Assembly: GCA_017560945.1 (NCBI GenBank)
Contig: JAFZDY010000048.1
Span: 1 to 49,044, forward strand
DNA: 49,044 bases
Direction of reading: 5' to 3'
From: Bacteroidaceae bacterium
GTDB taxonomy: Bacteria; Bacteroidota; Bacteroidia; Bacteroidales; Bacteroidaceae
The notes beneath the pieces are model-generated. The model had not been told where the DNA came from. It worked only from the letters and a program-made list of their open reading frames with translations, and did not search any database. Of this stretch, positions 1-49,044 are shown one piece after another. Both the position numbers and the translations under genes were made by a program. Numbering within the stretch: the first letter of the stretch is position 1; each line of letters begins with the position of its first letter.

Positions 1-75
1 GAGTATTCTGATGAAAGTCCACCTATAAAATTGACTCTTTATTGATTAGAGGGGGCTTGTAATTACAAAAAAGAA

Positions 76-104
76 TCTCAATCGCATTAAATCAGCGATT
101 GAGA
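76..104 (-). terminator. Hairpin terminator, probably bidirectional
   Basis: Perfect 10-bp arms TCTCAATCGC (76-85) and GCGATTGAGA (95-104) enclose a 9-nt loop. On the minus strand the hairpin is followed by TTC and six T; on the plus strand by CACC and five T. It would stop the SusC/SusD operon, whose last stop codon is about 490 bp away, and any gene entering from the left. Confidence 0.7.
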
Positions 105-126
105 CACCTTTTTATATCTGTTTTGA

Positions 127-147
127 TTTTTACCGGACACCAATAAA
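127..147 (+). repeat. ACCGGACA-type dispersed repeat, copy 1
   Basis: The word TTTTACCGGACANCAAT occurs here and again at 47937-47956 and 48154-48170. A one-mismatch inverted copy lies at 48112-48127. All copies are intergenic. It may be the terminal repeat of a small mobile element. Confidence 0.55.
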
Positions 148-468
148 TTCAAAATTTAAAATTCAAGGTTCAATTTCTCATCCGCAGATGACGCAGATGA
201 AAAATATCACATCCCGCAAGGCAAATATTTATCCGTGAAATCCGCGAATTTCCCTTGAGCAATAGCGAAAAAATCCGTGCCTAAAAAAATGAACTTTGAA
301 CTTTGAACCTTGAACTTTAAATCTTGAATTATTTAAATCCGTGTCATCCGCGCCTAAAAAATGAACTTTGAACCTTGACTTGCGTTGCTTAATGAGCGAT
401 AACTAACTAATTTCTTAGACACGGATGACGCGAATAATTATGATTTGCTATGCGGGATGTAATATTAA

Positions 469-528
469 GGCGCGGATTACACGGATAACACGGAATATAT
501 AAACCGTGAAATCCGCGCAATCCGCGCC
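469..528. repeat. Long imperfect hairpin of ATCCGCG-type repeats
   Basis: Outer arms GGCGCGGATT (469-478) and AATCCGCGCC (519-528) are perfect complements. The inner part ACACGGAT...CACGG pairs with CCGTG...ATCCGCG, with few mismatches. It lies just downstream of the SusD stop codon at 593 (minus strand), so it would be in that gene's 3' untranslated RNA and could protect the transcript end. Confidence 0.6.
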
Positions 529-592
529 AATATATTTATCATTGCGACTCACGAAAGAACATTTCGCAAGTCGCAATATATGACCTTAGGAA

Positions 593-2323
593 TTAAGGCA
601 AAGGCAAGTACCAGTTCTGTTGATTCATCAACTTGGTACGCAACTCTTCGTTCACCTCACCATCGCGAAGGCTGACAGGATCTGCCAAATAAGCTTCAGC
701 ACCTACTTCACCCAAGTTAGCACGACGCATAGCCACACGCATAAGGTCGTAGAGACGATAACCTTCGAATGAACCTTCGAGAGCCATTTCGTCGATAATC
801 ATATCTTCCACGAGAGGAATCTGATAGTCGATAGTATCCTGACGAGTAGCCAAAGAATCAGTAGGCATAGGAAGTACATAGTACTCGTTGCAATGGCTGT
901 CACCTGAACCACGAGAGTGGATACCAAGTGCATCTTCTCTCAAGAAGACATTCTTGTCGAATTCAATCAATGCACCAGCAGCGTTGAGTTCAACAGAATC
1001 TACATAGTTAACCAAGTTCTCGTGACAGATACCATGCTTGAGGATAACCATAGCAGACTGAGGATAACCTGCACGGTTCAAAGCCTCGGCATAGCGCAAG
1101 TAAACCATTGTTGCACGGACAGTTGGAACTAAATCCATAATCCAAGGACACTTATACATATATTGATAATCATTACTGTACTCAGAATATTCGTTTTGAG
1201 AACCATAATTGGTATGATGATAGTTTGAAGAAAGACGAAGGTCTCCCACATACAAGTTCTCTTTCAAACCGGTACGAGGAACATAGATAGTATCAATCCG
1301 AGTATCAGTCTTATACTCCATACAGTAAATCTGTTCTGAAGACAAACGACGCATACCACTTGATGGGGTAAGTTGGTAATAGTTGTAATTATCTGAAGTA
1401 GATTCAAAAATATCACCCAATTCTGTAATTACACCGTGAAATGCCAACTGTTCCATGGGAATAAAACTAACCATCTCTTCTGTACTATTAATAACATATG
1501 AATCGTTCGGACTGCTAAACTGAGTGGGATTTGTCCAAGTAATGGAACTTTTAGCCAAACGAATAGGACTATCTCGGTCAGTCAAATAATCGTGGTACCA
1601 CTTGGCTGCCTCTTCGTAACGGCCAGTCCACAAACAGAGATCACCCAAGAGGACACGCATGGGAATAAAAAACTGTTTAGAGTTAAATCCATAGATGCTA
1701 CCCCAATTAGGCACAATACGATGTGCATAAGGAGTGAGGTCATTAATGAAGTACTCACAAATCTGCCGCATATCGGCATACTTGCTCTTGTCGTTCATAG
1801 CCTCGCGAGCAGCAATCTCAGTCATAAGAGGCTCGAGTACGAGTGGCACACTACCATAGTTCTTAGCAAGTTCCAAATATGTCCATGCACGGAAAGTCTT
1901 CACTGCCGCATACTCAGCCTGGAAGATTTTATATCCACGACGAGTCAAAGTAGTATCTACATGGTGAAGGAAATAGTTACAGTGGTTGATCACTGAATAG
2001 TAATCGCTCACTGAATTGTACTTGTTATCCAGAGAGAAATCCCAAGCAGAGAGACGCTTAAGATCTGCATTGGCAGCTGCAGTAGTAGTAACCAAGTCGG
2101 CACGTACTTCTCCGAGAAGTACAGTACGGTCAGCAATCTTCTGCATCTGACTGATAATACCCAACACACTATAAACCGAGTCGGTAGGATCGCCCAGTGT
2201 ATTGTCAGACTCGTACATCACGAACTTTGAATCAGTCTCCAACAAATCTTCACAAGAAGTAAGCGGAGCAATGAGCAACAAGCTGCAAGCTACGAGCGCA
2301 TTCTTTATATTAAATAGTTTCAT
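593..2323 (-). CDS. RagB/SusD family nutrient-uptake lipoprotein
   Basis: A 576-residue SusD-like outer-membrane lipoprotein. In this family the protein sits on the cell surface as a lid over a SusC channel and captures the substrate. The N-terminus is a signal peptide with lipobox LLIAPLTSC (Cys about residue 24). The helical TPR-type core includes AAVKTFRAWTYLELAKNYG, the usual SusD N-terminal helix pair. The C-terminus reads EGYRLYDLMR and ends NWYLPLP, both typical of the family. It is the last gene of the operon, 85 bp after a SusC gene with a GC-rich hairpin in the gap. The substrate cannot be read from sequence; no glycosidase, sulfatase or lyase accompanies it. Family call is firm, ligand unknown. 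Confidence 0.92.
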   Translation of the reverse strand: MKLFNIKNALVACSLLLIAPLTSCEDLLETDSKFVMYESDNTLGDPTDSVYSVLGIISQMQKIADRTVLLGEVRADLVTTTAAANADLKRLSAWDFSLDNKYNSVSDYYSVINHCNYFLHHVDTTLTRRGYKIFQAEYAAVKTFRAWTYLELAKNYGSVPLVLEPLMTEIAAREAMNDKSKYADMRQICEYFINDLTPYAHRIVPNWGSIYGFNSKQFFIPMRVLLGDLCLWTGRYEEAAKWYHDYLTDRDSPIRLAKSSITWTNPTQFSSPNDSYVINSTEEMVSFIPMEQLAFHGVITELGDIFESTSDNYNYYQLTPSSGMRRLSSEQIYCMEYKTDTRIDTIYVPRTGLKENLYVGDLRLSSNYHHTNYGSQNEYSEYSNDYQYMYKCPWIMDLVPTVRATMVYLRYAEALNRAGYPQSAMVILKHGICHENLVNYVDSVELNAAGALIEFDKNVFLREDALGIHSRGSGDSHCNEYYVLPMPTDSLATRQDTIDYQIPLVEDMIIDEMALEGSFEGYRLYDLMRVAMRRANLGEVGAEAYLADPVSLRDGEVNEELRTKLMNQQNWYLPLP

Positions 2324-2366
2324 ATTACTTGTAATTATTCGTTAATACTTTAATTAGGTATCCACT

Positions 2367-2392
2367 CCCCTCCCCTGTGAAGGGGTTAGGGG
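2367..2392 (-). repeat. GC-rich intra-operon hairpin
   Basis: CCCCT CCCCT (2367-2376), GTGA, then AGGGG TT AGGGG (381-392 of the same kilobase) form a strong two-block stem in the 85-bp gap between SusC and SusD. It stands out from the AT-rich surroundings. It may set relative transcript stability of the two genes, or be an inserted repeat. Confidence 0.55.
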
Positions 2393-2408
2393 CTGGAACC
2401 TTTTTATT

Positions 2409-5400
2409 TTAGAGATTGATATTCACACCCAATGAGAACGAACGACCAGCAGAGAGTTGACCACGGTCAATACCCTGTGAAAGTACACTACCTGACATTG
2501 TGCAATCGGGATTGTTACCCAAATAGCGTGAAATAGTGAACAGATTAGAAGCATTACCCCAAATGGTAAGACCCTGGAAATAGGTGCTTACGATAGGAAT
2601 ATGATAGCTCAAAGTCACTGAACTGAGGCGCAAGTAACTGCCATCCTCAATCCAACGGTCGCTGAAACGACTGTTACCCATAGGATCTTTATAAGATACA
2701 CGAGGAATGCTGGTCTCCTGTCCTTCTGCAGTCCAACGGCTGTTCATAGCAGTTGTCTGATTAAGGAAGAGGCTACCACCCTCAATCAATGAGCGCTGGT
2801 AGTTGTAAATATCATTACCCAAAGAATAATTAAATGTAGCAGACAAAGTCAACTGCTTCCAATTTACAGAGGTGAAGATGTTACCATAGAGGTCGGGGTT
2901 GGGGTTACCGATGATGGTACGGTCATCATCATTGATCTCACCATTGCTGTCAAAGTCACAGAACTTCATGTCACCGGCACCGAAATAGATGCGGTCGCCC
3001 TTGTCGTTAACAATGTACTTACCATCAGCCTCGGCTGCAGCGGTAGTAGCATATACACCATCGGTCTTCCATCCATAGAATACTCCAGCAGACTGACCCA
3101 CCTGAGTTCTGATGGTACCACCAAGCACATCAGTAGTAAACGCACGGTTGTTGTTGGGAAGAGCAGTAATTTCGTTCTCGTAGTGACCTACAGAAGCACC
3201 TACTTCCCAACGGAAATTCTTATTGTTGATAGCCTTTACAGAAGCACTGAGGTTGTAACCCACATTTTCCAACTTACCACCGTTGCTCCAGTTTTCCTTC
3301 AAACCACTGGTCCAAGCCAACTGGCTCAATGAAAGAAGGTTGTCGGTCCAACTCTTGAAGAAGTTTGCACGTACACTCAAACGATTGTTGAAGAAGTTTC
3401 CTTCCAAACCAGCAGTCAAGCGGTTGGTGGTCTCCCACTGCAACTCGGTATTACCAATATTACCAATAACCAAACCTGCAGCATTGTCACCTAACATACG
3501 TTGTGCTACGAAATAACTACGTGAAGCAGTGTAGTCAATGTCGTCATTACCAGTCATGTCGAAACCTGCATTCAAACGCAAATAGTTGATACCCATGATA
3601 TCAGCCAACCACTCTTCGTTACTAAGCACCCATGCACCTTCTACACTGGGGAAGATAGCCCACTTGACACCCATAAGTCCCAAACCAGGAGCATCTTCAC
3701 CGAAACGTGAAGAAGCATTGGCAGAAAGACCTGCATTTACATAGAAACGTTCAGCAAAGTTGTAATCAGCCAATGCATACCATGCCATCTCGCGTGTTCT
3801 ATCCTCTGCACCGCCTGTCGTCTTAAATTGAAGTGAGTTACTCATATTAGGAGTCTTGTCGTTACCGGTATTGTACCCCTTCTGAGTGGTCATATTGTAG
3901 TTGTTACTGATGAAACGGAAGCCTCCCTTCACAGCTACACTATGAGCCTCGAAACGCTTCTGCCATGACAAACGTGTATCGCTCTGAAGAGCAGTCTGAC
4001 GAGCAGCCATACTCTGAGCATAGTTCTGCAATTGGGTACCTTCATCCAAACCTTCTACCTTGAAAGTGGGTACACCGTGTACGGGCAAATAGTACATTTC
4101 GTTGCTATTTACCAATGACAAAGAGAACTGCTCGGTCAAAACCAAATCACGATTAATTTGATAACGAGGAGTTACAGAGAACATAATCAAACGGTTACCG
4201 TGAGAGTTGCGATTCTGGCCTACTCCATAGTGAAGGATTGCAGTAGGGTTAGCCAAACGACCTTCACCTTGGAACATACCTTCCAAATAGTCATCTGCCT
4301 CTGCCAAATAGTGACTTACGTTACCAGACTTATCAAAAGCATAAGGAGAAAGGAAAGGAGACTTGGTCAAAGCCAAGAATGAAGGTGAAGTAATAACACC
4401 TGTAGTAGTCTGTGCAGGAGCACCGTCGTCGAACAAACTGCGGTCAACGTCACTGTATGAAGCATCGAAACGAACGTCCAAACCTTCCATGATGTTAATA
4501 TCAGAGTTCAATCGCATGCTGAAACGAGAGTAGTCATTCTCCTTAAATACGCTATTAGCTTGAGAATAACCGACAGAGAGGTTGTATGAAGCCACATCGT
4601 CACCGCCCTGAACGTTGATGCCATAGTTCTGTGAGAAAGCATTTTCATACACCTGATCAATCCAATCAGTCTCGTTGTGATACTGATTGTAGTAGAAATA
4701 ATTGGGATCGGGATTCAAATATTTCATAGAACCCAACGTAGGAGTCTTGTCTGCCAACAACTCAGTAGTGTAGAGACGATAGTCATCGGCATCCATCATC
4801 TGAGGCAAACGAGGAAGCAACTCATAGCGACCGTTGATAGTCAAATCAATCTTGGTAGCCATGCTCTTACTGCGCTTGGTATTGATAAGGATTACACCAT
4901 TGGCACCCTTAGAACCATAGAGTGATGTTCCATTCTTCAACACTTCCACACTCTCAATATCGTTCACGGTGATGTTACCCAACATATTGTTGAAATAACC
5001 CTCATGCAACATCTCGCGGCTTTGCTGCATGTCAAAAATAACACCGTCCACTACGACCAAAGGCTGTGCATTGGCATAGATAGAATTGATACCGTTCATC
5101 ATCATCACAGAACCGATACCGGGAAGACCTCCACGTGTAACTGAGTGTACATCACCACCCAAACGTTGTTGAATAAGGTTGTCGATGCTCAACTCTGAAG
5201 TGTTGTCAAAATTAGCTGCAGCCACACCCAATGTAGCACCGGTCTTCTGAGCATAATTGTCACCAAACGCTTCGTGATAGAGTTTGGCATCGGCACGACC
5301 GTTTGAAGAGATTGCCTCTTGCTGAAGATCGTAACCTTCTACACTCATAGATACCGAACGGGTGTAAGAAGGTACTTTCATTTCGTAATTTCCTTGTTCG

Positions 5401-5576
5401 TCGGTCATACCGGTATAACGGGCATCACCATACGCTGTCACAATCACACCTACCAACGGTTGACCTGTAGCGGCATCTACTACCCTACCTGTCACCGTAT
5501 TCATATTTTCTTGTGCTGCGGCGGTAAGCGAACCACTGATTGCAAGGGCAGCACAGATTGTCTTATAGAGTTTCAT
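2409..5576 (-). CDS. SusC/RagA family TonB-dependent outer-membrane transporter
   Basis: A 1055-residue TonB-dependent channel. Order: signal peptide (about 1-21, ending TAAAQ); carboxypeptidase-regulatory-like beta domain (TVTGRVVDAATGQPLVGV, about 28-100); plug domain (about 125-235, with QPLVVVDGVIFD and IESVEVLKNGTSLYGSKGANG, the SusC signature); then a long beta-barrel ending SFSLGVNINL. The length fits the family. It pairs with the SusD gene downstream. It is less conventional than the other SusC here: the usual EVVV TonB-box stretch between the regulatory domain and plug is not obvious, and the plug begins with GATLGVAAANFDN. Energy would come from TonB-ExbBD encoded elsewhere. Confidence 0.93.
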   Translation of the reverse strand: MKLYKTICAALAISGSLTAAAQENMNTVTGRVVDAATGQPLVGVIVTAYGDARYTGMTDEQGNYEMKVPSYTRSVSMSVEGYDLQQEAISSNGRADAKLYHEAFGDNYAQKTGATLGVAAANFDNTSELSIDNLIQQRLGGDVHSVTRGGLPGIGSVMMMNGINSIYANAQPLVVVDGVIFDMQQSREMLHEGYFNNMLGNITVNDIESVEVLKNGTSLYGSKGANGVILINTKRSKSMATKIDLTINGRYELLPRLPQMMDADDYRLYTTELLADKTPTLGSMKYLNPDPNYFYYNQYHNETDWIDQVYENAFSQNYGINVQGGDDVASYNLSVGYSQANSVFKENDYSRFSMRLNSDINIMEGLDVRFDASYSDVDRSLFDDGAPAQTTTGVITSPSFLALTKSPFLSPYAFDKSGNVSHYLAEADDYLEGMFQGEGRLANPTAILHYGVGQNRNSHGNRLIMFSVTPRYQINRDLVLTEQFSLSLVNSNEMYYLPVHGVPTFKVEGLDEGTQLQNYAQSMAARQTALQSDTRLSWQKRFEAHSVAVKGGFRFISNNYNMTTQKGYNTGNDKTPNMSNSLQFKTTGGAEDRTREMAWYALADYNFAERFYVNAGLSANASSRFGEDAPGLGLMGVKWAIFPSVEGAWVLSNEEWLADIMGINYLRLNAGFDMTGNDDIDYTASRSYFVAQRMLGDNAAGLVIGNIGNTELQWETTNRLTAGLEGNFFNNRLSVRANFFKSWTDNLLSLSQLAWTSGLKENWSNGGKLENVGYNLSASVKAINNKNFRWEVGASVGHYENEITALPNNNRAFTTDVLGGTIRTQVGQSAGVFYGWKTDGVYATTAAAEADGKYIVNDKGDRIYFGAGDMKFCDFDSNGEINDDDRTIIGNPNPDLYGNIFTSVNWKQLTLSATFNYSLGNDIYNYQRSLIEGGSLFLNQTTAMNSRWTAEGQETSIPRVSYKDPMGNSRFSDRWIEDGSYLRLSSVTLSYHIPIVSTYFQGLTIWGNASNLFTISRYLGNNPDCTMSGSVLSQGIDRGQLSAGRSFSLGVNINL

Positions 5577-5617
5577 GATTACATTTACAATTTACAATGT
5601 ACAACTTACATTTATTT

Positions 5618-7252
5618 TCACTCTTCATTTGACTCATCCAATCTGGGACGCAAATAGATGCAGTCGAGATACATTTCACGAGAAAATTTTGCGCTCTCTT
5701 TTGCTGTAATATTACATTGCAACTTCACAGTCACATCGTTGTTAGTCTGTGCATAGTTACAAGCGGGGAAGTAGAAATTCTCAGCCAATACTACAGTATC
5801 AATGCGTGTAGGATTGGTTTGTAAAGCAGACTTAGACTTAAATGTCTGAGCAGCACCTTTCTCGTCCACGTAACTAATTGTAGCATTGAATTTACAAGGT
5901 TTGAAAGTCTGATCGGGATACGCAACAGTTTGTGGCAATACAATGGCACAAATGTCATAGTGAGCACTCAATGTATTGGGTACACGGAATGTCAATACCC
6001 AGTTAGAGTTACCACCTTCGGGCAATATCTGCAAATATGCACCTTCGGAAATGCTATCAGCAGCCAAACGACGTGTATTGTAGACGCAATTATTCTTCTC
6101 ATTAATGATTGACTGGTCTTCAACCTCTACCCACATCTCCTGGAAGAAAGTCTTCAAAGGATCGTAAGTCCACTCATCCAACTGATAGATAGTACCATTG
6201 CTACACTCTATTTCACGCGCATTGGCAAGGATTCCACCATCTGCAAAAGGATTTTGGAATACGTGGTACACAGGCTTGCGATAATTGCTCGGACGATAAT
6301 AAGGCACAGATACCAATGAATCGGTGGCAACCTTATTATCTTGGTCATACCAAGGATTGAGAGCTACACTGAATACAGCATCCTGCATCAACGAACGCAT
6401 GGTCCAATGCTGAGCCAATGAGTCATGCTTATTCATTTTTGAATGGTAGTTGAAATACTTAGAAGTCTCCCTCCACACACGATTCCACTCATCCTTAGTA
6501 GGAGCTGCTACCAAGTAGAGAGAGTCCTCACAATTGAGATAGCCAAGATAATCCAACATACGGTTACGCTCAATAATCACTGAATCAACATAAATGGGCA
6601 CACCTTCTACCATACCATTTGAAACAGAACTTTCAGCATCGAAATAGTCCTCTTCATAGTCACGCAAGATGGCACCAATAGAAGACATCAATGAATCGTC
6701 GCACAACATTTCATATAGATTGCGTTCGAAAGGAACTGGTGACTCAGCCACGTGCAAAATACCATTCTTAGCACGTTGGTTAGGAGAAATCATAGTCACA
6801 CCTTCAATCATCTCATCTTCAAAGTCAGCGTACTTATCATTCAACAACAAAACGCGCTTGTCCTCAGCAGTCACAGAACTGAGTGAACGAGAGATATGAT
6901 TGAAAATAAAAGACTTTTCAACCACAGAGTCACCTTGGGCAGTCTGTACCATATTCAACAAAGAATCCTTGTTGAATGAATTGTTTACTGGAGCAACCAC
7001 AGTGAAACTTTGTCCACCGTCCAACAACTGGGCATAACTAACAGAGGTCTTCTTGTGCTGACGGAACACCTTTGTCTCTTCCAACACTTCAGCGAAATCG
7101 CTCAACTGCGGATTCTCGTTAATCATCTGCCACAGGGTTGTGTTACTTCCCGCATCACCACTTCCTCCATTGTTGAAGTGGTCGTCCCAATCAGAACAAG
7201 CAACCAAACAGCTTGCAAAGAGAGGAATGGCATACAATATATGTTTTTTCAT
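5618..7252 (-). CDS. Fasciclin (FAS1)-domain lipoprotein
   Basis: A 544-residue predicted surface lipoprotein: signal peptide with lipobox ASCLVAC (Cys about 19), then FAS1-type sequence. FAS1 cues are LSDFAEVLEET, SFTVVAPVNNSF (the H1-like box) and GILHVAESPVPF. The last 150 residues look like a beta-sandwich ending YLDCIYLRPR, similar to the end of the next gene upstream (SFDYIELCPK), which suggests a shared ligand-binding module. FAS1 domains mediate adhesion or binding; the partner here is unknown. The gene lies between two SusC/SusD pairs, 41 bp before the downstream SusC, so it is probably an accessory binding protein of that transporter. Confidence 0.8.
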   Translation of the reverse strand: MKKHILYAIPLFASCLVACSDWDDHFNNGGSGDAGSNTTLWQMINENPQLSDFAEVLEETKVFRQHKKTSVSYAQLLDGGQSFTVVAPVNNSFNKDSLLNMVQTAQGDSVVEKSFIFNHISRSLSSVTAEDKRVLLLNDKYADFEDEMIEGVTMISPNQRAKNGILHVAESPVPFERNLYEMLCDDSLMSSIGAILRDYEEDYFDAESSVSNGMVEGVPIYVDSVIIERNRMLDYLGYLNCEDSLYLVAAPTKDEWNRVWRETSKYFNYHSKMNKHDSLAQHWTMRSLMQDAVFSVALNPWYDQDNKVATDSLVSVPYYRPSNYRKPVYHVFQNPFADGGILANAREIECSNGTIYQLDEWTYDPLKTFFQEMWVEVEDQSIINEKNNCVYNTRRLAADSISEGAYLQILPEGGNSNWVLTFRVPNTLSAHYDICAIVLPQTVAYPDQTFKPCKFNATISYVDEKGAAQTFKSKSALQTNPTRIDTVVLAENFYFPACNYAQTNNDVTVKLQCNITAKESAKFSREMYLDCIYLRPRLDESNEE

Positions 7253-7281
7253 ATTTACTATTTTTTTATTCTTACTTCCAT

Positions 7282-7333
7282 ATTATGAATTATGCCATGC
7301 GGCAGTACCGCATATTCTGGCATAATTCATAAT
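7282..7333. repeat. Nested palindromic repeat inside the operon
   Basis: Perfect 16-bp arms ATTATGAATTATGCCA (7282-7297) and TGGCATAATTCATAAT (7318-7333) enclose a second stem, ATGCGG (7297-7302) with CCGCAT (7308-7313). It occupies most of the 94-bp gap between two FAS1 genes, and resembles common short intergenic repeats of Bacteroidales. In RNA it would be a stable two-tier hairpin just before the downstream start codon. Confidence 0.7.
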
Positions 7334-7346
7334 CTTTAATTTATAA

Positions 7347-9287
7347 TTAATGAGTATCTTCTCCCTCAGGACTACCATACACACTTTTAGGACATAATTC
7401 GATATAGTCAAACGACAAGAAACATTCTGGATCTTCCAACACTTGACGGAAACGTAGGTGGTAAGTTTTTTCTGAATCCAAATAACGAGTAGCCAATATT
7501 CTACGTAAATTATTCGTGTTGGCTCTAAGAGATGTTTCAGCATTATGACCTCTAATTGCATCCGGTGCTTTCATATAACCACGATTATGCAAAGCTTTGT
7601 CATTTGCTCTATTCAGTTCTTCGTCTTCTGTATCGGCTTCGGCATAAATAGGTGGTTCTCCTTGATATTTACGCAAATCTACGGGAATACCACATGGCTC
7701 ATTATTGAGATAAGCCTGTACAACTCCACGATCAGGATCGGAAGTATAACCCAAACGAATCTCGTACGTTCCAGATGGAACAGGAGGTAGTTTGAATGAC
7801 ACATCGAAAATACCAGAGATTGTCACACCATTACCCAAATAATGACGCCAAGAAGGTTCACAGCTATGAACACCAACAAATGTCTCATCACTAATCTTCC
7901 AACCCGAAATAAAGCCCTGCTTCATGCCGACTAATTCCATCTTACCCCAACGACCACGACCGTTACTATTGATAAAATCAGGACTTAAAACTGCAGCATC
8001 CATTCGTATACGGGTATTCAATACAATATTTTTCACTTCAGGAGTGTAAGCAAGAATATCTTCTATGTAATGGTATACTCCATTTTCTGCTTGTTGATCA
8101 ATATTTCCAGACTCAGAGGGAGAAAGAATTCTAACACCTTTACATCCGTTATCAATTCTTTTTTTCAAGCCTTTACGGTTGATAAAAAGTCCAACGCCTG
8201 CTGGTTGAACCACACGCATCATTGTTTGTGGAGCCAATGTCTCAAAATATTCAGCAGGATCGGCAAGATCTGGGAAAAATGAACCTTCTATTGCCTGAGT
8301 AGGAGCAATGATATCATTATACTGAGTAATTACAGGAAGTAAATGATAACTCACAAATCGATTCAAAGGATTCTTGCGATGAGTAAAATCAGGATATTGA
8401 CCTGCATCCAAAGGATAAGTCAGATTATACACGGAATCAGCATAATGAATAAGCTGTTCAATTGTATAAATACCATTTCTATGGTACACCTCATCTGGCT
8501 CTACAAATGCGGTAAACTTAAAATATCTGTTCTTAGGCCATTTGCAAAGAGATTTTTTATCTTCTTCTGTATTTCCACCTCTACACTTTTTCTTATATCC
8601 ATCATACACAGAGTCCTCACCACATGAATAAGTCTTATCCATATAATAGCGCAAAGAGTCATCCAGATGTGTCAATTCTAAAGCCTGCATAAACAACGAA
8701 ATGGTAGAATCTGCAGCCATCTTATCAGGCAACATATCACTACTACGAACAATGATACTGCTTACCGTATGAACCACACCATTGGTTACAGAGTCATCGT
8801 ACTCAATCATACGAGCAGTCTTATTAATATAATAAATAAGCGCATTGTTATTATACACATCAGAGTCACTGGAGAGTATTATGTATGAATCTTCCATACT
8901 CAAATCAGGCATAGAGCCTTCCACTACATCTGTTGTGAAATATGCTCCTTCTCTAATAATATGTGTACGAGCTAATGTGTCACAATTTTCATCTGTCAGT
9001 TCTTCAATGCCAATAAGTCCCATTTCATTTATATATTTGTCAATGGCCTCGTTGGTTGGAGCAAATAGGGTAAAATTACCATACGTAGAAAGCAACGCAT
9101 AGTAGGGAGTACGCTGCAGAATGTTGATAAATTGACTAAAACGATCAGGGTTCTGTTCCAAGAATCCAGCAGCTGTCACTTTGGTGGAAGCGTAGTAGTT
9201 GACTACTACATCGTCATTATCCACACAGGATCCCATCACAAAACTTGCAAACAGGATACCTAATATATATTTTAATGTCTTTTTCAT
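7347..9287 (-). CDS. Fasciclin (FAS1)-domain lipoprotein with C-terminal beta-sandwich
   Basis: A 646-residue predicted lipoprotein (lipobox ASFVMGSC, Cys about 20). FAS1 cues: FSQFINILQRTPYYALLSTYGNFTLFAPTNEAIDKYI (about 51-87, given here only as a landmark family motif TLFAPTNEA) and GVVHTVSSII; a second FAS1-like segment follows around 260-420 (GVYHYIEDILAYTP). The C-terminal 190 residues have a different character (GTYEIRLGYTSDPDRG, then FLSFDYIELCPK), typical of a jelly-roll carbohydrate-binding-type fold. It is only 15 bp after the SusD gene, so tight co-expression is likely. Function inferred: surface binding partner of the SusCD pair. Ligand unknown. Confidence 0.8.
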   Translation of the reverse strand: MKKTLKYILGILFASFVMGSCVDNDDVVVNYYASTKVTAAGFLEQNPDRFSQFINILQRTPYYALLSTYGNFTLFAPTNEAIDKYINEMGLIGIEELTDENCDTLARTHIIREGAYFTTDVVEGSMPDLSMEDSYIILSSDSDVYNNNALIYYINKTARMIEYDDSVTNGVVHTVSSIIVRSSDMLPDKMAADSTISLFMQALELTHLDDSLRYYMDKTYSCGEDSVYDGYKKKCRGGNTEEDKKSLCKWPKNRYFKFTAFVEPDEVYHRNGIYTIEQLIHYADSVYNLTYPLDAGQYPDFTHRKNPLNRFVSYHLLPVITQYNDIIAPTQAIEGSFFPDLADPAEYFETLAPQTMMRVVQPAGVGLFINRKGLKKRIDNGCKGVRILSPSESGNIDQQAENGVYHYIEDILAYTPEVKNIVLNTRIRMDAAVLSPDFINSNGRGRWGKMELVGMKQGFISGWKISDETFVGVHSCEPSWRHYLGNGVTISGIFDVSFKLPPVPSGTYEIRLGYTSDPDRGVVQAYLNNEPCGIPVDLRKYQGEPPIYAEADTEDEELNRANDKALHNRGYMKAPDAIRGHNAETSLRANTNNLRRILATRYLDSEKTYHLRFRQVLEDPECFLSFDYIELCPKSVYGSPEGEDTH

Positions 9288-9302
9288 AATTATATAAAGA
9301 AT

Positions 9303-11012
9303 TTATTTGTTTGTAGTCAATTCATTATACTCCGTATCAGCATAAGCCGGATTTTGTTTGAGCAAACGATTTACCTTCAACTCGTTTTTTGCGTACGGGA
9401 AATAAATTCGATCAGGGTTAGCCAACTTGATTTTAATGGCATTCATATTATTGGTATACTTACGAATGACTAAATTAGAAAGTCGAATATTGTTATTGTC
9501 ACGACGAGCAAAACGTACCAAATCGAACCAACGCTTACCTTCAAAAAGGAATTCGCGCTGACGCTCATCCAATAGCAAGTTTTCCATATCGACCTTGGTA
9601 TTCACATAATCAGCCATCTTCAACGTATCCGCAGCACGCGTATTAAGTGCATTAATGGCACGTTTATTTACTGTATTGATTAGTAAGAATGCATGTTGGA
9701 AATCAACAGCCACACCTAATGTATCTACATTACCACGTTGAATCAACGCTTCAGCTTTCATCAAGATTGCATCACTTAAACGATAGAAAATCCAGTTAGC
9801 ATTTTTCTGACCACGTAAAGTAGATTTAAATCCCAAACTGGTTTCAGAAGTTACACTCTGAGTATTAAAACTTACCTCAGAATAATAATACTTACGAGGA
9901 TAGTAACTTTGATTAATCATAGTCACACTGGAATATGAACGTCCATCCAACTTATCGAATAACAAATTTTTATCTATCGCCACATCTTGACGAAGGAATT
10001 CTGGAGCACTTAAATGTCCAACTTGATTGTTATTATGACCTCCGTAATATTTTCCTACCCATTCATTCAAACGGGGCTGATTACTTTCAAAATAGAGTTC
10101 AAATAAGCTCTCAAATGAATTTCCTTTACCGAATATCGCGTTGTAGGAGTGTCCATAGTTCATACTACTTGATGGTTTCTCCAAAATCATAGGAATGTCC
10201 CCAAACAAAGCAATATCATTTACAGTACCTTCACGCTCCAATCTATCTTCATACTGCTGACGCTTGAAGTCCAAGACCAAATCACAGTACTTGATACAAT
10301 TATCCCAATCGCCTCTCCACAAATAGAGGTCAGCCAATATAGCCCAAATGGCTACACGAGTAATACGGCTACTATTCTGATAAGCATTTGAGCTATCATC
10401 GAGATAGTAACGACGTACAGCATAGTCCTTCACACTTTCAAGGTCGGTAATCAAAGAATCCAACACGTCATTGAAGGGAGTAGCAGGCAACACATAAGGC
10501 TGTGAGTCATCAATGCTCGGCTGTGTAGTATATGGAACATCGCGGAATGTACGAATCAAATAGAAATAACACAATGCACGAATAGCAGATGCTTCGGCAA
10601 TGTTTGCACGCATTTCTTCAAGCGTATAATTGGGATCAATTGCCTGTACATGAGGAGCATAATAACATACTGTATTACAACGATTGATGGTCTGATAGAA
10701 TATCAGCCAATTACACATCGGATTGGAAGGAAGTATATTTTCCTTCAATATCTGACGGATATCATCAGAAGGATTGGAGCCTTCCTTTAAGTTATCGCTT
10801 CGTAACTCACCCCATATACCCATACGTACCAAACAGTCTTCAGTTTCGAGTGACTCGTAACAACTGTTCACAACGCTGGTAACGTCATTCTTGTCTGTCC
10901 AAAAGTTTTCAAGCACCACCTCGTTCATAGGCAGGGTATCGAAGAAATCTTCACATCCTGTCAATCCCATGGCGATGAAAAGGGAGCAAACTATATGTTT
11001 GATTGTTTTCAT
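9303..11012 (-). CDS. RagB/SusD family nutrient-uptake lipoprotein
   Basis: A 569-residue SusD homologue with the classic layout: signal peptide and lipobox AMGLTGC followed by EDFFDTLP; N-terminal helices (NFWTDKNDVTSVVNSCYESL); the TPR-like ASAIRALCYFYLIRTFRDVPY; the RITRVAIWAILADLYLWRGDWDNCIKY segment; and a C-terminal LLDERQREFLFEGKRWFDLVR motif that is diagnostic of the family. It lies 36 bp after its SusC partner. The two SusD proteins in this operon are clearly divergent (the other lacks the exact DERQREFLFEGKRWFDL motif), so the pairs probably handle different ligands or parts of one. Confidence 0.95.
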   Translation of the reverse strand: MKTIKHIVCSLFIAMGLTGCEDFFDTLPMNEVVLENFWTDKNDVTSVVNSCYESLETEDCLVRMGIWGELRSDNLKEGSNPSDDIRQILKENILPSNPMCNWLIFYQTINRCNTVCYYAPHVQAIDPNYTLEEMRANIAEASAIRALCYFYLIRTFRDVPYTTQPSIDDSQPYVLPATPFNDVLDSLITDLESVKDYAVRRYYLDDSSNAYQNSSRITRVAIWAILADLYLWRGDWDNCIKYCDLVLDFKRQQYEDRLEREGTVNDIALFGDIPMILEKPSSSMNYGHSYNAIFGKGNSFESLFELYFESNQPRLNEWVGKYYGGHNNNQVGHLSAPEFLRQDVAIDKNLLFDKLDGRSYSSVTMINQSYYPRKYYYSEVSFNTQSVTSETSLGFKSTLRGQKNANWIFYRLSDAILMKAEALIQRGNVDTLGVAVDFQHAFLLINTVNKRAINALNTRAADTLKMADYVNTKVDMENLLLDERQREFLFEGKRWFDLVRFARRDNNNIRLSNLVIRKYTNNMNAIKIKLANPDRIYFPYAKNELKVNRLLKQNPAYADTEYNELTTNK

Positions 11013-11048
11013 ATCTTTCTTTATATTTTACTTATTACTATTAACTCA

Positions 11049-14000
11049 TCAGAATTGTACTGTCAAACCAGCTGTGAATGACTTAGCACGCGGTGTTTGA
11101 GCGTTATCGGTAGATACTCCGTAACCTCCGTAACCTACTTCAGGGTCAGCACCAGAGTACTTGGTGATAACGAAGAGGTTGTTGGCAGATACATACAAAC
11201 TGAGACGGTTGATACCGAATTGCTTCATAACCTTCGGATCAAACGAATAATTCAACTGAGTATAGTTCAAACGGATGAATGAACCATCTTCTACGAAACG
11301 GTCACTACCCAAGAAGTTGTAACCAGAGTTGTAAAGTGCACGAGGAATGCTGGTGATATCACCCTCTACACGCCAACGCCAGTTTACAGCGCGGCTCTGA
11401 TTGTTGTTAGAATACATATTTTCAGCATTCATACGAGCCTTGTTAACAACCTTGTTACCGTAACGGAAGTTGAACTGGTTGTTCCAAGAGAGACGACCAT
11501 ATCTGAGTTTGAAACCGAATCCACCAGTAAACTTAGGCAAAGAAGAACCCAAGTAAACAATATCCAATTCGTCGATAGAACCGTCGGCATTGATATCTTC
11601 ATAGATAGCATCACCACCACGGAACTCATAGTTGGTTGTTCCTGCACAGAACATCATCTCTTTAGTTCTGTTATTTTCGTCCAGAATAACTACACCATTC
11701 TTGTCACGAACTACAGGAGCATTAGGACCACTTACACCGGGAACTTCTACTTCAGAGTACTCAGAGTATTGATAAACACCCTTGTAACGGAAACCATAGA
11801 TGCTACCCAAAGCGTGGTTAAGTTCTACACGAGAAAGATAAGAACCGTTGTTGCGATCCCACTCTTTGTTCAAACTGGTAAGACATGTCTCATCCATTCT
11901 TGTCAACTCATTGCGGTTATTAGCAAAAGTTACATTGAAGTCTGCAGCCAGCTTACCTATTTTAATAATAGAGTTACCATTCAAGTTGAACTCCCAACCG
12001 ATGTTTTCCATATCACCCACGTTACGAGTTGCAAATGAAGAGAAACCAGAAGAGGTAGGAATACCGTAGTTACCCATCAACAAGTCACTGGTAAACTGCC
12101 AATAGAACTCTACGTTACCAGTAAATCGATCGTCGAAGAAACCGAAATCGGTACCCAAGTTATAAGTTTCCTTTTCTTCCCACTTCAAGTTATTCAAACG
12201 AATATTGTTGGGATGGATAGATGTCTGTCCCAAATAGCCACTACCGTTTGCATATCTACTATAGAAAAGGTACTCCTGACCAGGCTGAGAACCTACAATA
12301 CCCCAACCCGGACGAATTGAAAGCATAGAAACCCAAGGCAACACTTCCTCGAACCAAGGTTCACGGTTCACATTCCAACGCACAGAGAAGGCAGGGAAGT
12401 TACCCCAACGCTTATCGGGACCGAACTTGGTGGTACCATCGCGACGTACAGAGAAGTCAGCCATGTAGCGTCCCTTGTATGCATAGTGAGCAGAATAAGT
12501 GAAATAGATACTACGAGATTCACCGCTACCTGTAGTCATATTAGCTACAAGGCCATTAGCTCCTGCATTCTGGATAGTTCCTGAAGGCGTACCCCAAATA
12601 GCGGTATTCTGTGAAGAAGAGTGACCAGTTGACATCTGTCCACGCAACATCATGCTCAATGAGTGGTCACGATTCTTGAATACGGGAGTGTATGTCAATG
12701 TGTGAGTCGTAGTAAGACCAAAGTTTTTGTTTGAAGTTGCCGTTGTACGATTAGCTTGTTTGTTATTAGAATCATTCCATCCAGCAGTACTAAGTGACAG
12801 AGGCATAAATTGATCACTATACTGGTTAAAAATGTTAAACATTACTTTACCTTCATAATTCAAACGGCTTCTCTCATCACCTACACCCATCAAGTCATAA
12901 CGGAGCACGAACTCCGGCTTGATATCGTAACTTGTATTGTTACTGTTAGCAAGATATGCCAAAGCAACAGGGTTGTTCTGTGTCAACTGATTTTGACGGA
13001 ACTCCTCAGAAACAGAAGGTAACATGTGATAGAAAATATCCAAGTCATTACCTTGCTTGTCCTGCTCATAGATAGAGAGGTTAGGCATTCTGTTATATGC
13101 AATACCCAAAAGACCACCAGTATGAGGAGAATTCTGGTTATCGGTATAAGTCAATGAGATGTTAGTCTCAATCTTAATACGGTCACTTACAAAATAGTCC
13201 AAGTTCACACGTGAAGTGAAACGATCGAGTTGCTGAGTGATGATAGAACCTGTTTCACGGTCGTAACCAGCACCAATACGGAAGTGTGCCTTCTCACCAC
13301 CACCACTTAATGATACATAGTGATTCTGACGATAACCCACTTGTTTCACTGCCTTTAACCAATCTGTATTGTTGTTATACATCTCATATTCAGAGAAACT
13401 GGGATCGTAATTCAATTCACGGATGTTACTTGCAGCATCGCTCAAAGAGGGGTTAAAGTACTCTTCCTTCAACAACATGGTGTATTCGTCACCGTTCAAC
13501 ATCTTATAACCTTCGGGCTGATAAGTACCTGTCAAACGATAGCTATACTCAACACGTGTCTTACCACGAGTACCACGCTTAGTCTTGATTTCGATTACAC
13601 CGTTTGCACCTTGAGAACCCCAAATAGCTGTAGCAGCAGCATCTTTAAGTACAGAAATACTTTGAATATCTTCGGGATTCACATTCAACAATTGAGCAAA
13701 ATATTCCTCATTGGCTGAGTTTGAATCAAAATTTTCAGTGATTGTCATAACATTTCCATCGACGACAATCAAAGGTTCACTGGATCCACTGATAGAAGAG
13801 ACACCACGCAAACGCATAGAAGAACCAGCACCCAAGTTACCTGAGTTGGCTACAATATCAAGACCGGCGATACGTCCTTGAAGAGCCTCGTCCACAGTGG
13901 TGATACCCAATCCTTCAAACTCTGTCATATCGATGCTCTGACGAGCAGTTGAAATTTCATCAAGAGGAATAGCCAAACCTGAACCTTCAGCTTTTCTCTT

Positions 14001-14351
14001 AGAGGTAATAACAACTTCCTCAATCATTGCTTCGTCCTGCATTCTGATGTCGAACTTCACTCTGTCGAAGGGCAAAGTCACAGTCTTGTAACCTACATAA
14101 GTTACACGCAGTTTATTCTTGGGATTTTTCAAACGGAAAGAGAAGTTACCATTGATATCCGTCACAGCATTGGCCACGATACGATTGGATGCGTCCAACT
14201 CTACGACATTGGCAGCCATCACAGGACCAAAGTCATCGGTAACGGTACCGCTGATGACGTCACCCACATTTTGGGCAAACGCAGTGGCGACTGACAACTG
14301 ACATCCGACAGCCATCAATCCCATTATCTTTATTAATTTATTTGTACTCAT
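11049..14351 (-). CDS. SusC/RagA family TonB-dependent outer-membrane transporter
   Basis: A 1100-residue channel with all family parts: signal peptide ending ATAFAQ (about 1-27); regulatory-like domain (VISGTVTDDFGPVMAANVVE, about 31-105); TonB-box-like EEVVITSKRK (about 111-120); plug (about 135-260, with GSSMRLRGVSSISGSSEPL and ISVLKDAAATAIWGSQGANG); beta-barrel ending SFTAGLTVQF with the terminal Phe used by the barrel assembly machine. It follows the large FAS1 gene by 33 bp and precedes its SusD by 36 bp. This is a conventional SusC, in contrast to the second copy at 2409. Confidence 0.96.
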   Translation of the reverse strand: MSTNKLIKIMGLMAVGCQLSVATAFAQNVGDVISGTVTDDFGPVMAANVVELDASNRIVANAVTDINGNFSFRLKNPKNKLRVTYVGYKTVTLPFDRVKFDIRMQDEAMIEEVVITSKRKAEGSGLAIPLDEISTARQSIDMTEFEGLGITTVDEALQGRIAGLDIVANSGNLGAGSSMRLRGVSSISGSSEPLIVVDGNVMTITENFDSNSANEEYFAQLLNVNPEDIQSISVLKDAAATAIWGSQGANGVIEIKTKRGTRGKTRVEYSYRLTGTYQPEGYKMLNGDEYTMLLKEEYFNPSLSDAASNIRELNYDPSFSEYEMYNNNTDWLKAVKQVGYRQNHYVSLSGGGEKAHFRIGAGYDRETGSIITQQLDRFTSRVNLDYFVSDRIKIETNISLTYTDNQNSPHTGGLLGIAYNRMPNLSIYEQDKQGNDLDIFYHMLPSVSEEFRQNQLTQNNPVALAYLANSNNTSYDIKPEFVLRYDLMGVGDERSRLNYEGKVMFNIFNQYSDQFMPLSLSTAGWNDSNNKQANRTTATSNKNFGLTTTHTLTYTPVFKNRDHSLSMMLRGQMSTGHSSSQNTAIWGTPSGTIQNAGANGLVANMTTGSGESRSIYFTYSAHYAYKGRYMADFSVRRDGTTKFGPDKRWGNFPAFSVRWNVNREPWFEEVLPWVSMLSIRPGWGIVGSQPGQEYLFYSRYANGSGYLGQTSIHPNNIRLNNLKWEEKETYNLGTDFGFFDDRFTGNVEFYWQFTSDLLMGNYGIPTSSGFSSFATRNVGDMENIGWEFNLNGNSIIKIGKLAADFNVTFANNRNELTRMDETCLTSLNKEWDRNNGSYLSRVELNHALGSIYGFRYKGVYQYSEYSEVEVPGVSGPNAPVVRDKNGVVILDENNRTKEMMFCAGTTNYEFRGGDAIYEDINADGSIDELDIVYLGSSLPKFTGGFGFKLRYGRLSWNNQFNFRYGNKVVNKARMNAENMYSNNNQSRAVNWRWRVEGDITSIPRALYNSGYNFLGSDRFVEDGSFIRLNYTQLNYSFDPKVMKQFGINRLSLYVSANNLFVITKYSGADPEVGYGGYGVSTDNAQTPRAKSFTAGLTVQF

Positions 14352-14384
14352 AATTTTTCGATTTTAGAGTTTTCCACCATGATA

Positions 14385-16970
14385 TCATTTCTTCTTTTTA
14401 TAAGAAAGCGGTTTGTTAATAAGGTGGATAACCGCAGATGACGAACTTCCAATTTGATCGACAGTCTGAGCATCAGAGCCATTATACACGTACTCACGCG
14501 CCATTAAGTTATATAACCCTGGCTGTTTCACGACAGTAACAGGTTCGTCACCTTGTTTCCACGCATTGTCCCTCAAAATGATTTGATCACCAGTTGATTC
14601 AGCACTAATACGATAGAAACTATTCGTATTCTTATCAATAAGCGCTGTTTCAAAATCACCATCTTCAGGGGCTGCATCAATGAAAAGAGAATTGTCTTGA
14701 ATATGATAACGCAAGAAACTTTCAATAGCCAATGAATCATTAGTTGCCTTAGTCAAATTACCCTCTTCACGAGCAGCTTCGACTATATCCCAAGAGGATA
14801 GTTGGCCCAAACGTTGAAGCGAATCAATACTGGCGTTAGTAGGAACATACACTGTATAGTGATAGGTATTAAACGTAGAAATATTAGTACCACCACACAC
14901 ATTATTTTCTCTGGTAATTTCTTCGTAAATAGAAGGACTACCGACCATTAACTCTTGGAACTTAGAAAACTCAGGAATGCTATCCAACCAATCATACACA
15001 GTCATACGAGTACCCAAAATAGGACCTGAATCTAAGATATAACTCTTTCCGTTACCACCCTTACTTTCTTTTGTCTGGTCATAGATTTCACTTACGAGGA
15101 TAGGCTCGCTTTCATTAATCTGATAACTACCTGCTACAGTCATATCGGCCTTACCTGCATTTTCAACACGAATTTCTGTACCACCCTTAGTGCGATAGTA
15201 AGTATGTCCATCTTCTACATTTCCAATAACGATATGAGTTTCGAGAATATCTCTCAATCTATTTCTAACTCGTTCATCACCACCTTTTACATATCCAACA
15301 CTATCACCCACTACACCAGTAACAGGATCATAATTCCAAATACTGGCCCAAACACGTTGGCTTTCCTCGTTAGAAGGTTCATAATAGAAACGATACAACT
15401 GAGTCTTACTCTTACCAAAAGAGACTGGGTCAACATATTCCAACATGCCATTGTTAGTTGGAATGAAGAAACTGAAAGTCGAATTAAGAGAATTTAGATA
15501 TACATGATACTGTAAATCGTTAATCGCCCAATCAATAATCTTCATGGTTTCATTTACCAATGGAGGAAATGCGACACTCACATATTTAGTGGGAGAATAG
15601 ACCTCATTTGTGATGTAAATAGCACCATTACAACACAATAACACAGAATCAATATGAGCAATATCAACACCCATGGGGTCATTCGCATCATTAAGAATAT
15701 TACGAAACTTAGAAGGTACCGATGAAATGAATGACTGAAGCATATTCACATTAAGAAGTTCAACAATCACATAATCAGGAACATTTTCCCATGAACCATA
15801 ACGATCTTTTAACACACTACCTTCACCGTTTACTCCGTGAAAATATCTCGACATTGCTTCATTACTTGGCACCATCATCACAGCCATATCCTTTTGCAAC
15901 GAAATATTTCCTTCACTTTTAAGACCCGCAAAATAAGCATTCCATCCTGGATCATATTTCAAGAGACTTGACACATATTTGTCATTTGGGTCCTGAGTCT
16001 GAGGATCTCCATTTAGGGATTTCTTAGAGAAGAATCGCTTAGTGAAGACTGTATCAACATTGGTACCATAAAGATAGTTATACTGCTGAGTCACACTTCC
16101 GTTCTGATCAGGGTTACGATCAGGATAAGGTGCACAGAAACGTTCCAATAACTTATTGTACTCACTAACAACAGGTAAACTTGCAATCATTTCAGCCATA
16201 TTGGGGCGAGGTGTAATAACTTCAGCCATGCGATGGATAAATCCGTTAGAACAACGAATATTACCTTCTTCAACTTTAACACCATTCACGCTGGCATCAC
16301 CAGGTTGACGCTCAGTGGTATAATTGAAAAGGAAATTGTAATCGTCATTTGTAATTCTCTTTTTAGTCAATTGTTTCTCAATAAAGAAAAGCAAAGGAAC
16401 TACGGAGTTATCTGTCATACAAACTATAGACTTGTCGTTCTCGCGGTAATAACTCCAGTAAGGATTATCGGGCATAAGTTCGGCATTCATCACTGTCACA
16501 GAATCATACACTGAACTGGATGCATAACGACGCATACACTCACCCTCAATAGGAGGATTTCCTTGAATACTGGGCAATATACTCAACTGCATGGAGTTGT
16601 CGAGCATGCTTCCGAAAAGAAGCAATTTCTTCTGCGATGTAGAAAGCTCATCATACTCGCTTACACCCCATGAATTGTTTTGATAAAAACGCTCGTAAGC
16701 AGCATCGTCTGCTACAAACAAGGTTTTCGAACCAGTCTTAGCCAACACTTCTTTGTAGCCAAGATCTTCAATCATACGCACTGTATTGGTGAAGTCACCT
16801 TCTTCGGCCAACCAACTATAGATGCTTGCGCCCCAACCATCGGGGGTACGTTCATCCAAATCATACACGTCGGTACATGACACAAAGGCACTACCACCAG
16901 CCAACAGCACTCCGGCTGCCAACGCTGCTAAGTGTCGGCCCTGCCTCAAGATTTGTCTTTCGGTTTTCAT
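14385..16970 (-). CDS. Large fasciclin (FAS1)-domain lipoprotein, first gene of the SusCD operon
   Basis: The frame is open to 17003, but the start at 16970 (MKTERQILRQ) is preferred because it directly gives a signal peptide with lipobox SAFVSC; the 11 extra residues would be a poor signal sequence. The product is about 861 residues. Several FAS1-like segments can be recognised by their boxes: KTLFVADDAAYERF (near 65), a degenerate one around 320-420 (MVPSNEAMSRYF), SFFIPTNNGMLEYV (near 500) and YTVYVPTNASIDSL (near 720), so about four repeats. FAS1 proteins bind or adhere. Its first position suggests it is made in step with, or ahead of, the transporter. The protein ends in four Lys. Specific ligand not readable. 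Confidence 0.8.
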   Translation of the reverse strand: MKTERQILRQGRHLAALAAGVLLAGGSAFVSCTDVYDLDERTPDGWGASIYSWLAEEGDFTNTVRMIEDLGYKEVLAKTGSKTLFVADDAAYERFYQNNSWGVSEYDELSTSQKKLLLFGSMLDNSMQLSILPSIQGNPPIEGECMRRYASSSVYDSVTVMNAELMPDNPYWSYYRENDKSIVCMTDNSVVPLLFFIEKQLTKKRITNDDYNFLFNYTTERQPGDASVNGVKVEEGNIRCSNGFIHRMAEVITPRPNMAEMIASLPVVSEYNKLLERFCAPYPDRNPDQNGSVTQQYNYLYGTNVDTVFTKRFFSKKSLNGDPQTQDPNDKYVSSLLKYDPGWNAYFAGLKSEGNISLQKDMAVMMVPSNEAMSRYFHGVNGEGSVLKDRYGSWENVPDYVIVELLNVNMLQSFISSVPSKFRNILNDANDPMGVDIAHIDSVLLCCNGAIYITNEVYSPTKYVSVAFPPLVNETMKIIDWAINDLQYHVYLNSLNSTFSFFIPTNNGMLEYVDPVSFGKSKTQLYRFYYEPSNEESQRVWASIWNYDPVTGVVGDSVGYVKGGDERVRNRLRDILETHIVIGNVEDGHTYYRTKGGTEIRVENAGKADMTVAGSYQINESEPILVSEIYDQTKESKGGNGKSYILDSGPILGTRMTVYDWLDSIPEFSKFQELMVGSPSIYEEITRENNVCGGTNISTFNTYHYTVYVPTNASIDSLQRLGQLSSWDIVEAAREEGNLTKATNDSLAIESFLRYHIQDNSLFIDAAPEDGDFETALIDKNTNSFYRISAESTGDQIILRDNAWKQGDEPVTVVKQPGLYNLMAREYVYNGSDAQTVDQIGSSSSAVIHLINKPLSYKKKK

Positions 16971-17003
16971 ACTTTTTTGAGATTTGTTTATAATTTTACA
17001 CAT

Positions 17004-17306
17004 AGATTGTTTTCTCTATTTAGCATTCCTTATATAGGCACACTTTTTAACAGTGCAAAATTAATAAAAAAACAGCAAACAAATTTACGACCACGTTCGC
17101 GCAAGTTATATATATGTCGCACATATTCTCTCCTCGTCTCACCCGCTTTTCTATTTGTCTAAAAACAACCTTTTTTAGTTATAAATAGATAAAATTATTC
17201 AATAGTGTTGAAAAAATGTATTTTATGCACTATCACTAACACTCTAATCGCATTATCACACATATGAAGTAATATGATGTACCTTAATAAATGTCACATA
17301 AACAAA
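17004..17306. other. Intergenic region upstream of the SusCD/FAS1 operon
   Basis: AT-rich, with no credible gene. It should hold the operon promoter. No adjacent sigma/anti-sigma pair or hybrid two-component regulator is present, although many SusCD loci have one next to them. Confidence 0.6.
17056..17087 (-). promoter_or_regulatory. Candidate -7 boxes for the SusCD/FAS1 operon
   Basis: Read on the minus strand, TAATTTTG (17056-17063) and TAAATTTG (17080-17087) both fit the Bacteroidota -7 box TAnnTTTG. A perfect TTTG at the usual 19-21 bp upstream is not found for either, so which is used is open. They lie 86-117 bp before the chosen start at 16970. Confidence 0.4.
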
Positions 17307-17358
17307 AAAACGGAACAAATTCTACTGTTGCATTCACAAGCAGAATTTGTTCCGTTTT
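17307..17358 (-). terminator. Rho-independent terminator of the T9SS cargo cluster
   Basis: Perfect 17-bp arms at 17307-17323 and 17342-17358 (core ACGGAACAAATTCT) with an 18-nt loop. On the minus strand the stem runs into a T tract. It lies 28 bp after the protease stop codon, and separates the cargo cluster from the SusCD operon. Confidence 0.88.
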
Positions 17359-17386
17359 AATCTATAGAATTTATCTATTCCTAATT

Positions 17387-19546
17387 TCAGATAGTCACTT
17401 TCACCGCAGAATCGTTTACATGTAGGATGTATATTCCTGTGGGCAAATGACTGGATTCAATAGTATACAGGCTTCCAACCTCGGTAACATTCAGCACTTG
17501 GTGATATACACACATACCTGAAGCATTGTAAAGAGTCAATACAACCTGTCCTATAGGATGAGTAAAACAGAGTTGTAATCCATTGGAAGTACGACGAGTC
17601 ACAAAGACGGATAATGAGGTATCAGAAAGACACTCATTCATACCTTCAGCCATAGTCAAGACCTCCTTCAGACCTGAATAAGCGTCAATTTTACCATAGC
17701 CACAAGTAGAAGAGTTGGTATAGGCATCGTTGGTTGCTGTCTTCTGAAATACGGAACGAATGGCATCGGAATCGAGTTGAGGATAAGCCTGCAACCATGT
17801 AGCCACAACACCAGTAACAAAAGGTGCAGCCATAGATGTACCCTGCATATAGGAATAATAGAAACTACTCTCATTCCACATTATTGAAGAGGCTGTCGGA
17901 TATGATGTACGATAGGAATCGTAAGAGTTGACAGCTGAGGCGATGATACTACCCGGTGCAATAACATCAGGTTTCATACGGCCATCAATAGTAGGACCGA
18001 CACTGGAGAATGCAGCTAATGCTCCGACCTCTTCACCCGTGTGTTTCAACTGAGCACTACCTAACTCGGTATATGTGTTACTACTAACATAGGCTCCTAC
18101 AGAAATAATTTTCTGTCCTGTACCGCCAATCTCACACAAAGTACGTTCCTTGTTTCCGGGTATCCACCCTTCAGGAACTTCAGTCTCAAATGTAGTATAT
18201 GTCGCATCGGTCCATGCATGAACAGTACCCACTGAACGTGGTGTAACGACTATACCTACTGTCATTCCCATACCACGGCTTTCAACACCTAATGTCAAGA
18301 AAGCATGAGGCTTATCATTGATAGGATTTATCTCGGTAGAAATAATCACCTTGCCACTGATACGACCACTGAGGATAAACTCCTGAGTGTTACTACCTGC
18401 TTCTGCAGTAACTGGTATTACTTCTGAAGCTGAGAGTTGACTACCATCGGACGTACGAGTGACAACCACTTGGAGGTCAAACTCCATATCCTTATCACCC
18501 CAGATATCGATTTCACCACCGACTTTATCTTTTGAAGGTGCAATCTTGTATGAAGCCATGGCCTTCAAAGGAGAATCATCAATGGAGGTAAATGTCTTGC
18601 TCACATGAACCGCATCGTTTCCATAGTTACCCATAGAGCCAATAAGCACACGACCTTCTCCCTGAAGTTGGTCGGCCACGAGGTCAAAAGGAGATGTACC
18701 ATCATGAGGTCCCTGATGCCATCCCAAGCTCATGTTTATCACACAAGGTTTGCCTACAGAATCGGCATAGTTATAGATGTAAGCAATAGCATCGGAGATG
18801 TTGGCACAATTGGCTGTGATAGCACCTTTGCTAACCAATACGATATCAGCATCTGAAGCGATGCCATAATAGGGATTGCCCTCTGCACGGTGTGCTCCTG
18901 CCGCAATAGCTGCCACGTGTGAACCATGCGACTGAGAGGTTACATCGGCCTTGGCTGCTAAAATAGATTCTTCGGTTGTCAATTCCAAACCATATCCAAA
19001 CCCTGCTGGAGCAATACCACCTGTACTACCCTGTTCCCATACACGCTTGATACGAGTAGAACCCGTCACATCGTCTTTAAAAGCGGGATGGGTGTAATCA
19101 AATCCACCATCAATAATACCTACCACTACCCCTTTTCCTGTATAAGGCATGGTCAATCCTTCACCAGCGTGTACTTTGTCGACACCTGCAGATGGACGAG
19201 CCTTGTCCAACATTGGAGTTACGGGCGTACCTATCTGTATGTATTTTACAAACGATAAGTTTTCCAAAGATGGGATAACACTGAGCGGCATACGTACCGT
19301 GAGGATTCCATCAAGTTGGAGAGTCACTTTCACCCCTAAATCCTCCAATAAAGACACATTGGGGTGGTCTGATACGTGAAGATATGCACTGACCACCTCT
19401 TCCTCATCGTTAAGAGATGTTCGAGTAGCAACCTTATCACGATTAGTGACCAAATAATTTGCCGTAAAAGGCGAAACCTTGCTCTGCCCCATCAGCAATG
19501 ATGCAGAGGCAAGCAAGGTTACGACTATAATAGAAAATTTTTTCAT
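17387..19546 (-). CDS. Secreted subtilisin-like (S8) serine protease with T9SS sorting domain
   Basis: 719 residues. Signal peptide about 1-20 (ASLLMGQ). A pro-region-like segment follows (about 25-130). The S8 catalytic domain shows all three residues: Asp146 in GIIDGGFDYTHP, His207 in SHGSHVAAIAAG and Ser571 in GTSMAAPFVTG. The domain carries an insertion of about 150 residues between 310 and 470, so it is longer than simple subtilisins. The C-terminal 75 residues (VVLTLYNASGMCVY, then LPTGIYILHV) are a type-A T9SS sorting domain, which in this pathway is cleaved as the protein is attached to the surface or released. It is the last gene of the cargo cluster, 12 bp after an Omp28-like gene. 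Substrate unknown: nutrition or processing of co-secreted proteins are both possible. Confidence 0.92.
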   Translation of the reverse strand: MKKFSIIVVTLLASASLLMGQSKVSPFTANYLVTNRDKVATRTSLNDEEEVVSAYLHVSDHPNVSLLEDLGVKVTLQLDGILTVRMPLSVIPSLENLSFVKYIQIGTPVTPMLDKARPSAGVDKVHAGEGLTMPYTGKGVVVGIIDGGFDYTHPAFKDDVTGSTRIKRVWEQGSTGGIAPAGFGYGLELTTEESILAAKADVTSQSHGSHVAAIAAGAHRAEGNPYYGIASDADIVLVSKGAITANCANISDAIAYIYNYADSVGKPCVINMSLGWHQGPHDGTSPFDLVADQLQGEGRVLIGSMGNYGNDAVHVSKTFTSIDDSPLKAMASYKIAPSKDKVGGEIDIWGDKDMEFDLQVVVTRTSDGSQLSASEVIPVTAEAGSNTQEFILSGRISGKVIISTEINPINDKPHAFLTLGVESRGMGMTVGIVVTPRSVGTVHAWTDATYTTFETEVPEGWIPGNKERTLCEIGGTGQKIISVGAYVSSNTYTELGSAQLKHTGEEVGALAAFSSVGPTIDGRMKPDVIAPGSIIASAVNSYDSYRTSYPTASSIMWNESSFYYSYMQGTSMAAPFVTGVVATWLQAYPQLDSDAIRSVFQKTATNDAYTNSSTCGYGKIDAYSGLKEVLTMAEGMNECLSDTSLSVFVTRRTSNGLQLCFTHPIGQVVLTLYNASGMCVYHQVLNVTEVGSLYTIESSHLPTGIYILHVNDSAVKVTI

Positions 19547-19558
19547 TCGAAATGCAAA

Positions 19559-21442
19559 TTACTTAATAAGCAATTTTTGTACATCATTTTCTCCTGAAGA
19601 CAACTTCGTACGAACTACGTAGAATCCTGCAGGAAGAGTGATTGCGTCTTCGCTTTGTTTCATGCTTCCAACCAATACACCTGATGTAGAATAGAACTCA
19701 ACTTGCTGGAAGTCTCCTACAACATGCACCTGAGCACCATCATAGGTAAACAATGGAGCACGATTTACAATGGTTTCTTCAACACCTTCAACTGCATTGT
19801 TTGTAGTTACAGCAATCTTAGCGGCATTGTACACATTGCAAGCTGTAGGATTGCTTTCGCTGAAATCGCTTACAAATGCTACAATTTGCATATTAGACAA
19901 TACGGCATCAAATGTAGTACCAATGTAATCTCCATACGTAGCAGCAATTGCTTCAGGAATAGTATAATCAAATGTATAACGACGAGTTTCTCCTGCATTT
20001 AATGTGATTAATTGTCCCCAAGCACTCTTGTTGAGAGAACCACGGAATACATGATTGTGTTTATATTGGCTTCCGCCACTTGCTTGCATGGCTACAAGGC
20101 CATCCTGCACTAACCACACGTTGAGGGTATGCATTTGACTACCTGGATTTACGTAAGTGTGTACATCGATAGTAACTTTACCTGTACGAGTAGTTTCATC
20201 AATCTCATTGAACATCTGGATGCCTACGTAAGGCTGTATATTGCGGAAAGCTTGTACGGCTGCTCGCGTAGCAGAACCATCAGTAGTAGCAAAGACTACT
20301 GAAGTGGTACTGATTTCATTGATGAGCGAACGGTTAAATGCTGCGGCAGGTGCATATGTGCCAGAAGTACCATACAACCAAGTCAATGAATAGCTCTCTT
20401 CCATGCTAAACTGATCGGGGAAATAACCTGCATGATGGGCTACTTCGATGAATTCATCCTCAATACCTCTCATCGCATTAGTCAAATTGTTATGACCAGC
20501 AGGACAGTTTCCACAAGCCTGACCAGTGAAGACTTCTACCAATATCTTCTTTTCTACACCCACAGGATAAAAATATACTGCACTCTTAGCAGTATTATCT
20601 GTCACCTCAGCATCCACAGAGCCATTAACATTGCTAACTTCCACTTCCAAATCCAATGTACCAGACTCTTCAGTCATGCATTCAGGAAGTGTAAAATCGT
20701 ATGAACCTCCGCTGGGTAAAGAAACACCACTCACATGAGAAGTAACAGGTGCTGCATTACCAACCTTACATGTAAGATCAAATGAAGTGATGGTCTCTGT
20801 TCCAAAGTTAAAAACCTGACCACTGAATACTTGCGCCTTTCCTGCTACTTGATAACCAACAGGAATAACGGGTTTTACCATCAAATCCAAGAAAGAATCT
20901 ACTCCAGACACCTTTATTTGTATATTGGGAGCACCAAATCCCTGCTGAGAAAGATCAACCCATTGACCATCTTTATAAGCCCATGAAATACCGGCTTCAA
21001 AGTTTTGGCTCAAATCAAATGAGAGGGGTTTATATGAAGTACCAACCTCAACTATGTGACCTACATAGAATGGTTCTCCATCTAACACAAATGGAGTATC
21101 CAAAGTGTATTCATACATTTTTTCTCGTGATGAAGATGGCTTAAATGACAACTCACAAAGCGGTGTACCACCCAACTCTCTAGTGATGAACAATGTACCA
21201 CTGGTAATCTGAGTAGTACTGACATAGGTCAAGAAACTTTCTACAGATGCACCTTTCAAAATTGCTGCCTTCTCAGCATCGACATAAAATGCCATTCCTT
21301 GCTTTTCAGAAGTACCAAAACGAAGAATTTCGTTTTTGTTCAACTGACCATTCGTATATCCAATGGTGGTTTGGGCAGCAACAGATGTCATGGCAAACGA
21401 CAAAACTGCAGCAGCAAATAAATGTCTATTCAAAAATCTCAT
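19559..21442 (-). CDS. Omp28-related, thioredoxin-like T9SS cargo protein
   Basis: 627 residues. Signal peptide about 1-23 (SVAAQ). The N-terminal half (25-290) is beta-rich with a CARDB-like stretch (FDLTCKVGNAAPVTS). The Omp28-type domain starts near 298 (KILVEVFTGQACGNCPAG), with a CxxC pair Cys310/Cys313 in the position of a thioredoxin active site. The C-terminus (VEFYSTSGVLVGSM, LPAGFYVVRT) is a T9SS type-A sorting domain. Omp28 was first known as a Porphyromonas surface protein; its chemistry is not settled. The CxxC suggests redox or metal binding outside the cell, which is inference. A 101-bp gap with a terminator-like hairpin separates it from the gene before. Confidence 0.85.
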   Translation of the reverse strand: MRFLNRHLFAAAVLSFAMTSVAAQTTIGYTNGQLNKNEILRFGTSEKQGMAFYVDAEKAAILKGASVESFLTYVSTTQITSGTLFITRELGGTPLCELSFKPSSSREKMYEYTLDTPFVLDGEPFYVGHIVEVGTSYKPLSFDLSQNFEAGISWAYKDGQWVDLSQQGFGAPNIQIKVSGVDSFLDLMVKPVIPVGYQVAGKAQVFSGQVFNFGTETITSFDLTCKVGNAAPVTSHVSGVSLPSGGSYDFTLPECMTEESGTLDLEVEVSNVNGSVDAEVTDNTAKSAVYFYPVGVEKKILVEVFTGQACGNCPAGHNNLTNAMRGIEDEFIEVAHHAGYFPDQFSMEESYSLTWLYGTSGTYAPAAAFNRSLINEISTTSVVFATTDGSATRAAVQAFRNIQPYVGIQMFNEIDETTRTGKVTIDVHTYVNPGSQMHTLNVWLVQDGLVAMQASGGSQYKHNHVFRGSLNKSAWGQLITLNAGETRRYTFDYTIPEAIAATYGDYIGTTFDAVLSNMQIVAFVSDFSESNPTACNVYNAAKIAVTTNNAVEGVEETIVNRAPLFTYDGAQVHVVGDFQQVEFYSTSGVLVGSMKQSEDAITLPAGFYVVRTKLSSGENDVQKLLIK

Positions 21443-21477
21443 AAATTTGTATTATAAAACGATATTAAAAGCAAAAC

Positions 21478-21529
21478 ACGGTCTTTTGTCCTAAAATGAT
21501 CTTAGCATTATTCCGTTACAAAAGACCGT
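21478..21529 (-). terminator. Hairpin between cargo genes (attenuator or terminator)
   Basis: Perfect 12-bp arms ACGGTCTTTTGT (21478-21489) and ACAAAAGACCGT (21518-21529), followed on the minus strand by GTTTTGCTTTT. It is weaker than the terminator at 17307 because the T tract is interrupted. It may lower expression of the last two cargo genes or split the cluster into two units; no clear promoter was found after it. Confidence 0.6.
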
Positions 21530-21543
21530 ATTAAACGCCATAT

Positions 21544-24500
21544 TTATTTTATTTGAATCTTACGTTGGGTTTGCTTGCCATCTACAACGGCTGTCAACAC
21601 ATAAACACCAGTTTCCAAATGAGCGATATTCAACGTAGCACCTTCGGCATGAGCAACAAGGGCGCCAGACAAGTTATATGCTTTTACATCTGTCACCAAG
21701 CCACCCAAAACAGTTACTTGAGAAGCATTAGATTCAATATTGATAACTGAATTTTCAACCTCTTCAATACCTGCAGCCATATCAATGAAATAAACAGTAC
21801 CATTAACAGGTTCATCCAAACCTTCATAAAGTACATTTACACGCACTTGAACTGTAGAATTAGCTGTAGCATCGTATGAGTAAGATGTTTCTGTCAAAGG
21901 TGATTCATTGACAGTCTTACGATTTACAATCACATTGTAACCTTCGATAGGCAAAGAGTAAACTTCAGGTGAACGAATAATCATACCCATCAACCAGTTA
22001 CCATATTCATCTTCACTGGTCATAGAACTTACAGAGGTGTAAGTTTTACCATTATCCACAGAGAAGAGGTCTGATTCATTGGTGAATGCCAATTGGTTAT
22101 CCATACCAATAGGTGCCTCACCAGGATTTACGTCGTAACAGTCAATCACAAGAGTGTACTCTGCACCATCTTTAATAGTAACAGGTTCATCCAATTTAAT
22201 CACATTCCACAATCCTTTGGTATATCCAACACCACGTTCCAAATCCTTCCAAACTACCTGCTTACCATTTTCCAAAATAACGATTGCGAACTCAGCATCA
22301 GATGTAGGATAGAAACGTACATCGGTAATCTGATAACCAACATAGTCACCCAAGTTATCTCTGTCGTAAACAGCTGCATACAAAGCACTATAGCCATTAT
22401 CCTCAGAAGGAGCCAAACCACCAGCGTTAATCTCACTTGCGTAAGAGATATAAGTTTCATCATCATCAATGGGTTCTTCCCACTCTAAATTAAGGGTCTT
22501 TCCATCGGGAGAGTAATACTTCAACTCAGTAATACCCTTATAAGCAGCTGTATTCTCAACCATCTTTCTGTAAACTGACACAGGCTCACTCTCCTTTCCA
22601 TCAGCATATACAGCAGAAACACCAAAGAGATAATCACCATTAGCCAATTGCTTATGACGATAGTTGAGCAGATCAGTAGTAGCAACTTCCTCACCATTGG
22701 TGTACAACTTATATGATACTACTTCCTCAGAAATCGATTGATTATTATGTGCTACACAAACACCAATGGGGAATGTCATAGGATACTCATAAGCACCTTC
22801 CACGTCTGTAATAGCATATTCATAGAGAGACATGAATGTTGACTCACCCTTACGACGAAGCAAATCGGTATATCCAGCCTTATACTTACCAAAGATTGCT
22901 CCTAAAGTTTGATAACCACCATGACCAGTCACATCTACAGAAATAGCCACATAAATATCTTCTCCTGCAGGCAATGTCACAGGATTCTTCAATTTAATAG
23001 TATTTTCAACACCATAAGAGATTTTGCTGTCGTCCAACATCTCAGAAGCAAAGAGTGTAGTGTCCTTCGCAGTGTAGAAATTCACAGTCCATGTATTCTG
23101 CTTGCTCATCGGGTAGAAAGTAACATCTGTCACCTGAGTACCGTATACAGACCAGTCTGCAGCATCGAAACGAACAGCCTGTTCAAAAGAGTAATCACCA
23201 GCACCAAAACCTATTACATTATCGTCTGCAGAGCCATATTTCAACGCAGGACGATTGGCAAGAGGTTCATTCCAAGAAAGACGCATATCACGAACACCTG
23301 AAGCTACTGCCTTCAAATGACGAGGTGCACGATATACAAAATCAGCAACAACTGTTGTAACAGATTGTGATTTTTCAGACTCAATACCCTCATAAATAGC
23401 AGAAACTGCATATTCATAAGTACCATTTGAAAGATTGTCATCATAGTATGCATACTCACCAGCAGAGAGTTGTACCAACTTTTCTCCATTGCGCCATACT
23501 TGATATCCCTTCACACCTTCTACATTTGCAAGAGGTGCTTTCCATGTCAAACGACATACTGCAGTACCTTCAAAATGAGTAGCCTTGAAAGAAGTAGGAG
23601 CAGGATTGGTAAGATTAGCATTAAGACGGATAATCAAAGGACGAGGAACACTGTTCTTATCATATGCATTTACAGCAAATGTCTGACCATCTTCAGAAAT
23701 ACCATCGCACTGGAGAAGAGTCCAACCAGTGAGATCTACTCCCTTAGCTTGAAGATATTGTTGCAAGTCGTAAGTTTTACCATCTATCACAATGGCTGCA
23801 CGAATATTATCGTTGAAACCACGCATATATTCACCTACAGCAACACCATCATTGGTTACACGATATAGCTTGTAACCTACAAAGCCTGACACATCAATTT
23901 TGACTTTTTCCTTGGTATCAACATCGTAAATAACGAAGTCACCCAAAACTTTCTTTCCGTTAGGAGAGAAACTCCAAGCCAAAGAATTATGTCCAATGTT
24001 ATTATAATCCAACATGATTGAGTCAGGAGCCCACAAAGTCGGAGTTCTGTTGGCAATTCGATGGTGATTACCCCATCCACAAGCCATTGAACCATCATTA
24101 GTTACATCGTATGCATTACCTACTACGCCTTCTCCCCAAATGGTCTTTTCACCATTGATATTCCAAGTAGCAGCATGGCAAACACCATTCTTATATGTGG
24201 CACCAGCAAAATATTGTCCATTATCACTCAAACCATTCAGAATAGCACAGTCTTCCAAATAGTGCCATCTTCCGTCTTTGTAATAACCACCAACCTCAGA
24301 TGATGCACCATTGGCTGTTGCTTCACTGGTAGTAAAGAGACCAACCATAGTACCATCATTGGCCACATCAAGTACAGGAGCTGTAGTACCAATAGCTGCG
24401 ATTGCTGTAATCTCATTATTTTCAATATCCCAAAGGAAACCACGACCATCACCGTCGTTAATGTTTCCACAAGCCCACTTTCCATTAGCAGACATGCTCA

Positions 24501-24615
24501 CCAACTGATACTCGACCAATACATCAGGTCCAACGAGTATCTGAGGAGTGATCTCTTGTGCTGAAACTCCTAAAACAAAGAGTGAAGCACCTAAAAACAA
24601 ATTTAATTTCTTCAT
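21544..24615 (-). CDS. Large secreted FN3-type protein with T9SS sorting domain
   Basis: 1023 residues. Signal peptide about 1-19 (LGVSAQ). Residues 20-340 show repeated short units of the type SANGKWACGNINDGDGRGFLWDI, VANDGTMVGLF, LSDNGQYFAGATYK and VTNDGSMACGWG, i.e. HAF-like/propeller-type repeats. Then come fibronectin-III-like segments (PTSFKATHFEGTAVCRLTWKAP near 345, and RHLKAVASGVRDMRLSWNEP near 435) alternating with beta-sandwich blocks that look like duplicates of each other (VTDVTFYPMS and ITDVRFYPTS). The C-terminus (VTDVKAYNLSGALVA, LETGVYVLTAVVDG) is a T9SS sorting domain. No catalytic motif is visible. Likely a surface binding or adhesive protein. Confidence 0.82.
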   Translation of the reverse strand: MKKLNLFLGASLFVLGVSAQEITPQILVGPDVLVEYQLVSMSANGKWACGNINDGDGRGFLWDIENNEITAIAAIGTTAPVLDVANDGTMVGLFTTSEATANGASSEVGGYYKDGRWHYLEDCAILNGLSDNGQYFAGATYKNGVCHAATWNINGEKTIWGEGVVGNAYDVTNDGSMACGWGNHHRIANRTPTLWAPDSIMLDYNNIGHNSLAWSFSPNGKKVLGDFVIYDVDTKEKVKIDVSGFVGYKLYRVTNDGVAVGEYMRGFNDNIRAAIVIDGKTYDLQQYLQAKGVDLTGWTLLQCDGISEDGQTFAVNAYDKNSVPRPLIIRLNANLTNPAPTSFKATHFEGTAVCRLTWKAPLANVEGVKGYQVWRNGEKLVQLSAGEYAYYDDNLSNGTYEYAVSAIYEGIESEKSQSVTTVVADFVYRAPRHLKAVASGVRDMRLSWNEPLANRPALKYGSADDNVIGFGAGDYSFEQAVRFDAADWSVYGTQVTDVTFYPMSKQNTWTVNFYTAKDTTLFASEMLDDSKISYGVENTIKLKNPVTLPAGEDIYVAISVDVTGHGGYQTLGAIFGKYKAGYTDLLRRKGESTFMSLYEYAITDVEGAYEYPMTFPIGVCVAHNNQSISEEVVSYKLYTNGEEVATTDLLNYRHKQLANGDYLFGVSAVYADGKESEPVSVYRKMVENTAAYKGITELKYYSPDGKTLNLEWEEPIDDDETYISYASEINAGGLAPSEDNGYSALYAAVYDRDNLGDYVGYQITDVRFYPTSDAEFAIVILENGKQVVWKDLERGVGYTKGLWNVIKLDEPVTIKDGAEYTLVIDCYDVNPGEAPIGMDNQLAFTNESDLFSVDNGKTYTSVSSMTSEDEYGNWLMGMIIRSPEVYSLPIEGYNVIVNRKTVNESPLTETSYSYDATANSTVQVRVNVLYEGLDEPVNGTVYFIDMAAGIEEVENSVINIESNASQVTVLGGLVTDVKAYNLSGALVAHAEGATLNIAHLETGVYVLTAVVDGKQTQRKIQIK

Positions 24616-24669
24616 CTTTCGATATTATGATTATTTATATTTCTATGAATTTGGTAATTTAAAATCTTA

Positions 24670-26526
24670 TCAAAACATTACCTTCTCTACCCAAACATAA
24701 CCCTCTTGTCGGATTCGCAAGAAGTAGAGACCATGCTGAACAATTTGTGACAAATCGAATTGTCCAGATCCTTCACCTGTCAAAAGAGCAACTTGGCGTC
24801 CATCCACAGAGATTACCTCTAAAGAAAATTTTTCTTGAAGAGGAGTTTGGACTTGAAGGATGCCATTCTTCAATGACACATTAACATCAGTACTTTCCTT
24901 AGAAGTATTACCAACTTTATAAGGATTTTCAGGCACTTTTACCTCAACAACATTCAGCACTTCATCGGTATAATAGTTCATAACTACAGCAATGATAGCC
25001 AAATTATTCTTGTCATACACAGATGAAGGGATTCCCATCTTGGCATCTACAGTATACTCAACACCAGCCTCTATAGCAGAAGGAAGACTATTCTTTATAC
25101 CTAAAAAAGCATTATTGTCATTGCGTACCACATTAGTATACCACATCAAATCGGTGGGAACGGGTGATTTCATATAGTAGAATTCACCTTGTGTCTCATT
25201 ATTCACACCATTAATTTGGCCTACTTCATCAGACTGAATTGTCTTTTCTATTAGTATATATCCAACACGATACTTACCAGTAGAATTATCCAAATCATTA
25301 GCAAATACGACCTTCGCAGAAGTCAAAACTGTGTCTGTTTCTTCATATGCTAACTCCATATCAATCTTGGCAATGGTAGGTTTGCTCAACATTTTTCTAA
25401 TCTTTGCAATGTTCTGAGCAGGTGATCCTCCTGTGATAGGATTACTACTATCACGATTAAGACGTACAGTGGGATATGAATTTACTTTCATTCCTGTAGT
25501 ATAGGGAGAATAATGGAAAGGATCTTTACCATATTCGGGAGGTCCCCAATGAGCCTCAACGCAAACGATTTGGCTTCCATAACGTTCCTCAACCTCCTGA
25601 ATAAATGAAATAACCTCAGGACAATTCACACACCATGTACCTGTAGCCTTCTCTAATAAAAGTGTACGAGGGAAATATGAACAGATGATACTATCCTCTA
25701 AAATGGTATTCTCTCCTACCTTTAACTTATAGTGAGTTGCTTTGCCCACTTGAACAGGTACATCAAAAGAATAAAACTCTTCTTCTCCTGGACTCCACAC
25801 GTTCATTTCTGTTGAGTGGGTCAATGTAAGTGTATCGTTCACCAAACAGATTAAAGGAGTATTCTCAAGTTTCATTCCACTATTGACAACACTTCCTAAC
25901 ACAGAAGTTGTTCCTACATTACCAACAAAACGAGGAGTTTTATCCTCTACAATAAAATCTTCCTCGGATGATTGTCCGACAAAGATATCATCAATTGCCA
26001 ACAAGAATTTGTCCTTACAATCGTGTACAAAAGCAATATAAACTTTCTTGCCTGCATACTTATCCAAAGACACATAATGTTCTGTCCATAGGTATTCCTC
26101 ATTCTCTACAGAGAAAATCTCTTCAAAGTCAAAATACTCCTTACCAGTGGTAGAAATCATCACTTTGTATCCATCTCTCATATGATAGTGCATTGCACGA
26201 GCCGTCCATTTGATTCCAACATTTTCTGATGGCAATGTCAATCGAGGCGTTATCATCCAGTTATCAGTCGCAAAATCGAATGTACGATGCGATGTACTGA
26301 TGGCGGCCACATTATCTTTACTTACAACTTTAGAGATAAACCACTCCATTGAGGTATTTATCTTCTTAAAGTCTTGACTCTTAACAGGATTTTCATCGTA
26401 AGAGATAAGTGTGAAATTATCAGGAATTCCATCAAAAAAATCCACGTTCAGGCATTCTTCCTGCCCCATTACATTTGATGTAAATAGGGCAGTGAATGCT
26501 GATAATACTATATACTTTACTTTCAT
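24670..26526 (-). CDS. Choice-of-anchor-type and Omp28/thioredoxin-like T9SS cargo protein
   Basis: 618 residues. Signal peptide about 1-21. Residues 25-185 are a cleaved-adhesin / choice-of-anchor J type jelly-roll (NWMITPRLTLP, KVYIAFVHDC, FLLAIDDIFVG). A middle beta domain is followed by a thioredoxin-like Omp28 domain from about 288 with LLEKATGTWCVNCPE; Cys299/Cys302 form a WCxxC motif closer to true thioredoxins than that of the neighbour at 19559. The C-terminus (LEVISVDGRQVALL, QHGLYFLRIR) is a T9SS sorting domain. It is 21 bp after the giant protein gene, so co-transcribed. An extracellular disulfide role is plausible but unproven. Confidence 0.85.
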   Translation of the reverse strand: MKVKYIVLSAFTALFTSNVMGQEECLNVDFFDGIPDNFTLISYDENPVKSQDFKKINTSMEWFISKVVSKDNVAAISTSHRTFDFATDNWMITPRLTLPSENVGIKWTARAMHYHMRDGYKVMISTTGKEYFDFEEIFSVENEEYLWTEHYVSLDKYAGKKVYIAFVHDCKDKFLLAIDDIFVGQSSEEDFIVEDKTPRFVGNVGTTSVLGSVVNSGMKLENTPLICLVNDTLTLTHSTEMNVWSPGEEEFYSFDVPVQVGKATHYKLKVGENTILEDSIICSYFPRTLLLEKATGTWCVNCPEVISFIQEVEERYGSQIVCVEAHWGPPEYGKDPFHYSPYTTGMKVNSYPTVRLNRDSSNPITGGSPAQNIAKIRKMLSKPTIAKIDMELAYEETDTVLTSAKVVFANDLDNSTGKYRVGYILIEKTIQSDEVGQINGVNNETQGEFYYMKSPVPTDLMWYTNVVRNDNNAFLGIKNSLPSAIEAGVEYTVDAKMGIPSSVYDKNNLAIIAVVMNYYTDEVLNVVEVKVPENPYKVGNTSKESTDVNVSLKNGILQVQTPLQEKFSLEVISVDGRQVALLTGEGSGQFDLSQIVQHGLYFLRIRQEGYVWVEKVMF

Positions 26527-26547
26527 TCCTTTATCAATAGAATGTTT

Positions 26548-29500
26548 TTACTTTAATACAATTTTACCTGTCAGTTCTCCTTCTGCGGTATGCACACGTA
26601 CTACATATACACCTGAAGACAGAGCTGAAAGATCAATCTTATTCATTTGAGCATAATTTCCAACCATCGCTCCATTAGCAGAATAAATTTGCAATGAACT
26701 GTACACGCCATTCACCCAAAGAGTTCTGTCTAAGAGAAGCAACATGTCAGTTACTGTAACATTAGCAACGCCATGAGGATCTTCACTTTGCAATACGATT
26801 GCAATGGCTTCACTCTTCACCTTACCAATGTTATATACAGTTTCTACCATGAATGTTTTGTTGGGATTTTCATCGTTAGCAGCGGTGTATGTATAACCTG
26901 TTTCCTCAAAAGGATAGAGTCCGTTTACAGGAGAAGGATTCTTGGTGAAGTCCTTCACATCTACGAACATATTGTATCCCTTAATAGGCAAGTCGGTCAC
27001 AGGAGCTTCCCAATCAAGTACAAGTTCATAATCCTGAACTTCATTGTAATGGTTGCTTACAACTTTAATGTCTGTAACAGCTGGCAACTCTGTATAAATC
27101 ATGCGTTCAACCACGTTAGATACGTTAACACCCATTACACCATGTTTGTCTTCTGCTTGGATAAAGTATGTCCAATTTCCATTGGGTACTTCCACATCTT
27201 CATAAGTAAGAGTACCACGAACATTCTTAGCTCTTCCAATCTTCACACCATTACGGAAGACATACCAAGCTGTTGAATTATTTGTACCTTCAGGAGCTTG
27301 AGCAGAGATTTTAACTGTATTTACCTTGCCTTCTACATCAGTAACAGTCAAATCACTGGCAGCAATTCCTTCGAATGGAACATTCATTGTCACACGAGGA
27401 TTACCAGACTTAGCCCAGATTCCTACGGAATATCTCCATGTTTCAGCCTTTATACCTAACTCAGTTTCAGTATATTCAGTACGACTATCACCTACATAAG
27501 CATTCTGAGCAGTTTTCCATACATTCTTCTCATACAACACCAGGTCACCATCTTCATAAGTCCAAATTTCCTCATAATCAGGTGTACCCTTCTCAGCACC
27601 GATAACGTTTCCTTCTTCGTCCTTAATCATCGTTTCGCTATCATACTTATATGCACGGCATGAAAGCATATTACCCATCTCATCGTACTCATATTCATAG
27701 ATACGATCGTTGGTAGTCAAGCCATAAGGGCTATTAGCGAAAGCATATTGAGGACAATTTACAAGACCTTCTACAAAATTGCTATAATACTTATAATAAA
27801 TAATAATATCGCGGCTATTTGCATAGGTTTCCTTCACAACATTATCACCATCATACACATAGTGATATACGCGATTGGTAGTAGTATCTTCCTTGAGACG
27901 ACCGTCGTCATAATATGAGAACGAACCAGTTTCTTCAAATTCACCCCATACCTTGTTATAGCCACTATACATACCATATTGACGTTCACGAGTAGCTACC
28001 AATTGTCCCTTCTCATTATAGTCGTATGCGATATAATTCATGGGAACCCAGTCACCAGCTCCATAAATCTGGTCGGGATCATCTGGATCATCACCCATCA
28101 ACTTACCATAGCGAACCATGGCCACAACCTTATTATTAGCATCGTAATAATAGATATCAGACTTAGTAGGATCTGCATCACTGGTATTACCCATAGCATC
28201 ACCCATGGTAATCAATGCTTTCTGCAATTTAGGCAATGCCTGTTTCATCAATGTCACCTTGAAAGGTTGACTCTTAACCTTACCTATATTATATACAGTC
28301 TCTACGATGATGGTCTTCTCAGGATTCACATCATTGGCCCAACTTTGTGTCCATGTTGTGTCAGGGAAATGGTACAAGCCGTTATCAGGCGAAGGATTTT
28401 TAGTTATATCCTTCACATCAATATAAATGTTATAACCTAAGATAGTCAAGTCAGTTTTAGGAGTCTTCCACTTGAAGGTTAACTCATAATCCTGCACATC
28501 GTTATATTCATTCTTCAAGACTTTGATCTTTTCTACTGCAGGCAATTCAGTATAAATATCCAACTCTACAACATTAGAAACATACACACCTTGATTTTCG
28601 TGCTTATCTTCAGCTTGGATGAAGTAATCCCAATGACCATTAGGAACGTTCACATCCTCGTAAACCAAATAGCGACCTTCAGCAGTAGCCTGTCCTATCT
28701 TAGTACCATTTCTAAATACATTCCATACAACAGATGAAGCCACACCTGAAGGTTTCTTAGCCTTAAGAGCCACAGTATTTACCTTTCCTTCAACAGGTGT
28801 AACAGTCAGTTCAGAAGCTGCATTTCCATCAAAGGGAAGTTTCCAAGTAACCTGCGAAGTGCTACCCTTTGTCCATTGACCTCCATAATATGTCCAAGTA
28901 ACGACCTTTGTACCCAACTCTGTCTGAGTATATTCAGTTTTATTTTTAGGTTCATAGTCATTCAAACTTGCTTTCCAAGCATTCTTTTCGCATTGTGCAA
29001 GAAGCCCACCAGCATAAGTATAAATTTCCTCATAATCAGGTGTACCCTTTTCAGCACCAATCACATTACCCTCATCATCCTTAATGATGGTAGAACTATC
29101 ATACTTGTACACACGACAAGTTTGGATGTTGCCTCTTTCATCATAAGTATATTCATAGATACGGTCGTTGCTTGTCAAGCCTGAAGGGCTATTGGCAAAT
29201 GCATACTGAGGACAATTTACAAGTCCTTCTACAAAATTACTATAATACTTGTGATAGATGATTACATTTCTGCTATTGGCATATGTTTCTTTCACAATGT
29301 TGTTATTGTCATCGTACACATAATGATATACACGATTGGTGGTAGTATCTTCCTTCAAACGACCACTTTCATCATATGAGAATGAACCAGTTTCTTCAAA
29401 TTCATTCCATACCTTGTTATAACCGCTATACATACCATACTGACGTTCGCGAGTATGTACCAATTGACCGGCTTCATTGTAGTCATATGCAGTGTAAGTC

Positions 29501-31197
29501 ATAGGAACCCAATCACCTGCACCATAAATTTGATCGGGATCATCAGGATCATCTGCAAACATCTTACCATAAATCATCTTACGTACCAATTGATTATCGG
29601 TATTGTAGTAGTAAGTTTCAGCCTTAGTAGGTTCATTCTCACCGACATCACCCATAGCATCACCCATAGTGATTACAACCTTCAACATTTTGTCTACCTT
29701 GCTCAACTTGATGGGAATAGCATTGCTACGAACCTTTCCGATAGCATACACGGTTTCTACGTAGATATCATGATTCAAGTTTGTCTCGGCTGCTGGCCAT
29801 ACAAGAGTATCCAAAGCCAATTCAGTAGATATCATTTCCATTCCATTTTCAGGAGCAGGATTTGTCTCATAAGAAAGGATATCAGTATACACATTGTATC
29901 CCAAAATCGGAAGTGTAGTATTGGGTGCTGTCCATGTGAATACCACTTCATAGTCACCAGTAGCATTCAATGAATTCTTCAAGAATGTGACATTTTCCAC
30001 CGCTGAGAGTTCTGTTTCCAATGAAATTTCTACCACTTCACTGGTATTACCATCTGCTTGTTGGAAGAAATAATCCCACTCACCATTAGACACTTCTTTG
30101 TCCTGGTAAGTAAGTATGCCATCAGTCAATGTAGCTGAACCGACACATACACCATTACGATATACATTCCATCCTTCAGAAGCAGCATTAGCTGGTGCAT
30201 TAGCCTTCAACTGTACAGTATTAAGCAAGCCTTCAACTTTAGTAACGGTCAAACCAGTGGCAGAAGTAGCATTATCGACTACTCCAACAACAGATCTCTT
30301 AGGTCCACCATAACGTCCCCAATTTCCATTGACATATTGGAAAGTAGAAATCGTAGTTGTATCAGCATCCACCTCATAAGAAATCTTAGTAGAGGGAACT
30401 ACTTCACCTTTACCGCTATTCCAATATCCTTTGATTTCATCAGCCAACACTCCATCTACATATGTCCATGTAGTTTCTGCATAAAGGTCACCCTTTTCTC
30501 CTGATATAAGTTCATTGTCAAAATATATAGCGTTAACCACCTTGTATTCTGAGAACTTTACCTTATTTCCAGCTTCATCATATGCATACTCATAGATACG
30601 CAAATTCTTCCACTTATCCTCAAACAAGGCAGACGCGGGCACATTTGTCTTACCTTCTACAAATTTGGTATACTTAGTAGTACTGCTCCATGCACCATCC
30701 TTTACGTAGTGAGCAGTTTCCTCAACCAAATTGCCATCTTTCCACGTATATGTGGTGATATAGGTAGCATCGGTCTTCTTCACCAAATTGCCATCTACAT
30801 CATACTCGTACTGCTCAGCATCGTTAAAATCGACCCACGCACGATCAAATGCACTGTAGAGTCCATACTTACGAGTACGCACTTTTGTCAACAAACCATT
30901 CTCATTGTACTCATAAGCAGAATACAACTTAGGAATCTCCTGACCAGGATATTCCACTTCAGCCGTACCTTCAGAGTCAGCTAACATAATTTCGACCTCC
31001 AAAGTACGCACCAATCGGTTATTTACATCATAATATGAGCGAACAACAGAAGTCGGGGTTCTACTGAATCCTCCATCTAACATCGCTCCATACGAATACA
31101 CAGCCTTAGTTTTCAAGCCTGCGTTTTCTGCCATCACACTTGCACTAAGCAACAAGCCCAGCATCAAAGTAAATGCCTTCAGATAAATTTTGCTCAT
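26548..31197 (-). CDS. Giant triplicated YD-like/FN3 T9SS cargo protein
   Basis: 1549 residues. Signal peptide about 1-23 (SASVMAE). Three tandem units of about 485-500 residues follow (DNA about 31100-29700, 29700-28240, 28240-26770). Each begins with short tyrosine-rich YD-like repeats (AYDYNEAGQLVHTRERQYG, YEYDVDGNLVKKTD), then FN3-like segments (GYNVYTDI, YVETVYAIGKVRSN). Units 2 and 3 are nearly identical in their first half, including DDPDDPDQIYGAGDWVPM; unit 1 is more diverged. The last 75 residues (LQIYSANGAMVGNY, LSSGVYVVRV) are a T9SS sorting domain. YD repeats usually occur in Rhs/teneurin shells, but there is no Rhs core or toxin tip here. Probably a long surface or released fibre-like protein. 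It is the first gene of the cluster. Confidence 0.82.
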   Translation of the reverse strand: MSKIYLKAFTLMLGLLLSASVMAENAGLKTKAVYSYGAMLDGGFSRTPTSVVRSYYDVNNRLVRTLEVEIMLADSEGTAEVEYPGQEIPKLYSAYEYNENGLLTKVRTRKYGLYSAFDRAWVDFNDAEQYEYDVDGNLVKKTDATYITTYTWKDGNLVEETAHYVKDGAWSSTTKYTKFVEGKTNVPASALFEDKWKNLRIYEYAYDEAGNKVKFSEYKVVNAIYFDNELISGEKGDLYAETTWTYVDGVLADEIKGYWNSGKGEVVPSTKISYEVDADTTTISTFQYVNGNWGRYGGPKRSVVGVVDNATSATGLTVTKVEGLLNTVQLKANAPANAASEGWNVYRNGVCVGSATLTDGILTYQDKEVSNGEWDYFFQQADGNTSEVVEISLETELSAVENVTFLKNSLNATGDYEVVFTWTAPNTTLPILGYNVYTDILSYETNPAPENGMEMISTELALDTLVWPAAETNLNHDIYVETVYAIGKVRSNAIPIKLSKVDKMLKVVITMGDAMGDVGENEPTKAETYYYNTDNQLVRKMIYGKMFADDPDDPDQIYGAGDWVPMTYTAYDYNEAGQLVHTRERQYGMYSGYNKVWNEFEETGSFSYDESGRLKEDTTTNRVYHYVYDDNNNIVKETYANSRNVIIYHKYYSNFVEGLVNCPQYAFANSPSGLTSNDRIYEYTYDERGNIQTCRVYKYDSSTIIKDDEGNVIGAEKGTPDYEEIYTYAGGLLAQCEKNAWKASLNDYEPKNKTEYTQTELGTKVVTWTYYGGQWTKGSTSQVTWKLPFDGNAASELTVTPVEGKVNTVALKAKKPSGVASSVVWNVFRNGTKIGQATAEGRYLVYEDVNVPNGHWDYFIQAEDKHENQGVYVSNVVELDIYTELPAVEKIKVLKNEYNDVQDYELTFKWKTPKTDLTILGYNIYIDVKDITKNPSPDNGLYHFPDTTWTQSWANDVNPEKTIIVETVYNIGKVKSQPFKVTLMKQALPKLQKALITMGDAMGNTSDADPTKSDIYYYDANNKVVAMVRYGKLMGDDPDDPDQIYGAGDWVPMNYIAYDYNEKGQLVATRERQYGMYSGYNKVWGEFEETGSFSYYDDGRLKEDTTTNRVYHYVYDGDNVVKETYANSRDIIIYYKYYSNFVEGLVNCPQYAFANSPYGLTTNDRIYEYEYDEMGNMLSCRAYKYDSETMIKDEEGNVIGAEKGTPDYEEIWTYEDGDLVLYEKNVWKTAQNAYVGDSRTEYTETELGIKAETWRYSVGIWAKSGNPRVTMNVPFEGIAASDLTVTDVEGKVNTVKISAQAPEGTNNSTAWYVFRNGVKIGRAKNVRGTLTYEDVEVPNGNWTYFIQAEDKHGVMGVNVSNVVERMIYTELPAVTDIKVVSNHYNEVQDYELVLDWEAPVTDLPIKGYNMFVDVKDFTKNPSPVNGLYPFEETGYTYTAANDENPNKTFMVETVYNIGKVKSEAIAIVLQSEDPHGVANVTVTDMLLLLDRTLWVNGVYSSLQIYSANGAMVGNYAQMNKIDLSALSSGVYVVRVHTAEGELTGKIVLK

Positions 31198-31498
31198 TTT
31201 TTTGGAATTGATATTTATTAATTATTTCTCTCTTAGTTGTGCGCATAAAAGCCTCGGATATGTGCAAATACACATCACGACAGACAAGACTCCATAGCGA
31301 TTTACATATTTAAGTGGCAAAAATACAAAAAATATGCAAAACTTTCAAGAAAAAGAGGTGGTTAATGTTTTAATAATTACTTTTTAAGTAATCTTTTAGC
31401 AAAAATGTATAATAATTCACTTTTTACTAAAAAATAGATTGCCAGATTCATCGAAAAAAATCACAAAAGAGGAACTATTCACTTGCGCTTTAAGTTCT
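31198..31498. other. Intergenic region carrying the cargo-cluster promoter
   Basis: About 300 bp, AT-rich, no gene. The long 5' leader (about 110 nt from the predicted start of transcription to 31197) includes a GC-richer patch at 31240-31285. No clear terminator was found for the glycosyltransferase gene entering from the right. Confidence 0.6.
31318..31349 (-). promoter_or_regulatory. Candidate promoter of the T9SS cargo cluster
   Basis: On the minus strand TATTTTTG (31318-31325) matches the -7 consensus TAnnTTTG, with CTTG (31346-31349) 20 bp upstream as the -33 element. This spacing matches the strong tRNA promoter in this window to within one base. Confidence 0.5.
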
Positions 31499-32509
31499 TC
31501 AATTCTCAGGCAATTTTTCCCCTTTCAAAAGATAAAATCCCTTACGAATATACGTATAGAGAAAAGTTTGTAATTCAAACAAAAAAGGAAATGTCTGAAG
31601 GGGCAAGTACCCAAATTTAGAAATAGAAGATTGAGGCAAGCGCCACACTTCTATGGTTGAAAGAAACAATTTCAGCTTTTGGCGAATGGACTTTCTCTCT
31701 TGGGCGTTAAAGGCTTTTTTCGTTGACCAATAAAAGACATACAATCCCACCAGATTGAGCCAACGATGAGCCTCGTATTGATTGAGCAATGCATCCGATA
31801 CACCTTCGGACACCATCGTTTGTTTCATACTGAAGTTCGCGTCCAAATATAGAAAGCGAAGAGGAGTAACGGCATGAGTCATCGAGGCTTCATGCTGACG
31901 ATAATAATACACACCCTCACAACGAGCAACTTTACGCGAGTGCATATAATGCAAACGAGTAGTGTTATCATCACTATAAAGTCGACAAGTTGTATCGTAG
32001 GGATAAGTTTGATGAATCTCTCGACGCACCATATAGAGGCCATGAATACTCCAATCGAGACTTAAGCGAAAGGCCTCTTCCCCACTCCATTGAAGTTCGG
32101 ATACTCGATATTCATACCTCCATTTACGACCTGAGGATTCATCCACATAACAAACGTCGTACAAAACACAATCAAGCGACGCATCTTCCTGCATCATACG
32201 ACACCCCTTCTCCAAGGCATCGAGCGAAAACCAATCATCGCTATCGAGCATAGTCACCACATCACCATCCGCTATCTGTAATCCACGGTTACGTGCTTCT
32301 GCTTGTCCTCGATTTTCTGGTTGTTTTAAAAGAGTTATACGACTATCTTTAGCCGCATATTCTTGTAATATTTTCCAAGAACTATCCGTAGAAGCATCAT
32401 CGATACAAATTATCTGAATATCCTCATGCGTTTGATTCATTAAAGAATCAAGACAAACAGACAAATATTTTTCAGCATTATAAACTGCCACAAGTACCGA
32501 CACTCTCAT
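31499..32509 (-). CDS. Glycosyltransferase family 2
   Basis: 336 residues, GT-A fold. It starts directly with the family core MRVSVLVAVYNAEKYLSVCL, then IICIDDASTDSSWKIL (nucleotide-sugar binding Asp), ENRGQAEARNRGL and the metal-binding DSDDW. It transfers a sugar from a nucleotide donor to a growing surface glycan; donor and acceptor are not readable. It is 12 bp downstream of the flippase gene and transcribed with it. The C-terminal 100 residues are basic and amphipathic, as is common in enzymes working at the inner membrane. Confidence 0.9.
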   Translation of the reverse strand: MRVSVLVAVYNAEKYLSVCLDSLMNQTHEDIQIICIDDASTDSSWKILQEYAAKDSRITLLKQPENRGQAEARNRGLQIADGDVVTMLDSDDWFSLDALEKGCRMMQEDASLDCVLYDVCYVDESSGRKWRYEYRVSELQWSGEEAFRLSLDWSIHGLYMVRREIHQTYPYDTTCRLYSDDNTTRLHYMHSRKVARCEGVYYYRQHEASMTHAVTPLRFLYLDANFSMKQTMVSEGVSDALLNQYEAHRWLNLVGLYVFYWSTKKAFNAQERKSIRQKLKLFLSTIEVWRLPQSSISKFGYLPLQTFPFLFELQTFLYTYIRKGFYLLKGEKLPEN

Positions 32510-32521
32510 ACCTTCATCACA

Positions 32522-34027
32522 TTAACGTCCTATACGTTTTCTAATCTTCTTCCACAAAGTTTGCAACAGAGTGGTTTCCCTCAATAATATACGTACAGAT
32601 ATGGTGGCAGAGCATAGGATACATACACCACCTAACAGCCAATACAGGAATCCATTCGTCGTGTTTGTCACCACAAATGCAAACACACCAAATGGCAATT
32701 GCAAAGACAACATTTTCAATGCCTTACCAAACAACTGAAAACCATATACCCTGCGAGCTGTAAACCACACCAATAGTAGGTCGAAGGCTGATACCAAAGA
32801 GAGGGAGACACCTGCTCCTCGAAGTCCTCCGAGCGAATATCCTGTAATAATCATTAGTACCGCCACCACATCATACACACCTTCAGTAAAGAGGTAAACA
32901 CGCGAACGTCCCTTAGCCAAAGAGATGTAAGAAATAGGCATTGCTACCGCACGCATATACATACTGAAAACGGCACATTGAACCATACCTATCACTGGTA
33001 AAAATTCTTCATTATATAACAAGGGAAGAAGGATGGGTAAAGCCACCAACATTGTAACCAATAAAGGAGAGATTAGGAGTACCGAAGCCTCAATTTGTCG
33101 ATTCACTAATACGTTCGATTTCTCCACATCGTTATTAACGGCTGACAAGCGAGGAAAGAAGTCGGTTTCCATAGCGGTAAAGACCATCGAAGCATAGGTA
33201 ACGGTTATCAAATAGCCTGCATTATACATACCTACATCAGCCTCAGAACCTACTCGTACCAAATAAGATCGTATGATCGCCTCTACGGCTGAGCCCAATA
33301 TACCCGCAAGGATAAAAGCGGTACCTAAACTTACCATTTTTTTTCCTTCCGTCAGGGAAAATTTTATTCTACACCTGAGAAAAAATGGGTAGCACTTAAA
33401 TGAGAAAAGAATCGTAGTCAACATGGTAGACAATGCAACCAAAAGTAACGATCCTATGATGGCTTTCTCACCCCATATATAGAACAAAGGGACGGAAATA
33501 ATGAGGGCAAAAAGCGAATTGAGCAACGATTGCAAAGCCACACGACGCAATCGGCGAGTACCCTTCAAGATTGCCATCTCTCCTGCAGAGATAGCCATCA
33601 ACCCCACTATTGGAGAAACCCACACAAAAGAAAGCCAATCGATTGTATTATCGGAATAATAGGTGCTTAACAATGGTGAAAACAACAAGCACACCAACAT
33701 ACCCAACAATCCTGTAATGATACTCCATGTGCGCACTACTTGAATGAAATCGGTCAATGCCTTTTCATCATTTTTTTCATAAAGCTCCGACACATGGCGA
33801 ACAGCACTGAATGGGACACCAAAATTAGTAGAATTGCTCACAAAGGTAGTTGCCGCGTTGAACAAGTTTATAACACCCATACCTGCAGGCCCTAACAACT
33901 CGGCCACCAGCTTGTTGCGAACGATAGATGTCAAAAGGCTAAGTCCCTGTACGCCACCAAACAACCCTGTATATTTTACCACATGGTCGTACGTTGATTT
34001 CCGTTTCTTTTCCTTATTAATATGCAT
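32522..34027 (-). CDS. O-antigen/polysaccharide flippase (Wzx-like)
   Basis: 501 residues with about 12-14 hydrophobic segments, the usual make-up of MOP-superfamily exporters that flip lipid-linked glycan units across the inner membrane. The N-terminus TGLFGGVQGLSLLTSIVRNKLVAELLGPAGMGVINLF is characteristic of the bacteroidal O-antigen translocase group (landmark: LLGPAGMGVINLF). The gene is transcribed from the divergent region at 34048. No Wzy polymerase or initiating phosphosugar transferase is in the window, so the rest of the pathway is encoded elsewhere. Confidence 0.88.
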   Translation of the reverse strand: MHINKEKKRKSTYDHVVKYTGLFGGVQGLSLLTSIVRNKLVAELLGPAGMGVINLFNAATTFVSNSTNFGVPFSAVRHVSELYEKNDEKALTDFIQVVRTWSIITGLLGMLVCLLFSPLLSTYYSDNTIDWLSFVWVSPIVGLMAISAGEMAILKGTRRLRRVALQSLLNSLFALIISVPLFYIWGEKAIIGSLLLVALSTMLTTILFSFKCYPFFLRCRIKFSLTEGKKMVSLGTAFILAGILGSAVEAIIRSYLVRVGSEADVGMYNAGYLITVTYASMVFTAMETDFFPRLSAVNNDVEKSNVLVNRQIEASVLLISPLLVTMLVALPILLPLLYNEEFLPVIGMVQCAVFSMYMRAVAMPISYISLAKGRSRVYLFTEGVYDVVAVLMIITGYSLGGLRGAGVSLSLVSAFDLLLVWFTARRVYGFQLFGKALKMLSLQLPFGVFAFVVTNTTNGFLYWLLGGVCILCSATISVRILLRETTLLQTLWKKIRKRIGR

Positions 34028-34047
34028 ACCTTTTGAACAATATCGGG

Positions 34048-34086
34048 CAAAGATAGTGTTTTATTCACGATTTTCACCTATCTTTG
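34048..34086. promoter_or_regulatory. Divergent -7 boxes of the glycan locus
   Basis: TATCTTTG occurs on the minus strand at 34048-34055 (for the flippase/GT pair) and on the plus strand at 34079-34086 (for the three plus-strand GT genes). The boxes are identical, 23 bp apart and point outward. The minus-strand transcript would have a leader of only about 15 nt, and the plus-strand one about 27 nt. Clear -33 TTTG elements are not seen. Confidence 0.55.
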
Positions 34087-34119
34087 TAGAGGTTTTTGTC
34101 ATCCACTCAAAAGTTTTCA

Positions 34120-35124
34120 ATGAGACTAAGCATTATAGTACCAGTATATAAGGTCGAAAAATATCTATCAGAGTGCATTGATAGCATATTGAGCCAGACC
34201 TTCACCAACTATGAACTAATACTCATCGATGATGGTTCGCCCGACCGTTGCGGAATCATTTGTGACGACTATGCTCGCAAAGATAATCGCATCCGGGTAA
34301 TCCATCAGAAAAATGGAGGACTCAGCGCCGCACGTAATGCAGGCTTAGATGTTGCTCAAGGGGAATATATCGCATTCGTAGATTCTGATGATTTTATAGC
34401 ACACGACTATTTCGACCAAGCTATGCAAGTATGTGCAAACTATCCATCTACACAAATGGTAGTAATGCCTGTGCATGTGCACTATGGTCACACATCTTCT
34501 CATCTTTACATGTTTCCGCAATCAGGTTTTATACATGGATGCGATCAGATTTTCACCTCATGGATTAGCCATCAAGGATACCTTCACACCTATTCATGTT
34601 GTCACATTTGTCATCGTACACTCTTTCAGGATATTCGTTTTCCCATCGGTCAGGTATTCGAAGATGCGGATGTCACCCCACGCCTGCTAAGCATATGTAA
34701 CAACATATATTACCACCACACCTCATCTAATGAGAGTGGTGTATACTATTACCGCTATAGGGAAGACTCCATTACTACTACGGCAAAATGGCGCGACTAT
34801 CACGACCAACTAAACCACCAGTTTCCCTGGTTGAACAAGGCTTGTCAACACACAAATGTAACATTGGCTGACACACAACGCTATGGGCTTATACTGGTCA
34901 ATATTGTTATTGACTTATTGCGTACAATAGACGTCAAATTAAAGAGCGAACTAAACATGTGTAACTATATCTATAGTTCACTCAATCAAATACGTCCATC
35001 AGTAAGCGATTTATTGAGACTTCCTATACCTATATATAATAAGGTGAAGAATCTTCCGTTTGCTATATTTGGACTCAAATTCCACCTTTTCTTATATACA
35101 AGAAAATGGTTGCCAACCACATGA
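34120..35124 (+). CDS. Glycosyltransferase family 2
   Basis: The frame opens at 34096, but the start at 34120 (MRLSIIVPVYKVEKYL) is preferred: it begins at the conserved core, and 34096 would fall at or almost at the predicted transcription start. About 334 residues. Motifs: IIVPVYKVEKYLSECIDSIL, LILIDDGSPDRCG, NGGLSAARNAGL and FVDSDDF (metal binding). Length and motifs fit GT2 enzymes of capsule/O-antigen loci. The next GT starts 15 bp after its stop. Confidence 0.9.
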   Translation: MRLSIIVPVYKVEKYLSECIDSILSQTFTNYELILIDDGSPDRCGIICDDYARKDNRIRVIHQKNGGLSAARNAGLDVAQGEYIAFVDSDDFIAHDYFDQAMQVCANYPSTQMVVMPVHVHYGHTSSHLYMFPQSGFIHGCDQIFTSWISHQGYLHTYSCCHICHRTLFQDIRFPIGQVFEDADVTPRLLSICNNIYYHHTSSNESGVYYYRYREDSITTTAKWRDYHDQLNHQFPWLNKACQHTNVTLADTQRYGLILVNIVIDLLRTIDVKLKSELNMCNYIYSSLNQIRPSVSDLLRLPIPIYNKVKNLPFAIFGLKFHLFLYTRKWLPTT

Positions 35125-35139
35125 TTATAAACAACAAAG

Positions 35140-36132
35140 ATGAACAAGCCTATACTCTCCATTATTATTCCATGTTACAATTTGGAAGAAACCTTACTCA
35201 ATCGCTGTATAGTCAGCATATTAGAGCAGGGATTAAATGATGGTGCATACGAAATCATCGTAGTAGATGACGGATCGACCATACGTCCTCATCATACCAA
35301 GAATCATTTCGCCTATAAGAACATGATTCATTGGCACTTCAACGAACACATAGGTTTGGGTGGTTCACGTAATTACGGATTGACACAAGCACGTGGTGAA
35401 TATATTCTTTTTCTCGATGCAGATGACTACCTCTACGAAAACACACTATTGCCCATCTTTAATAAAATAAAAAATATTCAATGCGACATTCTTCGATTCA
35501 ATTACAAGTTTTGTACATCTGTAGAACGAGAATGTCCTACACAACCCTCTTCTCCCACATTTACAAAAGCTGTAGATGGTAACACATATATGAAATTACA
35601 CCATCTTCCAGGCATGGCAACCGTTTACCTATTTCGTAAGGTGCTATCTTCCAACATAGGGTTGAAGTTTCCAGAAAAGGGTTTCATCGAGGATGAAGCA
35701 TTCACAACCATTCTTCACCACAACGCACAAAGTATTGTCGAAACAGACATTAATGTATACGCCTATTACAAGCGGGCTGACTCCATCACGTTGACCCCTT
35801 CAGTAGAGAGGCAATCTGAACTCATACATTATCTGTTCCTTTCTATTGAAAAAATTCATTCATACAGAAACGAGCAACAATTGTGTCAATGTCAAACGGA
35901 TGGATTAGAACGTAAGTTGAACTCTCTCGCCGTAGACATAATCAGAAGAATAACGACTCACGAACATTGGAAAACAGAATGGGCGCATTACGCACCCTTA
36001 CTACAATCCTTGCATCTATTTCCACTCAGAAGATGTAATTACACGGCAAAATATGTCTTATTCAGTTATCTTGCCAACAACTCTTTAGGGCGTTTACTTA
36101 TCCGTTTCTTACTTAAACACCACATTCATTAA
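35140..36132 (+). CDS. Glycosyltransferase family 2
   Basis: 330 residues. GT2 motifs: LSIIIPCYNLEETLLNRCI, IIVVDDGSTIRPHH, IGLGGSRNYGL and FLDADDY. Unlike its neighbour it has a C-terminal half rich in His, Cys and Arg. It lies in the plus-strand GT run, 15 bp after one GT and 22 bp before the next, so an operon is likely. Sugar specificity unknown. Confidence 0.9.
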   Translation: MNKPILSIIIPCYNLEETLLNRCIVSILEQGLNDGAYEIIVVDDGSTIRPHHTKNHFAYKNMIHWHFNEHIGLGGSRNYGLTQARGEYILFLDADDYLYENTLLPIFNKIKNIQCDILRFNYKFCTSVERECPTQPSSPTFTKAVDGNTYMKLHHLPGMATVYLFRKVLSSNIGLKFPEKGFIEDEAFTTILHHNAQSIVETDINVYAYYKRADSITLTPSVERQSELIHYLFLSIEKIHSYRNEQQLCQCQTDGLERKLNSLAVDIIRRITTHEHWKTEWAHYAPLLQSLHLFPLRRCNYTAKYVLFSYLANNSLGRLLIRFLLKHHIH

Positions 36133-36154
36133 ATAGTCATATTATCAAGTAATT

Positions 36155-37255
36155 ATGAAAATTCTTTTACTCGGTGAATATAGTAACGTCCATTGGACGC
36201 TGGCAGAAGGACTTCGTACCTTAGGCCATGAAGTGTGTGTAGTATCCAATGGAGATTTCTGGAAGAACTATCGTCGCGACATATCCTTGGTGCGTCATAC
36301 CCAAGGTCGATGGGATGGTTTGCGCTATTTAGCCAAAGTCCTTCTCACTCTTCCTCGTTTACGCGGATACGATGTTGTACAACTCATCAATCCTTGCTTC
36401 CTTGAACTGAAAGCCGAGCATCTCTACTCTATTTATCGATATCTCCGCCGTCACAATGGCAAGGTATTCCTCGGTGGATATGGTATGGATTACTATTGGG
36501 TACATACCTGTACCACCACCCAAACATTCCGATACTCCGACTTCAACTTTGGCTCAACGCTAAGAGATAGTGAAGACATCCGTAAGGAAATAGCCGAATG
36601 GATTCATGGCGAAAAGGGCAAACTCAACCGATATATAGCCGCCGATTGTAATGGTATTCCTACAGGACTTTATGAATATCAGGCTTGTTATCATCCCCAT
36701 TTCCCTGAGAAAACAGTTTTCATTCCTTTTCCTATAAACATAAGCAGTCTAAGTTCAATAGAGCCACGACCCGAAGGACGACCCGTTCGTTTTTTCATAG
36801 GCATCCAACGCACACGTAGTGAATACAAGGGTACTGACGTCATGCTTCGCGCTCTCGAGCGACTTCACCAAGTCTATCCCACACAATGCGAAATCATCAA
36901 GGCCGAGTCAGTTCCATATGAGGAATATCAGCACATGATGAACACTTCGGATGTCATCCTAGACCAACTCTACTCTTATACACCCGCTATGAATGCCCTC
37001 CTTGCAATGGGTAAAGGACTCATACTTGTGGGTGGAGGCGAACCTGAGAACTACGAAATCATCCACGAGAACGAATTGCGTCCTATCGTCAATGTCCTTC
37101 CCAATGAAGAGGATGTATATTGCCAACTTGAGCAACTTGTTCTCCACCCCGAAAAGATAGAAAAACTCTCTGCCGAAAGTCGACTTTATGTCCAACGTCA
37201 CCATGATCATGTGAAGGTTGCCGCTCAATACATTGATTTTTGGGGAAATCACTAA
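36155..37255 (+). CDS. GT-B glycosyltransferase (GT1/GT4-like)
   Basis: 366 residues with the two-lobe GT-B pattern: N-terminal MKILLLGEYSNVHWTLAEGLRTLGHEV, and a C-terminal donor lobe with RSEYKGTDVMLRALERL, the DVILDQLYSYTPAMNALLAMGKGL acceptor/donor loop and GGGEPENYEIIHENELRPI, where the usual E-X7-E motif of GT4 would lie. It is the last gene of the plus-strand glycan run; the tRNA promoter begins about 70 bp later. Confidence 0.83.
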   Translation: MKILLLGEYSNVHWTLAEGLRTLGHEVCVVSNGDFWKNYRRDISLVRHTQGRWDGLRYLAKVLLTLPRLRGYDVVQLINPCFLELKAEHLYSIYRYLRRHNGKVFLGGYGMDYYWVHTCTTTQTFRYSDFNFGSTLRDSEDIRKEIAEWIHGEKGKLNRYIAADCNGIPTGLYEYQACYHPHFPEKTVFIPFPINISSLSSIEPRPEGRPVRFFIGIQRTRSEYKGTDVMLRALERLHQVYPTQCEIIKAESVPYEEYQHMMNTSDVILDQLYSYTPAMNALLAMGKGLILVGGGEPENYEIIHENELRPIVNVLPNEEDVYCQLEQLVLHPEKIEKLSAESRLYVQRHHDHVKVAAQYIDFWGNH

Positions 37256-37327
37256 ATATACAAAATGTTATAAATCAAACATATACAAAATAGGTAATAA
37301 AATACTCAAAAAAAACATCGCAAAAAG

Positions 37328-37358
37328 TTTGCTACTTTCAAAAAAAGCAGTACCTTTG
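37328..37358 (+). promoter_or_regulatory. Promoter of the tRNA-Asp genes
   Basis: TTTG (37328-37331), exactly 19 bp, then TACCTTTG (37351-37358): a textbook Bacteroidota housekeeping promoter. It serves as the internal standard for the other promoter calls in this window. The predicted start is about 58 nt before the first tRNA. Confidence 0.85.
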
Positions 37359-37422
37359 CACCCGCAATCGAGAGAGATAGCAATCATCCTAACAGATGAT
37401 ACATTGAAAAAGTAAACAAATT

Positions 37423-37496
37423 GGTGCGTTAGTTCAGTTGGTTAGAATACATGCCTGTCACGCATGGGGTCACGGGTTCGAGTCCCGTACGCACCG
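37423..37496 (+). tRNA. tRNA-Asp (GTC)
   Basis: 74 nt with complete cloverleaf: acceptor GGTGCGT/ACGCACC, D-arm with AGTTGGTTA loop, anticodon stem CATGC/GCATG with loop CTGTCAC (anticodon GTC, Asp), and T-arm ACGGG TTCGAGT CCCGT. CCA is not encoded. Confidence 0.98.
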
Positions 37497-37517
37497 CCTC
37501 TCATATTTTTTATAAGA

Positions 37518-37591
37518 GGTGCGTTAGTTCAGTTGGTTAGAATACATGCCTGTCACGCATGGGGTCACGGGTTCGAGTCCCGTACGCACCG
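37518..37591 (+). tRNA. tRNA-Asp (GTC), second identical copy
   Basis: Sequence is identical to the first copy over all 74 nt, 21 bp downstream of it, and before a shared terminator. The two are surely one transcript. Confidence 0.98.
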
Positions 37592-37597
37592 CAAAGA

Positions 37598-37629
37598 AGA
37601 ATCTTTTCTTAGGAAAAGGTTCTTTTTTT
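37598..37629 (+). terminator. Rho-independent terminator of the tRNA operon
   Basis: Stem AGAATCTTTTC (37598-37608) with GAAAAGGTTCT (37613-37623), one G-U pair, TTAG loop, then a T tract. Confidence 0.88.
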
Positions 37630-37666
37630 GTTATATACCCGAGGGAGAATAAAGTTATTTTAAGGA

Positions 37667-37861
37667 AACGTGAGTTCGATAGAAGAAACGTAGCATCAAC
37701 AAATCCTCCCCTATTGCCAAAAGGTAAAAGTGTATGTGTAATAAACAGTTAGTTATGAGCACACGTTTACAACACACTCACTCCTCACATAGGTAGTCTA
37801 CTTAATAGATAGTAATTCTTAGTTGCTTTGGATATCGAAATTCTCGTATCGAACTCACGTT
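37667..37861. repeat. 15-bp inverted repeat pair, possible insertion scar
   Basis: AACGTGAGTTCGATA (37667-37681) and its exact complement (37847-37861) face each other 165 bp apart in the gap between the tRNA genes and the HlyD gene. They have the look of insertion-element ends. A 14-codon minus-strand piece, FIAVIARNLYMVGK then stop (37878-37922), lies just outside the right copy and could be the last bit of a transposase; too short to be sure. No gene is present in 37630-37973. Confidence 0.4.
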
Positions 37862-37973
37862 AGTTTAGCTGGACATTTCACTTCCCTACCATGTAGAGAT
37901 TTCGAGCAATCACAGCAATAAAGGAGCATTAACGACAGAAGACAAGCAGAGAGAGGCTCAGTTGGCTTTTTAT

Positions 37974-39227
37974 TTAGTTCTCCAACAAAAGTACCTCTGC
38001 CTCGCCAAATTGATCGTATCCTGTAGTGATGACACGGTCACCAGGTTGAAGGCCGGTAGTGACTTCGTACTGTTGAGGATTCTGTCGGCCAATGGTGATG
38101 GGCGTACGATAGGCCTTATCGCCATCCTCGCTGAGTTTATAAATCCACTGACCACCAGTAGCTTGATAGAAGTTACCACGTGGGATGACAACTGCCTCTT
38201 CGGGTTGACCCAACTCTATCTGTACACGATAGCTCTTACCCACACGTACATTGTCGGGCATCTCGTCACCAAAGACAAGGTCGACATCAAAACTACGATC
38301 CTTCACCTCGGGTACAACCTTGGTTATCTTCAAGGGGAAACGCTTATTTTGATAGAGGATGGTAGCAGTCAATCCTGTAGTCACTCGGTCGATGTAGTAT
38401 TCGCTCAGCGAGGTATGAATCTTGTATTGGCTCAGCACCTTGATTTCGCCCACTTGACTATTAGCACCCACCTGTTGACCAGGGGTTACTTGAATGAAGC
38501 TCAGTTGGCCACTGATGGGAGCTCGCACGGCCAAGTCATCCAACTTTTCCAATTCACGGGTTAACTTCTTCCGTTCGCGTTCCATATCATTTTGCAATAT
38601 CTTACGACTCAACGAACTTGCTACTGAGTCGTAATGAAGCCCTTCCATTTGCAAAGCAGCTGTTTGAATTCTGAAGTTGTACTCTTCCTCTACCACTTCA
38701 AGTTCTGCCTTACTCTTGATACCTAAGGCATATTCTTCCTTTGCCAATTCATAATTCTTCTTCAGACGACTCTGTTCATAACGTGCTTGTAGTATCTGTT
38801 GACGCAAGTTGAGTGTCTGCTTCTCCATATTTATTTCCTGATTTTGATAGTTTACAAGTTGCTTCTCGTACTCGTCACGCATGTCGTTGATGCTACGCGT
38901 CAAGTTTGGATTACTCAACATCAGGATGGTGTCACCCTTTTCAATCATAGTACCCTCCTCGGCCACTATATGGTCGACAAAGCCTCCCTCTTTTGTATTC
39001 ACCTGTATAGTGAGTATGGGTTGTACCAATCCTTCCACATCTACATACTCCATGAATCGACCTGTCTCTACGGCAGATATTTGGAGGCTATCGATATCGA
39101 TACGTTGCTTACGAGGCCCCATGGAAAGAATCATGACGTACACCATGAATGCCACAAAGATTACCGCAGCCAACAAGTAGTATTTATAGCGGATGTACCA
39201 AGGTCGTTTTTTAAGTTGAATGTCCAT
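37974..39227 (-). CDS. HlyD/MacA-type periplasmic adaptor of an efflux system
   Basis: 417 residues. One N-terminal membrane anchor (YYLLAAVIFVAFMVYVMIL, about 14-33). Then the adaptor pattern: a biotinyl-lipoyl half-motif (GFVDHIVAEEGTMIEKGDTILML, about 82-104), a long coiled-coil hairpin (about 112-230), the second lipoyl half (RAPISGQLSFIQVTPGQQV) and beta-barrel/membrane-proximal domains (VVIPRGNFYQ, LQPGDRVITTGYDQFGEAEVL). It links an inner-membrane pump to a TolC channel. It is the last gene in the minus-strand set ATPase > TolC > HlyD. The inner-membrane permease expected to be its direct partner is absent from the set. Confidence 0.9.
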   Translation of the reverse strand: MDIQLKKRPWYIRYKYYLLAAVIFVAFMVYVMILSMGPRKQRIDIDSLQISAVETGRFMEYVDVEGLVQPILTIQVNTKEGGFVDHIVAEEGTMIEKGDTILMLSNPNLTRSINDMRDEYEKQLVNYQNQEINMEKQTLNLRQQILQARYEQSRLKKNYELAKEEYALGIKSKAELEVVEEEYNFRIQTAALQMEGLHYDSVASSLSRKILQNDMERERKKLTRELEKLDDLAVRAPISGQLSFIQVTPGQQVGANSQVGEIKVLSQYKIHTSLSEYYIDRVTTGLTATILYQNKRFPLKITKVVPEVKDRSFDVDLVFGDEMPDNVRVGKSYRVQIELGQPEEAVVIPRGNFYQATGGQWIYKLSEDGDKAYRTPITIGRQNPQQYEVTTGLQPGDRVITTGYDQFGEAEVLLLEN

Positions 39228-39291
39228 TATTTATATATTTAACAGTTAATAATTTAAAGAACTAAGGCATGCGGATGCACGCTATCACTTC

Positions 39292-40806
39292 TTACTCTTT
39301 TATTTGATAATCAATCTTTATTCCTTTCTCAAAGTCATAACCCGTGATACTACGAAGGGTATAATAGAGACCCCAATAATTGCGTAGGGCCGATATTCGG
39401 TTACGACGGGCACTATCCTTTTCACTGATAGCAGAGTTGAGATCGAGTATCGTACTCTTTCCCATCAGGTAAAGTCGGCGAGCCACTTCAAAACGGCGCT
39501 CGGCGGTGATGTCCGTCTTAGCCATAATGTTCATCTTTGCCACCTGTTGATTGAATTGGCGCACCAGTTGACGTACATTCTCTTCAAAGTTTCGTTCACT
39601 TTGGTCAATATTCAAGTTTGTCAATTCACGATTAGAATTGGCCATCTTTATTTGTCCCTTTCCCCGTCCCCAATCAAGGATAGGCAACGACAATGACACT
39701 CTTGCCATCTGCGAATTGATAGGATCGTTGTAGGCCGATTGCAGGTCGTCACCTGTCTGTGTAAGACCAAATTGCAGATAGATGCTGGCCTTCAATCCTG
39801 AATTGGCTTTAGCATTGGCCACACTAAGTTCGCTCTGCAGACGTGCACGTTTAAAGTATTCAGGATCGGGATTATTGTCATACGCCATGACCAATGCATC
39901 GTCCACCGACACCATAAAGTGAGGGATTGAATCGTCAATCACCACACGTATGTCCATATCATCTTGTAAAGCCAGGTATGAGCGCAAGTTTTGCATATTG
40001 TCCTCCACGGAAAACTGAGCCTCTATACGATTGCCCTCTTGGCTGAGTTTATTGATTTCCAATTGCAACATCTCATTTTCAGTGATAGTACCTATGTTGT
40101 ATCGCCCCTGTGCATAGCGATAGAGAGTATCGGCATTGGCATAGTTGAAGTTGGCAATCTCAGCATCCACCTGTGCCGAAGCCAAATTAAAGAAATAGGC
40201 ACACGCATTGGCAGCTACCAACTCCATCGTCTCGTTGTACTGTTTGCAAGCTTCGCGATAAGCAATGGGCTCTATGCGACGATCCCATTTCAGGTAGTTC
40301 ACTCCAAACAGATTTTGACTATAGCCGACGTATACAGGTTGTGTACTATACGATGTTGTCTTATCCTGCCCCTCACGAAAGAAGTCCGATCTATCGAACG
40401 AAGAGGTCACCGAGAATGTACCACCCGTGAGTGCTACATTTTGTTGAATACTCAGCGAGAGGTCGGTGGACAGGCTATTCTGCTCTAAATACTTGTAAGT
40501 ACCATCAGGTTGGGTAACCTTATTGATGCTACGGCTATAGCTGGGGTTTGAACTCAGTGATATGGAGGGCAGATAGTTTGCCTTGTAGTTGCGATAGCTC
40601 AACTCTGCTGACTCGCGACTGAGGCGTGCACTGACCGCACTGGGCGACTGCTCCTGTGCCATGCGAATGACTTCACTGAGCGTCAAGGTAAGCACCTGTT
40701 TACCATTCAAGTTTTCCTCCTTGTTACCCGTTTGTCCATTGGCCGTGGTTGATAATCCCAAGGCTATGAACAATAGTAACGACATCATTTTCTTATTTCT
40801 TTGCAT
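39292..40806 (-). CDS. TolC-family outer-membrane efflux protein
   Basis: 504 residues. Signal peptide about 1-24 (STTANGQ). Two homologous halves of the OEP type, each with long helices: the first starts LTLSEVIRMAQEQSPSAVSARL, the second SVDDALVMAYDNNPDPEYFKRARLQSELSVANAK. The C-terminal part has LPILDWGRGKGQIKMANSNREL, very typical of this family. It forms the trimeric exit duct for the adaptor encoded 64 bp downstream. 153 bp separate it from the ATPase gene; that gap contains a twin GCACGTGC motif. Confidence 0.92.
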   Translation of the reverse strand: MQRNKKMMSLLLFIALGLSTTANGQTGNKEENLNGKQVLTLTLSEVIRMAQEQSPSAVSARLSRESAELSYRNYKANYLPSISLSSNPSYSRSINKVTQPDGTYKYLEQNSLSTDLSLSIQQNVALTGGTFSVTSSFDRSDFFREGQDKTTSYSTQPVYVGYSQNLFGVNYLKWDRRIEPIAYREACKQYNETMELVAANACAYFFNLASAQVDAEIANFNYANADTLYRYAQGRYNIGTITENEMLQLEINKLSQEGNRIEAQFSVEDNMQNLRSYLALQDDMDIRVVIDDSIPHFMVSVDDALVMAYDNNPDPEYFKRARLQSELSVANAKANSGLKASIYLQFGLTQTGDDLQSAYNDPINSQMARVSLSLPILDWGRGKGQIKMANSNRELTNLNIDQSERNFEENVRQLVRQFNQQVAKMNIMAKTDITAERRFEVARRLYLMGKSTILDLNSAISEKDSARRNRISALRNYWGLYYTLRSITGYDFEKGIKIDYQIKE

Positions 40807-40891
40807 AGGTTTTCTTGTTTATGTATGTATCATTCTTAGCAGAGTCAGCCTCATTACGTCACCCGTCATACTGCCAAGAAAGGGAGACAGG

Positions 40892-40939
40892 GCACGTGCA
40901 TAATACATATTTATATAATTATAAGGTATACGCACGTGC
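40892..40939. promoter_or_regulatory. Twin palindrome GCACGTGC
   Basis: GCACGTGC at 40892-40899 and 40932-40939, exactly 40 bp apart, in the ATPase-TolC gap. The flanks ATAATAC and GTATAC extend the pair into an inverted repeat. It may be an operator, possibly for the Fis-type regulator nearby, or an RNA hairpin. Function is not shown by the sequence. Confidence 0.4.
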
Positions 40940-40959
40940 ACCTGCATGAGGAAACAGGA

Positions 40960-41634
40960 TTATACAGTAATTTCTGCCACAATGCTACCATCGAACATAT
41001 TGATGATGCGGTCGGCAAAACCTGCATCGCGTTGCGAGTGAGTCACCATCACGATGGTAGTGCCATCGGCATGAAGTTGCTTCAACAGGTTCATCACCTC
41101 AATACCATTCTTTGAGTCGAGGTTACCAGTAGGCTCGTCGGCAAGTATCACCTTAGGATTGCTGATGACGGCACGTGCAATGGCCACACGTTGTTGCTGA
41201 CCTCCCGAAAGTTGGTTGGGGAAATGCTTGGCACGATGACTGATGCCCATACGCTCCATCACCTCCTCTACACGACGCTTGCGTTCAGCCACCGGCACTC
41301 TCATGTACACGAGCGGCAACTCAATGTTGCGATATACGGTGAGGTCATCAATCAAGTTGAAGCTCTGAAACACAAAACCGATACCACCGCGACGAAGCAT
41401 TGTCTGTTGGTCTTCATCAATGGTTGACACTTCCACACCATCGAGCCAATAGTTTCCCTCTGTGGGGTTATCCAACAAACCCAGCATGTTCAACAAGGTG
41501 GATTTTCCACAACCCGAAGGACCCATAACGGCAACAAATTCGCCCTTCTTCACTTCAATACTTACGTTTGCTACCGCAATGGTTTCAACCATCTCTGTGC
41601 GGAAAACTTTTCTCAAATGTTCTGTCTTAATCAT
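40960..41634 (-). CDS. ABC transporter ATP-binding protein (MacB/LolD-type)
   Basis: 224 residues, a stand-alone nucleotide-binding domain. Walker [10 protein letters not shown] (38-46), Q-loop [13 protein letters not shown], signature LSGGQQQR, Walker [11 protein letters not shown] and H-loop MVTHSQRDA are all intact. The LDSKNG after Walker B is typical of MacB/LolD/FtsE-like proteins. Such ATPases need an FtsX/MacB-type membrane permease, and none is visible anywhere in this window. First gene of the minus-strand export set and divergent from the response regulator at 41938. Confidence 0.95.
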
Positions 41635-41937
41635 TACTCTGTTTTTTTAGAAGTTTATAATAGTTTTTTGTTCAATCTTTCGTCTTTTTAGCTTTGATTC
41701 TCCTTACAAAATTATTGAAACCTGCAAGAAAAATCGAAGAAATTTTCAAAAATCGTCTTTTTTTGATGAAAATTGTATGATTTCTGGACACTCAATTTTT
41801 GAAAATGTGTAATTTTGCACAAAATTAACCCAAAAGAGGCCCAAACTGCTTCTTTCACTCAAAGAGGGGAAAATGAGAAAAACAGTTCACATTTCACCTC
41901 CTTTTTCATGAAAAAGTCGGGCGGGTCAGCATATATT
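41635..41937. promoter_or_regulatory. Divergent promoter region of exporter and two-component system
   Basis: On the minus strand TAATTTTG (41707-41714) and on the plus strand TAATTTTG (41810-41817) are candidate -7 boxes. A perfect 16-bp palindrome CTTTTTCATGAAAAAG lies at 41901-41916, in the leader just before the response-regulator start, and is a candidate autoregulatory site. No perfect -33 TTTG is found at standard spacing for either box. Confidence 0.45.
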
Positions 41938-42534
41938 ATGTACGATTATCACATAGTTATTATTGACGATAACCGAGCCGTACTTCAATCACTGAAGTTG
42001 GTACTCGAGGGAGTCTTCCGCAAGGTCACCGTCATGCCCTACCCCAACACGTTGCCTGCCATACTGAATAGCAGGGTCGATGCCGTATTGCTGGACATGA
42101 ACTTCAGTGCCCAAAAGTTGGACGGGCAAGAGGGACTCACATGGCTCAGATACATCAAGCAACAGGAAAATCCGCCTGCCGTGGTCATGATAACAGCCTT
42201 TGGCGACATCAACTTGGCTGTAAATTCTCTGAAGGAGGGTGCCGAAGACTTCATCACCAAGCCCTGGGACAACGATACTTTGGTGGAAAAGTTACTGAAG
42301 GCCATCGACACATGCAACCAAAATCAGCACTTGAGCCAAAAGGCCAACGAAGCCGACCAACTGAAGAAAGAGAGTGAGGAAATGCACCAATTGACATTGG
42401 ACGAGATGGAGAAGCACCACATCGAGGAGATGATGAAGGAATGCGACAATAACCTGACCGAAGTGGCCAAACGATTGGACATTGGACGACAGAAACTATA
42501 TAACAAACTGAAGAAATACGGGTTGGTAGTATGA
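41938..42534 (+). CDS. Response regulator: receiver plus Fis-type HTH, no AAA+ domain
   Basis: The frame opens at 41815, but MYDYHIVIIDDN at 41938 starts right at the receiver fold; the upstream 41 residues are low-complexity and atypical. 198 residues. Receiver: acidic pair Asp10/Asp11, phosphoacceptor Asp53 (VLLDMNF), Thr86 (MITA), Lys108 (FITKPW). After a coiled linker (about 120-155) comes a Fis-type HTH (ECDNNLTEVAKRLDIGRQKLYNKLKKYGL). It therefore has the ends of an NtrC-type regulator but none of the sigma-54 ATPase domain, as in the RegA/ActR group. Overlaps the kinase start by 4 bp (ATGA). Likely controls the divergent exporter genes. Confidence 0.9.
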   Translation: MYDYHIVIIDDNRAVLQSLKLVLEGVFRKVTVMPYPNTLPAILNSRVDAVLLDMNFSAQKLDGQEGLTWLRYIKQQENPPAVVMITAFGDINLAVNSLKEGAEDFITKPWDNDTLVEKLLKAIDTCNQNQHLSQKANEADQLKKESEEMHQLTLDEMEKHHIEEMMKECDNNLTEVAKRLDIGRQKLYNKLKKYGLVV

Positions 42535-43496
42535 AAATAAAAAATGCCTATCAAATACGTTTTGTATTATTGGCACTACTCTTGGTAGCACTGGGGTGGT
42601 TAGTGGGTTATTTCTCATTTGAAGGAATATGGATTACCAATCTGGGCATCATCATAGTGGTCATCATTGCAGTCATCAGGTATCTGCTGAAACACGCCAA
42701 CTTTGTGCCCAATCAGGTGAGTTACTTCCTCCACTCGCTACTTTGCCACGACTACATGATACATTTCCCTCCCACACACGACACCAAACTTGGGACAATA
42801 TACGAAAATATGAACCGCATCATTGCCCAATACCGCGACAATTTGTTGGACATTGAATACAAGCAGCAATACTACAACCGCCTGCTACGCATCATGACAC
42901 ACGAGTTGCGCAACTCCATCACCCCTGTCATCACCCTATCAAGCGACATATTGAAACGCCCTGAGAACTATACACCCGACCGCCTGCACAAGGGCATGGA
43001 GGTGATACATGGCCAGTGTGTGAGTGTGAAGTCGTTCCTCGATTCGTACCACCAACTGACACACATTCCCGACCCCCAAAAGGAGGTTATCGAAGTGGAC
43101 AAGTTCTTCGGACGTTTGCAGGAGTTGATGAACCATCCCTCCATACGTTTCTCGTGGGGATCGGGTATGACACTGATTGCCGACGAAGCATTGTTGACAC
43201 TTGTCTTGACCAATCTTATAAGGAACGCGTGCGAGGCTACCGAAGGACAACCCGAGGCAGATGTACACATTATGGCCAGCGAGGCGGACGGAAATCCCTA
43301 CGTCATGGTGAGCGACAATGGCCCGGGCATACCCGAGGAGATAAGGGAAGAGATATTCCTCCCCTTCTACACCACCAAGCAGGAGGGCACAGGCATAGGA
43401 CTCTGCCTTAGCCGACAGATTATGCGCCAACATGGCGGCGACCTGAAGTTGCTACCCACTCACGGACAAGGGGCAGCATTCATGGTAATATTATAA
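42531..43496 (+). CDS. Sensor histidine kinase
   Basis: 321 residues. Two N-terminal membrane segments (about 11-28 and 34-53) with almost no periplasmic loop, so it likely senses within the membrane. Dimerisation/phosphorylation box with His124 in IMTHELRNSITPV; N box Asn232 in TNLIRNACEA; G1 DNGPGIPEE (262-270); F box PFYTTK; G2 GTGIGL. All catalytic boxes are intact. Translationally coupled to the regulator. The stop codon TAA (43494-43496) is immediately followed by a MITE-like hairpin element; the ATAA that includes it may be a target duplication. Confidence 0.93.
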   Translation: MKIKNAYQIRFVLLALLLVALGWLVGYFSFEGIWITNLGIIIVVIIAVIRYLLKHANFVPNQVSYFLHSLLCHDYMIHFPPTHDTKLGTIYENMNRIIAQYRDNLLDIEYKQQYYNRLLRIMTHELRNSITPVITLSSDILKRPENYTPDRLHKGMEVIHGQCVSVKSFLDSYHQLTHIPDPQKEVIEVDKFFGRLQELMNHPSIRFSWGSGMTLIADEALLTLVLTNLIRNACEATEGQPEADVHIMASEADGNPYVMVSDNGPGIPEEIREEIFLPFYTTKQEGTGIGLCLSRQIMRQHGGDLKLLPTHGQGAAFMVIL

Positions 43497-43683
43497 GGGA
43501 AGTTCTATAAATTAGTTGCTACGTTTATTTAGGTTGCTTCTCTGCTTGGACGCTTTGCTTGCCTTTTTGGACTTTTTCTCTTTATTTTCTTGATACGTAG
43601 CCCGCTACGCATCTTCGCAGATAAAAAGAAAAATTCTCAAAAATCCAAAGCAAATCATCACAAGCTAATTTATAGAACCTCCC
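43497..43683. mobile_element. MITE-like long-hairpin element
   Basis: 187 bp with terminal inverted repeats of about 19 bp and one mismatch: GGGAAGTTCTATAAATTAG (43497-43515) and CTAATTTATAGAACCTCCC (43665-43683). The inner parts also pair: TTTGCTT...TTTTTGGA, TCTTTATTTTCTT and ACGTAGC on the left against GCTACGC, AAAAAGA and AAAAATCCAAAGCAAA on the right. ATAA is present directly outside both ends (43493-43496 and 43684-43687), as expected for a 4-bp target duplication. No open frame. Could act as a terminator for the kinase transcript. Confidence 0.65.
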
Positions 43684-43714
43684 ATAAATAAAATGAATGT
43701 GTAGTGTGTATTAT

Positions 43715-43841
43715 ATATAGACACGGATAACACGTACGATGCCGATTATCCATTGTGTTAATCCTACATTTTAAAATCCGAAAACAAACATCTATCCGCG
43801 AAGTACCCCCTTTGAGCAAGGCGAAAAATCCGCGTCTATAT
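43715..43841. repeat. Copy of the dispersed ATCCGCG-type repeat
   Basis: ATATAGACACGGAT (43715-43728) and ATCCGCGTCTATAT (43828-43841) form an inverted repeat with one mismatch. The inside shares TTGAGCAA..GCGAAAAA.ATCCG with the segment around 250-290 at the window start. This is the same family as the repeats at 180-530. Confidence 0.6.
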
Positions 43842-43862
43842 GATAAAGGGGGATAAATTGCT

Positions 43863-44213
43863 TTACACCAAGCGGTTTGTCAATGCATCGGGAAATACCA
43901 CCGAGGGCTTGAAGGTCTTAGCCTCTTCAAAATCCATCTGTGCATAAGACATGATGATGACCACGTCGCCCACCTGCACCAGGCGTGCAGCTGCACCATT
44001 GAGGCAGATACATCCACTTCCGCGCTCACCCTTGATGATGTAGGTTACAAAACGTGCACCATTGTTATTATTGACAATGTGCACCTTCTCCCCGGCTATC
44101 AAGTTAGCAGCATCCATCAAGTCCTCATCGATGGTGATGCTACCCATGTAGTTGAGGTTAGCCTCGGTGACACGAGCACAATGTATTTTAGATTTCAAAA
44201 CTTCTATCAACAT
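43863..44213 (-). CDS. panD: Aspartate 1-decarboxylase
   Basis: 116 residues. Makes beta-alanine from L-aspartate for pantothenate synthesis, using a pyruvoyl group formed by self-cleavage at Gly24-Ser25 (YMGSIT). The catalytic Tyr58 is present (FVTYII), as is the [17 protein letters not shown] segment around the active site. Length is normal. The start overlaps the end of panC by 7 bp on the same strand, so the two are translated together and catalyse the two steps that meet in pantothenate. Confidence 0.97.
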
Positions 44214-45055
44214 GACTTATATCTAATATTATCAATCAATCGAACATCGCCACAGAAGACGGTGATACATCCTACAATGCCCTCTGCATCGTCCCATGTA
44301 GCCACTGTTTGCAAGGTGCGGTCATCCACCACCTCGTAATACTCCAGTCGCAATCCCTCTATAGCCTCAATACCCTTTTCTACAAACTCCTTCGTCTCGG
44401 CCAACGTATGAGTCTTGGCATACTCCTGACTCTCGAACAAGGTGCGCGAGATGTTCAGTGCCGTCTCTCTCTCCTCGGACGAAAGTCGTGTATTGCGGCT
44501 GCTCATAGCCAATCCATCGGCTTCGCGTACGATGGGGCAACCAATGATTTCAAGCGGGTACTGCATCTGTCTCACCATCTCGCGGATGATAGCCAGTTGC
44601 TGAAAATCCTTCTCACCGAAGTAGGCACAGTGGGGTTGTACCATGTCGAACAATTTGCTCACAATCTGGCACACACCATTGAAGTGTCCAGGTCGGAAGG
44701 CACCCTCCATCACAGTATCGAGCGGTGCATAGGAAAACGAGCGTGTATCGGGCTCGGGGTAAACCTCGTCCACCGAGGGAGCAAAGGCAATGGTAGCACC
44801 CACCGATTGCAACAGTTCACAATCGGCCTCCAGTGTGCGAGGATATTTTGCCAAGTCATTCTTGTCGTTGAACTGAGTGGGGTTGACAAATATGCTCACA
44901 ACCGTCACCTCATTCTCGGCCACACTGCGCTCTACCAACGAGGCATGGCCAGCGTGCAAGGCACCCATAGTCGGCACAAGTCCCACCCTCATCCCTTGAC
45001 TCTTCAGGGCTGAAAGTTCGGCTTGCAACTCGTGTATCGTATGTATTACTTTCAT
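44207..45055 (-). CDS. panC: Pantothenate synthetase
   Basis: The frame is open to 45103, but [10 protein letters not shown] at 45055 matches the usual start of the family; the 16 upstream residues look non-coding. 282 residues. Joins pantoate and beta-alanine with ATP. Motifs: [16 protein letters not shown] (HxGH ATP-binding), SIFVNPTQF, the [11 protein letters not shown] segment and [11 protein letters not shown] (the KMSKS counterpart). Cytoplasmic homodimer in the family. Divergent from the glycogen-synthase-like gene at 45305. Confidence 0.97.
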
Positions 45056-45268
45056 CTCTCTTGAATCTGTACCACTACACATAAGTGGCGAAAAACGGTG
45101 CAAAGTAAACTATAATTTGCCACATGGCGAAAGAAAACGAGCGATTTGTGCAGAAAAAGTTTAGATGCACCCCTCTTTTGAAAATAAATCATCACTAATA
45201 ATCAGCGACTTAACAAAACATAACCATTAAATAAGGTTAGAAAGCGAAGTTAATTCGTAATTTTTTCG

Positions 45269-45276
45269 TACCTTTG
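45269..45276 (+). promoter_or_regulatory. -7 box for the glycogen-synthase-like gene
   Basis: TACCTTTG is identical to the tRNA -7 box and lies 29 bp before the start codon, predicting a leader of about 20 nt. No exact -33 TTTG is found at 19-21 bp upstream (GTTAA is there instead). Confidence 0.55.
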
Positions 45277-45304
45277 CACAATCTTTTGAGAAAAACATAT
45301 CAAG

Positions 45305-46147
45305 ATGAAGGCAAAAAAGGTTCTATTTATAACCCAAGAAATTACTCCGTACGTCCCCGAATCTCCCATGTCGCTCATGGGCCGCAAGTTGCCACAAGCT
45401 GTTCAGGAGAGAGGACGCGAAATCCGCACATTCACTCCCAAGTGGGGAGTTACCAACGAACGTCGTAACCAATTGCACGAAGTCATCCGCCTGAGCGGTA
45501 TGAACATGATTATCGACGATACCGACCATCCGCTCATCATCAAGGTGGCCAGCATCCAGTCGGCACGCATGCAGGTCTATTTCATCGACAACGACGACTA
45601 TTTCCACCCACGTCTGATGACAACCGACGAAAACGGTGTCGAGTACGAGGACAACGACGAGCGCGCCATCTTCTACGCCCGCGGTGTGTTGGAGACAGTG
45701 AAGAAGTTGCGTTGGTGCCCCGACGTGATTCATTGCCAAGGTTGGATGTCAGCCTTGATACCCCTCTACATCAAGACAGCTTACCGCGACGAGCCCTCTT
45801 TCCGCGACTCACGCGTAGTGTACTCCATGTACGAGGACGACTTCCATAACAACTTGAAGGAAAACTTCCCCCAACAACTTCTCATCAAGGACATGACCGA
45901 GGAGGTATTGGAGGGCATCCACATGCCAGTAAACGCTACCGAGTTGAACCGATTGGCTATCAACTACAGCGACGGACTCATCCAAAATGGTCCCAATGTA
46001 CACCCCGAGTTGATGGAGTACGCCCAGCAACGTGGCATTCCCACCCTTGCCTACCAAGGCGAAGAGGGATATGCCGACAGTTACTGCGACTTCTACGACC
46101 AAGTGTGGAGTGTAGGCAAGGTAGAGGAGCCCGAGGAAGAGGATTAA
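45305..46147 (+). CDS. Short glycogen/starch-synthase-like (GT5 N-lobe) protein
   Basis: 280 residues, resembling only the N-terminal lobe of GlgA: KVLFITQEITPYVPES at the start, RKLPQAVQERGREIRTFTPKWG, FIDNDDYF and PDVIHCQGWMSALIPLYIK. Full GlgA is about 470-480 residues; the whole C-terminal ADP-glucose lobe is missing, and the usual K-x-G-G-L loop after the first strand is replaced by SPMSLMGRK. It is therefore doubtful as an active synthase. The C-terminus is very acidic (KVEEPEEED). The frame is intact and the sequence ordered, so it is not a decaying pseudogene. Next to panC and DUF4270, an arrangement I believe is common in Bacteroidales. Confidence 0.8.
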   Translation: MKAKKVLFITQEITPYVPESPMSLMGRKLPQAVQERGREIRTFTPKWGVTNERRNQLHEVIRLSGMNMIIDDTDHPLIIKVASIQSARMQVYFIDNDDYFHPRLMTTDENGVEYEDNDERAIFYARGVLETVKKLRWCPDVIHCQGWMSALIPLYIKTAYRDEPSFRDSRVVYSMYEDDFHNNLKENFPQQLLIKDMTEEVLEGIHMPVNATELNRLAINYSDGLIQNGPNVHPELMEYAQQRGIPTLAYQGEEGYADSYCDFYDQVWSVGKVEEPEEED

Positions 46148-46244
46148 GGTTACCTGCAAAGTCAAGAAGGAAAAGAACAAAAAAGAGATTATGCTCCTAT
46201 ACTTGAGATAAAAACATCAGATTATCATAACTCTTGTGCATAAT

Positions 46245-47654
46245 ATGAAAAGAAACCATCTCTGGATCATCCTACTGATGATGTTACCAGCAATATTCGC
46301 CGCTTGCGACGACAACACCGAAGGACTTGGCGAAAGCATGATGCCTGGTGAGGACAGCATCAGCATCAACCAGAAAGTATACAGTGCCACCAGCCGCTCG
46401 TTGTTGGCAGGTGACTCCATCCTGGCACGTACCTCGACCACCTATTTGGGACGCTATACCGACCCCACATACGGAACTTTCGAGGCCGACTTCATGACAC
46501 AATTCCACTGTGTGGAGGATTTCCAGTTTCCCGTAGGCGGTGTAGCCGGTGACACAGCCGTATCAGCAGAGATACGCCTCTACATCGACTCATACTTTGG
46601 CGACCCCTCTGCACCCTGCCACCTGAGTGTATATCCCCTGGATGTAGTGCTGGACGAAGAGACCAACTACTACACCGACCTCGTCCCCGAGGACTTCTAC
46701 GACGCTACACAGGCACCCATTGCCTCACGTCCCTACACGGCCAAGGACCAGACTATCCCCGACTCTGTGAGTGACAATAGCAACTATGTGCCCTACATCC
46801 GTGTGAAATTGCCCCGCGAGTTTGGTACCGACATCATTCGTAACTACTACGAACATCCCGAGCACTTCGCCGATGCAGGCGCATTCATCAACAATGTGTG
46901 CAAGGGCATGTACTTCAAGTGCGACTACGGCGATGGAAGCATCCTCTACATCCAGCAGGCACAGCTCAACATTACCTTCAAGTACTTCACCGTGAGCAGC
47001 AGTGGCAAGGCCGACTCGCTGATTTCTGTCGTAGCACAGTTTGCCGGCACACAGGAGGTGATACAAGCCAACCGCTTCAAGACCGACAAGGAGAAGTTGA
47101 AGGAACTCGTTGAGTCAAGCGGTGACTGCACCTACCTGAGAACCCCTGCAGGCATCTTCACCGAGGTAACACTCCCGTTGGACGAGATTGCCGAAAACCA
47201 CCTCTACGTGGGCGACACACTCAACTCAGTGAAACTCACCATCACCCGCTACAACGAGGCAACCAGCGATAAGGAAGGCGCCACATACAAGATGGGTGTA
47301 CCCCAAAAGATACTGATGGTGCGAAAGAAGGACATGTACACCTTCTTCGAGAAGAACCAAGTGATTGACAACAAGACCTCATACTTGGCCACCTTCAACT
47401 CCAGTTACAACACCTACACATTCAACAACATGTCCCAACTCATCACCAATTGCATCAAGGAGAAGGAGAATGGTGCAGAAGTGGACGAGGACTGGAACAA
47501 AGTGGTACTGATACCCGTAGTCACCACCACCGACACATCGGGCAACATCGTCACCATCCGCCACAATCTGAACCTCACCAGCACCCGATTGATGGGAGGA
47601 TTCAATCCTGGCAACGACCTGCAAGTGCGCATCACCTATAGCAATTTCAACTAA
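46245..47654 (+). CDS. DUF4270 family lipoprotein
   Basis: The frame opens at 46236; MKRNHLW at 46245 gives a clean signal peptide with lipobox AIFAAC (Cys about 20) and is preferred. 469 residues. Cues: EGLGESMMPGEDSISI, STTYLGRYTDPTYGTFEADFMTQF, then beta-rich sequence to TRLMGGFNPGNDLQVRITYSNF, the pattern of the DUF4270 family. Members are outer-membrane or periplasmic lipoproteins of unknown role. 97 bp after the GT5-like gene with no terminator between, so probably co-transcribed. Confidence 0.85.
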   Translation: MKRNHLWIILLMMLPAIFAACDDNTEGLGESMMPGEDSISINQKVYSATSRSLLAGDSILARTSTTYLGRYTDPTYGTFEADFMTQFHCVEDFQFPVGGVAGDTAVSAEIRLYIDSYFGDPSAPCHLSVYPLDVVLDEETNYYTDLVPEDFYDATQAPIASRPYTAKDQTIPDSVSDNSNYVPYIRVKLPREFGTDIIRNYYEHPEHFADAGAFINNVCKGMYFKCDYGDGSILYIQQAQLNITFKYFTVSSSGKADSLISVVAQFAGTQEVIQANRFKTDKEKLKELVESSGDCTYLRTPAGIFTEVTLPLDEIAENHLYVGDTLNSVKLTITRYNEATSDKEGATYKMGVPQKILMVRKKDMYTFFEKNQVIDNKTSYLATFNSSYNTYTFNNMSQLITNCIKEKENGAEVDEDWNKVVLIPVVTTTDTSGNIVTIRHNLNLTSTRLMGGFNPGNDLQVRITYSNFN

Positions 47655-47703
47655 CCATTGACCGCTATAGAGGCTATAAACTAAGAGAGCCCCCCTCTCA
47701 TAC

Positions 47704-47743
47704 AGATGAAGGTATGTAAAAAAATACCTTCATCTTTTTTTTT
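47704..47743 (+). terminator. Rho-independent terminator of the DUF4270 gene
   Basis: Perfect 12-bp stem AGATGAAGGTAT (47704-47715) with ATACCTTCATCT (47724-47735), 8-nt loop, then nine T. It lies 50 bp after the stop codon. Confidence 0.93.
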
Positions 47744-47983
47744 ATCTATACACGACTACATTATCACCATACGAGTGTGATACTTTCCATAATACCTTTC
47801 TAAGGTACACGTTTTCAGATTTTTCGCAGTAGCTTAACAACTCGTCTTCACTAACGTTCAGACGTATTGTTGAGTGCATTGCACGAAAAATGACAAAGAC
47901 AAAATAAACTTGCAGGGGAAATAAATCAACGGAAAGTTTTACCGGACAACAATAAAAAGATTTCCTCCCTAAATTAAGGATAA

Positions 47984-48045
47984 CCAAACTACAGAACTTT
48001 GGTCATCAAACTACAGAACTTTGGCTATCAAACTATAGAGGTTTG
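47984..48045. repeat. Palindrome set A, three units, 22-bp step
   Basis: CAAACTACAGAACTTTG at 47985 and 48007, and CAAACTATAGAGGTTTG at 48029: starts are exactly 22 bp apart. Each unit has CAAA(C) and (G/C)TTTG arms around a short centre. A different palindrome, GGTTC...GAACC, begins at 48051, again 22 bp on. Confidence 0.75.
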
Positions 48046-48075
48046 ATTAAGGTTCAATATTATTCGAACCAAACT

Positions 48076-48105
48076 CTCATCAAGCTACGCAAGTCAAGGT
48101 TCAAA
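48076..48105 (-). repeat. 30-bp segment shared with the window start
   Basis: The reverse complement of 48076-48105 matches 367-396 except at about two positions (core TGAACCTTGACTTGCGT). Both lie near ACCGGACA-type repeats, so the two window ends share a composite intergenic repeat. Confidence 0.6.
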
Positions 48106-48232
48106 AATACTATTGTTGTCTGGTAAACATCTATATGACTCTGTTTTTATCGATTTTACCGGACAGCAATTTCAATCAATTATCTCTAAATACACGAAAA
48201 TTAGCCTTAAAATATAGTATATTTCCCATTCT

Positions 48233-48311
48233 CACATATTGTGCAAGTTCTTTCTCACATTATGTGCAAATCGTCTTTCACATAGTGTGAGAATGCATTT
48301 TCACAACTGTG
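48233..48311. repeat. Palindrome set B, four units, 23-bp step
   Basis: Cores CACATATTGTG (48233), CACATTATGTG (48256), CACATAGTGTG (48279) and CACAACTGTG (48302) start exactly 23 bp apart. Flanks are TCT/TTT before and AGAAT or CAA after, and units 3 and 4 are longer palindromes ending TGTGAGAAT. Between units the sequence is not conserved. Confidence 0.8.
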
Positions 48312-48521
48312 AGAATAGTAATATATATAAATCATCATACTAAATGAGTGAGATTCTACCGATAATAAATATAGGTGTTTGATGTAAAAGAATTGGGGTA
48401 AAACCGTTGTGATAGTAAAAGGGTATAGTTAAAGATATACATAAATGGGTCGCCTCACATCGGGTACGAACCAGAATGCAATCTTTCAATGCTCCTCGAA
48501 CCTTTACTTTTTTTTAAAAAA

Positions 48522-48680
48522 AACTTAACACCCACAAAACACGTCCTAAGCCTCATCAGATAACGCTACAGCGTAATTTGATAATGCTTAAGCGAAAAGT
48601 TGGTAACGCTTAAGTGTTTTCATGTTTACGCTTAACCGTTATTTAATTACGCTTAAGCGATTTTTCATCACACTTAACTA
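48522..48680. repeat. Palindrome set C, about eight units, 21-22-bp step
   Basis: Core CGCTTAAGCG or a variant starts at 48522, 48543, 48564, 48585, 48607, 48629, 48650 and 48671 (steps 21, 21, 21, 22, 22, 21, 21). The unit at 48650 is perfect; those at 48585, 48607 and 48629 differ at one position each; the outer ones are weaker (AACTTAACAC, GTCCTAAGCC, CACTTAACTA). The array ends 166 bp before the first CRISPR repeat. Confidence 0.8.
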
Positions 48681-48846
48681 CTTGATAATCAATCACAGAA
48701 AAGGTGGTTTATTTCTATTTATTAGTGCATCAACCCATCCATATACAAACGTTAAATATAGACACATATCTGAAAGCCTTACTAAAAAACTTTACACTTC
48801 TTGTTTATATCAACAGAAGGAAATTGAACACATATACTTCAAACTT

Positions 48847-49044
48847 GTTGTGATTTGCTTTCAAATTAGTATCTTTGCAGAATAAAAGACAATTCCACCT
48901 GCATCATAATAATCAACTGTTGTGTTGTGATTTGCTTTCAAATTAGTATCTTTGCAGAATAAAAGACAATAAGGATGAGGAATATAACCGTTCAGTGTAT
49001 GTTGTGATTTGCTTTCAAATTAGTATCTTTGCAGAATAAAAGAC
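48847..49044 (+). CRISPR. Start of a type II-C-like CRISPR array (3 repeats, 2 spacers, runs off the window)
   Basis: Repeats start at 48847, 48924 and 49001, a 77-bp period: 47-bp repeat and 30-bp spacers (48894-48923 and 48971-49000). The third repeat is cut by the window end after 44 bases. All repeats are identical. The repeat opens GTTGTGATTTGC, contains AGTATCTTTGCAG and ends AAAAGACAAT. From memory, 47-bp repeats opening GTTGTGATTTGC are typical of Bacteroidota type II-C (Cas9) loci, and a GTTGT start is the tracrRNA-pairing end, so transcription is probably left to right. No cas gene or anti-repeat is visible in the window. Confidence 0.93.
48848..48877 (+). promoter_or_regulatory. 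Promoter-like signal inside each CRISPR repeat (first copy)
   Basis: Within the repeat, TTG at positions 2-4, 19 bp, then TATCTTTG at positions 24-31 reproduces the spacing of the tRNA-Asp promoter here (TTTG, 19 bp, TACCTTTG). Predicted transcription starts near repeat position 38, about 10 nt before the spacer. The same signal recurs at 48925-48954 and 49002-49031. Functional use is inferred, by analogy with Neisseria type II-C repeats. Confidence 0.5.

Follow-up and report, generated by a model that had tools for sequence, protein, structure and literature searches.

The 47-nt repeat of a type II-C CRISPR system in a Bacteroidaceae genome carries an eight-letter box, TATCTTTG, that is probably a promoter element. 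Judging from the sequence, we consider it likely that such repeats consist of two parts: a segment from repeat position R1 to about R24 that would pair with the tracrRNA and a 3' part in which the -7 box would start transcription in each repeat. The box lies outside the pairing segment, recurs in other repeats of the phylum, matches the promoters of its own genome, and belongs to a 3' half that is retained where the 5' half has been lost.

A CRISPR array at the right end of the window

The window (the whole 49,044-nt stretch of DNA that was analyzed) is the entire contig C47 of a genome of 2.35 Mb (57 contigs, 82% complete). At its right end, three copies of the 47-nt repeat GTTGTGATTTGCTTTCAAATTAGTATCTTTGCAGAATAAAAGACAAT begin at positions 48847, 48924, and 49001 and are separated by 30-nt spacers (period of 77); the third copy stops after 44 nt at the contig end. 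The 47-nt consensus was settled jointly with a second array of the same genome. As originally predicted, TTG (R2-4) is followed by exactly 19 bp and then by TATCTTTG (R24-31) in all three copies. The features are as follows:

48847..48893, + strand: CRISPR repeat 1, 47 nt, first of the array, intact
48848..48850, + strand: TTG (R2-4) of repeat 1, proposed -33 box, within the tracrRNA-pairing head
48870..48877, + strand: TATCTTTG (R24-31) of repeat 1, candidate -7 box of a sigma-ABfr-type promoter
48894..48923, + strand: spacer 1, 30 nt
48924..48970, + strand: CRISPR repeat 2 (TTG at 48925-48927, TATCTTTG at 48947-48954)
48971..49000, + strand: spacer 2, 30 nt
49001..49044, + strand: CRISPR repeat 3, partial at the contig end (TTG at 49002-49004, TATCTTTG at 49024-49031)
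48001..48846, + strand: 5' flank of the first repeat, without TAnnTTTG on this strand
37329..37358, + strand: tRNA-Asp promoter, used as a yardstick (TTTG at 37329-37332, N19, TACCTTTG at 37351-37358)

No external promoter of the TAnnTTTG type was seen before the array on the + strand of 48001-48846. The same flank contains two adjacent 65-nt arms, 71% complementary, with short palindromes around CGCTTAAGCG (48547-48676, ~170 nt before the array), and an AT-rich segment (48223-48321) in which TTCTCACA and TGTGAGAA elements recur.

cas genes, second array, and tracrRNA

No cas genes were seen beside the window array. They are located on contig C22 (locus L007), which carries cas9 (1458 aa; TIGR01865 match, 460.6 bits), a PDC-S05-like gene, a type II-kind cas1 (cas1_NMENI), and cas2; as in type II-C systems, csn2 and cas4 are absent from the operon. 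The window array belongs to this type II-C system, with cas9, cas1, cas2, and the tracrRNA on the other contig. The gene between cas9 and cas1 (L007:8420-9424; 334 aa) matched the PADLOC candidate PDC-S05 with an E value of 9e-150 and had no NCBIfam match; we take it to resemble RhuM-type genes.

A second array on C22 has the same repeat, lies on the minus strand, and reads towards cas2. Its first repeat has lost R1-19 and has kept TATCTTTG and everything 3' of the box. The convergent gap between cas2 and this array holds an inverted repeat, AAATCCCGC-CAAAGT-GCGGGATTT (L007:10720-10750), which by eye resembles a two-way terminator.

An anti-repeat located 5' of cas9, in divergent orientation, pairs with R1-24 of the repeat, and a candidate promoter of the tracrRNA itself, TATATTTG, stands 12 nt before it. 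The box adjoins this pairing segment and lies outside R1-24. That TATCTTTG is conserved through tracrRNA pairing is highly improbable, as pairing ends by R28 in 35 of the 52 long-repeat loci with an accepted anti-repeat, at R23-26 in 22 of these, and at R24 in this genome. The other 17 alignments, gapped or mismatched and in some cases doubtful, extend past R28 and would favor pairing, as would the near-whole-repeat pairing that is possible in 36-nt repeats of other classes.

The box and the promoter language appear to go together as a tendency: in the host class, TAnnTTTG lies within 25 nt of the anti-repeat at 10 of 13 loci with TATCTTTG repeats versus 7 of 21 loci without (anti-repeats ending by R28). 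Within 40 nt before the anti-repeat, it is present at 5 of the 17 class loci that have 36-nt repeats and an anti-repeat.

Match between the box and the promoters of the host

Comparison with the host's promoters supports the identification of TATCTTTG in the repeat as the host's own -7 element. The Bacteroides housekeeping promoter, as given in excerpts of the source, has a -33 TTTG and a -7 TAnnTTTG (PMC7366714); an excerpt concerning F. johnsoniae reports the -7 element only. The repeat contains the -7 TAnnTTTG of this sigma-ABfr promoter and resembles the published promoter in both box sequence and spacing, here inside a CRISPR repeat. Its -33-like element, at a gap of 19, is TTG and not TTTG, doubles as part of the pairing head, and is not kept in eroded copies (see below).

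Promoter counts for this genome were made over 398 kb with the arrays masked. TTG-N19-TATCTTTG occurs 7 times with both strands summed, i.e., ~1 per 114 kb of strand. The gaps between TTG and TAnnTTTG have their maxima at 19 (36 cases) and 20 (26 cases), with 16 cases at 18; the remaining 33 gaps between 5 and 40 average 9.6 cases (range, 2 to 20), and the reversed-sequence control has no gap peak (5, 2, and 4 cases at gaps of 18, 19, and 20). The pattern TTTGN{18,20}TANNTTTG was found 210 times versus 34 times for the reversed pattern (6.2-fold) in this genome and was 2.2- to 5.4-fold over the reversed control in the six other genomes searched within the host order. Outside the order, 37 genomes were searched, and the ratio was only 0.4 to 2.3 in 34 of them, G109 (355 versus 99) and G552 and G500 (11 versus 2 each) being exceptions.

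Upstream of tRNA genes of this genome, TA[CT][CT]TTTG is present within ~75 nt in 18 of 22 stretches (a set that includes L207, a stretch of just 69 nt within a tRNA cluster). CA directly follows the box in 17 of these 18, as it does in the repeat (TATCTTTGCA). The original prediction had likened the repeat to a tRNA promoter in the window, and the tRNA-Asp promoter indeed shares the geometry (TTTG-N19) but not the letters, its box being TACCTTTG and not TATCTTTG. The presence of the same box in the glycan locus was confirmed, with TATCTTTG at 34079 (+) and 34048-34055 (-).

Recurrence of the box in Bacteroidota repeats

Besides L007, the survey covered 139 cas9 loci of the phylum, taken from genomes above a Cas9 cutoff (65 of 395 sampled phylum-wide and 92 of 395 sampled class-wide). 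One of the 140 stretches obtained (G338, L023) was too short and was left out; among the 140 loci analyzed (the 139 plus L007), 39 gave no array passing the filter. The yield was 104 candidate arrays with 96 distinct repeats, and one low-complexity false array was taken out. Long repeats of the host class were represented by 52 distinct sequences of 44 to 57 nt from 27 families.

TATCTTTG is present in 22 of these 52 repeats, where shuffling leads one to expect ~0. In the tail from R18, it occurs in 21 of 52 repeats versus 0.08 in shuffled tails, and the looser motif TCTT[TAC][GA] occurs in 39 of 52 versus 4.5. Six of the seven host-order loci with an array have TATCTTTG, and the seventh has TATCTTAG. 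The exact box is absent from 30 of the 52 distinct long class repeats, and TAnnTTTG was found in none of the 20 class arrays with 36/37-nt repeats, a set that includes L125, probably a betaproteobacterial contig.

Among the 22 repeats, the box starts at R23 in 15, at R24 in 5, and at R17 and R26 in 1 each, with TTG-to-box gaps of 18, 19, 12, and 21, respectively. R18-22 and R32-45 are variable while the box is kept, displaced by indels; because of these shifts, MAFFT columns cannot align the box, and the shuffle test was used. Of the two features whose conservation the original prediction proposed as a check, the box recurs (22 of 52 repeats), and the exact 19-bp gap is not conserved, a gap of 18 being commoner (15 versus 5).

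Two further loci of the survey deserve mention. L140 has a 57-nt II-C repeat, the longest found, in which TTCTTTAAATTT stands where the box would be. L125 (G469:C28; also L217 and L218), on a contig of a "Bacteroidia" metagenome-assembled genome, has a cas9 sharing 99% identity with its counterpart in the betaproteobacterium Candidatus Desulfobacillus denitrificans (among the best 80 of at least 537 relatives). This contig is probably contamination or a very recent transfer.

Erosion of first repeats

New spacers of Riemerella are described, in the excerpt available for that genus, as entering at the cas2 side. Because II-C spacers enter there, the oldest repeat is the first one, at the 5' end of the array as transcribed. 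Its head pairs with nothing useful, since no spacer precedes it; the 3' half can be of use to the first spacer only by acting on the RNA of that spacer, e.g., as a promoter. We counted erosion in arrays of at least 3 copies whose 5' end lies at least 130 nt from an edge; the distance limit leaves out 14 of 61 long-repeat and 7 of 39 short-repeat arrays.

Across all classes, the 5' end could be assessed in 47 long-repeat arrays, of which 31 have an eroded first repeat; the other 16 were scored as having no erosion, a category into which erosion past ~R38 also falls. The loss ends at R3-22 in 29 of the 31 eroded first repeats (p 8e-6 if breaks fell uniformly across the detectable positions) and at R24 and R28 in the other 2. 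Per base, mismatch in the first copies of 45 arrays declines from 0.43 at R1-7 through 0.29 and 0.17 to 0.11 at R19-22 and is 0.01 to 0.02 from R23 onward; the last copies of 57 arrays are nearly free of mismatches. Among the eroded copies, mismatches are present in R23-31 in 3 of 32 and in R14-22 in 16 of 32 (Wilcoxon p 2e-4), the second array of L007 being counted in this 32-copy set only. Internal copies vary too little to be used (5 changes in 386 copies, all at R1-17).

The TTG is not kept. Among the 45 first copies, 20 differ from the consensus at R2, 15 at R3, and 25 at R4, as at the neighboring positions, and a TTG at a gap of 18-20 is found in none of the 8 eroded copies whose box is intact. 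A TTG at a gap of 17, 21, or 22 is present in 4 of these 8, numbers too few to judge replacement. Of the original proposal that every repeat carries a complete promoter, the -7 box holds up on the grounds of own-genome grammar, recurrence in long repeats, and 3'-half retention. The TTG as a needed -33 element finds no such support; it is part of the pairing head and erodes with it.

Arrays without TATCTTTG retain their 3' half just as strongly, 36-nt arrays show the retention too, and it extends to R46. The 3' half is therefore needed, but not necessarily these eight letters; among 10 eroded first copies from TATCTTTG arrays, 2 (L097 and L135) have a disrupted box. Within the 3' half that the downstream spacer needs, the sequence data point to the box as the best candidate.

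A control was provided by 38 Pseudomonadota arrays with Neisseria-like II-C repeats ending in GCTACAAT or variants. Their first copies have a mismatch of 0.23 at R1-7 and 0 mismatches at R28-36, the site of their -10 (38 copies), and the first repeat of one of them (L285) is worn down to little beyond AGCTATAAT. The control is of modest weight, since only 13 of the 38 are eroded, one of them beyond R16.

Within 200 nt upstream of the first copy, TAnnTTTG was found in 7 of 36 arrays with long class repeats versus 5 of 36 for the reversed sequence. In other classes, long repeats gave 1 of 9 versus 0 of 9; arrays with 36-nt repeats gave 2 of 17 versus 2 of 17 in the class and 0 of 14 versus 0 of 14 in other classes. 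Beyond one unit upstream of the arrays, the counts were 4 of 36 versus 4 of 36. An external leader promoter was rejected as a candidate, with TAnnTTTG absent from the window flank and unenriched in the flanks of other arrays.

Proposed mechanism and comparison with known systems

We infer a start of transcription at the box, followed by a tracrRNA-guided cut. RNA polymerase with the housekeeping sigma factor would bind TATCTTTG in every repeat. Start points lie ~5-7 nt downstream of a -7 box, and transcription would thus begin near R37, ~10 nt before the spacer. The RNA would begin with ~10 nt of repeat, continue through the 30-nt spacer, and extend into the head of the next repeat; this head would pair with the tracrRNA and be cut, presumably by RNase III, to yield the 3' end. 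In the host order, the TTG 19 bp upstream may contribute but would not be the conserved part. Because the predicted start precedes the spacer by ~10 nt, one would expect the 5' end to be either trimmed or extended. The earlier claim that the crRNAs would need no 5' processing is at odds with this start, which would leave ~10 nt of repeat in front of the 30-nt spacer.

Very probably, the repeat-borne promoter is a feature already known in type II-C, present here with a different signal at a different position. In Neisseria meningitidis, Zhang (2013) reportedly found a promoter in every repeat and short, processing-independent crRNAs, with RNase III not essential. The present repeat differs from that of N. 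meningitidis in sigma specificity and in the place of the promoter within the repeat. The Neisseria repeat promoters are also described in excerpts of a later source (PMC7038990, citing Zhang 2013).

Each repeat of the Campylobacter jejuni II-C array likewise contains a promoter (Dugar 2013, PMC3656092). According to excerpts of that paper, the C. jejuni system is, like the present one as proposed here, a tracrRNA-dependent minimal type II system with a -10-like element in the 3' part of the repeat and one crRNA per repeat. In C. jejuni, however, an extended -10 stands at the repeat end, the start is nt 5 of the spacer, and the guide is self-trimmed (PMC3656092), whereas here the 47-nt repeat has its -7 box at R24-31, and the predicted start is ~10 nt before the spacer. 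Such a pre-spacer start with 5' trimming would truly set this system apart from those already known. Independent evolution of the trick, as initially suggested, is not supported: Pseudomonadota and other II-C repeats have their -10 in the same repeat half, and inheritance followed by re-lettering is therefore no less simple an explanation.

Nor is the idea of repeat promoters new to the phylum, contrary to what the original prediction suggested. A TTG 33 bp upstream of each spacer has been proposed as a repeat promoter in F. columnare, where eight reads support an array direction towards the leader (PMC8092290), and the same TTG proposal exists for F. psychrophilum, in which TAnnTTTG was assigned to cas9 (PMC10309648). 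These Flavobacterium II-C arrays share with ours the phylum, the idea, and a TTG in the repeat. In the excerpts available, however, the proposals name only the TTG for repeats, and the 36-nt class repeats in our survey lack the -7 box. Excerpts of other sources report that a generic predictor found no promoters in Riemerella repeats, which speaks against the promoter reading (PMC5006608), and that B. thetaiotaomicron has no CRISPR array (PMC7366714). Within the literature on repeat promoters and TAnnTTTG, as available in excerpts, a TAnnTTTG located inside a CRISPR repeat was not encountered.

If the box acts as proposed, the guide RNAs of many Bacteroidales II-C systems would be made singly, per repeat, by the main promoter type of the host. 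Spacer order and leader strength would weigh less on expression, and the long 46-47-nt repeats might be accounted for. The TTG-only proposal for the phylum would be corrected, the informative element being the -7 box, which is absent from 36-nt class repeats. First-repeat erosion would offer a sequence-only search for repeat promoters in any phylum.

Descent of repeat tails, Cas1, and Cas9

Across 57 long-repeat loci, the similarity of repeat tails has a rank correlation of 0.34 with Cas1 identity and 0.03 with Cas9 identity, and Cas1 and Cas9 identities are uncorrelated (-0.04). On these data, cas9 and the cas1-array unit seem to have been exchanged separately, an independence perhaps made possible by the near-invariant repeat head. 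The presence of TATCTTTG takes 7 changes on the Cas1 tree (shuffled mean, 18; 0 of 500 shuffles as low) and 17 on the Cas9 tree (shuffled mean, 18.2). Since the tail tracks Cas1 and TATCTTTG clusters on the tree of that protein, part of the recurrence of the box reflects common descent of the cas1-array unit; integrase recognition may shape the repeat tail as well. Free loss of the box among relatives, which the original prediction regarded as counting against it, is not seen on the Cas1 tree, while on the Cas9 tree the box is unclustered.

Two candidate arguments were abandoned. On the Cas9 tree the box is scattered, which was taken as evidence against mere descent; the clustering on the Cas1 tree removed this argument. 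Host family was dropped as a driver of the tails: same-family tails remain more similar once Cas1 and Cas9 identities are accounted for (a level attained by 1 of 1000 permutations), but in the 17 same-family pairs with Cas1 identity of <0.62, the difference is slight (tail similarity, 0.534 versus 0.510).

The correlation of the tails with Cas1 and not with Cas9, together with the clustering of the box on the Cas1 tree, would fit a reading in which Cas1-Cas2 recognition at the leader-proximal end conserves the 3' half, box included, and the array is transcribed from outside. The entry of Riemerella spacers at the cas2 side, as excerpted, places R47 next to the leader and agrees with it. Nevertheless, we consider this reading unlikely. 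The 5'-terminal repeat, distant from the integration site, keeps R23-46 and loses R1-22; TAnnTTTG is unenriched before long class arrays, as counted above; and the box equals the host -7 element, including the CA that follows.

Still less likely is that the box is a functionless remnant inherited with the cas1-array unit through shared ancestry alone. The head shared by long repeats, the many loci without the exact box, and the Cas1-tree clustering would suit such descent, but the box persists at indel-shifted positions (R17, R23, R24, and R26) while R18-22 and R32-45 vary, and erosion reaches the box without passing through it in 29 of 31 first repeats. Moreover, descent alone does not account for letters that match the host -7 box with its CA.

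Returning to the repeat-borne promoter, we tentatively put forward the possibility of a two-part cassette. A near-invariant head (R1-23) would be readable by any Cas9-tracrRNA pair, and the 3' promoter half would be re-lettered to the sigma factor of the host and would travel with Cas1 and not with Cas9. First-repeat erosion might then serve as a natural promoter deletion map in any II-C array. Loci L064 and L061, from two families, have Cas1 proteins that are 95% identical, and their boxes read TATCTTCG and TATCTTTG, respectively.
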